37,283 bases of DNA, from positions 1 to 37,283 of IMG/VR virus record IMGVR_UViG_3300042473_000800. One strand, given 5' to 3'. Both the position numbers and the translations under genes were made by a program. Below, in pieces: positions 1 through 37,283 of this stretch. The notes under the pieces are model-generated. The model was not told where the DNA came from and made no database searches. It worked only from the letters and a program-made list of their open reading frames with translations. The stretch is from a virus. Position 1 is the first letter of the stretch. Each line of letters begins with the position of its first letter.

Positions 1-127
1 GCTCCAACATCAGCCCGGAATCGATTAGCCACCGGACGAAACCCCGTTGCCTATGCCCATTGCCTATGCTGGATGCGTGGTGGGGCGCGCAAAAATGCAC
101 TTTCCTTGATTCTGCGGGCTTTTTGTT
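1..127. repeat. Terminal direct repeat, left copy
   Basis: These 127 bases are identical to the last 127 bases of the window. The simplest reading is one circular molecule of about 37,156 bp written with an overlap; 127 is also a common assembler k-mer length, so the repeat is probably an assembly overlap and not a biological terminal redundancy. The segment contains two copies of the 9-bp TTGCCTATG motif described under the integrase arm-type sites, so it belongs to the attP region. Confidence 0.95.
47..68 (+). repeat. Left pair of arm-type-like repeats (TTGCCTATG x2)
   Basis: TTGCCTATG occurs at 47-55 and again at 60-68, 13 bp apart. The same two-unit arrangement, with two substitutions over 22 bp, is found at 223-244 on the other side of the tRNA-like core. 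Tyrosine integrases of the lambda type bind short repeated arm sites on both sides of the crossover core, so these are candidate arm sites. That role is inferred from position and repetition. Confidence 0.55.
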
Positions 128-140
128 AACCGATTATTCA

Positions 141-152
141 TTGCAGTTGCAA
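141..152. repeat. Short palindrome beside the att core
   Basis: TTGCA-GT-TGCAA is a perfect 5-bp inverted repeat with a 2-bp centre, about 20 bp to the left of the tRNA-like core. It could be a binding site for integrase, an excisionase or a host bending protein. Nothing beyond symmetry and location supports this. Confidence 0.3.
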
Positions 153-171
153 GGAATCCACCTTTCCAGCC

Positions 172-212
172 AATTAGAAATCCGGTGCTCTATCCTACTG
201 AGCTATGGGCGC
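172..212 (-). other. attP: Probable attP core: 5' half of a tRNA-Arg(UCU) gene
   Basis: Read on the minus strand from 212, the sequence starts GCGCCCATAGCTCAG and continues through a normal D arm to an anticodon loop containing TTTCTAA, which gives anticodon UCU. From memory this closely matches the first half of bacterial tRNA-Arg(UCU). Past the anticodon loop it cannot form the 3' side of the anticodon stem, and no T arm or acceptor strand follows, so it is a half tRNA. Its place directly beside the integrase gene marks it as the attachment core. Most tRNA-targeting phages carry the 3' half, so the 5' half is unusual. Confidence 0.75.
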
Positions 213-222
213 TGGGGTCACT

Positions 223-244
223 TTGCCTATGCCCGTTGACTATG
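223..244 (+). repeat. Right pair of arm-type-like repeats
   Basis: TTGCCTATG at 223-231 and TTGACTATG at 236-244 repeat the 13-bp spacing and orientation of the pair at 47-68. They lie 11 bp to the right of the tRNA-like core. Because they would fall inside the integrase gene if translation began at 205, they favour the later integrase start at 295. Confidence 0.55.
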
Positions 245-267
245 ACCGCTCCCGCGAGCTTGCACAA
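239..267 (-). promoter_or_regulatory. Possible minus-strand promoter facing the tRNA half
   Basis: On the minus strand TTGTGC (complement of 262-267) and CATAGT (complement of 239-244) are separated by 17 bp, with the tRNA 5' end 26 nt further on. If integration joins this 5' half to the host 3' half, the hybrid tRNA needs a promoter from the phage side, and this is the best candidate seen. The match to consensus is only partial. Confidence 0.25.
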
Positions 268-294
268 TCCGGCGTCATCGGTGATGATTCCGGC

Positions 295-1425
295 ATGGGT
301 GACTGGGCAAAGGTCGGGGAGAATCTGGTTCGTCATACGGGCGGCACGATTTACCTGCGGGCGTGGATCGGCGGCAAGGCTATTCGCCGCAGCCTCGGAA
401 CCTCTGATCTGCGGATTGCGAAGCTAGGGAGGGATGCGCTATTGGCCAAGCTGCGGACGGTGGCGGAAAGTGGATCCAAAAATGGCGAGCGACCCCGCAC
501 GCTGGGCGATGCTGTGCGGATTGCCGAGGCGCGCACTTGCCAACCACATTTAAAGCCGCGCTCTCTCGACTACTACCACGAGATCGCCACGACTGCGCGC
601 AAACTCCTGCCCGTCGAGATTCCCGCCGCGGACTGGACGGCGACCCGTGCCGCAAACTGGTGGCGACAGACCGCGCCGGCCATGAGTCCGCAGAGGGCAA
701 ACAACCTGCTGGCGATGGTTCGCACGCTTGGCGAGATCCTTGTCGAGGCCGGCATTGCCGCGTCCGACCCATCGGCCAAGCTCAAGCGGATGCGAATCCG
801 GCAAAAGGCTTTGCAATTACCATCCAGAGATCAGGTCGAGGCGCTAATTGAGCACATCCGATCAACCCGCAAACGTAGCTGCGAAGAGTCTGCCGCCTAC
901 GTTGCCTTTCTGGCCTTCTCGGGATGCCGCCACGGCGAGGCAAAGGCACTCCGCTGGGATGATGTCGGGCCATCATTGCTGCTCGTCACAGGAGGCGAGG
1001 GAGGCACAAAGGGGGGCAGTGTTCGCCGGGTGCCGATTTCCGATCCACTAAGGGCCGCGCTGGATAGCCTGCGGAGCGATCAGAGCGAGGGGCTGGTTTT
1101 CTCCATTGCCTCCCCTCGCCGCGCTCTCGGGTCAGCCTGCGATGCCATCGGGATTCCGCGGCTCCGCATCCATGACCTGCGCCATTTCTTCGCGACGTGG
1201 GCGATTGAGTCCGGCGTTGATATCCCGACCGTTTCCCGCTGGCTGGGCCACAAGGACGGCGGCGCGCTGGCGATGCGCGTCTATGGGCATCTTCGCGATG
1301 AGCATTCGATTGAAAGCGCCAAGAAACTCTCCTCAACCACTAAAACCGATGAACAAACCACCACCACTCCACCCGCAATACCCGCAGCAGGCGCCGCAGA
1401 TCATCTACCAGAAGCCGAAGACTAG
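295..1425 (+). CDS. int: Tyrosine recombinase integrase
   Basis: Site-specific recombinase for integration and excision. With the start at 295 the protein has 376 residues, the usual size of phage integrases. The catalytic set is visible: Arg212 in SGCRHGE, Lys239 in the beta-hairpin region, HDLRH with His293 and Arg296, His319 in WLGHK, and the nucleophile Tyr330 in RVYGH. An AP2-like DNA-binding N-terminus (around residues 12-38) and a core-binding SAM-like domain (about 65-165) come first. The frame is open from an ATG at 205, but that ATG lies inside the tRNA-like core and the extension would cover the arm repeats. Neither start has a clear Shine-Dalgarno. The next gene overlaps its 3' end. 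Confidence 0.93.
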   Translation: MGDWAKVGENLVRHTGGTIYLRAWIGGKAIRRSLGTSDLRIAKLGRDALLAKLRTVAESGSKNGERPRTLGDAVRIAEARTCQPHLKPRSLDYYHEIATTARKLLPVEIPAADWTATRAANWWRQTAPAMSPQRANNLLAMVRTLGEILVEAGIAASDPSAKLKRMRIRQKALQLPSRDQVEALIEHIRSTRKRSCEESAAYVAFLAFSGCRHGEAKALRWDDVGPSLLLVTGGEGGTKGGSVRRVPISDPLRAALDSLRSDQSEGLVFSIASPRRALGSACDAIGIPRLRIHDLRHFFATWAIESGVDIPTVSRWLGHKDGGALAMRVYGHLRDEHSIESAKKLSSTTKTDEQTTTTPPAIPAAGAADHLPEAED

Positions 1426-1783
1426 CCCGGTGACGTGGCTGGTGCTGGGGGTTTTCGTGTTCATGGCGATTTGCGTCATGATGGGCGCGGCCTTAAAGCC
1501 TAGCAAGGCGGGAGAGACGCCGTCCACTGCCTACCAGCGATGCGAGCACGTGATGAGGAAGAACCTCAACGATCCCGAGTCCGCGATTTTCTCCGATAAG
1601 TTTTACCAGCGAAGGAACGATGGGAATTTCGAGGTTGGGGGCGTGGTGCGGGCGCGCAATGGTTTTGGCGGCATGGTGCGCCAGAACTGGACGATGATCA
1701 TCTCCCCCAACTTGGATTTTATTTACTCCAAGGTGGGGAAGACTGAGAGCGGGGTTTACCCGGAGGACTCGGCGCCGCGTTAG
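1349..1783 (+). CDS. Small single-pass membrane protein
   Basis: A 144-residue protein that overlaps the last 77 bp of the integrase gene in another frame. It has a Pro/Gln-rich N-terminus (about 30 residues), one hydrophobic segment at about residues 32-49, and a soluble domain with CEHVMRKNLNDPESAIF. That DP-x-SA-x-F pattern recurs in small secreted or lipoprotein domains of unknown function. The predicted topology puts the domain outside the cytoplasm. Its place next to the integrase suggests a lysogen-expressed membrane function such as superinfection exclusion, which is a guess. It converges on the repressor gene. Confidence 0.6.
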   Translation: MNKPPPLHPQYPQQAPQIIYQKPKTSPVTWLVLGVFVFMAICVMMGAALKPSKAGETPSTAYQRCEHVMRKNLNDPESAIFSDKFYQRRNDGNFEVGGVVRARNGFGGMVRQNWTMIISPNLDFIYSKVGKTESGVYPEDSAPR

Positions 1784-1841
1784 TCGCGCCGAAAGAACCG
1801 ACAGATCCTCACCCGCCAAGGGTGGAAAGGGATTACCCGAT

Positions 1842-2294
1842 CTAGATTCCGACGCACCCCTTCTTGGCCGACGAGGGGGGTTCCGGCACCGTGCGAAGCG
1901 GGTTCATCCGGCTCGCGGCGTCTAAAGACTTTTTCGGCTGCATGGATTCTGCGGACCTCGATTCCAGATAGTCGAGGTAGTCGCGGATTTTTGCCGCAAT
2001 CCATTCCGGCTGTGTCATGCCCGAGCGTTCGGCCAGCGAGCGGATCACCTCCCACTCCGAGGGCGAGAAGGTCAACTCCGAGGATGGCGGGCCGGCGGTG
2101 ACGCGGGGCGGGACGATCCCGAGCAGGTGCCATTCAAGGAGCCTTTGCTCTGCAACGGTGAGCGTGCGCTTGCCGCGCTCGATGTTAGAAACCTTGGGAA
2201 CCGTAAGGCCAAGCAGCGCCGCGATGTCAGCCTGGGTTCTGTGTCCCCTGGCCTCCCGCAGCGTTTCCGAGGTGATCTCTGAGAGTGTCTTCAT
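1842..2294 (-). CDS. XRE-family repressor (CI-like)
   Basis: A 150-residue DNA-binding protein, transcribed leftward against the early plus-strand genes. Residues about 18-50 form a lambda-type helix-turn-helix (TQADIAALLGL followed by VPKVSNIERGKR). A second region around 75-110 (FSPSEWEVIRSLAERSGM) also looks helical and could mediate dimerisation. No Ser-Lys autocleavage domain is visible, so it is unlikely to be a LexA-type cleavable repressor. The divergent gene starts only 93 bp away and the gap carries matched operator-like repeats, which fits a lysogeny switch. Confidence 0.82.
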   Translation of the reverse strand: MKTLSEITSETLREARGHRTQADIAALLGLTVPKVSNIERGKRTLTVAEQRLLEWHLLGIVPPRVTAGPPSSELTFSPSEWEVIRSLAERSGMTQPEWIAAKIRDYLDYLESRSAESMQPKKSLDAASRMNPLRTVPEPPSSAKKGCVGI

Positions 2295-2312
2295 GCCCGA
2301 AATTTAGCGCAT

Positions 2313-2383
2313 TGTTGCGATTTCTCAACTTTTTCGTTGCTCACTTCTGAAAATAGAATATCAATGTTTCTGAAATCGCAACA
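2313..2383. promoter_or_regulatory. Operator-like inverted pair in the repressor/early switch
   Basis: TGTTGCGATTTC at 2313-2324 is repeated as its exact reverse complement at 2372-2383. Each copy also sits in an imperfect dyad bounded by GTTG or GTT and CAAC or AAC (2314-2329 and 2367-2382). The two sites flank the centre of the divergent intergenic region, as expected for binding sites of the neighbouring XRE repressor. A TAGAAT hexamer at 2354-2359 could be a rightward -10, but I see no convincing -35. Confidence 0.6.
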
Positions 2384-2387
2384 CCGC

Positions 2388-2558
2388 ATGACAAAACACC
2401 CAACCGAGCAAACAACCACCGTGGATATGAAGGAACACCTGACAAACGACCAACTCGCTAGATTCACCAGCTTGGCTGCGGAATCTGGAACCACCCCAGA
2501 GGGACTGCTCGTCACCTTGGCCGGCGCAATCATCAAGGACGGAAAGGGGGACGCGTGA
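2388..2558 (+). CDS. Small protein, first gene of the early operon
   Basis: A 56-residue acidic protein that I do not recognise. The start at 2388 places it just past the right operator; an in-frame ATG at 2337 would put the operator inside the gene. The body (DQLARFTSLAAESGTTPEG and following) looks helical. Its stop overlaps the GTG of the next gene, so the two are likely translated together, and the Cro-like position suggests an early regulatory or accessory role. Confidence 0.6.
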   Translation: MTKHPTEQTTTVDMKEHLTNDQLARFTSLAAESGTTPEGLLVTLAGAIIKDGKGDA

Positions 2559-2800
2559 GCACGCTGGAAGTCACTCTCTCCGACGAGACGCTCGAGAGGC
2601 TGGCCGAGAAAATCGCCGCCAAGACCCAGCGCACCATCCGCCGCGAGCCATACACCATCGAACAGGCCGCGAAGGCGCTCGGCGTCTGTGGCGCCACCAT
2701 CCGCCGCCGCGTGCAGGCCGGGATCATCCCGTGCGTTCCCAATATCGGGAAGCGCCTCGTCCCCGCGAGCGCCATTGAGGCAATGCTGGGCAACCAATAA
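2555..2800 (+). CDS. Excisionase/MerR-type helix-turn-helix protein
   Basis: An 81-residue protein starting at a GTG that overlaps the previous stop, with GGAAAGGGGG just upstream as ribosome site. Residues about 33-75 form the HTH_17 pattern YTIEQAAKALGV ... IRRRVQAGIIP ... GKRLVPASAIE, typical of excisionases and small MerR-like proteins. An N-terminal helix (residues 8-25) precedes it. Its place after the repressor switch fits Xis or an early regulator; which of these cannot be told from sequence. Confidence 0.75.
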   Translation: MSTLEVTLSDETLERLAEKIAAKTQRTIRREPYTIEQAAKALGVCGATIRRRVQAGIIPCVPNIGKRLVPASAIEAMLGNQ

Positions 2801-2819
2801 CCCGCACCAAACAACCATC

Positions 2820-3023
2820 ATGAACAACCACCAAGACGACCCAGACAACGAGGCATTCATTGCCGCCGCCATGTGTGCCGTGGTCGCCAGCATCGCAAGC
2901 GCATTCGTGTTTTGCCTGCTGGCTAACGACGAGAGGTTTTTCGCCATCATGATAGCCGCCATCGCATCCTGCCTCTGGGTGATGTGCTGGGCCTACGCAA
3001 CCTCATTTGCTAGCCGCTCATGA
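2820..3023 (+). CDS. Small two-helix membrane protein
   Basis: A 67-residue protein with two hydrophobic stretches, about residues 12-35 (Ala-rich) and 41-61, after a short acidic N-terminus. I do not recognise it. The leader ACCAAACAACCATC before the ATG is A/C-rich and has no Shine-Dalgarno. Its stop overlaps the ATG of the next gene. Confidence 0.55.
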   Translation: MNNHQDDPDNEAFIAAAMCAVVASIASAFVFCLLANDERFFAIMIAAIASCLWVMCWAYATSFASRS

Positions 3024-3370
3024 TCGCAGACGCCGAAACACTGGGCGCAGAGATGGGCGATTGCAATCATCGCGTTGACTCATTCCGAGACGTTAGAGCC
3101 GCCGCAAACGCATTCCTTGAGTGCCGGGGGCTGATCTCTGACTTTGAATCTATCGCCGCCAGGCGGGCCGCGAACGAGGACGAAAAGCGCGCCGGAGCTA
3201 ACGGATATTCCGTCCAAAAGTTTGCCACCGCCGCCGGGAAAAGCTCCCGCTGGATCAGCAAGCAGATTCGCGCCGGCATCATCAAGGCGGATGTCCGCTA
3301 CGGCTCAACATTCATCCCGGCCAGCGAGCTTCCCCGCTACCTCGCCACACTCTCCAAACAAACAAAGTAA
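3020..3370 (+). CDS. Helix-turn-helix protein
   Basis: A 116-residue protein whose C-terminal third repeats the excisionase-like pattern of the gene at 2555: YSVQKFATAAGKSSRWISKQ, then a wing with AGIIKADVRYGSTFIPASEL. The N-terminal 60 residues are helical and unfamiliar. Two adjacent small proteins with the same type of DNA-binding fold suggest an Xis/regulator pair. The start overlaps the preceding stop in ATGA. Confidence 0.6.
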   Translation: MIADAETLGAEMGDCNHRVDSFRDVRAAANAFLECRGLISDFESIAARRAANEDEKRAGANGYSVQKFATAAGKSSRWISKQIRAGIIKADVRYGSTFIPASELPRYLATLSKQTK

Positions 3371-3375
3371 ACCAA

Positions 3376-3693
3376 ATGCAATCCATCAGCATCAACGTCA
3401 CCAAGATCGACAAGACCGCCCTGCATCAGGGGCAGACCGGCAAACACCTCGGCCTGACCCTGTTTGATAACCGGGAAGGGAAAGACCAATACGGCAACGA
3501 CGGGTTCGTCGTCCAGGATCTTGGCAAAGATCGCCGCCTCGCTGGCGAGAAAGGCCCGATCCTCGGCAACTGGAAGCACATTGGCCAGCAAGCGCCAGCA
3601 CCAGCAGCCCGCCCAGCAGCCCGCCCCGCATCGCCGCAGGCCAGCACACAGACCGCTGCGGAGTGGGAAGCGGATGATGATATCCCGTTTTGA
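3376..3693 (+). CDS. Candidate phage single-stranded DNA-binding protein
   Basis: A 105-residue protein with a beta-rich body (residues 1-70), a Pro/Ala-rich linker (71-90) and an acidic tip ending DDDIPF. That tail is the hallmark of bacterial SSB, which uses it to recruit repair and replication partners. The body does not show the ordinary OB-fold SSB sequence, so this looks like a divergent or analogous SSB. It lies directly upstream of the ParB and RecT/RecE-like genes, a suitable place for a ssDNA-binding protein. The function is inferred from tail and context. Confidence 0.65.
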   Translation: MQSISINVTKIDKTALHQGQTGKHLGLTLFDNREGKDQYGNDGFVVQDLGKDRRLAGEKGPILGNWKHIGQQAPAPAARPAARPASPQASTQTAAEWEADDDIPF

Positions 3694-3700
3694 TCATAGC

Positions 3701-3722
3701 GGGGGGAGCGCATCCGACACGC
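3701..3722 (+). repeat. Intergenic GC-rich element, copy 1
   Basis: A run of G followed by AGCGCATCCGACACGC, 27 nt before the ATG of the ParB-like gene. Closely related sequences lie before recT (5346-5367) and before the replication initiator (11841-11864). In this copy T is replaced by G in CATCCGACAC. All three are outside genes and 22-28 nt from the start codon, which suggests a shared mRNA leader or regulator site. Confidence 0.5.
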
Positions 3723-3749
3723 TCAACAATCTAAACCGAACCGAACAAC

Positions 3750-4532
3750 ATGCTAAAAATCGATCCAGAATTTAAGGCGCTCATCCCGCCGCTATCCAAG
3801 GAGGAATACTCGCTTCTTGAGTCCAACATCCTGCGCGATGGATGCCGCGACCCGCTGACCGTATGGGGCGAGACGCTGCTAGACGGCCACAACCGCCATG
3901 AGATTTGCACCAAGCACGGGTTGCCATTCTCGACCTTTGAAATCCAACTTCCTGACCGCGAAGCCGCGATGGACTGGATGGATGCCAACCAGCTTGGCAG
4001 GCGCAACCTGACCCGCGAGGCGCACGACCTGTTGCTTGGGCGGCGGTATAACAGGACTAAGAAGGCGCACGGGGGGCAGTTGCCAACTCAAGGGATAGAT
4101 CAAAATGATCCATCCCTTTCCACCGCCGCCAAGCTCGCCGTCGAACACGGGGTAAGCGAGGCGACGGTGAAGCGCGCCGGCCAGTTTGCCGAAGCGGTCG
4201 AAGCCCAGGGGCTGGAATCGGACGCGATGAGCGGGAAGCTCAAGGGCAAGAAAGCCGAGATCGTCAAGGCGCACCGCATCGCCACCGGGAAAACCAAGGA
4301 TGAGTCGTGTAATGATGATGAGCAAGCGCCAACCGTGGATGATGCGCGCGGAGCCAGCATGGCGCAGTCAGCCCGCCGCCCGCCGATTAAGATAGTCGAA
4401 AGCGAGGGCATGCGAATCTGGCTTCTCGCCAAATCTCATCTCGACCGGATCAACAAGAACGACGAGTTCCGCGAAGACGCGCTTAGAGCCTGCATTGAAT
4501 ATTGCGAAACCAGGATTAGCGCAAAGAAATAA
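3750..4532 (+). CDS. ParB/Spo0J-fold protein
   Basis: A 260-residue protein with a ParB N-terminal nucleotide-binding domain: residues about 5-80 include the signature LLDGHNRHEIC. The middle (about 85-160, with LSTAAKLAVEHGVSEATVKR) is a helix-turn-helix like the KorB/ParB DNA-binding domain. The C-terminus is helical and basic. In phages such proteins act as regulators, nucleases or DNA-binding accessory factors; no parA partner is present, so partitioning is unlikely. The gene has no Shine-Dalgarno and uses the leader CCGAACCGAACAAC. Confidence 0.75.
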   Translation: MLKIDPEFKALIPPLSKEEYSLLESNILRDGCRDPLTVWGETLLDGHNRHEICTKHGLPFSTFEIQLPDREAAMDWMDANQLGRRNLTREAHDLLLGRRYNRTKKAHGGQLPTQGIDQNDPSLSTAAKLAVEHGVSEATVKRAGQFAEAVEAQGLESDAMSGKLKGKKAEIVKAHRIATGKTKDESCNDDEQAPTVDDARGASMAQSARRPPIKIVESEGMRIWLLAKSHLDRINKNDEFREDALRACIEYCETRISAKK

Positions 4533-4562
4533 AAAATCCCTACCGATACACAACCAACCGAA

Positions 4563-5339
4563 ATGAAAACAGCACAAAGCACACTACTTGAAAGCACGGC
4601 GTATTCATCCTTTACATACAATGATGAGCAACGCCCCGTTGACGTAAAGCACGTTAGAGATCTGATGGATAGCATGGGCGCATTTGGATTCCTTCCATCC
4701 AAGCCCGTCCAGGTCTACAAGGACAGAAGCAAGCTCGTCATCATTGACGGCCACCACCGTTACATAGCAGCCAAAAACCTCGGGATACCCGTTGTTTATG
4801 TTGTTGAGCCAAAAGCGAATGGCGAATCAATGTCACGGGTGAATGGACTGCAAAAAACATGGCAGCTTAAAAACTACCTTGCCCAATACGTTAAGCGCGG
4901 AATCCCTGCATACGTCGAACTTGCCGCATACCATAGTCTTGGTTTTTCAATCCAGCAGTCGGCAAAGATGCTCGCCGGCTTGGCTTCAACCGGATACGGC
5001 GGGTCAAGGGTTTCAGCCGCGCTGAGAGATGGCACCTTCAAGGTTGTCACAAGGGAGAAGATAGACATCATCGCTAGGTTTCTCTGTGAAGAGGGTTCAA
5101 GTAATCCGGCTTACCGAACGTCCAATTTCATAACAGCGTTCGAGCTTTGCCTTCGCGTTGAAGACTTCAACCCTGAGCAATTAACAAGGAAGCTATCGCT
5201 CAACCCAAAGACGATTGCAAGAACGGCGACCGTGGATCAGATGCTAGACCAGATTGAAGAAGTCTATAACTACCACCAGCAAATCAAGACGCCGCTCGCG
5301 TTTGAGGCAAAGCAGAAGAAGAAGAACTTGACCAAGTAA
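4563..5339 (+). CDS. Second ParB-like domain protein
   Basis: A 258-residue protein with the ParB-type motif IIDGHHRYIAAKNLGIP at about residues 59-75. The rest is mostly helical and ends in a lysine-rich tail (KQKKKNLTK). It differs greatly from the neighbouring ParB-like protein at 3750. By eye its DNA is lower in G+C than its neighbours, which hints at separate acquisition. It lies between the first ParB-like gene and recT, so a role in DNA processing or its control is likely. Exact function unknown. Confidence 0.65.
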   Translation: MKTAQSTLLESTAYSSFTYNDEQRPVDVKHVRDLMDSMGAFGFLPSKPVQVYKDRSKLVIIDGHHRYIAAKNLGIPVVYVVEPKANGESMSRVNGLQKTWQLKNYLAQYVKRGIPAYVELAAYHSLGFSIQQSAKMLAGLASTGYGGSRVSAALRDGTFKVVTREKIDIIARFLCEEGSSNPAYRTSNFITAFELCLRVEDFNPEQLTRKLSLNPKTIARTATVDQMLDQIEEVYNYHQQIKTPLAFEAKQKKKNLTK

Positions 5340-5345
5340 CCACCA

Positions 5346-5367
5346 CGGGGGCCGCATCCTACACGCA
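5346..5367 (+). repeat. Intergenic GC-rich element, copy 2
   Basis: ACGGGGGCCGCATCCTACACGC lacks only two bases relative to the copy before the replication initiator and lies 22 nt before the recT start. The two-base gap rules out conservation of a shared peptide, so the element acts as DNA or RNA if it has a function. Confidence 0.55.
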
Positions 5368-5389
5368 CCATCTTAACCGAACCAAGCAC

Positions 5390-6133
5390 ATGTCCGAAAC
5401 CCAACTGGTCAAGAAGACCGACATCAAGAGTCTCATTAACTCCGACAGTATGCGCGAGCAATTCGCCCGCGCCCTGCCGAAGCATCTCACCGCCGAGCGG
5501 TTTGCCCGGATCGCCATCACGGCGCTGACCCGCACGCCGAAACTCCAGGAGTGCACGCCTGAAAGCCTCATGCGGTGCTTGCTGGATCTTTCATCGTTCG
5601 GGATCGAGCCAGACGGCCGGCGGGCGCACCTCATTCCATATGGCCGGGAATGCACCCTAATCCTCGACTGGAAGGGCATCGCTGAACTCGTCATGCGCTC
5701 CGGGCTTGTTAGCAACATCCACGCCGACAAGGTTTGCGAGAGCGATGTTTTCGAGACTGACCGGGGGCGCATCGTCAAGCACTCGGTGGACTACCGGGGC
5801 GAGCGTGGCGCGGCCTATGCTTACTACGTCATTGTCACCTTCAAGGACGGCTCGGAGAAGTCCGAGATCATGACGAAGCACGAAGTCGAGGCTATCCGCA
5901 AGCGGAGCAAGGCAGGCACAAGCGGGCCATGGGTAACAGACTTTGACGAGATGGCCAAGAAGACCGTGTTCCGCCGCGCTGCAAAGTGGCTGCCACTCTC
6001 GCCCGAGATCCGCGATGCGTTTGACAAGGACGCGGACGGATTGGCCGAGCTTGGCACGATCCGCAATGTCACGCCGGCAGTGGTGCCGCAGTTCATCCTG
6101 CCTAACGCTAGCGAAGAAGGAGGTGAAGCATGA
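5390..6133 (+). CDS. recT: RecT-family single-strand annealing protein
   Basis: A 247-residue protein with the RecT arrangement: helical N-terminus (about 15-50), then KLQECTPESLMRCLLDLSSF with GIEPDG (about 50-78), the strand region LIPYGRECTLILDWKGIAEL, and the late motif DEMAKKTVFRRAAKWLP (about 184-200). RecT proteins anneal complementary single strands during recombination. A RecE-like exonuclease lies 0.6 kb downstream, completing a RecET-type pair, and the SSB candidate lies upstream. The start follows an A/C-rich leader without Shine-Dalgarno, and the repeated GC-rich element precedes it. Confidence 0.9.
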   Translation: MSETQLVKKTDIKSLINSDSMREQFARALPKHLTAERFARIAITALTRTPKLQECTPESLMRCLLDLSSFGIEPDGRRAHLIPYGRECTLILDWKGIAELVMRSGLVSNIHADKVCESDVFETDRGRIVKHSVDYRGERGAAYAYYVIVTFKDGSEKSEIMTKHEVEAIRKRSKAGTSGPWVTDFDEMAKKTVFRRAAKWLPLSPEIRDAFDKDADGLAELGTIRNVTPAVVPQFILPNASEEGGEA

Positions 6134-6420
6134 ACAAAGACAACGCACATCTTTATCTGCCGCTTGTGCAGGCGCTGGCGGAGGGGAAGACTATTCAGGT
6201 AGCTACCATGCTTGGATGGCTAGATTTAGAGTGTTGCGACTTTTCGCACCCCGTGGAGCTTTGCCGCATCAAGCCGGAGCCGCTGGTGTATTTCGTAAAC
6301 ATATACGCCGACGAATTCCCGTGCATTGCCTATAAAACGAGGTTCGCGGCGACAAGCGGGGCGATTTCAAAGCCTATCCGCATCGTCCGCATGATCGAAG
6401 CGGAAGGGGGTGAAGCGTGA
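6130..6420 (+). CDS. Hypothetical small phage protein
   Basis: A 96-residue protein starting in the ATGA overlap with recT, preceded by GAAGGAGG. It has mixed alpha/beta character with no motif I recognise; three cysteines (residues 35, 36 and 45) do not form a zinc pattern. It is in the same transcript as recT and the exonuclease, so it may be an accessory of that module. Confidence 0.6.
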   Translation: MNKDNAHLYLPLVQALAEGKTIQVATMLGWLDLECCDFSHPVELCRIKPEPLVYFVNIYADEFPCIAYKTRFAATSGAISKPIRIVRMIEAEGGEA

Positions 6421-6584
6421 TCCTTGCCGCAACGCTCATCCTCGGCCTGGCGCTTCTCTCTGCGCAGGTCATCGCCGAGTGGTGCCGGATCATCTCCGCC
6501 GACGTTGCCAAGCTGCGCTGGGGGCATGTCAAGCCGCTGGAATTTAGACCGCATCCACGCTTTCGACTCATTCACCGCGCTTAA
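6417..6584 (+). CDS. Small membrane-anchored protein
   Basis: A 55-residue reading frame beginning with a GTG that overlaps the previous stop (GTGA), with GGAAGGGGGTG upstream. Residues 1-20 (MILAATLILGLALLSAQVIA) form one hydrophobic helix, followed by a basic tail ending RPHPRFRLIHRA. It is supported by the start-stop overlap and the good ribosome site. Function unknown; a short inner-membrane protein is the only inference. Confidence 0.45.
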   Translation: MILAATLILGLALLSAQVIAEWCRIISADVAKLRWGHVKPLEFRPHPRFRLIHRA

Positions 6585-6587
6585 CTT

Positions 6588-6776
6588 ATGGACAAAGAAG
6601 AACAACGCGAAAGCCTGCGGCAGGATATGCAGAACGTCATTGATCGGCACCTGCTAGAATGCGACCTGTCCAAGGTTGAGATTGTCGGCGTAATCGAGTC
6701 TGTAAAACTCGACTGCTATCATGCGCTCCGAGATGTTTACGAGTTCACCGCAGATCTGGAGGGCGAGGAAGAATGA
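6588..6776 (+). CDS. Small acidic helical protein
   Basis: A 62-residue protein, almost wholly helical in character and ending with EGEEE. Its stop overlaps the ATG of the exonuclease gene, so the two are probably translationally coupled. I do not recognise it. Confidence 0.55.
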   Translation: MDKEEQRESLRQDMQNVIDRHLLECDLSKVEIVGVIESVKLDCYHALRDVYEFTADLEGEEE

Positions 6777-7537
6777 CCACCGCCGAATACCGCGCACATC
6801 CCGCGCTTAACTTCTCGCTGGCAAAGCATCTCTTGAAAAGCCCCGCGCATTTCAAGGCCGCGCAGGATGAGGAGCGCGAGGAAACCGATGCGATGCGCGT
6901 TGGCACGCTCGCCCATGCGATGATCCTAGAGGGAAAAGACCTGCGCGACCTTTACGCCATCAAGCCCGCCGGCATGTCTTTCGCCACCAAGGACGGCAAG
7001 GCGTGGCGTGACGAGCAGACGTTGCCCATTCTACGGGAAGAGGACGCTAACAGTATTCCGCGCATGGCTCAGGCGATTGTCAGCAATCAGGATGCCGCCG
7101 CAGTCCTTCGCGGTTGCCAACACCGGGAAATGCCGATCTTCGGAACCGTCATGGGTGTTGAGTGCAAGGCATTACTCGATGTCGCTGGTTGCGTTGACGG
7201 CGCATGGGTGATTGCCGACCTCAAGACATGCCAGGACTCATCAGCCAGGAGTTTTGGGTGGACGGTCGAAGACATGCACTACGACCTGCAAGCGGCGTGG
7301 TATTCAACGATTCTCGCAACCATCCACGATCTCGAAACCCCGCCTTTCTGGGTCTGGCTTGCGATTGAGAAAGCCGCGCCATTTGTTAACCGGGTGTTCA
7401 CCGCGGAACACTGGATGGACAGCGGCATGGAGAAGCTGGAGCGCGTCCTGACGCTCTACAAGGAGTGCATGGCAAGCGGTGTTTGGCCGATGCCGTATGG
7501 CGGAATGACCGCCTTGGAGCGCCCATCGTGGGCATGA
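6773..7537 (+). CDS. RecE-like PD-(D/E)XK exonuclease
   Basis: A 254-residue nuclease of the exonuclease VIII/RecE type. Visible motifs are GTLAHAMIL (44-52), ALLDVAG with Asp136, IADLKTC with Asp149 and Lys151, and YDLQAAWY with Gln173, matching the order of the catalytic PD-(D/E)XK core. It would degrade one strand of a duplex end to give substrate for the RecT upstream. Full RecE is much longer; only the nuclease domain is kept here, as is common in phages. Confidence 0.85.
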   Translation: MTTAEYRAHPALNFSLAKHLLKSPAHFKAAQDEEREETDAMRVGTLAHAMILEGKDLRDLYAIKPAGMSFATKDGKAWRDEQTLPILREEDANSIPRMAQAIVSNQDAAAVLRGCQHREMPIFGTVMGVECKALLDVAGCVDGAWVIADLKTCQDSSARSFGWTVEDMHYDLQAAWYSTILATIHDLETPPFWVWLAIEKAAPFVNRVFTAEHWMDSGMEKLERVLTLYKECMASGVWPMPYGGMTALERPSWA

Positions 7538-7549
7538 GTTAACCAATCC

Positions 7550-7569
7550 TATCAAAGACCGAACTATGC
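7550..7569 (+). repeat. Leader repeat TATCAAAGACCGAA, copy 1
   Basis: The 20 bases leading into the MazG-like start codon recur at 11821-11840 with one mismatch (C or T at the fifteenth base). Both copies include an ATG at the end. Two such long matches between non-coding leaders suggest a common regulatory or translation-initiation sequence. Confidence 0.4.
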
Positions 7570-7928
7570 CCAAGACGGGCGCAACAATCATGATCCAAGA
7601 CACAATTAACAACGTGCTCCAATGGGGCAAGGACAAGGGCATCACTGGCGACAACGGGCGCGGCACACTGCTGGGTCAAATCACCAAGACTCAAGAGGAA
7701 GTCCAGGAGACTCGGGACGCTATCATTGCCCGGTCATGGTGCGGCATTGGCGGCACCTCCTACGAGATCGAGGCGCAAATCAAGGATGGCATCGGTGACG
7801 CAACCGTTACGCTTATCCTACTGGCTGACATGATGGGTTGGACGCTGGAAGAATGCCTTAACGTGGCATACGCGGAGATCAAGGGCCGCACCGGGCAGAT
7901 GGTTGAGGGAATTTTCGTGAAAGACTGA
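7566..7928 (+). CDS. MazG-like nucleotide pyrophosphohydrolase
   Basis: A 120-residue all-helical protein. Residues 44-48 (EEVQE) and 74-78 (DGIGD), followed by ATVTLILLADMMGWTLEECL, match the metal-binding helices of the MazG superfamily, with Asp74 where Glu is commoner. Such enzymes hydrolyse NTPs or dNTPs to monophosphate and pyrophosphate and may adjust the nucleotide pool or an alarmone. An in-frame ATG at 7590 is an alternative start. Another nucleotide hydrolase candidate lies at 16667. Confidence 0.75.
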   Translation: MPKTGATIMIQDTINNVLQWGKDKGITGDNGRGTLLGQITKTQEEVQETRDAIIARSWCGIGGTSYEIEAQIKDGIGDATVTLILLADMMGWTLEECLNVAYAEIKGRTGQMVEGIFVKD

Positions 7929-7932
7929 ACAT

Positions 7933-8151
7933 ATGAAACACACCAAGACGCAAACTGATAGAATCCTTGCCATCCTTGAACGGGGGCGCGGGATCACGCC
8001 AATCCAAGCACTGAACAACCTCGGATGCTTCCGCCTATCCGCTCGCATCATGGAGCTTAAAAAGCGCGGGCACGCTATCCGCATGGAGTTAAAGGAGCAG
8101 CCTAACGGCAAGCGCGTAGCTCGTTACAGCATGGAAAGGGGGCCGGCATGA
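7933..8151 (+). CDS. Small winged-helix protein
   Basis: A 72-residue protein with the arrangement QTDRILAILERGRGITPIQAL, NNLGCFRLSARIMELKKRGH, then a two-strand wing ending YSMERG. This is a compact winged helix common in phage early operons. It probably binds DNA; the target is unknown. Its stop overlaps the next start. Confidence 0.65.
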   Translation: MKHTKTQTDRILAILERGRGITPIQALNNLGCFRLSARIMELKKRGHAIRMELKEQPNGKRVARYSMERGPA

Positions 8152-8459
8152 AAACCGAACACATCGAATCCGAATGGCGCAGGCTCAACAACCGCCCCGA
8201 TGACTTCCAGCCAGCACCAGAAGCGCAGCGGATGATGGATCATTTTATTGATGGCTACATGTGCGCCCAAGCGGCAACTCCGAAAGGCGAAACCTCGTCC
8301 ATGGCAACCCTCCGCCAGGATCTCGACGACGCACGCGGGAACGCCCAATTCTGGTGCGACTCGTCCGCATTCTGGCGCGGCGAGTGCAAGGCCGACATGC
8401 GCGAGATTGCGCGGCTTACTGCGATCATCAACGCCAATGGATTAGGGGGGGAGCTATGA
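8148..8459 (+). CDS. Hypothetical helical protein
   Basis: A 103-residue protein with no motif I recognise. The second half (MATLRQDLDDARGNAQFW onward) looks like a coiled coil. It is linked to both neighbours by 4-bp start-stop overlaps in the small-gene cluster 7933-9635. Confidence 0.5.
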   Translation: MKTEHIESEWRRLNNRPDDFQPAPEAQRMMDHFIDGYMCAQAATPKGETSSMATLRQDLDDARGNAQFWCDSSAFWRGECKADMREIARLTAIINANGLGGEL

Positions 8460-8878
8460 ACGACCGACCAACACCGGAGACGGATTCGCTTATCAATAGC
8501 TGGGACGCGTCCCGTCTCGAAAAGTTCCCGTTCGCTTTTGTGGCAGAAGCCCAAGCATTGATGATGCGCCTAGAGCGCGAGCGCGACGAGGCGCGGGAAT
8601 TTGAGGCTGAAAATGCCCTTTCGGTCACTAGTCTATGCAAGGCAGTAAGGGATCTCCGCAAGCAACTCACCGAATCCCGCGCCCAAGCCGAGAGGCTGGC
8701 GGAGGCGCTGGAGCAATTCATGGGCCGCGTTTACTACAATACGGCCTACATCGATGGGAAACCGCGTGGCGCGAGTTTCAACACTCGCCCTCTCGCGGAG
8801 TTTGACGCCGAGGTTGAAAGCGCAAGCGCAGCCCTCGCGGCCTACCGCGCCGCAACGGGAACGGAGGTGGCGAAGTGA
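8456..8878 (+). CDS. Coiled-coil protein with NDRPTPETD N-terminus
   Basis: A 140-residue protein. It starts MNDRPTPETD, continues with a long heptad-like helix (about 38-90, rich in LERERDEA and AERLAEAL), and ends with a short unrelated domain. The same beginning and two of the coil segments recur in the next gene (from residue 30), also at the DNA level. The two are diverged tandem duplicates. The ATG at 8456 follows GGGGGGGAG. Function unknown. Confidence 0.6.
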   Translation: MNDRPTPETDSLINSWDASRLEKFPFAFVAEAQALMMRLERERDEAREFEAENALSVTSLCKAVRDLRKQLTESRAQAERLAEALEQFMGRVYYNTAYIDGKPRGASFNTRPLAEFDAEVESASAALAAYRAATGTEVAK

Positions 8879-9225
8879 GCGACGCCATCGAATACTGCCC
8901 GCAATGCACGGCAAACGTGATGTGCCACATGGAGCGCAAATGCGTTCTGAAGAGTATTGCTATGAACGACCGACCAACACCGGAGACGGACGCGGATTTC
9001 TGTGACTCTGTAGAGGCAACCAACAGTCCATCGGTGAAACTGATCGAGTGCCTAGAGCGCGAGCGCGACGAGGCTTTGGATCAAGAGCGAATCCACTACG
9101 ACAACTATCAGTCGCTTCGCGCCTACGCCGAGAGGCTGGCGGAGATACTGCGGTGGCCGACCAACGAAGAGATTGAGCGGTGGCTAGCAGAGACTCGTGC
9201 CGAATGTGGAGAGGAGATGCCATAA
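8875..9225 (+). CDS. Zinc-knuckle protein fused to a second NDRPTPETD module
   Basis: A 116-residue protein starting at GTG 8875, which overlaps the previous stop and has GGAGG close upstream. Residues 8-19 hold CPQC ... CHMERKC, a small Cys cluster. From residue 30 it repeats the MNDRPTPETD start of the previous gene, followed by CLERERDEA and AYAERLAEIL. An ATG at 8962 would give the bare module, so a second internal start is possible. The layout suggests a tandem duplication with fusion to a tiny Cys protein. Confidence 0.55.
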   Translation: MSDAIEYCPQCTANVMCHMERKCVLKSIAMNDRPTPETDADFCDSVEATNSPSVKLIECLERERDEALDQERIHYDNYQSLRAYAERLAEILRWPTNEEIERWLAETRAECGEEMP

Positions 9226-9407
9226 TGAGCGCAGCCCTGTCAAACGACATCGCCCGCTGCAATGGCCACTACACCGACGGCTGGCGCGAAGGATGCGAAC
9301 ACTGCCTGCGGCGGATCGCCCCGAGGTCAGAGCGTGTCGTGATGATCTCGCCCCCGCCGATCATCGCCTTTGAGTGCGAATACCTAATCGAGGAGGACGG
9401 GCGATGA
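9225..9407 (+). CDS. Small Cys-rich protein
   Basis: A 60-residue protein with CNGHYTDGWREGCEHCLRR (residues 12-30), a three-Cys, one-His pattern that could bind zinc. The start shares the last base of the previous stop. Similar tiny Cys proteins are common in phage early operons and have no known function. Confidence 0.55.
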   Translation: MSAALSNDIARCNGHYTDGWREGCEHCLRRIAPRSERVVMISPPPIIAFECEYLIEEDGR

Positions 9408-9532
9408 CCTGCGCCCGATGCAACGGCACCGTGCCAGACCCGTCCTGCTATGTCTGCGCCGATGATGACCAGGAAGAACCCGATTGGTTCGCCGCCGCCA
9501 AGGATTGGGAGGAAAGCCAGGAGGAAGATTAG
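9404..9532 (+). CDS. Tiny zinc-knuckle protein
   Basis: A 42-residue reading frame with CARC near the N-terminus and CYVC after an 11-residue gap, a four-Cys knuckle, then an acidic tail rich in Asp, Glu and Trp. The ATG lies in an ATGA overlap after GAGGAGG, a good ribosome site. Its size and charge suggest a protein-binding or mimic role, which is speculative. Confidence 0.5.
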   Translation: MTCARCNGTVPDPSCYVCADDDQEEPDWFAAAKDWEESQEED

Positions 9533-9536
9533 CACC

Positions 9537-9635
9537 ATGGAAAACCTACCGCCCTATCTAATCCCCGCTCTATCACTCGCCGCGCTGTTTATCATCGCCC
9601 TGTTTTTTACCCATTACGACGACACCGAAATATGA
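9537..9635 (+). CDS. Tiny single-pass membrane peptide
   Basis: A 32-residue frame: short N-terminus, hydrophobic helix at about residues 6-24, then the acidic tail HYDDTEI. It follows GGAGGAAAGCCAGGAGGAAG and its stop overlaps the ATG of the resolvase gene. Support rests on this tight packing. Function unknown. Confidence 0.4.
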   Translation: MENLPPYLIPALSLAALFIIALFFTHYDDTEI

Positions 9636-10057
9636 AGACCATCATTGGAATTGACCCCGGCAAAGGCGGGGGGATCGCGTGGATCTACGACGGCCGGCCA
9701 TGCGTCGAGAAGATGCCTGACACGCTGAAGGACTTGTTTGATCTACTGCTAGACATCGCCAGCAACAGCGATTGCTCGGCCTATCTGGAGCAGGTCGCCA
9801 GCAGCCCGCAGATGGGCGTTAAGTCCGCCTTCACGTTCGGGAACGGTTTCGGCCACCTCGAAATGGCGCTGACCGCTTGCTCGATCCCGTTCCAGCGCAT
9901 CAGGCCGCAGGCATGGCAAAAGGAGTTAGGATGCATGAGCAAGGGAGATAAGAACGTCACAAAGCGCCGGGCGCAGGAGCTTTTCCCGGAGCTAACAATC
10001 ACGCACGCAACAGCCGATGCGTTGCTTATCGCGGAGTATGGCCGTCGTCAAAGCTAA
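9632..10057 (+). CDS. RuvC-like Holliday junction resolvase
   Basis: A 141-residue RNase H-fold nuclease. IGIDPGKGGGIAW carries Asp8, YLEQV carries Glu53, and HATADALLIAEYG carries His125 and Asp129, in the order and spacing of the RuvC family. Phage RuvC-like enzymes resolve four-way junctions from replication and recombination before packaging. It sits between the recombination genes and the methyltransferase. The start is the ATG overlapping the previous stop. Confidence 0.8.
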   Translation: MKTIIGIDPGKGGGIAWIYDGRPCVEKMPDTLKDLFDLLLDIASNSDCSAYLEQVASSPQMGVKSAFTFGNGFGHLEMALTACSIPFQRIRPQAWQKELGCMSKGDKNVTKRRAQELFPELTITHATADALLIAEYGRRQS

Positions 10058-10091
10058 CCACCGAACAACGAACACTTTCCGAACACAACAG

Positions 10092-11273
10092 ATGAAATTT
10101 AAAATTGCAGACCTATTTTGCGGTGCCGGCGGCACCTCCGAGGGCGCCATGGAAGCAGCCGAGTTTTACGGACGTAAGCCCGAGCTAACAGCCATCAATC
10201 ATTGGCCGGTGGCCATCAATACCCACGAAACCAATCACCCGGCGGCTCGCTCGCTGTGCACCGGCGTGGATGCTGTGAACCCTCGCGACCTTTTCGGGGA
10301 GGGAGAGTTAGACATGCTCTGGGCATCACCCGAATGCACTCACCACTCGGTGGCCCGTGGGGGCAAGCCGATCAATGACCAGAGCCGTGCAACAGCTTGG
10401 TGTGTTGTCCGCTGGGCAGAAGCTCTGCGGCCGCCGGTGATCCTTGTCGAGAACGTCCCGGAGTTTCAGACCTGGGGGCCGATAGGGAGCAACAACCAGC
10501 CGCTGAAGAGCAAGAAGGGCGAGACGTTCCAAGCGTGGCTGGCGGCTCTGCGCTCGCTTGGCTACAAGACCGACTATCGACTACTGTGCGCTGCCGACTA
10601 CGGCGACCCGACGACGCGCACCCGACTGTTCGTGCAGGCTGTGCGCGGCCGGCGGAAGATCGTTTGGCCTGAGCCAACACACTCCGAGCTTCCAGATATC
10701 ATGGTTCGGAGGCGATGGAGCACGATTGAATCCGGGGTCATTGATTGGTCAATCGAAGCTCCGCTTTTGACTGAGCGCAAGCGGATGCTGGCACCTCGCA
10801 CGATTAACCGCATCAATGAGGGTTTTGCCAAATACGGTGCGCCATTCCTGATCGCCATGGAGCACGGAGGTCGGGTTATCCCAGCAACCTCACCAATGCC
10901 TACCGTGACGACGGCCAAGGGCGGCGCATTTGCGCTGGTCGTCGAGTATTACGGAAACGGTCGGGCCATCCCAGTGTCTCGACCACTTCCTACTGTAACC
11001 TGCAAAGATCGCTTTGGCTTGGTCACCATCAATTCTGGCCTGGTGGGGTTCCGCATGCTCAAGCCGCATGAGTATGCAAGCGCCCAAGGATTTCCCCGCG
11101 GATATCAGTTCACTGGCACCAAGACCGAGCAGGTGAAGCAGATCGGCAATGCCGTTCCCCGGCGCCTCGCTCGGGCGATTGTCGCTGCATCCATCTCCCA
11201 AAATGCCGATGTCTCAGCCCTTGTGACGGCCGAGGAGGCTAGCGACCGCAATTTCATGCTGGCCGCCGGCTAA
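10092..11273 (+). CDS. C5-cytosine DNA methyltransferase
   Basis: A 393-residue SAM-dependent enzyme. Motif I is ADLFCGAGG (6-14), motif IV is SPEC with the catalytic Cys82, motif VI is VENV (119-122), motif VIII is DYGDPTTRTRLF, and the C-terminal motifs IX-X appear as RMLKPHEYASAQGFP and QIGNAVPRRLA. The loop SPECTHHSVARGG differs from the usual PPCQ form, as in a mobile-element subgroup. No cognate restriction gene is present, so it probably protects phage DNA. The start at 10092 follows CCGAACACAACAG, an A/C-rich leader; the frame is open from 10017, but that would overlap the resolvase. Confidence 0.9.
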   Translation: MKFKIADLFCGAGGTSEGAMEAAEFYGRKPELTAINHWPVAINTHETNHPAARSLCTGVDAVNPRDLFGEGELDMLWASPECTHHSVARGGKPINDQSRATAWCVVRWAEALRPPVILVENVPEFQTWGPIGSNNQPLKSKKGETFQAWLAALRSLGYKTDYRLLCAADYGDPTTRTRLFVQAVRGRRKIVWPEPTHSELPDIMVRRRWSTIESGVIDWSIEAPLLTERKRMLAPRTINRINEGFAKYGAPFLIAMEHGGRVIPATSPMPTVTTAKGGAFALVVEYYGNGRAIPVSRPLPTVTCKDRFGLVTINSGLVGFRMLKPHEYASAQGFPRGYQFTGTKTEQVKQIGNAVPRRLARAIVAASISQNADVSALVTAEEASDRNFMLAAG

Positions 11274-11279
11274 CACCTT

Positions 11280-11357
11280 GCCCCCGCCTTAGTAGCGGCC
11301 CCGGTAAACACACCCACAGTGTGCTTACGGTCAAACGGGACAACCGCGGGCGGGGGC
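11280..11357 (+). ncRNA. Long nested hairpin after the methyltransferase
   Basis: The two ends GCCCCCGCC (11280-11288) and GGCGGGGGC (11349-11357) pair perfectly over 9 bp. Inside, GCGG (11295-11298) pairs with CCGC (11344-11347) and CCCG (11300-11303) with CGGG (11336-11339). The apex is a 10-bp hairpin, GTAAACACAC with GTGTGCTTAC, with one A-C mismatch and a 5-nt loop. The whole 78-nt unit folds into one rod. It has no T tract, so it is not a plain terminator; a structured regulatory RNA, processing site or attenuator is possible. Confidence 0.5.
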
Positions 11358-11372
11358 TAAATTTTAGAAGCA

Positions 11373-11615
11373 ATGAGCACCAACCAACAAAGCGACTTTT
11401 TCGATCAGGCGCTTGCCGACCTATGGCTTGGCGATTGGCGCAAAGTCCTCGTCGCGTCTGCCTTGAATCACGTCGAGGCGACAATAGCGCAATACCATGA
11501 GTTTGGATGCAGCCGCAGCAGGGTCGACCTGTCCGACTGCCCGCACTGCCACGCAAAACGCTGGCTTTCCAAGCGCGGGTTTATCTGTGCGCCAAACCAA
11601 CGATGCCACCACTGA
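11373..11615 (+). CDS. Small zinc-finger-like protein
   Basis: An 80-residue protein: helical N-terminal half, then CPHC ... CAPNQRC near the C-terminus, a plausible four-Cys zinc site. It begins 16 nt after the long hairpin. Its first codons (MSTNQ) are repeated at the start of the next gene. I do not recognise it. Confidence 0.5.
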   Translation: MSTNQQSDFFDQALADLWLGDWRKVLVASALNHVEATIAQYHEFGCSRSRVDLSDCPHCHAKRWLSKRGFICAPNQRCHH

Positions 11616-11619
11616 GCCA

Positions 11620-11808
11620 ATGAGCACCAACCAAGCAGGCAAAGGAGACAAGCCGCGACCAGTGAACCGCGACCTTTGGGATGCGGCATGGGAGCGGATA
11701 AGGGCAAGCCAGGCCAATGATGTCCCCGAAAATAGCTTCGGGGACATCGAGGAAAACCAAGCATCTGCGGGCGTCGAGCATGGCCGCGGTGGCGAGGTAG
11801 CGGAGTAG
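11620..11808 (+). CDS. Small phage protein with KGDKPRPVN motif
   Basis: A 62-residue protein. Residues about 8-27 (KGDKPRPVNRDLWDAAWERI) match a short motif that recurs in many phage proteins of unknown function. The remainder is acidic and probably disordered. The start is an ATG four bases after the previous stop. Confidence 0.55.
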   Translation: MSTNQAGKGDKPRPVNRDLWDAAWERIRASQANDVPENSFGDIEENQASAGVEHGRGGEVAE

Positions 11809-11820
11809 TAAATCTAGAGA

Positions 11821-11840
11821 TATCAAAGACCGAATTATGC
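11821..11840 (+). repeat. Leader repeat TATCAAAGACCGAA, copy 2
   Basis: This matches the leader of the MazG-like gene (7550-7569) at 19 of 20 positions. It runs straight into the GC-rich element at 11841-11864, so the initiator leader combines two repeated sequences found separately elsewhere in the genome. Confidence 0.4.
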
Positions 11841-11864
11841 ACGGGGGCCGCGCATCCTACACGC
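11841..11864 (+). repeat. Intergenic GC-rich element, copy 3
   Basis: The longest form of the element: ACGGGGGCCGCG then CATCCTACACGC, 28 nt before the replication initiator. It differs from the recT copy by a 2-bp insertion. A 24-codon frame from an ATG at 11837 runs through it, but the insertion in the sister copy argues against conserved coding. Confidence 0.55.
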
Positions 11865-11892
11865 GGGCAATTTCCAAACACGAACAATCAAT

Positions 11893-12654
11893 ATGGCGGG
11901 AGACTGGATAAAAATGAGGATGGATCTCGGTGATGACCCTGCGGTCATCTCCATGGCGGAACTACTAGACCGGAGCGAGGACGAGCTTGTTGGCAAGCTC
12001 CACCGGCTCTGGTCATGGGCTGACAGGCACGCAACCGATGGGTTCGCGAAGGCGATTACCGCTCGCTGGGTGGACAAGTTCACGGGCGTTGCTGGGTTCG
12101 GGGACGCCATGAGTGCTGCTGGCTGGCTAATTTTCAAGGATGAAGGGGTGACGTTCCCCAACTTCGACAAGCACAACGGCAAGTCGGCTAAAACTCGATG
12201 CAACGCCACTACCAGGCAGCGTGAGTCACGCAAGCCTTGTGACAAAAGTGTGACACATGTCACAGATCCGTCACGCCAAGACCGTGACAAAAGCGTGACC
12301 AGAGAAGAGGAGAGAAGAGAAGAGGAAGAACCACCCCCACCACAAGGCGCGGGAGGAGATCAAACCGGGCCATCGGTCGAGGAATGCGAAACCGACGCCA
12401 AACAATGCTTCCCGGCTGATCCCGAATTCGCGGCATCCGTTGGCCGGCAGTTCCACGCGATGTTTGCCGTTAAGCAGTGGCAAACCCAAGGGGGGCACGA
12501 TCTACGCAAGGGCGGGGCTTGGAAGCACCGGCTGCGGCAGATGATCGAGGAGGAGGCGCGGAAGGGCATTAGCCGCAAGGGTGCTCCGGCACCTGCCGCA
12601 AAATCAAAAGGAATGGAGTTCCCGTGGGAAAAGCCTGGATACGTCGCACCATGA
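11893..12654 (+). CDS. Replication initiator (lambda O-like)
   Basis: A 253-residue protein. The N-terminal 100 residues (AGDWIKMRMDLGDDPAVI, then RLWSWADRHATDGFA and WLIF) form a winged-helix domain typical of phage initiators. A low-complexity linker (about 110-160) has repeated DKSVT units and runs of Arg/Glu and Pro; its DNA carries the iteron cluster at 12221-12330. The C-terminus (about 165-253) is helical and probably contacts the helicase loader encoded next. This order, with the origin inside the initiator gene followed by the loader, mirrors lambda O and P. Confidence 0.75.
   Translation: MAGDWIKMRMDLGDDPAVISMAELLDRSEDELVGKLHRLWSWADRHATDGFAKAITARWVDKFTGVAGFGDAMSAAGWLIFKDEGVTFPNFDKHNGKSAKTRCNATTRQRESRKPCDKSVTHVTDPSRQDRDKSVTREEERREEEEPPPPQGAGGDQTGPSVEECETDAKQCFPADPEFAASVGRQFHAMFAVKQWQTQGGHDLRKGGAWKHRLRQMIEEEARKGISRKGAPAPAAKSKGMEFPWEKPGYVAP
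12221..12330. other. ori: Probable replication origin: GTGAC iterons and polypurine tract
   Basis: GTGACAAAAGTGTGAC at 12239-12254 and GTGACAAAAGCGTGAC at 12284-12299 are direct repeats 45 bp apart, each containing two GTGAC units 11 bp apart. Between them, GTCAC at 12259 and 12270 forms a third pair in inverse orientation, again 11 bp apart. GTGAGTCAC at 12221-12229 adds another. The 11-bp phasing puts sites on one face of the helix. A nearly pure purine tract follows at 12300-12330. Lambdoid origins sit in the same place inside the initiator gene. Confidence 0.55.
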
Positions 12655-13340
12655 AAGAAATCACCAAACCATGCCCGCGATGCGGCAAGCCAATTTCCTT
12701 TGAGCCTTCCGAGCACCTACCGAGATCCACCCCGATTTGCGATCCATGCGCCGAATCGCAAGAAATCGAGATCAAGCGGCAGGCTGCTGCCGAGAATTGG
12801 GCAAGGATGGCTCTCAGGATGCCGCCAGCGTATCGTAGCGCGATTTATGGGAGGATAGGCGTGGAATACGCACCCCTCCTAAAATGGGCATCTGAGCGCC
12901 ATAAAACGGGCGCTGGGCTAATTGGCGATTCCGGCTCGGGGAAAAGCTCTGCGGTGGCCGTATTCCTACTTCAGCGCAAACTGCCGTTTCTCTGGTGGTC
13001 TGGCACTGAGGCAAGGGATGCGGCGATTGACGCGGCATCATCCGACAATGATCGCGAGGGAGCGCGCAGAAGATGGGAGCACGGCATGACGGTGCCAATT
13101 CTCGTCTTGGATGACGTAAGTCAGGGCCGGATGACTGAGGCGTGGTCGTCCAGGCTTTACGACCTGCTAGAGTATCGGGTTGGCCATGGAAAGCCGACGT
13201 TCTGGACTAGCCAAATCTCCCTAAACAACCTCGGAGCCAAAATCGCCAGACAGAACGGCGGCGACATGGAGCAATCCGCCGCCATCTGCCGACGCCTAAG
13301 CCAGCATTCGCTAATTCTTCAATCCAACCCATCCCACTAA
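12651..13340 (+). CDS. DnaC-like helicase loader ATPase
   Basis: A 229-residue AAA+ protein. The N-terminus has a zinc finger (CPRCGKP from residue 8, CDPC at 30-33). Walker A is GDSGSGKS (92-99), Walker B is PILVLDDVS (149-157), and a late Arg pair in ICRRL fits the arginine-finger/sensor region. It should load the host replicative helicase at the origin in the preceding gene. The ATG at 12651 overlaps the initiator stop in ATGA; an upstream in-frame ATG at 12624 is possible but less well placed. Confidence 0.82.
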   Translation: MKEITKPCPRCGKPISFEPSEHLPRSTPICDPCAESQEIEIKRQAAAENWARMALRMPPAYRSAIYGRIGVEYAPLLKWASERHKTGAGLIGDSGSGKSSAVAVFLLQRKLPFLWWSGTEARDAAIDAASSDNDREGARRRWEHGMTVPILVLDDVSQGRMTEAWSSRLYDLLEYRVGHGKPTFWTSQISLNNLGAKIARQNGGDMEQSAAICRRLSQHSLILQSNPSH

Positions 13341-13708
13341 TGAGCGCGACAATATCCGATGCGCTGCAAGGCGTGCCAACTGAACTACTGGAAGCGGAGA
13401 TCATGCGGAGGCGCAAGATCAGCGCCGGGGCAATGGTCGTCGTCAATGCCGTTGCATCAGCATTTGAGCTTACACCGTCCGAGGTTATCGCCAAGCACAA
13501 GACCGGGCGCGGAACCAAGGCGCGACAGATGGCAATGACCATGATCCGCCAACGCGGGCTGTCCTTGTGTGAGGTTGCCGCCGTCTTTGGTTGCTCGTCT
13601 CACTCAACCGTTATCCAAGCGGCTAAACGTCACTGGCGAGACCTTGCTGATGCTTATTATTGGGAAAGGAGGCAGTTGGCATTGGATATGTTAACAGATT
13701 GTCAATAG
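13340..13708 (+). CDS. Orphan DnaA domain IV-like protein
   Basis: A 122-residue protein with no ATPase domain. Residues about 28-108 match the C-terminal DNA-binding domain of DnaA: a helix like VVVNAVASAFELTPSEV, then ARQMAMTMIRQRG, LSLCEVAAVFG, and SSHSTVIQAAKRH in place of the DnaA signature around D-H-S/T-T-V. It directly follows the initiator and loader and shares a base of the loader stop. A DnaA-box-binding accessory of replication, or a competitor of host DnaA, are the two obvious ideas. Confidence 0.7.
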   Translation: MSATISDALQGVPTELLEAEIMRRRKISAGAMVVVNAVASAFELTPSEVIAKHKTGRGTKARQMAMTMIRQRGLSLCEVAAVFGCSSHSTVIQAAKRHWRDLADAYYWERRQLALDMLTDCQ

Positions 13709-13713
13709 CTTTA

Positions 13714-14253
13714 ATGCTAGACGCTAACAATCCGCGCAGGTTGAGTGATGGTCAAATGATCTACGAGGAGATTACCGCAGCAAGGGACACAACCGACGAT
13801 GCGCCACCAAGCGCATTCCGTGAAGCTGCGCGGGATCTTCTATCGCAAATCATTCCCGGCACGGAATTGGTGCTTCAAGGCCCGACCACTCAACAAGGAT
13901 GGACTAACCTGCGAGCAAAGATGGACGAGGTGCCGGAGGACTACGAGGACGAGGAAGACGATTACAGGGCGGCGCTGAATGCATATTATCACATGGTCGC
14001 CAAGTGCTGCACGCATTGCGAGGGGACTATTGGCCAGGGTGTTGGGCTTGAGCAGATCCGTTTTGCCCTTGGCGAGTCAACCCAATCAATGAGCAATGCA
14101 GCGGCTGCGCTTAACGTGGACGTTAACACAATCAGCAAGGGGGCGCACAAGTTCATCCGCGACCACGGGTTGCCAGTCCCTTATTGCATGGAGGGCGAGG
14201 AGTCCAGCAGGGCGCATCGGGCGGCGAGGATCAAACAGCTAAAGACACCATGA
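13714..14253 (+). CDS. Hypothetical protein with C-terminal helix-turn-helix
   Basis: About 179 residues from the ATG at 13714. The middle is acidic (DEVPEDYEDEEDDY), followed by CCTHCEG, a possible metal site, and a C-terminal helix-turn-helix (SMSNAAAALNVDVNTISKG, HKFIRDHGLP). The start is uncertain: the frame is open from a TTG at 13660 inside the previous gene, and an AAAGGAGG at 13665-13672 would suit a start near 13680, where no common start codon lies in frame. It may be a late-gene regulator, judging by its place before the late operon. Confidence 0.55.
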   Translation: MLDANNPRRLSDGQMIYEEITAARDTTDDAPPSAFREAARDLLSQIIPGTELVLQGPTTQQGWTNLRAKMDEVPEDYEDEEDDYRAALNAYYHMVAKCCTHCEGTIGQGVGLEQIRFALGESTQSMSNAAAALNVDVNTISKGAHKFIRDHGLPVPYCMEGEESSRAHRAARIKQLKTP

Positions 14254-14774
14254 CCCACTACCTAACGACAGAGACAGCCGATGTTATGGCTGGCGAGGTT
14301 GCGCGCCTGCATGAGCTTGCAGAGCAGCGGCAGGGATCAGTGCTCAATGAGGCGCAAAGCCTGTTTGCCATCCGCCGTCAATGCGCTTCCATTGTCGAGG
14401 CAGCGCACGCTAACATGGGCGGGGCAAGGTTCCTTGGATGGTGGAACTCTCACGGTCTACCTGTTGGCTGGGCATCGAGGTATCTACGCATCTCGCGCAC
14501 CAGCGACCGCAAGGCGATAGCAGACAAGGGGCAGCTTAGACTGATGGGCGTCATACCCGACGTAGAGATCGGGGAGCATGAGGAGTTCTATCGCCAAAGC
14601 TGCCGATCAACATCCAATCCGCTTGGATGGATGAATCCATTTGTTAAGTTCAAGGCGCGATTCACTGACGAGGTGATTGATTCGTTTGACGACGTTCAGC
14701 GTGAGATTGCGCGCAGGGAGATCGAGCCGCTTGTTAAGATTTACAATAAACTATCTAACCCCATAGATGTTTAG
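14250..14774 (+). CDS. Hypothetical DUF3102-like protein
   Basis: A 174-residue protein starting in an ATGA overlap. Residues about 28-85 (LNEAQSLFAIRRQCASIVE, then FLGWWNSHGLPVGWASRYL and RISRTSDRKA) resemble phage proteins that sense a host process through a helical N-terminus and a helix-turn-helix, as in DUF3102. That resemblance is from memory and weak. It is the last gene of the early/replication block. Confidence 0.5.
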   Translation: MTHYLTTETADVMAGEVARLHELAEQRQGSVLNEAQSLFAIRRQCASIVEAAHANMGGARFLGWWNSHGLPVGWASRYLRISRTSDRKAIADKGQLRLMGVIPDVEIGEHEEFYRQSCRSTSNPLGWMNPFVKFKARFTDEVIDSFDDVQREIARREIEPLVKIYNKLSNPIDV

Positions 14775-14882
14775 TTATGCGCCCCATAAGGAATCTCTTG
14801 CGTTAGTTATCACCTCGGGGGTGCTTCCCCTCTTCGTCATTATCTACGACCTTTGTATTTTTCTACCAATTTGATTCGCCAC
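14775..14882 (+). other. Intergenic gap before the methyltransferase and late genes
   Basis: This 108-bp gap is one of the few in the plus-strand run and is less GC-rich than its surroundings. It contains CACC-TCGGG-GGTG (14811-14823), which can pair, and an overlapping GGGG/CCCC alternative (14818-14830). A TTG at 14853 keeps the next frame open. It is a sensible place for a late promoter, but I see no convincing promoter hexamers. Confidence 0.3.
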
Positions 14883-16157
14883 ATGAAAAATAAACCATCA
14901 GCCACGCCAATGGGCATCGAGGAGGTTGCGACCACCACACTTATCCCGTATGCCAGAAACAGCAGGACGCATAGCGATGAGCAGGTCGCCCAGATCGCCG
15001 CTTCGATTCGAGAGTTCGGATTTACCAACCCCGTCCTAATTGGGGCGGATAACGACATCATCGCAGGTCATGGGCGATTGATGGCGGCTAGAAAACTCGG
15101 GCTTGAGGTCGTCCCGTGTATTCGCCTAGGGCATCTCACTGAATCCCAAAAGCGTGCCTACATCATAGCCGACAACAAGCTGGCACTGAACAGCGGGTGG
15201 GATGAGGAACTCCTTAAGGTTGAGCTTGCGAGCCTTCGGGACGAGGATGGGTTCGACCTCGGGCTGACGGGTTTCAGTGCGGACGAGATTGCGGCCCTGC
15301 TCGCCGAGGTGACGCTGGAAGGCAACACCGATCCAGACGAGGTGCCGGAACCACCGGTCAACCCCGTGTCGGTCATGGGGGATGTTTGGATCATGGGCAA
15401 GCACCGGATCGCGTGCGGGGATTGCACGGATATGGGGACTGTGGAGAAAGCGCTCAACGGAGTGCAGCCGCACCTGATGGTGACCGATCCGCCGTATGGG
15501 GTCGAGTATGATCCCGCATGGCGGAACGAAGCAAAAAGAGCAGGAGGGAAAGCATTTGGCGCATTCGCTGTTGGCAAAGTAGAGAATGATGGCAAAGCCG
15601 ACTGGCGCGACGCGTGGTCTCTATTTTCAGGTGACGTTGCTTACGTGTGGCACGCTGGTGTTTTTGCTGGAGTGGTCGCAGACAGCCTTTCGGCTTGCGA
15701 ATTCGAAATGCGCTCGCAGATTATTTGGGCAAAGGACAGCCATGCGATTAGTCGCGGGCACTACCATTGGCAGCACGAGCCATGTTGGTATGCGGTGAGG
15801 AAAGGGAAAACTGGACACTGGGTCGGAGACAGATCGCAGATGACGCTCTGGAAGATACCGAAGCCGCAAAAATCCGAAACCGGCCACTCCACACAGAAGC
15901 CCGTCGAGTGCATGAAGCGCCCCATCGAGAACAACAGCTCGCCGGGGCAAGCGGTCTATGAACCGTTCAGCGGAAGCGGCACGACGATCATCGCTGGCGA
16001 AATGACCGGCCGCTGCATCCACGCGGTCGAGCTAAATCCCGCCTACGTCGATGTCGCGGTCAAACGCTGGCAGGACTTCACCGGTAAGCAGGCCGTCCAC
16101 TCCGAGCACGGAAAGACCTTTAGTGAAATGAAGGCCGAACGTGACGCTAACAAATGA
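14883..16157 (+). CDS. ParB domain fused to a beta-class DNA methyltransferase
   Basis: A 424-residue fusion. Residues about 10-110 are a ParB domain (IIAGHGRLMAARKLGL at 59-74). From about 160 follows an amino-methyltransferase with the catalytic DPPY (202-205) ahead of the SAM-binding FSGSGTT near residue 370, the order of the beta class. It should methylate adenine N6 or cytosine N4. This ParB-methyltransferase architecture is well known in phages and mobile elements. The ATG at 14883 is preferred to the upstream TTG. It overlaps the small terminase start and is the second methyltransferase in the genome. Confidence 0.9.
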   Translation: MKNKPSATPMGIEEVATTTLIPYARNSRTHSDEQVAQIAASIREFGFTNPVLIGADNDIIAGHGRLMAARKLGLEVVPCIRLGHLTESQKRAYIIADNKLALNSGWDEELLKVELASLRDEDGFDLGLTGFSADEIAALLAEVTLEGNTDPDEVPEPPVNPVSVMGDVWIMGKHRIACGDCTDMGTVEKALNGVQPHLMVTDPPYGVEYDPAWRNEAKRAGGKAFGAFAVGKVENDGKADWRDAWSLFSGDVAYVWHAGVFAGVVADSLSACEFEMRSQIIWAKDSHAISRGHYHWQHEPCWYAVRKGKTGHWVGDRSQMTLWKIPKPQKSETGHSTQKPVECMKRPIENNSSPGQAVYEPFSGSGTTIIAGEMTGRCIHAVELNPAYVDVAVKRWQDFTGKQAVHSEHGKTFSEMKAERDANK

Positions 16158-16663
16158 GCGAGGCCAAACAAGACAGCGCCCCAACGGTCGAGGCGGCAAC
16201 CCTTGCGAAGCTTTTCGGATTAACGCCGACGAGGATCTCTCAGCTAGGGAAGTCCGGCGTGCTGCCAAAGGCGAATGAGCGCGGGAAATATCTGCTATGG
16301 CCCTCGATCAAGAACTACATCGCGGAGCTTAAAAACCCGAAACTCAACAGATACGGCAGGGCTGATGGGGGTGGTGATGAACCGGAAACACTGCGGATCA
16401 AACGCGAGCGCAAGATTGATCTAGAGTGCGCCAAGTTGAATCACCAGGTCAAGGTGATGGAGGGCGAATACATTTCCCGCGAATCCCAAATTCAAGCGGG
16501 ACTCATGGCCGGCCAAGCCATCAAACAGTTGATCCTCAAAATCCCCGCAGAGCTACCGCAAGCACTCCTTGGCCTAGACTATTCCGGCGCACTGCAAAAA
16601 TGCGAGGACTACGCGCACGCCATGCTGACCGAAATCTCCTCAGCCGAAACCTACGAATCGTAA
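16154..16663 (+). CDS. Terminase small subunit (Nu1-like)
   Basis: A 169-residue DNA-packaging protein. The N-terminal winged helix has LAKLFGLTPTRISQLGKSG and a wing ending KYLLWPSIKNYI, like lambda Nu1. The C-terminal half is a helical dimerisation and large-subunit-binding region. It recognises the packaging start site on the concatemer. The pairing with a GpA-family large subunit is consistent, although a 489-bp gene separates them. Confidence 0.8.
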   Translation: MSEAKQDSAPTVEAATLAKLFGLTPTRISQLGKSGVLPKANERGKYLLWPSIKNYIAELKNPKLNRYGRADGGGDEPETLRIKRERKIDLECAKLNHQVKVMEGEYISRESQIQAGLMAGQAIKQLILKIPAELPQALLGLDYSGALQKCEDYAHAMLTEISSAETYES

Positions 16664-16666
16664 TTT

Positions 16667-17155
16667 ATGAATGCCGATCAAATACCCCAATGCCCCGAGT
16701 GCGGATCAGCGACGGATGTGTCGAGCGTCCCCGGCGGATTCATCTGCGCTTTTCCAGACTGCAAGGGGGAGGTGTTCATCGGCAAGCCGCGCCCGACAAT
16801 CCCCGACTCAGGTTCCCGCACCGAATTTGCAACCGGGGCAGTCCGTGACGCCATGGCCGGCAAGGGTCAGCCGTCGCGCATCCCGCCAAACTTTATCCGC
16901 TCAGTCTCCCGGCGTTTTGAGGATGGCGCGGCGAAATATCCAGACATCAACGGAAAGCCAAACTGGATGCACGGGATTCCCCTTTCCCGCTACCTTGACG
17001 CCATCGCCCGCCACTCAATGCAGATGGCGGAGGGCGATGCAACGGAAGACCACGTTGGCGCAGTTGGTTGGAACGCTGCTGGGTTTCAATGGACGCTTGA
17101 GCAGATCCAGGCGGGCAAGCTTCCCATCGAGCTGGACGACAGACCATTTAAATGA
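16667..17155 (+). CDS. Zinc-ribbon dATP/dGTP diphosphohydrolase-like protein
   Basis: A 162-residue protein. Residues 9-32 hold CPEC ... CAFPDC, a zinc ribbon. From about 55 the sequence (TGAVRDAMAGKGQPSRIPP, RRFEDGAAKY, SRYLDAIARHSMQM, EDHVGAVGWNAAGF) matches the phage family annotated as dATP/dGTP diphosphohydrolase N-terminal domain. These proteins hydrolyse purine dNTPs, sometimes to exclude dATP or dGTP from phage DNA. No purZ-type synthetase is in the genome, so a diaminopurine genome is not indicated. It lies between the two terminase genes, an odd place for it. Confidence 0.7.
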   Translation: MNADQIPQCPECGSATDVSSVPGGFICAFPDCKGEVFIGKPRPTIPDSGSRTEFATGAVRDAMAGKGQPSRIPPNFIRSVSRRFEDGAAKYPDINGKPNWMHGIPLSRYLDAIARHSMQMAEGDATEDHVGAVGWNAAGFQWTLEQIQAGKLPIELDDRPFK

Positions 17156-18933
17156 GCATCACCCGCGAGTCATCCCCCTACCTCTGGGGGCTTGTCACCG
17201 GCGCAAAACCGCCAGACCGTTTGCCGCTTTCCCAGAAGGCAGCGCGGGAGGTCTATCTTGCCGATTCGCAATATGGGGCGAAATACGACCCCGACATGGT
17301 GCCGGCGCACGCGCACGTTTTGGATGCGTTCCAAGATCCGCGCATCAAGGAGATTGCCAACGTGGCAGTCACGGGGTTTGGCAAGACAACGATCTTTGAG
17401 GTCGCCGTGTCCTACGTCGTCGCGGAGAACCCCGGGCCGGCCGGGATCTGGTCGAACAGCAACCACACGACCAAGTTCTGGATGGAGTCGCGAATGTTGA
17501 AGGTGCTGAAACGCTCGCCATGGACTCGGGGATTCCTGCCAACGGGCGCAAACCGCAACGACGCAAAGAAGGATCAAATCATCTTTGCTCACATGGCGCT
17601 TTCTGCCGGTGGCGCCAACAAGTCGAACACACAGGAGAAATCCCTCCGCTACTGTTTCGGGGATGAGGTCTGGGAATGGGACGACGGGCTAATTGAGGAA
17701 GTATTAGCTCGGCATCACAACCGGATGAACCGCAAAGCGCTCTTCCAGAGCCAAGGCGGCGACGAGGGGACGGAATGGCACAAGTTTTGCCTCGACGGGA
17801 AATGGCACGAGGCGCACCACCGATGCCCAAGCTGCGAGGAATACTTTCCTGTGACGATGGGGAAGAACGGAATCCTTCAGTTTGAAAAGATCAGGGACGC
17901 GAACGGGGAATACGATTGGCCGCGCATCAACGAATCAATCCGCCTTGTGTGCCCTGGTTGCGGCGAGGAGTTTGCCGACACCGACACAAACCGAAAACGT
18001 TGGGCAATCTGCAAGCCGGTATGGAATGGCAACAAACACAAGGCGGATCGCGTGACGTTCACGCATACCTTTCTAACCGTCTGGAATAAGGAGTGGAGCG
18101 AGGTCGTCTTTAAGTGGATCGAGGCGAACGACCAGATCAAGCGCGGCAACCTTGAGCCGATGCGGCAGTTTGTGAACAAGCGGCTGGGGCAATTCTTTGT
18201 GGTGCCGGCTGATACGCCCAAGCTCGACATGGGCGGCGAGCCATACAGCAAGGAGCAATACCACAACGGGGAAATCTGGGAGGGCGAGCACTTCCGGTTC
18301 ATGCACATCGACGTTCAGAAGGGGCATTTCTGGGCTGCCATCCGCGCTTGCAAGCTCAATGGTGGAGGGTCGCGCTTGCTCTGGGAGGGCAAGGTGGACA
18401 CATGGCAAACACTCTTTTACCTGCAAGAGCGATACGGGGTTGAAAATCCCCGCGTGCATATCGACGGAGGCTACGAGATTGACGAGATTGTTAGGCAGGT
18501 AACAGCTCATTGCGGCAAGGACTTGGCGGGTCAATGGCAAATCCTCATCGGGGAGGACTCAAGTAATGGCTACCAATACGAAGTCGGAAACGCCAAGAAG
18601 CCGCGGAAGGTCTGGAAGATTTTTAGCAAATGGAACTACGGGCGCACCAGTTGCCAGTTACCTTATCGCGCAATCCGATTCTCCAACCTGCGCGCCAAGG
18701 ATGCGCTCAAGGGAATCATGGCAATTGGCAATGGCAACTTTGGCGTGCCTGTCGATGTGTCCAAGGAATACGTCGTGCAGATGGCAAGCGAGATCAAGAA
18801 GGAGTTCTCCCCCGGCAAATGGCGATGGGAGAAGATCAAGAGCCATTACGACAACCACTTGTGGGATAACGAGGTCGGAATCGTTGTGGCGCAGGCGATG
18901 ACCGGCGTGCTGAAGATCGAGGCGGATGATTGA
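17152..18933 (+). CDS. Terminase large subunit, GpA family
   Basis: A 593-residue packaging motor and nuclease. The ATPase has VTGFGKTT (73-80) as Walker A variant and YCFGDE (167-172) as Walker B with catalytic Glu. Zinc pairs CPSC (225-228) and CPGC (267-270) follow. The C-terminal half contains acidic motifs such as HIDVQKGHFW and HIDGGYEIDE, as expected for the RNase H-like nuclease. The length is near lambda gpA. It starts in an ATGA overlap with the previous gene. The family usually makes cohesive ends, so the circle seen here may be a cos-joined form. Confidence 0.92.
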   Translation: MSITRESSPYLWGLVTGAKPPDRLPLSQKAAREVYLADSQYGAKYDPDMVPAHAHVLDAFQDPRIKEIANVAVTGFGKTTIFEVAVSYVVAENPGPAGIWSNSNHTTKFWMESRMLKVLKRSPWTRGFLPTGANRNDAKKDQIIFAHMALSAGGANKSNTQEKSLRYCFGDEVWEWDDGLIEEVLARHHNRMNRKALFQSQGGDEGTEWHKFCLDGKWHEAHHRCPSCEEYFPVTMGKNGILQFEKIRDANGEYDWPRINESIRLVCPGCGEEFADTDTNRKRWAICKPVWNGNKHKADRVTFTHTFLTVWNKEWSEVVFKWIEANDQIKRGNLEPMRQFVNKRLGQFFVVPADTPKLDMGGEPYSKEQYHNGEIWEGEHFRFMHIDVQKGHFWAAIRACKLNGGGSRLLWEGKVDTWQTLFYLQERYGVENPRVHIDGGYEIDEIVRQVTAHCGKDLAGQWQILIGEDSSNGYQYEVGNAKKPRKVWKIFSKWNYGRTSCQLPYRAIRFSNLRAKDALKGIMAIGNGNFGVPVDVSKEYVVQMASEIKKEFSPGKWRWEKIKSHYDNHLWDNEVGIVVAQAMTGVLKIEADD

Positions 18934-18953
18934 GTTGAAACCTTGCATTCGGC

Positions 18954-19127
18954 ATGGACGTAAAGCCCGCCGAGAAACCCGCAGTAAAGGCGGGGGACAT
19001 TGCCAAGATCAAATCCAAGGGGGGCGACCGCGGCCCGTTTTACGTCGTCCAGATCGACGGTGACACGGCGACATTGCAGGGATTGGCGCAGTTCGAAGCG
19101 CCAGTTGCGGATCTGATCGCGGGTTGA
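18954..19127 (+). CDS. Small KOW/YodC-like protein
   Basis: A 57-residue frame. The core VKAGDIAKIKSKGGDRGPFYVVQ resembles the small beta-barrel of the YodC/DUF2158 type, where VGD and KSGGP are conserved. It fills the gap between terminase and the next head gene and has good coding character. Role in the head unknown. The start at 18954 has no clear Shine-Dalgarno. Confidence 0.5.
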   Translation: MDVKPAEKPAVKAGDIAKIKSKGGDRGPFYVVQIDGDTATLQGLAQFEAPVADLIAG

Positions 19128-19143
19128 AGCGCGGGCAAGCATA

Positions 19144-19422
19144 ATGGCCCGATACGACATCCGCACCCTCCGAAAGTGGATTGCATACGGCAATCGCTCT
19201 GCGGAGAACCTGGCCAACATGGAGACGTGGCGCGATGAGGCTATGACCGAAACCGCCAACAACAAAGGCGGCGACATCCTGAGCGGTGGAGCGGGCGGCG
19301 TTAACTTTTCCCGCGAGGCAGGGCTTGGAACTGAGGGATGGTCTGACCTTTTGCACGACGCACTAACGCACATCGAAAACGGGACAATCCCAACAAGCCG
19401 CACGCTTGGCCGAATCGGTTAA
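19144..19422 (+). CDS. Head protein in the gpW position
   Basis: A 92-residue protein between large terminase and portal, where lambda encodes the head-tail joining protein W. It begins with a helical stretch (DIRTLRKWIAYGNRSAENL) and has a Gly-rich turn (GGDILSGGAGGVNF) followed by a helix. That layout is compatible with gpW, but no diagnostic motif is seen, so the assignment is by position. Confidence 0.5.
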   Translation: MARYDIRTLRKWIAYGNRSAENLANMETWRDEAMTETANNKGGDILSGGAGGVNFSREAGLGTEGWSDLLHDALTHIENGTIPTSRTLGRIG

Positions 19423-19425
19423 ATT

Positions 19426-20964
19426 ATGCCAATCCTCGACAGCCACGGCAACCCGGTAGTGAGCCAAACACGATTTGCCAACGCGGCGAATCGCGGAGAC
19501 CGGAGCATGCCGCCCGAGCCGCTCTTTAAGGACGACTTCGATAAGCTGGTTCCCGATTGGGATCGGCAGGCGATTGTCAGCGGGTCGCGGAAGATGTTTA
19601 CAAACTTCCCGCCGGCCAAGGGAGTCATCACCCAGAAGGCTAACAACGTCGTCGGGCGCGCATGGTCGCCAGTGTTTGACGGGCAAGACAAGGATTGGGG
19701 GCGATTGGCGACGGATTGGCTAATGGGTCAATGGTATGGCATGTGCGACGTTCGCGGGCCGGCGTTCGACTTCAAAACCCTGCTCTGGCTCGACAGCGTG
19801 GCGCTCGACCGTGACGGGGACTACCTGATTGTCTTCTCCGAGGGCGAGGGCGGTTATCCGCTAACCCGTCGAGTTCCGGCAAACCGAATCGGCCAGCGCA
19901 ACGGGTTTGATAGCGTCGTCTCAGAAGGCCCATACAAGGGGCGCAAGATCGCGCACGGTGTCATCTTTGGCGAGCATCGCCGCCCGCTCGCATACCGCAT
20001 TCTAGGTGACACAGCAGCGGAGGATGTGGATGTTTCAGCAAGCGACTGCATCCATGCGCTCGACCCGCTCTGGCACGATCAAAGCCGGGGGATGCCGACG
20101 CTTTCCGGCTCGCTGAATTTCATCCGCTCAAGCCTCCGCTCGCACGAATGGGAGCAAATGGCGCAACTGATGATGAGCCAACTTGCGCTTGTCGAATACA
20201 ACGAGACCGGCGGGCCGGATTATGACGATCCAAGCAACAGCCTAACCACGCTATCGACCAGCGCAGACGGATCGCCAGACCTGCAAAGCCCAACGGTTGA
20301 GACGTTGCACGGCGGATCTATCCGCTATTTCCGCAGCAACTCTGGCGGCAAGATTGAGACGGTTGACCAATCACGCCCCGGCGAGGTTTGGGAGAATTTC
20401 CAAGATCGGGTAATACGCATCATGTGCGCCGACGCTGATTGGCCGTATGAGCTAGGATGGAAGCCAGCAGATGCCAACGCGGCACTTGTCCGCAATATCC
20501 AAGAACGTGCACGCATGGCTGTTGAGGATCGGCAGGATGTCATCGGCGGGCCGGCCCTGCGCGTTATCCGCTGGGCATTGGCGAAAGCCATGAAGGCGGG
20601 AATCCTGCCCTATCCCAAAACCCAATCCGATTGGTGGCGTTGGCATTTCTCGATGCCGGCCAAGTTTTCGGTGGACAAGGGGCGCGATGCCCAACAGCGC
20701 CGCGAGGATTACAAGATGGGATTTGTTAACCGTGCCGATGTCATCGCTGAAAGTGGCGGAAACATCGAGGATGTGGATACAGCCCGCATCAAGGAAATCT
20801 TTGATCGGGAAGTGAAGATCCGCGCCGCCGAGGAAGCCTATGGAATCCAGATGGATCGCCGCCTGTTTTACATGATGGGGCCAAATGACATGGCGCAAGA
20901 ACCAGCCGATGACGGCGAGGAAACCCCGAAACCAAAACCAAAAGATGAACCTTCTCAAGATTGA
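19426..20964 (+). CDS. Portal protein, lambda type
   Basis: A 512-residue protein of the lambda gpB family. The N-terminal region (RQAIVSGSRKMFTNFPPAK), the mid segment HALDPLWHDQSRGMPTLS and the wing/stem helix with YELGWKPADANAALVRNIQER are typical. Twelve copies form the ring through which DNA enters. The C-terminus is Pro/Lys-rich and overlaps the protease gene by 20 bp. Confidence 0.9.
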   Translation: MPILDSHGNPVVSQTRFANAANRGDRSMPPEPLFKDDFDKLVPDWDRQAIVSGSRKMFTNFPPAKGVITQKANNVVGRAWSPVFDGQDKDWGRLATDWLMGQWYGMCDVRGPAFDFKTLLWLDSVALDRDGDYLIVFSEGEGGYPLTRRVPANRIGQRNGFDSVVSEGPYKGRKIAHGVIFGEHRRPLAYRILGDTAAEDVDVSASDCIHALDPLWHDQSRGMPTLSGSLNFIRSSLRSHEWEQMAQLMMSQLALVEYNETGGPDYDDPSNSLTTLSTSADGSPDLQSPTVETLHGGSIRYFRSNSGGKIETVDQSRPGEVWENFQDRVIRIMCADADWPYELGWKPADANAALVRNIQERARMAVEDRQDVIGGPALRVIRWALAKAMKAGILPYPKTQSDWWRWHFSMPAKFSVDKGRDAQQRREDYKMGFVNRADVIAESGGNIEDVDTARIKEIFDREVKIRAAEEAYGIQMDRRLFYMMGPNDMAQEPADDGEETPKPKPKDEPSQD

Positions 20965-22000
20965 AAACCGGGTTGGGCGCGTGCGCCTCAACGACGTTGT
21001 GAACCCGTGGAGCGCCGATGAACTCATCGGAGACATTGAGCGCATCTACGGCGCCAAGGCTGTTAGCGATCAAATGGTGGTCGGTGGATTCATGGCCACC
21101 GACGAAGGCGCGCTTGAGGTGCTAGAGCTAGACATCCATACACCCGGCGGCAGCATCCTTGACGGTTACCGCATCCATCAATCCCTGATGCAGATGCGCG
21201 AGCGTGGCGTGAAGGTCATCGCCAACGTCAACACCCTGGCCGCCTCCATGGGCAGCGTCATCATCATGGCCGCGGACGAGATCAACATCGTCAACGGCGG
21301 GCGGATCATGATCCACGAAGCGGCGCAGACGGTTAGCGGGAATGCCGCCGACCATGCCCGCGCAGCCAAGAACCTTGACGAGATGAGCGACGAAATCGCC
21401 GCCGTCTATGCAAACCGCACTGGGGCCGGCGTCGATGAGATGCGCGCACTCATGAAGGCGGAAACATGGATGGGAGCCAAGGAAGCCGTGGAACGTGGCT
21501 TTGCCGACAAGATCATCGGAGCGCCACCAGTTGAAACCGCCAAACAATCAGAAAAACAAAACGCCATGGGATTATTTTCAAAACCAGACAACGCCGAAGC
21601 ATTTGCAGTGCTCGAAAACCGCATTAGCGAACTAGAAGCCGATTGCATCGCCCGCGACGCCGAGCTTGCCAGCGCACGCGCAGAGGCAACCACTCAGGCC
21701 GAGGCAGTCGCCAGCTTGCACGGTGAGCTTGCCGCAACCTTGGCCGCACTGGACGAGGCTAAGAACTCGCTCGCAGAACTATCGGTCGAGGCGGATGAAG
21801 CCTTGAACAAGGTTGAAAGCTTCGATGCGGAACTAGAAGCCGCCGTTATCAACAGCATGGCCGCACTTGGCTTTTCCGGCAAATTGCCGGAATCCGACAA
21901 TAACGACCATGAGGCCAATTCTCTTACCCGTGACGCCTTCAACGCTCTCTCGCCATCCGGCAAGATGGCGTTCGTAAAGGGTGGCGGAAAGCTCATCTAA
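20945..22000 (+). CDS. Head maturation protease fused to scaffold
   Basis: A 351-residue protein. Residues 40-190 are ClpP-like: TPGGS (67-70 region), the nucleophile Ser101 in AASMGS, His124 in MIHEA, and Glu173 in ETWMGAKEA where ClpP has Asp. The C-terminal part from about 208 is a long acidic coiled coil (about 215-310), as in a scaffold. The enzyme would cleave the scaffold after assembly. An ATG at 21566 begins exactly at the linker, giving a separate scaffold, as in lambda C/Nu3. The start at 20945 overlaps the portal gene. Confidence 0.87.
   Translation: MNLLKIENRVGRVRLNDVVNPWSADELIGDIERIYGAKAVSDQMVVGGFMATDEGALEVLELDIHTPGGSILDGYRIHQSLMQMRERGVKVIANVNTLAASMGSVIIMAADEINIVNGGRIMIHEAAQTVSGNAADHARAAKNLDEMSDEIAAVYANRTGAGVDEMRALMKAETWMGAKEAVERGFADKIIGAPPVETAKQSEKQNAMGLFSKPDNAEAFAVLENRISELEADCIARDAELASARAEATTQAEAVASLHGELAATLAALDEAKNSLAELSVEADEALNKVESFDAELEAAVINSMAALGFSGKLPESDNNDHEANSLTRDAFNALSPSGKMAFVKGGGKLI
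21566..22000 (+). CDS. Nested in-frame scaffold start
   Basis: The ATG at residue 208 of the protease begins MGLFSKPDNAEAF, a start-like sequence, just after a hydrophilic linker, and would yield a 144-residue protein made only of the coiled coil and C-terminal domain. The upstream bases (AAAAACAAAACGCC) are A-rich with no Shine-Dalgarno, which fits other starts in this genome. Nested scaffolds are established in lambda and related phages; here the nested start is inferred. Confidence 0.5.
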   Translation: MGLFSKPDNAEAFAVLENRISELEADCIARDAELASARAEATTQAEAVASLHGELAATLAALDEAKNSLAELSVEADEALNKVESFDAELEAAVINSMAALGFSGKLPESDNNDHEANSLTRDAFNALSPSGKMAFVKGGGKLI

Positions 22001-22038
22001 CCATCTCCAACCAACCAATCTCCAAATAACAAAAGCAT

Positions 22039-23190
22039 ATGGCTAACACCCTGACCAATCTAATCCCCAACGTTTACGCTGCCCTTGACGTGGTCAGCCG
22101 TGAGCTTGTGGGCGCACTCCCCGGCGTCTCCCGCGATGCCAAGGCCGACCGTCTCGCGACAGGTCAAACCCTCCGCTCGCACATTGCACCAGCGCAAACA
22201 TCCTCGACCTACACCCCGTCGATGGCTGTTCCCTCTGCTGTTGATCGCGTGATCGGCAACGCTGATTTGACGCTCTCCAAGAACAAGTATTCTGCCTTCT
22301 CATGGACTGGTGAAGAAGAATACGCTGTTGACCAAGGTTCCGGTCATCTCTCCATCCAACAAGACCAGATCGCCCAAGCGTTCCGCGTCCTCGTCAATGA
22401 GATGGAGTCCGATGTTTGCGCCGCGCTTGCCCTTGGTGCCAGTCGCGCCACGGGTGCCGCCGGCACGACTCCGTTTGCCTCGACGCTGGCTGACTCGGCC
22501 AACGTCCGCAAGATCCTTGACGACAACGGTGCGCCTCTATCGGCTCGCTCGCTGGTCATCAACACCAGCGCAGGCGCCACGCTCCGCACCCAGAGCCAAC
22601 TGACCAAGGCGAACGAGGCGGGAAGCGCCATGACCCTGCGCGATGGCGAGTTACTCAACCTGCACGGTTTCAGCGTCCGCGAGTCTGCCCAGATCGCCGC
22701 TCCAGCCGTCGGGACTTCCGCGACTGCGGTTGCCGCAACTGGTGGCATCGCACTTGGCGCGACCGACATCGTCCTAAAGGCCGCCGGCACGGGCACGATT
22801 GTTGCCGGTGACGTCATCACCTTCGCGGGTGATACCGACAACCAGTATGTTGTGACCGCTGGAGCCGCCGCGGTTTCTGGCGCGACGATCAGCATCGCCG
22901 CCCCGGGTATCCGTAAGGCAATGACCGGCGAGCAAGCGATCACCATCGTCGCCACCGGCCCGCGCAACTTGGCCTTCTCGTCCAATGCGCTATTGCTTGC
23001 CACCCGTCTGCCAGTCTTCCCTTCGCAAGGCGACTTGGCAATCGATAACGAAGTCGTGACTGACCCGCGCACCGGGATCAGCTTTGACCTTCGCGTGTAT
23101 CCTGGTGACGGCATGGTGCTCTACCGCTTGCATGCCCTCTGGGGTATGAAGGTGGTCAAGCCTGAGCATTGCGCGATTCTTCTAGGCTAA
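22039..23190 (+). CDS. Major capsid protein, P22 coat type
   Basis: A 383-residue HK97-fold coat of the P22 gene 5 family. The N-terminus LTNLIPNVYAALDVVSRELV and the region RVIGNADLTLSKNKYSAFSW are characteristic. An inserted beta-rich region at about 220-310 (Gly/Ala/Thr-rich with TGTIVAGDVITFAGDT) corresponds to the P22 I-domain. P22-type coat with a lambda-type portal and ClpP-like protease is a mosaic. The leader is A/C-rich without Shine-Dalgarno although the gene must be highly expressed. A strong terminator follows. Confidence 0.88.
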   Translation: MANTLTNLIPNVYAALDVVSRELVGALPGVSRDAKADRLATGQTLRSHIAPAQTSSTYTPSMAVPSAVDRVIGNADLTLSKNKYSAFSWTGEEEYAVDQGSGHLSIQQDQIAQAFRVLVNEMESDVCAALALGASRATGAAGTTPFASTLADSANVRKILDDNGAPLSARSLVINTSAGATLRTQSQLTKANEAGSAMTLRDGELLNLHGFSVRESAQIAAPAVGTSATAVAATGGIALGATDIVLKAAGTGTIVAGDVITFAGDTDNQYVVTAGAAAVSGATISIAAPGIRKAMTGEQAITIVATGPRNLAFSSNALLLATRLPVFPSQGDLAIDNEVVTDPRTGISFDLRVYPGDGMVLYRLHALWGMKVVKPEHCAILLG

Positions 23191-23216
23191 GGTTTCTTCG
23201 TTGTGTTGTTCGGTCG

Positions 23217-23253
23217 GCGTCCGCTCCTGCAAAGGGGCGGGCGCTTTCTTTTT
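23217..23253 (+). terminator. Rho-independent terminator after the capsid gene
   Basis: GCGTCCGCTCC (23217-23227) pairs with GGGGCGGGCGC (23234-23244) over 11 bp with two G-T pairs, around the loop TGCAAA, and is followed by TTTCTTTTT. This is a classical intrinsic terminator. It would limit read-through from the head genes into the neck and tail genes, raising capsid over tail transcript. Confidence 0.88.
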
Positions 23254-23272
23254 GATACCCGCCTAAGCTTAT

Positions 23273-23584
23273 ATGGGCGTTCAATCCTTTATCAAATCGG
23301 CGCTAACCTCATGTCTTGGGGTTATGGATGCGGAATCAGTTACCATTGGCGAGGACTCCGCGCTTGGCGTTATTGACATGACTGACAGCATGATGAATCT
23401 GGACATTGGCGGCGATGACAACAAGAGATCGTTGCGCGCCATCTTCCCGGCTGATGCCTTTGCCACCCTGCCGAAGTCCGGCCAGCGCGCGACCTGCCGC
23501 GGCAAGACGTGGAAGATCATCGAGGTGGACATCGGTCAAGCGGTGCTCTCGATCACCCTTGAGGAAACTGACAGGCGGAAATGA
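23273..23584 (+). CDS. Head-tail connector protein (gpFII-like position)
   Basis: A 103-residue beta-rich protein directly after the capsid gene and terminator, where head completion proteins such as lambda FII lie. The C-terminal half (RATCRGKTWKIIEVDI, VLSITLEET) is compatible with that small barrel. The assignment is by position and general character only. Confidence 0.55.
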   Translation: MGVQSFIKSALTSCLGVMDAESVTIGEDSALGVIDMTDSMMNLDIGGDDNKRSLRAIFPADAFATLPKSGQRATCRGKTWKIIEVDIGQAVLSITLEETDRRK

Positions 23585-24345
23585 GCATTCGACTCAATAG
23601 CGCCGACGAGGCATCGCTCAATGCAGACCTCAACCGTCTAGCAATCGAGACGGGGAAAACCATGCGTGAGGTTCTCCCGCCCCAGATGCGTCTTCTTGCC
23701 GCGGATCTAGCGCACGTTACCTATCCCAAAGGCAGATCCCCCGGGGACAACGCCGATGCGATAAAGAAGATCGCCGCCCGAATTGCGTCTATTTACCCCC
23801 CGGTTGGCGCGGTTGTGAACGAGATCAAGAAAAAGGATGAGCAAGTCGGTATTCGCTTTGCCGTCCTAATATCAAAACGTGACTACTTGGCCGCGCAAAA
23901 AATCTTGGACACCTACACCCCCGAGTTGGGGATAAAGGTTGGCGCTTTTGACGGCGGATCACTGCACCGCGCACAGCGCGAAAAAAAGAAGATCAAAGAC
24001 CGACTTCTCGCGCCTGGTTACTCACGGGTTGAGGCATACATAAAAAAGAGCGTAAGGCTTTCTGGCTTTGCTAAAGGTGGTTTCGCCACCGCGGCGCGTG
24101 AGCTTGGAGGAGTCCGCGGGATTCCGGGCTGGGCGACACGCCAGAAGTCGCCCGGTTCAGGGAGGATCATGGGAGACGGGAAGTCGCTTACTGTGAGCCT
24201 CCAAAACGATGTGAGATACATCTCTGAAATCTTAAAGCCGGGGGATTCGGCTGCGGCAATGAGCGCCCGAACCGCGGCGGTTGGAAAGCTACTCAAGAGA
24301 ATCCAGACCAATAAAATCCGCAAAGCAAGCAGACACTTAAGATGA
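23581..24345 (+). CDS. Tail completion protein (minor tail Z-like position)
   Basis: A 254-residue basic protein starting in an ATGA overlap. It is helical at the N-terminus and rich in Lys and Arg, and has a C-terminal segment ending KIRKASRHLR. In siphophages the second gene after the connector usually encodes the HK97 gp10/lambda Z tail completion protein; I infer this role from order. The 23840-24060 stretch is somewhat lower in G+C. Confidence 0.5.
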   Translation: MSIRLNSADEASLNADLNRLAIETGKTMREVLPPQMRLLAADLAHVTYPKGRSPGDNADAIKKIAARIASIYPPVGAVVNEIKKKDEQVGIRFAVLISKRDYLAAQKILDTYTPELGIKVGAFDGGSLHRAQREKKKIKDRLLAPGYSRVEAYIKKSVRLSGFAKGGFATAARELGGVRGIPGWATRQKSPGSGRIMGDGKSLTVSLQNDVRYISEILKPGDSAAAMSARTAAVGKLLKRIQTNKIRKASRHLR

Positions 24346-24830
24346 CCCTGACTCGAAAACTAGAAGCCGCATTTGCTGCCTACCTCGGCGCCAGCATCGA
24401 CGACGAGGAACTCAACATCTACCCAGGACACGACCGCGCCCCGGTGGATGACGAAGGCGAAAGCGCTGTGAGATATCCGGCGCTATTGGTCTACGCGGAG
24501 AACTCCCAGCCATTCGGGGACATGCCGCCGGCTGCGGGTATCAGATCCGTTAGCCTGCGGCTGGAGATCATCGTGGACTCGACCAACGAGGAAGACGCTG
24601 ATCGGGAGCGGCTCGATGATTGGCGAGCCGCCATCGACCTTGCCGCGGGTGATGTCTCGTCCATCCAGATGGCGATGAATGCACCGGAGGACGAGGAGGA
24701 TGATGAGCGCAGCGTGACCGGCCTGCATGTCTACGATGTGCTTGCTAGTGGTGAACCGTCCGAGATGAACGGCACAGAATGGATTGAACAGTTCACCTAC
24801 GACATCATAGCTCAAAATGGGGACGGTTAG
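24342..24830 (+). CDS. Tail terminator-like protein (gpU position)
   Basis: A 162-residue acidic protein starting in an ATGA overlap. It begins with the helix TRKLEAAFAAYLGAS and continues with alternating strands (YPALLVYAENS, SVSLRLEIIVDST), the general pattern of tail terminator proteins such as lambda U. It precedes the tail tube gene, the expected order. Confidence 0.55.
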   Translation: MTLTRKLEAAFAAYLGASIDDEELNIYPGHDRAPVDDEGESAVRYPALLVYAENSQPFGDMPPAAGIRSVSLRLEIIVDSTNEEDADRERLDDWRAAIDLAAGDVSSIQMAMNAPEDEEDDERSVTGLHVYDVLASGEPSEMNGTEWIEQFTYDIIAQNGDG

Positions 24831-24852
24831 GCGCGGTTGAAACAACGGGAAA

Positions 24853-24873
24853 GGGGAACCCTAATTTTTCCCC
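24853..24873 (+). promoter_or_regulatory. Stem-loop directly before the tail tube start
   Basis: GGGGAA and TTCCCC form a 6-bp stem around a 9-nt loop, ending 3 nt before the ATG at 24877. The GGGAAAGGGG just upstream is the only ribosome-site-like sequence, and part of it lies in the stem. It may stabilise this highly expressed message or control its translation. It is short and could be chance. Confidence 0.35.
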
Positions 24874-24876
24874 ACT

Positions 24877-25227
24877 ATGGCAGCAACTGAATATGGCACG
24901 GCTCACGTTTTCGGCATTGCCGCAGGCGTCGGCGCAATCACCAACGCAACGGTCACGGGCTTTGACGTAACCGATGAGCACAAGAACCGCACGCAGGTTG
25001 TCAATGAACTCGGCAACGAGATCCTTGACCGTTACGACGACCTGCATAAGACGGGCACGATTACCTGTCGCATTCGCAGCGCATACACCGTGGCAGCAGC
25101 TGCGACCCAGATCACCTACAACAGCGTGAAGTATATCATCACTTCCGTTGCCCGTGCTGAGTCGTCAGGTGATTTCGTGCAGATCACCTACAACATCAAG
25201 ACCAGCGAATACATCACGCTTGCCTAA
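24877..25227 (+). CDS. Probable major tail (tube) protein
   Basis: A 116-residue beta-rich protein with ITNATVTGFDVTDEHKNR and a strand-rich C-terminus (SVKYIITSVARAES, FVQITYNIKTSEYI). Its place between the terminator-type gene and the tape measure, and the small beta-sandwich pattern, fit the tail tube subunit. It is shorter than lambda V but similar to other compact tube proteins. Confidence 0.6.
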   Translation: MAATEYGTAHVFGIAAGVGAITNATVTGFDVTDEHKNRTQVVNELGNEILDRYDDLHKTGTITCRIRSAYTVAAAATQITYNSVKYIITSVARAESSGDFVQITYNIKTSEYITLA

Positions 25228-25767
25228 ATGGACGAGGGATTTCTAACCGCATGCTTTCCCCGTGGCGTGAAGGTATGCGGGGAGAAGTTAACCGTCTTTT
25301 CTCCTTATCACTACTTAATGCTGCGGGCGATCAACAGCCCGTTCCTTGAGGAGCGAGGGAGGATTACCCCGGCGGATTTGCTGGTTGCCATCCACGTTTG
25401 CACACATCGATTCGGCGGGGAAATCAACCTAAAGCCACGGCTGCGGGATATCTGGCACCGTTGGAGGTTGACGCGGAGCATGCCGCATTTCAAGGCGACC
25501 TGTGAGAGGTTCGCCTGTTTTATTGGCGATCATATGACCGGCCCTAGGTTCTGGGAGACAGTTCACGGCGGGCAGAAGACGCGGCAGTTAACAGCGCCCG
25601 ATATCATGATTTCGATTTGTGATCTGATGATGCGCGGCCACATCCCCGAGTCTCAGGCGTGGGATATGTCATTTGCTCGCGCCAAGTGGATCAGTGCAAC
25701 CATGGCAGAGTTGGAGGGAGCGGAGCGCCGTTTCCTCTATGAAGACGAGTTGAAAGACCCCGATTAG
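25228..25767 (+). CDS. Protein in the tail assembly chaperone position
   Basis: A 179-residue helical protein whose start codon directly follows the tube gene stop. It contains LLVAIHVCTHRFGGEI and ISICDLMMRGH. In siphophages the gene before the tape measure encodes the chaperone (lambda G/GT). I see no second overlapping frame for a frameshift product. The assignment is by position. Confidence 0.55.
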   Translation: MDEGFLTACFPRGVKVCGEKLTVFSPYHYLMLRAINSPFLEERGRITPADLLVAIHVCTHRFGGEINLKPRLRDIWHRWRLTRSMPHFKATCERFACFIGDHMTGPRFWETVHGGQKTRQLTAPDIMISICDLMMRGHIPESQAWDMSFARAKWISATMAELEGAERRFLYEDELKDPD

Positions 25768-25769
25768 TA

Positions 25770-27272
25770 ATGCTTAGATGGGTATTCGGAGCCGACACCA
25801 AACCGTTTCAAGCGGGCTTGGCGCAGATGCGAACGCAAACAAGCGCGTTCTCCGCCAGTGTCGGACGCATGATTGCGGGCGCTTTTGGTGTCGGGGCGAT
25901 CATCTCTGGGTTCTCAAGGCTTGCTTCGGGCATGGTTGATTTCATGCAGGAAATGGCGCGCATCGACGACCTAAGTAAGCGGTTCGGTGAAAATGCCGAG
26001 ACGCTTCAGCGAGTAGGGAACACGGCGGAACTCGCCGGGTCGGATCTTGAGAATGTGGCGAAAGCCATGACCAAGGTAACGCAGAACGCAGTTAAGGCGG
26101 CTGGCGGGAGTAAGGAGATGTCCAAGGCGTTTGCCGGCCTTGGCATCAATGCTGCTGAATTTGCAGATTTGCCGATGGATCAAAAGCTTGTCGCCTTGGC
26201 TACAGCCTATGAAGCGAGCGGAAGTAGCGCGCAAGGATTGGCAAATATGATGGCGATCCTCGGCAAGTCCGGCGCTGACATTATCCCGATGTTGACGGAG
26301 GGGCCGGAGAAGCTCACCCAACAACTAAAGGACGCAAAGGTTGTGGCGCAAAGCGTTGTTACCCAGATGGCGGCACTCGATGACGCGTGGGCATCTACAA
26401 AGCAGGGACTCAAGTCGAGCCTTGGCGACCAGATCCAGAAGTTGCAACTTGCGTATTCACTACTCAAAAACAAAGGCGACCTACTCCAGACAACTAGGGA
26501 TGTTTTCGGCGGCAAAGAACCACCGGCAAAACCTAAGACAAATGAGTTAGACGAGGACTCAGAGAAGGAGAAGGAAAAGCTGGCCGAGGAAATTGAAAAA
26601 CTGAAAGAAGAGTCGCGCCAACGCCAGCTATCGCTAGCGGAGAAGATCCTAGATGCCGAGAAAAGGATTGCGGATCTTGCGTTTGAGTCGCGATACGGGC
26701 CAGGTGATGATAACGACCGGCTTGAAGCAACAAAGAAAATCCTTGAGGCGCAAAAGGAGTTGGACGGGCTACAGAAAGAGCAATCCCAAAAGACAGAGCG
26801 CGAGAATGCCGACGCATTCAAGGAGGTTGCGGAAAAGCAAAAGCGGATTGACGACCTTGCCGCCGCCGAGGCCGAAGACGAGCGCAACCGCAAATTCGGG
26901 AAGCTGGACGAGGCCGGCAAAATCAAAATGCTATCCGAGGAGCGTGATGCACTAAATCAGCAATCAAAGCTATTGGGTCAAGTTGACCCATTCACGGGCG
27001 AGAAGGCGGATGAAGAAGGCTCCATCCAAGCCCGCATCGACGCCAAGAAGAAGCAGGACGAGATCGACGGAATGGGCAAGCGCGAGACCAGAGAAGCACC
27101 CGCCATCATGGCCGAGGATATCCGCAGGGCAGGCGGCGGCGGATTTGCCAGCATGACCACCATCGACCCGGCCCGCGAGGCGTTGAGCAAATATGATACG
27201 ATGATTCAGAAGCTCGACAGCATCGACCGCAAAACAAAGGCGGGAACCAACAACATCCCGCCACCAATTTAG
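25770..27272 (+). CDS. Tail tape measure protein
   Basis: A 500-residue protein. The N-terminus (FGADTKPFQAGLAQMRTQT) is the usual tape measure start. A Gly/Ala hydrophobic segment (about 33-60), a second region around 165-180, and a long charged coiled coil (about 270-400, rich in Glu and Lys) follow. At the general rule of about 0.15 nm per residue, the tail would be near 75 nm. The start lies 3 bp after the previous stop. Confidence 0.85.
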   Translation: MLRWVFGADTKPFQAGLAQMRTQTSAFSASVGRMIAGAFGVGAIISGFSRLASGMVDFMQEMARIDDLSKRFGENAETLQRVGNTAELAGSDLENVAKAMTKVTQNAVKAAGGSKEMSKAFAGLGINAAEFADLPMDQKLVALATAYEASGSSAQGLANMMAILGKSGADIIPMLTEGPEKLTQQLKDAKVVAQSVVTQMAALDDAWASTKQGLKSSLGDQIQKLQLAYSLLKNKGDLLQTTRDVFGGKEPPAKPKTNELDEDSEKEKEKLAEEIEKLKEESRQRQLSLAEKILDAEKRIADLAFESRYGPGDDNDRLEATKKILEAQKELDGLQKEQSQKTERENADAFKEVAEKQKRIDDLAAAEAEDERNRKFGKLDEAGKIKMLSEERDALNQQSKLLGQVDPFTGEKADEEGSIQARIDAKKKQDEIDGMGKRETREAPAIMAEDIRRAGGGGFASMTTIDPAREALSKYDTMIQKLDSIDRKTKAGTNNIPPPI

Positions 27273-27273
27273 T

Positions 27274-28032
27274 ATGTCGGAAACCACATTTGGAGCATTC
27301 ACGCCGGCACCTGATGGCATCGCAAACCTAGGGATTGGCCCCGGCGTCGTCCCCCAGCCGGGGATGTCGATCAACTATAAATCTGACGGATCTTGCGAGG
27401 GGCAGGTTAAGTATCGCTGCGACGTTTCAGACCGTGGCAACCTGCCGGGGATTGGCGCAACCCATCCACTAGAGGCGCGGGCAATTTGCCATGACATCTC
27501 CATTGAGTATGTCGGCAATCGCATCATTGAGGCAACGGGCAGTTTTCACGGGATTGATTTCGGCATGGGCGAGAGCACGCCGCCAACCATCGAATACCCC
27601 GGCAGCGTGGATCAGATGCCGATTCAGATTCACCCGCGCTTCACGATCATCGCGGGCACACCGGCGAGTGTGCCGCCGGTCAACGGGGCGCGATGGGTTG
27701 ACCCGGTGACGCGAGAGGTTAGCACGGCTGACGATGCGGAGTTCGACGGCTTCCGAGACCCTGGCTTCCCAACGTTCTACGGTGTCGAGGTATTCTTCCA
27801 AAGCCGCCCGCTAGTCTATCGCACCTATTGGAGCAACCGCCCGCCCGTAGTGCAGGAGGGCTGCACCATCGTTGACAGAATCCCCGGCTTTACCAACCCC
27901 CCTGGCATCGCCAACTGGCTTTTGCTGGATACACCATTTCAGCAGGTCGGCAAAAACGCTTATCGGGTCACTGAGCAATACAAGGGCAGTCCGGCACCGG
28001 GCTGGAATCCATCGATTTACCGAAGGCCATGA
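27274..28032 (+). CDS. Tail tip protein, unassigned (1)
   Basis: A 252-residue protein, Gly/Pro-rich and beta-rich, beginning right after the tape measure gene. This is where distal tail proteins normally lie, but I see no Dit signature. It overlaps the next gene by 4 bp, and the four genes from here to 30619 form a compact tip module. Confidence 0.55.
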   Translation: MSETTFGAFTPAPDGIANLGIGPGVVPQPGMSINYKSDGSCEGQVKYRCDVSDRGNLPGIGATHPLEARAICHDISIEYVGNRIIEATGSFHGIDFGMGESTPPTIEYPGSVDQMPIQIHPRFTIIAGTPASVPPVNGARWVDPVTREVSTADDAEFDGFRDPGFPTFYGVEVFFQSRPLVYRTYWSNRPPVVQEGCTIVDRIPGFTNPPGIANWLLLDTPFQQVGKNAYRVTEQYKGSPAPGWNPSIYRRP

Positions 28033-28649
28033 AAAACGCGCAAGGCTTCCCAGACCCCGGCGTGAAGGGTGAGCCCGGCATTCTCGGTGCTATTCATCGC
28101 CGGCAGTCGATCAACCCCGGCAATGCGTCCGTGGTCCATTTGCCGACGGGGACGGCTGTATCTATCCCGCAGAGGAAGCAAGCGCCGGGAGGTGCAAAGC
28201 CCGGCCCGTTTGAGCCGGTGCTGTCTGGCAATTTCACGGATGGCTGGGAGGTCACTGTGACGACTGGGGAAATCCGCAGTTTTGAGGATGTCACACCGCT
28301 TGCATCCATCGACAACATCGCAACGTCACTTGATGGGGTGTCAGCTGGTGATGTTGTCTATCTAAAATTCCTCAACGGCATCTCGATTTACTACGCCAGC
28401 GTCCACGTCGGAACTGTTGGCGATGACGGCGAAGGCTGGGAGGATTACCCGGCCAGGGGCAAATTTAGCACCTCCCCGCCCTACGACATGACCGAGAGCT
28501 ACCTTGAGTTGGCCCGCGTCGAAAACACAGACCCCGAGGATCTTGAATCCCCGCTCCGCTTGGCCGGCATCTGGAAGAGCGGCCACATCGTGACCCAGCA
28601 GGCGTTCGTCTACGGAAAACTAGGAGCGTTTGCTTTTCCCGGCAACTGA
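28029..28649 (+). CDS. Tail tip protein, unassigned (2)
   Basis: A 206-residue protein. The N-terminal part is Gly/Pro-rich and probably extended (residues 1-65), and the rest alternates short strands (GDVVYLKFLNGISIYYASV). No known family recognised. Start in an ATGA overlap and stop overlapping the next ATG. Confidence 0.5.
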   Translation: MKNAQGFPDPGVKGEPGILGAIHRRQSINPGNASVVHLPTGTAVSIPQRKQAPGGAKPGPFEPVLSGNFTDGWEVTVTTGEIRSFEDVTPLASIDNIATSLDGVSAGDVVYLKFLNGISIYYASVHVGTVGDDGEGWEDYPARGKFSTSPPYDMTESYLELARVENTDPEDLESPLRLAGIWKSGHIVTQQAFVYGKLGAFAFPGN

Positions 28650-29533
28650 TGATCGCCATCCCCAAGTTTGACCTGCCACGGGTGGCACTCCCTGAGTATG
28701 CGGAGCTTTCCGGTGTCGGCAACATGACGCCCCACCTATACGCCCAGATGGTCTATGGCGTGCGGACATGGGAGGTGAGTGAGTTCACAATCACGCGCTC
28801 GGTCGATGATCCAGACCCAGAGGCTGGCATCGGGGCGCGGGTCATGCAGACGGGGCAGGTTGCAGCTCTTGATGTCGTGCCAATGATGGCGGAAAATGAG
28901 GATGGCACCGGCGAGGTTTTAGACATCCCGCAGGGTGAAGAGTGGCGCTTATTCCAGACGCCAGACCCTGCATATGGCAGAGACTTCCCGTGGGCGTGGA
29001 TTCGCAACATTACCGTGACCCCGCTTGATTACGCGGAGGACACTCCCGAGTGGGAAATTCAGGTCAGGATCACACCCCGCTGGCTACAATCCGCCGAGAT
29101 ATACGCCGACGAGGTTTACGACGAGGTAGAGGACGTTACCGATTATTTCCCAGTGGGGCCGTGGTGGACAAGGCTGCTGCTGGAAACTGATGACACAATC
29201 GAAACCGTCCCGATGGATTGGCCGTGGCTACTATCCTACACCCGCGCCTATATTGACGCTACTGATGCACTGTGGGCGCCATTTAAGATCCAGATTGTAG
29301 ACGGCACCGGCTACATCGCGTTTCAAAACGATCAAGTCCCCTCTACTATCCCGCCCGCAGCCGGGGGCGAGGGCGAGATCAACATGCTAGGCGAGACATT
29401 CCCGACCATCTTTCATGGCAGCCTTTCCGTGCTCGACCCTGACGGCGCCCGCATCGAGGACTTCACCATGACCGCCACCGAGTGGTGGAGCTACGGAGGC
29501 AAGATCGACACGGAGACGGGCGCGCCGCTTTGA
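28649..29533 (+). CDS. Tail tip protein, unassigned (3)
   Basis: A 294-residue acidic protein, rich in Trp, Asp and Glu, with segments such as WIRNITVTPLDYAED and PTIFHGSLSVLDPDGARI. It is strand-rich and probably structural. Not recognised as a known baseplate family. The start shares a base with the previous stop. Confidence 0.5.
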   Translation: MIAIPKFDLPRVALPEYAELSGVGNMTPHLYAQMVYGVRTWEVSEFTITRSVDDPDPEAGIGARVMQTGQVAALDVVPMMAENEDGTGEVLDIPQGEEWRLFQTPDPAYGRDFPWAWIRNITVTPLDYAEDTPEWEIQVRITPRWLQSAEIYADEVYDEVEDVTDYFPVGPWWTRLLLETDDTIETVPMDWPWLLSYTRAYIDATDALWAPFKIQIVDGTGYIAFQNDQVPSTIPPAAGGEGEINMLGETFPTIFHGSLSVLDPDGARIEDFTMTATEWWSYGGKIDTETGAPL

Positions 29534-29557
29534 CGGGTTGAAACCCAGCCATAACCA

Positions 29558-30619
29558 ATGGCTCGCCGCTCGCTTAACTTCATTGCCGACACAGCCACCG
29601 GGAGGCTTTTGCAGTCCACCAGTGCGACGACATCCGCCGCTGTTCCGGCGCTTGTCTTTGGCGACACCGTCCCGGTCACGGTTTTGCTTGTCGAGCCAAA
29701 CCCCGGCGGCGGAATTGATAACCCATGGCGCAACGTCGATCTTGACGGGCGCACGATCCGCATTGCGATTGGAACCCCAGGCGGGGAGCCAGCTGCATAC
29801 GCGGAGATCGTAGGAGAGCCAATTGCGCCGGATATCGACATTGCCGACCTTGGGTCGTCTGGCTTTGAGTCGCAGTCGATCACGCTAACCGGTGACATTG
29901 ACGGCGGCACCTATCGGCTGGAATACGACGGCGATTATAGCGACGAGATCGCACACGACGCCACGCCCGCCACGCTACAAGTTGCATTGCGCGCCTTGAC
30001 ATCGCTTGCCGTATCTGTCTCTGGCGCATTCCCGGCCTACGTCGTCAAGTTCCCCGCCGATGTTGTCGATCCAGAATTATTCACCGCTGATCCATCAGGA
30101 TTGCGCCCGCCGGCTTGGCGATCTGGCGACCTATCGCTGAACACCGATGAGATGGACGACTTGCTAGACAGCAAGGCGAGCGTGCAAACACAATTTGAGA
30201 TTGAGCTTTGGGATGACACCGAATCCGAGGCGTGGACTGTTTTTCAGGGGCCGGTCACTGTCCGCAATGAGGTGATTCCCGGCGACCCAACGACGCCGAC
30301 AAGCGGGCCGATCTACCCGACCCTTGAGGGTCTGGTTGCGCTCCGATTGGTCAACCTATCAATCTACAACAACAGCGGCGACGACGTGACCTTTAACGAC
30401 GTGCTCTGCCCCTATGAGGAGTTGACGCCAGTTGGCGAGGTTGACCCACTCAACGTCACCTATGTCGCCGCAAGCTCCGCATCGATCGTCGGCCAATCTG
30501 ACGGCGAGGTTGATTGCGGATTTACCAGCGGAACATCCATCAGCACGGGAGGCGTGCTTGCGTTGCCAATAGTCACCCGCCCCGGCAGCACTGTTACCCT
30601 TAGCCTTGTTGGCGCATAA
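29558..30619 (+). CDS. Tail tip protein, unassigned (4)
   Basis: A 353-residue beta-rich protein. It contains GDTVPVTVLLVEPNPGGG near the N-terminus and a Gly/Ser/Thr-rich end (TSISTGGVLALPIVTRPGS). The pattern of an extended beta structure with low charge fits a tail tip or upper baseplate component. Not assigned to a family. Confidence 0.5.
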   Translation: MARRSLNFIADTATGRLLQSTSATTSAAVPALVFGDTVPVTVLLVEPNPGGGIDNPWRNVDLDGRTIRIAIGTPGGEPAAYAEIVGEPIAPDIDIADLGSSGFESQSITLTGDIDGGTYRLEYDGDYSDEIAHDATPATLQVALRALTSLAVSVSGAFPAYVVKFPADVVDPELFTADPSGLRPPAWRSGDLSLNTDEMDDLLDSKASVQTQFEIELWDDTESEAWTVFQGPVTVRNEVIPGDPTTPTSGPIYPTLEGLVALRLVNLSIYNNSGDDVTFNDVLCPYEELTPVGEVDPLNVTYVAASSASIVGQSDGEVDCGFTSGTSISTGGVLALPIVTRPGSTVTLSLVGA

Positions 30620-30635
30620 TAAATCCAGCAATCCA

Positions 30636-30974
30636 ATGAGCGCAGCCACCTATAACCTAGCCATTGAGGCCGGCACAACCTACCGCCGCACGCTGCGCTT
30701 TTTCACCGATACGGCGCGCACTGTTCCGGTGGATTTGACCGGATGCGAGATCGCCGCATGGATGACGCGCAACGCCCGCAAGGTTGAGTTTGCCGTTGAG
30801 ATCACCGATGCGGAAAACGGCACGGCGACCATCTATCTAGCCCCCGCGCAGACCATCGATATCCCGCCGAGTGCCTATGCGTGGGACATGCTCCTGCGCG
30901 ACCCTTCCGGCGACATTGCAAAAACCTTCAAGGGCATCGTTGCAGTTAGCCCAACGCAAACCCAGTTGCCATGA
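30636..30974 (+). CDS. Baseplate/fibre connector domain protein
   Basis: A 112-residue protein with YNLAIEAGTTYRRTLRFFTD, then DLTGCEIAAWMTR. This is the start pattern of a domain widely found just before tail fibres in phages (BppU N-terminal-like). It probably joins fibre and tip. The ATG at 30636 follows an A-rich leader; the stop overlaps the next start. Confidence 0.6.
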   Translation: MSAATYNLAIEAGTTYRRTLRFFTDTARTVPVDLTGCEIAAWMTRNARKVEFAVEITDAENGTATIYLAPAQTIDIPPSAYAWDMLLRDPSGDIAKTFKGIVAVSPTQTQLP

Positions 30975-31942
30975 GTGTTTTAATCATCGAGGAAGACGAC
31001 TCAATTTCGTTTGTTGAGATTGCCGAGCAAGGCCCGGAAGGTCGCCCAGGCGAGAGCGCTTACGAGTTGGCCGTAGACGCCGGCTACGAGGGCACAGAGG
31101 AGGACTGGATCGCCGCCGTTGAGGCTGCGCGCACCTCTGCCGAGGAGTCCGCTGAGACTGCCGAGGGGTTTGCCGAGACTGCCGGCGCCGCAGCAACCGC
31201 TGCTGAGGGATTTGCCGATACCGCATCCGCTGCTGCGACATCCGCAGCAGATGATGCCAGCGCCGCCAGTGCATCAGCCACGGCCGCCGAGAGCGCCAAA
31301 GATGCCGCAGAGGATGCCGCCGTAGCTGCCGGGCTTTCAGAGACCGCAGCAAGCGCGGCTGAATCCACGGCATCCAACTGGGCCTTCACCGCGACCACGC
31401 AAGCCACAACCGCGACCACGCAAGCGGGCGAGGCAGCAACCAGCGCCACCACGGCGAGCAACTCGGCGAGTGCCGCCGCAACCAGCGCAACGGCTGCTAG
31501 CGGGTCTGCCAGCGCAGCCAGCGCCAGCGCAGCCTCTGCATCATCGAGCGCAACCACGGCGACGACCCAAGCGGGCATCGCGACGACCAAGGCCGGCGAG
31601 GCTGCAACAAGCGCAACCTCTGCCAGCGCAAGCGCAGCCATTGCGCTACCCACGACCATCACCGAAAGCACGACGGCCCGCACGCTGGCGCTAACGGATA
31701 GCGGCAAATTCATCCGCCTCACCAACGCATCAAGCTGCGCCATCACCGTGCCTCCGCAAACCGATGTTACATGGTCGGACGGCGACATCATCTATTTCCG
31801 CATCGCCGCGGCTGGCATTCCGACAATTGTCGAGGGATTGGGCGTGACCGTTAACAACAAGGCCGCCGTTTCCTACATGGCGCAGCACGGAACTTTTGCC
31901 CTGCGCCGCACCTCCACCTCTAACGTCTGGGATCTGATCTAA
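30971..31942 (+). CDS. Ala/Ser-rich tail fibre
   Basis: A 323-residue fibre protein. After an N-terminal domain with QGPEGRPGESAYELA, residues about 50-225 are almost wholly Ala, Ser, Thr and Glu in short repeats such as ATTATTQAGEAATSAT, a triple-stranded coiled-coil shaft. A C-terminal beta domain follows (FIRLTNASSCAITVP). The long frame seen on the opposite strand is a by-product of this bias. The stop overlaps the next ATG. Confidence 0.72.
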   Translation: MSVLIIEEDDSISFVEIAEQGPEGRPGESAYELAVDAGYEGTEEDWIAAVEAARTSAEESAETAEGFAETAGAAATAAEGFADTASAAATSAADDASAASASATAAESAKDAAEDAAVAAGLSETAASAAESTASNWAFTATTQATTATTQAGEAATSATTASNSASAAATSATAASGSASAASASAASASSSATTATTQAGIATTKAGEAATSATSASASAAIALPTTITESTTARTLALTDSGKFIRLTNASSCAITVPPQTDVTWSDGDIIYFRIAAAGIPTIVEGLGVTVNNKAAVSYMAQHGTFALRRTSTSNVWDLI

Positions 31943-32730
31943 TGTTACTGGACACTGTATCCGCATCCCGTCGCCGTGACGTTTACGACGTTGACGCTCA
32001 GGCGTATATTACGGCTGTAGAGGCGGCGGATGGTCAGCGACTTGAGGATTCTGTTAGGGTTGCAATACACAATTTTGTTATTGGGTGCAAAGCGGATGCG
32101 TCTCCCGCAACCGGCGTTAGTAATTGGGCTGCTATGGGCAAAGCCTTCCTTATGCGAGGGCCTAGAACGATTGCTGGAGCTTTCACTCCACTAAAAGGCT
32201 CCGCAGGAACCAATAATGGCTTCACCAATAGTGACTACTCTCGAAAACGCGGCCCCCTTAGTAATGGTGTAAAAAATTTCAGCACCGGAACAGGCGGCAC
32301 CGATTACGCAACAAACAACCACCACATGGCAACTTGGTTGTCGGATTGGTCAGTAAGCGCAAACCTAATTCGGAGCGGAGGAATCGCCTACTTGATCACG
32401 GCATCTGGTGGGGCTGGAACATCTACGATTCAAACCAGAAGTCGAAGTCTGTCCCGCTTCGACACAAGTCCGGCTGTGACGGCTACGGGCTACAATGGCT
32501 TTGTTGGTGTGTCGCGCACCGTTAGCGCCAATTACCAATCTTTGGCCAATGGATCAATTGCGACTCATACGACCACATCTTCCACACCCAGCGCAGCAGG
32601 AACACTTTTGTGGGATTCAATCTCCTCCACCTTTTCGCTGGGGTTTCATAGCGAGGGCAACGCAGTGACACTAACTAGTTTGAGGACACGCCTGACAGAC
32701 TACATGAACGCAATTGCGGTATTACCATAA
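31942..32730 (+). CDS. Candidate receptor-binding fibre tip
   Basis: A 262-residue protein rich in Ser, Thr, Gly and Asn. The N-terminus (RRDVYDVDAQAYITAVEAA) resembles that of several phage proteins found at fibre ends. By eye its DNA is lower in G+C than both neighbours, consistent with recent exchange, common for receptor-binding genes. Position after the fibre shaft supports the role; no motif proves it. Confidence 0.55.
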   Translation: MLLDTVSASRRRDVYDVDAQAYITAVEAADGQRLEDSVRVAIHNFVIGCKADASPATGVSNWAAMGKAFLMRGPRTIAGAFTPLKGSAGTNNGFTNSDYSRKRGPLSNGVKNFSTGTGGTDYATNNHHMATWLSDWSVSANLIRSGGIAYLITASGGAGTSTIQTRSRSLSRFDTSPAVTATGYNGFVGVSRTVSANYQSLANGSIATHTTTSSTPSAAGTLLWDSISSTFSLGFHSEGNAVTLTSLRTRLTDYMNAIAVLP

Positions 32731-32736
32731 CTCATC

Positions 32737-33213
32737 ATGCAGCACATCTACGACCCCGCCACCTCCCGCGTCCTATGGTCTGGCCCCGCGTATATCGTGG
32801 ACGGCGCTCCCGGCATCGTCGACCCGCCGCTCGTCCTGCTCGATGAGGTCAACCCGGAGCCTCCGCAATACGACCCCGCCACCCAGACGCTGGAGCAATC
32901 CCGCGCTGCCGATCTGGACGCAAAGGAATGGCGCACCGTCTGGACTATCCGTGACCTAACGACCGAGGAGATCGCCGCCGCCCATGCCATCGCACCCGTT
33001 ACCCCGCGCCAGTTCCGGCTTGCCCTGATAGGCATCGGCATCAGCCCCGCCGCTATCTCGGCCATGCTTGCAGGCGATGAGGCAGCGCTCACCGAATGGG
33101 ACTACGCGCAGGAGATCCGGCGCGACCACCCCCTAGTCGAGTCCCTGCGCCTCACGCTCGGCAAATCGCCCGAGCAGGTCGACGCCGTCTTTGCTGCTGC
33201 CTCTGCTCTCTAA
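32737..33213 (+). CDS. Tail fibre assembly-like protein
   Basis: A 158-residue protein. The C-terminal half has TPRQFRLALIGIGISPAAI and YAQEIRRDHPLVESL, a pattern common in phage proteins after fibres and in fibre chaperones. The N-terminus (HIYDPATSRVLWSG and a second YDPATQTLEQ) has two similar strand units. Last gene of the tail module. Confidence 0.6.
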   Translation: MQHIYDPATSRVLWSGPAYIVDGAPGIVDPPLVLLDEVNPEPPQYDPATQTLEQSRAADLDAKEWRTVWTIRDLTTEEIAAAHAIAPVTPRQFRLALIGIGISPAAISAMLAGDEAALTEWDYAQEIRRDHPLVESLRLTLGKSPEQVDAVFAAASAL

Positions 33214-33232
33214 TTGATACCCGCCAACCATT

Positions 33233-33400
33233 ATGCGCGACCATAAAACAACCATCGTCGGCGCCGCTCTTGCGGGCCTTTACGTCCTGCAAGATGTCCA
33301 ACTCCGCGGCGCATGCCTGAGCGATTGGACGACCTACGCAATCCCCACTGCTATCGCCATCCTTGGCTACCTCGCCGCAGACTCAAAGCCAAAGCCATGA
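33233..33400 (+). CDS. Small membrane protein, holin candidate
   Basis: A 55-residue frame with two hydrophobic stretches (about 7-21 and 32-48) and charged ends. The size and topology suit a small holin, and it is the first gene of the lysis region. The stop overlaps the lipoprotein start. A second candidate lies at 34139, so which is the holin is open. Confidence 0.5.
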   Translation: MRDHKTTIVGAALAGLYVLQDVQLRGACLSDWTTYAIPTAIAILGYLAADSKPKP

Positions 33401-33555
33401 AAACCCTCGCCATCATCATCATCGCCGCGGTCGCACTCTCGTCATGCGCTGGCCTCACATCGTTTACGATCTCGACGCCCTACGGTGACGCAAGCAAGGA
33501 CGCGCTTGGCAACGTCTCGATCTCGCCTCGCGCTATCATCATTCCGGCCAAATAA
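33397..33555 (+). CDS. Small lipoprotein (possible outer spanin)
   Basis: A 52-residue protein with a signal peptide and lipobox: MKTLAIIIIAAVALSSCAG, with Cys17 as the acylation site. The mature part is only about 36 residues. Outer spanins (Rz1-like) have this form and lie in lysis cassettes. No inner-membrane Rz partner is evident, so this is a candidate only. The lipobox suggests a diderm host. Confidence 0.6.
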   Translation: MKTLAIIIIAAVALSSCAGLTSFTISTPYGDASKDALGNVSISPRAIIIPAK

Positions 33556-34139
33556 TGACACCGCGCAAACGCCCGCAGGCAAGCGCCGTCGTAGTGCTCG
33601 CCGCTGCTGCCCGGTCATGGGCAGAGCACCACCCGGACGGTGAGCCGCGGCCCAAGGCGTTCCTCCTCGGCGTGCGTGGCTACTACCGGGACACGATGGG
33701 CAAGGTCGGCATCAACGACCGGGGCATCTATGACGATGCGCTGTTTGTCATCGAGGGGCAAAGCGTCGAGGGTTTCAACGGTAACACAGATCCAAGCATT
33801 CAGACTCCAGGCATCGCCACGCTGTGCACCGGCTGGCATCCCTACAAGCGCGGCAACCACGGGATCAGCAAGCCGGGGGGCGGCTATCCAGCATTCAGGC
33901 CGGCCACGCCCGACGAGTCCCTGCCGGTCAAGCGCGACGGCGAGATCGCGTTTCCTTCCAAGCGGGCCGGCGTGGCGATCAACATCCATAAGGGAGGCTA
34001 CAAGACCACCAGCAGCGCCGGCTGTCAGACGATCCATCCCGATCAGTGGTGGCAGTTTCTTAACCTCGCCGGGGGCGCCATGACCCGCGCCGGCATGAAA
34101 ACCATCCAGTATGGTCTAATCGAGGGGCCGTTAGTCTGA
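33555..34139 (+). CDS. Candidate endolysin, L,D-transpeptidase-like
   Basis: A 194-residue protein. Residues 145-157 (HKGGY ... SSAGC) give a His followed by S-x-G-C, the arrangement at the active site of YkuD-type L,D-transpeptidases, with Cys157 as the possible nucleophile. A conserved-looking stretch RGYYRDTMGKVGINDRGIYD comes earlier. It lies between small membrane proteins, the classical endolysin place. No lysozyme, amidase or CHAP motif is found elsewhere in the genome. The enzyme class is inferred. Confidence 0.5.
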   Translation: MTPRKRPQASAVVVLAAAARSWAEHHPDGEPRPKAFLLGVRGYYRDTMGKVGINDRGIYDDALFVIEGQSVEGFNGNTDPSIQTPGIATLCTGWHPYKRGNHGISKPGGGYPAFRPATPDESLPVKRDGEIAFPSKRAGVAINIHKGGYKTTSSAGCQTIHPDQWWQFLNLAGGAMTRAGMKTIQYGLIEGPLV

Positions 34140-34324
34140 TGCAGGCGCAAGACATGCACGCAGAGACGATCTCCAAAATCGTTGGCGCACTCGGGATCAA
34201 CACGATTGCCATCATCACCTCCTATCAAGAGCAGTTTGAATGGTGGCTGCGGGTCGCCTCGCTCGTCGTCGCGATCACCTACACCAGCATCCTGATTTTC
34301 CGAGCGTTGAGAAAGCCGCGTTGA
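34139..34324 (+). CDS. Small membrane protein, second holin candidate
   Basis: A 61-residue protein with a moderately hydrophobic N-terminal stretch (about 12-27) and a clear membrane helix (about 37-55) ending in a basic tail RALRKPR. The layout resembles short holins or pinholins. It shares a base with the endolysin candidate stop. Confidence 0.5.
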   Translation: MQAQDMHAETISKIVGALGINTIAIITSYQEQFEWWLRVASLVVAITYTSILIFRALRKPR

Positions 34325-34346
34325 ATCGACCCTAACACACAACCGC

Positions 34347-35144
34347 ATGATAAAATCAAAAGCCCGCTTGTTGCTGCAAATCTCAGACCTTCATGTCGGA
34401 TCAACGGTCGGGCTGTGGCCGGAAGGGTTCACCTCTAACGAGGGTTATCCAATCGGGCAAAACAAGTTCCAGAAATGGCTCTGGAAGTGTTGGCTGGACA
34501 TGCAGGATTGGGTTGATCGCGTGACCGATGGCGACTCATTCGACCTAGTGGTTAACGGCGACCTTGTCGAAGGCATCCACCACCGCAGCCTGCAAGTCAT
34601 GTCGCCCGACGTTGGCGACCAGACCGCAGCCGTGGACAGCGTGCTAGAACGGCTAACCAAGAGCGCCGAGTCCATCCACATCATCAAAGGCACCGAGTGC
34701 CACACGCGAAACGACGAGATCCGCCTTGGCCGCGCAATGGGCGCGTCCATCGACCCAGTGACCGGACAAAACGCATGGGACTCGCTCGACATCGAGCTAC
34801 ACGGCACGCTCTACAATTTCGCGCACCACATCAGCGCCACGGCCAGAACCTACCTTGAGGCGGGGGCGCACAGCATTTCACTGGGGAACATCTCCCACTC
34901 CCGCGCACGCTCAGGCAAGCGGGTGCCACTGGTGGTTGGGCGAGCGCACCGGCACCGGCACGGTGTCTGGAACGACGGAAACCAGATCAGCGCCATCTGT
35001 GGCGCATGGCAGGGTCTGACGCGCCACGGATACAAAGTGGTGCCAGACGCCATTTGCCAGCCGTCAGCGATCATCTACGACGCACGCACCACCGACAAGG
35101 GCGACCTCCCACTGGTGCATCAACGAGTCTACACCGCAAGCTGA
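34347..35144 (+). CDS. Calcineurin-like metallophosphoesterase
   Basis: A 265-residue enzyme. SDLHVGS (13-19) and NGDLVEG give the first two metal motifs, KGTECH replaces the usual GNH-E motif, and later HH and GRAHRHRHG supply histidine ligands. Phages carry such enzymes near the late region; proposed roles include DNA-end or RNA phosphate processing, none established here. The leader ACACACAACCGC is A/C-rich without Shine-Dalgarno. Confidence 0.75.
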   Translation: MIKSKARLLLQISDLHVGSTVGLWPEGFTSNEGYPIGQNKFQKWLWKCWLDMQDWVDRVTDGDSFDLVVNGDLVEGIHHRSLQVMSPDVGDQTAAVDSVLERLTKSAESIHIIKGTECHTRNDEIRLGRAMGASIDPVTGQNAWDSLDIELHGTLYNFAHHISATARTYLEAGAHSISLGNISHSRARSGKRVPLVVGRAHRHRHGVWNDGNQISAICGAWQGLTRHGYKVVPDAICQPSAIIYDARTTDKGDLPLVHQRVYTAS

Positions 35145-35145
35145 C

Positions 35146-35406
35146 ATGGCAAAACACATCGGAAAACGAGACGAGCTAACCCACGCCATCGACCTAGCCC
35201 TAGCCGCCACCGTCGTGCATGACCGCAGGCGGGCCGGCGAGTTCACCGCCCGCGAGTTCCAAGCCCGCGCCCGCGAAAGTGGATCCACTTTGAGCTTTGA
35301 GGCTTGCCGGTCACGCCTCGCATCGCTGGCCGACCGTGGCAAGTTCGCCTGCCGCGTCATCTCTGAGGGTGGCCGGCTGGTCAGGGTTTATTCTGCGGAG
35401 GGCTGA
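35146..35406 (+). CDS. Small winged-helix protein
   Basis: An 86-residue protein with FTAREFQARARESG, CRSRLASLADRGKFA and a wing ending LVRVYSAEG, close in plan to the winged helix at 7933. It begins one base after the phosphoesterase gene and its end overlaps the convergent acetyltransferase gene by 19 bp. Probably DNA binding. Confidence 0.6.
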   Translation: MAKHIGKRDELTHAIDLALAATVVHDRRRAGEFTAREFQARARESGSTLSFEACRSRLASLADRGKFACRVISEGGRLVRVYSAEG

Positions 35407-35891
35407 GCGGGTCGGCTGACGGTCATCCATTCGCGCATCGCGGGGGATGGGTGAGCCACGTTTAGCGCCCCGTGCTTCTCTGTGACGCATTCCCACAGCT
35501 TAGTCATTACGCCGCGCCTTCGATGGTCAGGATGCACCCATGCGCCAACCAGTCGCAACCCTCCGCGCATCTCGCCAACGGTGACACACCCAATCGGCTT
35601 GCCGGATTCAACCATTAGCCACGCCTCGCCATGTGCTGACTCGCAGATCGGCGGCGAGTCATAATTCATTTCCAGCGCAAGCCGCCGCATTAGGTCGCGA
35701 GCCACCGCTGATGGCATTGGCTCAAAGTGGCGATGAAATTCCCAGTGCGTTGAGAAATTCAGGATGCAGGATCGGCCATCTTTTAGGCGCGGATAATTGG
35801 CCGGCTCCGATCTGTGAAGCCCGAAATCCCAGCGTGGCAAAATCCATGCTCGGCGGATGTCGCATCGGTCATTTTCGGCTTGGCTTTTCAT
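35388..35891 (-). CDS. GNAT-family acetyltransferase
   Basis: A 167-residue protein, last gene of the leftward operon. The acetyl-CoA-binding motif A is VGAWVHPDHRRRGVMTKLWE (about 114-133), preceded by the strand GKPIGCVTVGEMRGG. The substrate is unknown. It overlaps the upstream XRE regulator by 4 bp. Acetyltransferases of this kind occur in phages as lysogenic-conversion or anti-host factors, which is inference here. Confidence 0.75.
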   Translation of the reverse strand: MKSQAENDRCDIRRAWILPRWDFGLHRSEPANYPRLKDGRSCILNFSTHWEFHRHFEPMPSAVARDLMRRLALEMNYDSPPICESAHGEAWLMVESGKPIGCVTVGEMRGGLRLVGAWVHPDHRRRGVMTKLWECVTEKHGALNVAHPSPAMREWMTVSRPAQPSAE

Positions 35892-36094
35892 GCCGGTTTG
35901 TTGGTTTTCACCTCATCAACCGGCAGCCTAGCCAATCGCGCCAGAACGCCCTCTACGGCGACGGGCAGCGGCTCGCGGCTTCCGGTCAGCCAATGGCTGA
36001 TGGTTCGCTCTGAGACCTCCAGAGTGGCGGCAAGCTGGGGCTGCGTCATGCCGAGGCGCGATTGCTCGGAGCGGAGTTGTTCGGAGAAGGTCAT
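35888..36094 (-). CDS. Cro/XRE-type regulator
   Basis: A 68-residue protein that is mostly one helix-turn-helix: RLGMTQPQLAATLEVSERT and ISHWLTGSREPLP. Its size resembles Cro. It overlaps both neighbours by 4 bp in the leftward operon. It is a candidate binder of the two palindromes before the operon (36943-36978). Confidence 0.78.
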   Translation of the reverse strand: MTFSEQLRSEQSRLGMTQPQLAATLEVSERTISHWLTGSREPLPVAVEGVLARLARLPVDEVKTNKPA

Positions 36095-36312
36095 TGGGCT
36101 GGGTGGTTAGCTAACGCATCGTCGCAAATCCGCTCGATGCGCTCGGCAATGCGGATTAGTAATGGGTCACCCCCGACGCATTGGATCGTGTTGGCGTTGC
36201 GTTTGGCGCTCTCGACAGCGGCCAGCAGTTGGTCACGATCTGCCCGCATGAGGTCTAGCGCGTGCATGGCGGCATCGGCGCGCCACGTCTCGTTGATTGG
36301 TTCGGTGTTCAT
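36091..36312 (-). CDS. Small helical protein
   Basis: A 73-residue protein starting at 36312; an in-frame upstream ATG exists but would run through the preceding gene. Two helices (ALDLMRADRDQLLAAVESAK, IRIAERIERICDDAL) suggest a coiled hairpin. It resembles the short helical proteins common in phage operons. Function unknown. Confidence 0.5.
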   Translation of the reverse strand: MNTEPINETWRADAAMHALDLMRADRDQLLAAVESAKRNANTIQCVGGDPLLIRIAERIERICDDALANHPAQ

Positions 36313-36316
36313 GGGC

Positions 36317-36586
36317 TTAGGATTTGTGGAACTTTGCCGGGATGAGCGACCCGCCATCGAACACGGTCGGCAACTTGCCATCCGGCGACGGGTAGGCATA
36401 TTGCCTGTCGAGTTGGTCGCCATCAATGGCGCAATGCACGCTGCGGGTCAGCACCGCAACCGCGCCGCGTTTGGATGCAGCCATTGACTCGGCGTGAGCG
36501 CGGGACTCGGCGGGTTCAACGTCCACAACGTCGCCATCGCTATCGATGGTTTCGACGAGCCATTCGTAATAGGTATTCGTTTTCAT
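36317..36586 (-). CDS. Hypothetical small phage protein
   Basis: An 89-residue protein with an N-terminus of alternating strands (YYEWLVETIDSDGDVVDV) and a helix (RAHAESMAASKRG). It is an alpha/beta protein of a type often seen in phages. The leader CTTTCCAACCGAC is C-rich. The GC-rich T-arm-like hairpin lies just upstream. Confidence 0.55.
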   Translation of the reverse strand: MKTNTYYEWLVETIDSDGDVVDVEPAESRAHAESMAASKRGAVAVLTRSVHCAIDGDQLDRQYAYPSPDGKLPTVFDGGSLIPAKFHKS

Positions 36587-36604
36587 GTCGGTTGGAAAGG
36601 TTGC

Positions 36605-36625
36605 GCCGGGGGATCGAACCCCGGC
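36605..36625 (-). other. T-arm-like hairpin between two genes
   Basis: GCCGGGG and CCCCGGC pair over 7 bp around a 7-nt loop that reads TTCGATC on the minus strand, the consensus of a tRNA T loop. There is no matching acceptor or anticodon arm and the neighbouring gene ends 12 bp away, so it is not a tRNA. It lies 19 nt upstream of the gene starting at 36586. It may be a leader hairpin or a relic of a tRNA 3' half. Confidence 0.45.
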
Positions 36626-36636
36626 GGGGTGGATTG

Positions 36637-36885
36637 TTAGCTAACTAGGCGCATCGCCCGCGTAACGTTGTCAACGTAGGTGCCGGGGAAATAGTCAATC
36701 ATTGCGTTATCGCTTTCGCCCTTGGAAACCACCTTGATGCAAACAACCTCGTCGGCTTGGCCGTTTTTCTGGAACCGGATAACATATCGGGAAAAATCCC
36801 TGGTTGCTTCAAACGCGCAGCCGTGAAGGTTGGAGACGTTAAAGCCGTTTTTTTCGAGCTTCTTGGTGGCGGATGCAATGGTCAT
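36637..36885 (-). CDS. Hypothetical first gene of the leftward operon
   Basis: An 82-residue protein with the N-terminal helix TIASATKKLEKNGF and then strands (RYVIRFQKNGQADEVVCIKV). The C-terminus ends NVTRAMRLVS. Not recognised. The leader CCAAACCGAATCAACCAAC before the ATG is the A/C-rich type seen at plus-strand operon heads. Confidence 0.6.
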   Translation of the reverse strand: MTIASATKKLEKNGFNVSNLHGCAFEATRDFSRYVIRFQKNGQADEVVCIKVVSKGESDNAMIDYFPGTYVDNVTRAMRLVS

Positions 36886-36942
36886 GTTGGTTGATTCGGT
36901 TTGGTTTGATTGGGCGTCGCGTCGTGCAACTGAGCAAACACT

Positions 36943-36978
36943 CGCACACTGTGCGGGATCTGCCTAGCACAAAGTGCG
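36943..36978. promoter_or_regulatory. Two operator-like palindromes before the leftward operon
   Basis: CGCACACTGTGCG (36943-36955) is a perfect 6-bp palindrome with a 1-bp centre. AGCACAAAGTGCG (36966-36978) matches it at 10 of 13 positions and has its own GCAC-AAA-GTGC symmetry. Starts are 23 bp apart, about two helical turns, and they lie 58-93 bp before the operon start. This is a typical layout for a small dimeric regulator, most simply the XRE protein encoded in the same operon. Confidence 0.5.
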
Positions 36979-37016
36979 ATTATTTTCATTTTCCCTTATG
37001 CCCGTAGGAAAGAAAG

Positions 37017-37100
37017 TTGCCGGAAAGCGCCGGAACGCCACCGCTGCAACGCGGTTTCGGTGGTCGCATTGCCGGAAAGCGCCGGACCGGGATTCCCGGT
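37017..37100. repeat. Direct repeat pair with hairpins in the large intergenic region
   Basis: TTGCCGGAAAGCGCCGGA occurs at 37017-37034 and again at 37069-37086. Between them CCACCG (37038-37043) can pair with CGGTGG (37058-37063). The second copy runs into ACCGGG-ATT-CCCGGT (37086-37100), a 6-bp hairpin. The region from 36886 through the circle junction to about 171 holds no gene; this block and the att elements are what it contains. Function unknown. Confidence 0.5.
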
Positions 37101-37133
37101 CATTTGATCGGGGTTGAAGCGGCGGCATCAATT

Positions 37134-37161
37134 GGAGCACCGGATTCATGTCAGGTGCTCC
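37134..37161. repeat. Inverted repeat across the repeat boundary
   Basis: GGAGCACC (37134-37141) and GGTGCTCC (37154-37161) are a perfect 8-bp inverted repeat with a 12-nt spacer. It spans the left edge of the terminal repeat (37157), so it is interrupted at coordinate 1 in the linear drawing but intact on the circle. Confidence 0.5.
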
Positions 37162-37283
37162 AACATCAGCCCGGAATCGATTAGCCACCGGACGAAACCC
37201 CGTTGCCTATGCCCATTGCCTATGCTGGATGCGTGGTGGGGCGCGCAAAAATGCACTTTCCTTGATTCTGCGGGCTTTTTGTT
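37157..37283. repeat. Terminal direct repeat, right copy
   Basis: Exact copy of bases 1-127; see the left copy. The circle junction falls here, in the non-coding region between the leftward operon and the attachment site. Confidence 0.95.

Follow-up and report, generated by a model that had tools for sequence, protein, structure and literature searches.

The window, that is, the whole stretch of 37,283 nucleotides analysed here, begins and ends with a direct repeat of 127 bp, positions 1-127 being identical to 37157-37283. This terminal repeat shows that the phage genome in the window is circular and complete, at 37,156 bp without the repeat, and the region around the tRNA half described below is therefore an uninterrupted attP. 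A tyrosine integrase gene (int) lies at the left end of the genome, and the other genes include a GpA-type terminase, a lambda-family portal, a ClpP-like head protease, a major head protein and methyltransferases. The megablast search with the first 20 kb of the window found no close relative among GenBank phages, and ARAGORN and Rfam found no complete tRNA encoded by the phage. For a temperate phage of 37 kb, it carries both a C5-cytosine methyltransferase (10017-11273) and a fusion of ParB with an N6/N4 methyltransferase (14853-16157), and the segment 8453-9144 is partly duplicated, with repeats of 27-34 nt that are 88-100% alike and 440-506 bp apart. The features at the integrase end are as follows.

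1-127, no strand: terminal direct repeat, with an identical copy at 37157-37283
47-69, minus: tandem arm-type repeats GCATAGGCAA (47-56 and 60-69), the distal arm of attP; exact copies flank the core, with equivalents in relatives
173-212, minus: attP core, bases 1-40 of tRNA-Arg(UCU), 5' end at 212; 38/40 identity to hosts, joined halves give a tRNA, and displaced halves in relatives end at bases 38-41
223-246, minus: integrase-side arm read from the sequence, with the arm-type repeat GCATAGGCAA (223-232) and a degenerate neighbour TCATAGTCAA (about 237-246)
229-1425, plus: tyrosine integrase (Pfam PF00589, 1.7e-15; phrog_1, 3.1e-48)
239-267, minus: a further, weak candidate promoter TTGTGC-N17-CATAGT, 26 nt before the first base of the tRNA (z 0.67)
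348-377, minus: putative antisense promoter TTGCCG-N18-TAAATC, directed at the tRNA half from about 136 nt upstream; weak alone (score 6.3, synonymous z 0.6), with a family-wide signal at the same position

The minus strand from 212 reads GCGCCCATAGCTCAGTAGGATAGAGCACCGGATTTCTAAT followed by T, which gives the 5' strand of the acceptor stem, the D arm, the anticodon stem and the UCU loop, after which the match to a tRNA ends. By itself this half gave no match in ARAGORN or Rfam, and its exact pattern was without a match in IMG/VR. The 40-mer of the core was searched in 260 genomes from the family of Luteolibacter marinus (Akkermansiaceae), where intact tRNA-Arg(UCU) genes matched it with two mismatches in genomes G179 and G192 and three in G189; the reversed control pattern had no matches in the same 260 genomes. 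When the phage half was joined in silico to each of the three host 3' halves, ARAGORN accepted a full tRNA every time. The first-pass annotation had read 172-212 as the 5' half of tRNA-Arg(UCU) on the minus strand and expected the joined halves to form a full tRNA, and the host identity and the ARAGORN calls bear it out on both points; the stretch shared with hosts is one base shorter than it had given, 173-212, since the phage has T at position 172 where the hosts have C. The host-genome search that it proposed returned the tRNA genes, but not an integrated copy of the window phage. The crossover is predicted in the anticodon loop, at about 173-182. Sublocations of tDNA such as the anticodon were reportedly defined by Williams in 2002.

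The exact 10-mer GCATAGGCAA occurs in the whole genome solely at 47-56, 60-69 and 223-232 (minus strand), the matches at 37203 and 37216 being the same sites in the terminal repeat. In relatives the arms are laid out alike but the repeats differ in sequence, being TTTTGCCTACCTCCG in locus L003 and TGACCAC in L008, for example. The int reading frame starts close to the core, at ATG 229 or, by homology with relatives, at ATG 295 (MGDWAKVGENL...), and the catalytic R, H-R, H and Y columns are invariant in the integrase alignment. Judging from the arm-like repeats on both sides and the integrase alongside, the tRNA half is the core of a tyrosine-integrase attP. Both the earlier designation as attP and the remark that the core sits directly beside the integrase gene hold, and integrated relatives show the same layout. 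On the circle, about 180 nt from the core, there is also a hairpin with an 8-bp stem at 37131-37157 (plus strand; GGAGCACCGGATTCATGTCAGGTGCTCC), whose left part repeats 12 nt of the core (GAGCACCGGATT) in the opposite orientation.

An alternative is that the tRNA half is a fossil acquired by chance, with the real crossover at some other place, which would agree with the two positions at which the half differs from its nearest hosts and with the lack of an integrated copy of this phage in the genomes searched. We regard it as very improbable: arm repeats flank the half on both sides, the same half is present in four related free phages, and the position relative to int is the same in 86 integrated relatives. 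In those four further free phages of the clade (L003, L289, L290 and L292) the 5' half of tRNA-Arg(UCU) likewise stands beside int.

The integrase family was sampled by an alignment-based scan of GTDB genomes, which gave at least 80 loci, nearly all from Verrucomicrobiota, and by a family-level search of Akkermansiaceae that added more; roughly 245 further members of the family were matched beyond the loci analysed. Four family integrases (L047, L071, L076 and L084) were found in metagenome-assembled genomes labelled KSB1, Anaerolineae, Sumerlaeota and Acidobacteria, which may reflect cross-phylum transfer or mis-binned contigs. A complete tRNA stands near the start of int in 100 relatives; its 5' end faces int in 86 of them and its 3' end in 14. 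The tRNAs used by the 5'-types are Arg, Met(CAT), Ser, Thr, Leu, Lys and Pro, and one strain, Luteolibacter marinus NBU1238, carries two islands of the 5'-type. The claim that the phage carries the 5' rather than the 3' half is thus matched by the polarity of its integrated relatives. The premise behind that claim, that phages nearly always carry the 3' part, holds as a general statement (Islander counts 3760 islands with 3' fragments and 159 with 5' fragments, 159/3919 or about 4%; PMC4383910) but fails in this integrase family. Five of these genomes were inspected for further integrases close to tRNAs, and most of those are of the 3' kind (L240, L246, L250, L254 and L256), L253 being of the 5' kind.

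The order of crossover, tRNA half and int is common to both polarities; L004, L005, L006 and L008 have a 3' half that is read toward int, and the window and L003 have a 5' half that is read away from it. On the integrase tree the polarity label needs 8 changes as compared to 17.8 in shuffles, at least four changes are forced by well-supported branches, and L020 (3') and L021 (5') are sisters with full support. Going by these loci, the 5'-half polarity, rare elsewhere, is the rule in this integrase family, and polarity has flipped at least four times within it. Eight 3'-type islands (L028, L029, L106, L107, L111, L112, L115 and L123) have a terminator-like hairpin and a T run directly past the 3' end of the tRNA on the int side, a possible counterpart of the promoter that 5'-types need.

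What integration does to the host gene can be seen in the relatives. In eight 5'-type islands the first 38-41 bases of the tRNA beside int recur as a displaced copy at the far end, in the same orientation, at distances of 20 kb (L129), 6 kb (L116), 14 kb (L041), 33 kb (L078), 42 kb (L061), 40 kb (L082), 8 kb (L033) and 8 kb (L022); a second copy at L063 was left out since it is a complete tRNA. The displaced copies are homologous from tRNA base 1 as far as the anticodon loop, and the DNA upstream is unrelated, with the exception of a possible leader likeness of about 16 nt in genomes G298 and G009. Three 3'-type islands have displaced 3' halves instead. The L078 island of strain LR76 lies in tRNA-Arg(UCU) and carries primase and ABC-transporter genes; genome G302, from the genus of LR76, has an uninterrupted tRNA-Arg(UCU) gene in which the ends of this island are absent. 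The upstream flank in G302 matches the flank of the displaced half over 346 bp at 91% identity, and the downstream flank matches that of the rebuilt gene over 213 bp at 69% and then over 1.15 kb at 87%. G302 is not a pristine empty site: the later island is missing from it, but an older element, now decayed, is the source of both its 5' half and its promoter region. Displaced halves with homology from base 1, together with the matching uninterrupted gene in a relative, mean that the host promoter has been replaced. The prediction had been that integration replaces the host 5' half together with the host promoter, so that transcription has to come from the phage, and for the integrated relatives both statements hold. 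The proposed comparison of attL and attR was likewise possible in relatives, by means of the displaced halves and the G302 site, but not for the window phage, of which no integrated copy was found in the GTDB and Akkermansiaceae-level searches (best int match among those listed, 55%). We infer from these relatives that the window phage would integrate in the same way. We also considered whether the displaced promoter of the host tRNA drives prophage genes that read inward, and rejected this, as genes at the displaced end mostly run the opposite way in 7 islands.

Integration might also be thought to break the host tRNA while a phage tRNA substitutes for it, as in tRNA-dependent lysogeny, and the overlap of attP with a tRNA gene and the tyrosine recombinase would suit that. 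This is hardly credible here, as the phage encodes no tRNA, the common core is 40 nt rather than about 10, and the joined halves rebuild the gene.

Where the rebuilt tRNA obtains its promoter was addressed by scoring sigma-70-like promoters against dinucleotide shuffles. Within 50 nt of the tRNA, enrichment was clear for the host tRNAs of G302 (z 1.71±0.27) and for 3'-type islands (2.25±0.38), and there was none for the rebuilt tRNAs of 5'-types (0.14±0.17; 86 loci scored like the host controls). A stretch of about 100 nt next to the rebuilt tRNA showed no clear enrichment either, with an E. coli sigma-70 model (z 0.30±0.14) or a host-trained one (0.12±0.13); the model trained on 28 host tRNAs has the -35 consensus TTGCCG. 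In 5'-types the promoter score peaks at -150 to -200 (1.59±0.15), antisense inside the start of int, with the int promoter on the other strand at +50 to +100. The element has the form TTGCC-N16-18-TATAAT-like and lies over the YY…GK codons. The antisense of the protein motif YYxRxxxxGK can resemble TTGCC…ATARTA by necessity, so each int gene was recoded with its own synonymous codons as a control. In this test the element reached z 0.90±0.08 in 5'-types (n=85) and -0.26±0.18 in 3'-types (n=16), and over the whole int gene on both strands the single clear excess was at the element position, in 5'-types only. The raw element score is raised in 3'-types as well, so part of the element follows from the YY and GK codons themselves. 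In counts that are not independent of kinship, the Gly codon giving TTGCC is GGC in 73/88 5'-types as compared to 4/18 3'-types (Fisher p 1e-6), and the strict two-box pattern is present in 35/88 and 0/18, respectively. A kinship-corrected pair test of polarity against promoter left 4 independent contrasts, of which about 2 agree, 0 oppose and the rest are neutral; with only 4 contrasts the link carries no significance. In the clade of the window the effect is weaker (0.50±0.15 in 10 5'-types and -0.13±0.27 in 5 3'-types).

We put at about an even chance that the most likely promoter of the rebuilt tRNA is this sigma-70-type element, antisense in the first int codons and about 130-200 nt upstream. 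The main competitor keeps the same 5'-polarity integration but has the tRNA transcribed by read-through or from an arm or leader promoter just upstream, in the window TTGTGC-N17-CATAGT at 267-239, with the codon bias of int caused otherwise. An AT-rich leader (TTG..AATCAAC-like) precedes many 5'-type tRNAs, the window does have its weak candidate 26 nt upstream of the tRNA, and few independent contrasts back the int element, so this reading is a serious one, though somewhat short of an even chance. It is weakened by the missing enrichment within 50 nt in the 86 loci, where identically scored host controls are clearly enriched, and by the restriction of the synonymous signal to one int position and to 5'-types.

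Remains of decayed islands bear on the antisense int promoter. In G302 a relic of a family integrase, its N-terminal 80 residues with the C-terminus missing, lies upstream of the tRNA-Arg(UCU) gene, and TTGCCG-N16-CATAGT inside this relic starts 193 nt before the tRNA. G009 has this relic too, with a stop codon in the promoter spacer but identical hexamers. Further N-terminal relics lie beside tRNAs at L261, L269, L277 and L282, the C-terminus being undetected despite enough downstream sequence, and three of these four have a promoter-like match. These relics fit a domesticated promoter; they were sampled with an N-terminal query and so are silent on which end of int survives. Remains of successive 5'-type elements are also stacked at one tRNA-Arg(UCU) locus (G302:C2:3532246 and 3546599; G009:C1:244381; G298:C66; L258-L260 and L192-L194), and the two integrase N-terminal relics of G302 are 93% alike and 14 kb apart.

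Taken as a whole, the phage very probably recombines its attP core with the host tRNA-Arg(UCU) gene in 5'-fragment polarity, and the rebuilt tRNA would be transcribed from the phage side, with the int-antisense promoter as the leading candidate. In this scheme the integrase would recombine the core with the anticodon loop of the host gene, leaving the phage on the 5' side of a rebuilt tRNA whose first 40 or so bases are phage-derived and whose remainder belongs to the host, and the host's own 5' half and promoter would move to the far end of the prophage. The leading candidate for the start of transcription from the phage side is the sigma-70-type antisense element in the first int codons, and with such a promoter inside int the integrase gene would double as promoter DNA for a host tRNA gene. 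A wider reading, to which we give slightly less than an even chance, is that int is dual-coding throughout this large Verrucomicrobiota integrase family: its N-terminal YY...GK codons would carry an antisense host-type promoter that drives the rebuilt tRNA, and the host, then dependent on that piece of int, would retain it next to the tRNA, domesticated as a promoter, once the island has decayed.

The preference of integrating elements for the 3' halves of tRNA genes is usually ascribed to keeping the host promoter. A family in which use of the 5' half is habitual and polarity has switched several times allows this explanation to be tested: a substitute promoter is then expected, and int was found to hold a candidate for one. 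If true, a mobile gene would have evolved a second function on its opposite strand, and there would be a mechanism that makes decayed islands hard to delete. Genetic tools are few in Verrucomicrobiota, and these attP sites and integrases may be offered for Luteolibacter and other Akkermansiaceae.

In the open-access literature we found no report of an integrase family with habitual use of the 5' half, nor of an antisense element in int. Islands with 5' fragments are already known as a minority (PMC4383910), as is the archaeal pTN3 case (PMC8371274, PMC5495485). The 5' tDNA fragment islands of Islander, as described there (PMC4383910), resemble the present ones in the tDNA fragment in attP, the crossover in the anticodon loop, the rebuilt tRNA and the displaced 5' half that marks the far end. 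They differ in that they make up 159 of 3919 islands there, whereas about 86% of this Verrucomicrobiota integrase family has the 5' polarity, with repeated flips; the Islander passages on these islands do not address the source of a new promoter, for which a candidate is proposed here. The integrases of pTN3 and TKV4 also use the 5' half of a tRNA gene (41 bp are shared there) and cut the rebuilt tRNA off from its promoter, but their core lies inside int, which is disrupted on integration, and the tRNA is said to use the integrase promoter (PMC8371274, PMC5495485). That layout is not present here: the core at 173-212 is outside the conserved int frame (start at 295), with the crossover separated from int by the tRNA half. 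The integrase gene remains intact and is oriented divergently from the tRNA, and the candidate promoter is located inside it on the antisense strand. Mycobacteriophages with tRNA-dependent lysogeny similarly depend on a working host tRNA, but they carry their own and do not rebuild that of the host, whereas the window phage would rebuild it and carries none (PMC10865867). In promoter switching of ICEKp1, too, the transcription of a tRNA and of int is joined across the attachment junction (PMC13023037); it is the mirror image of the present case, as the host tRNA promoter drives int there, and here the DNA of int would drive the tRNA.
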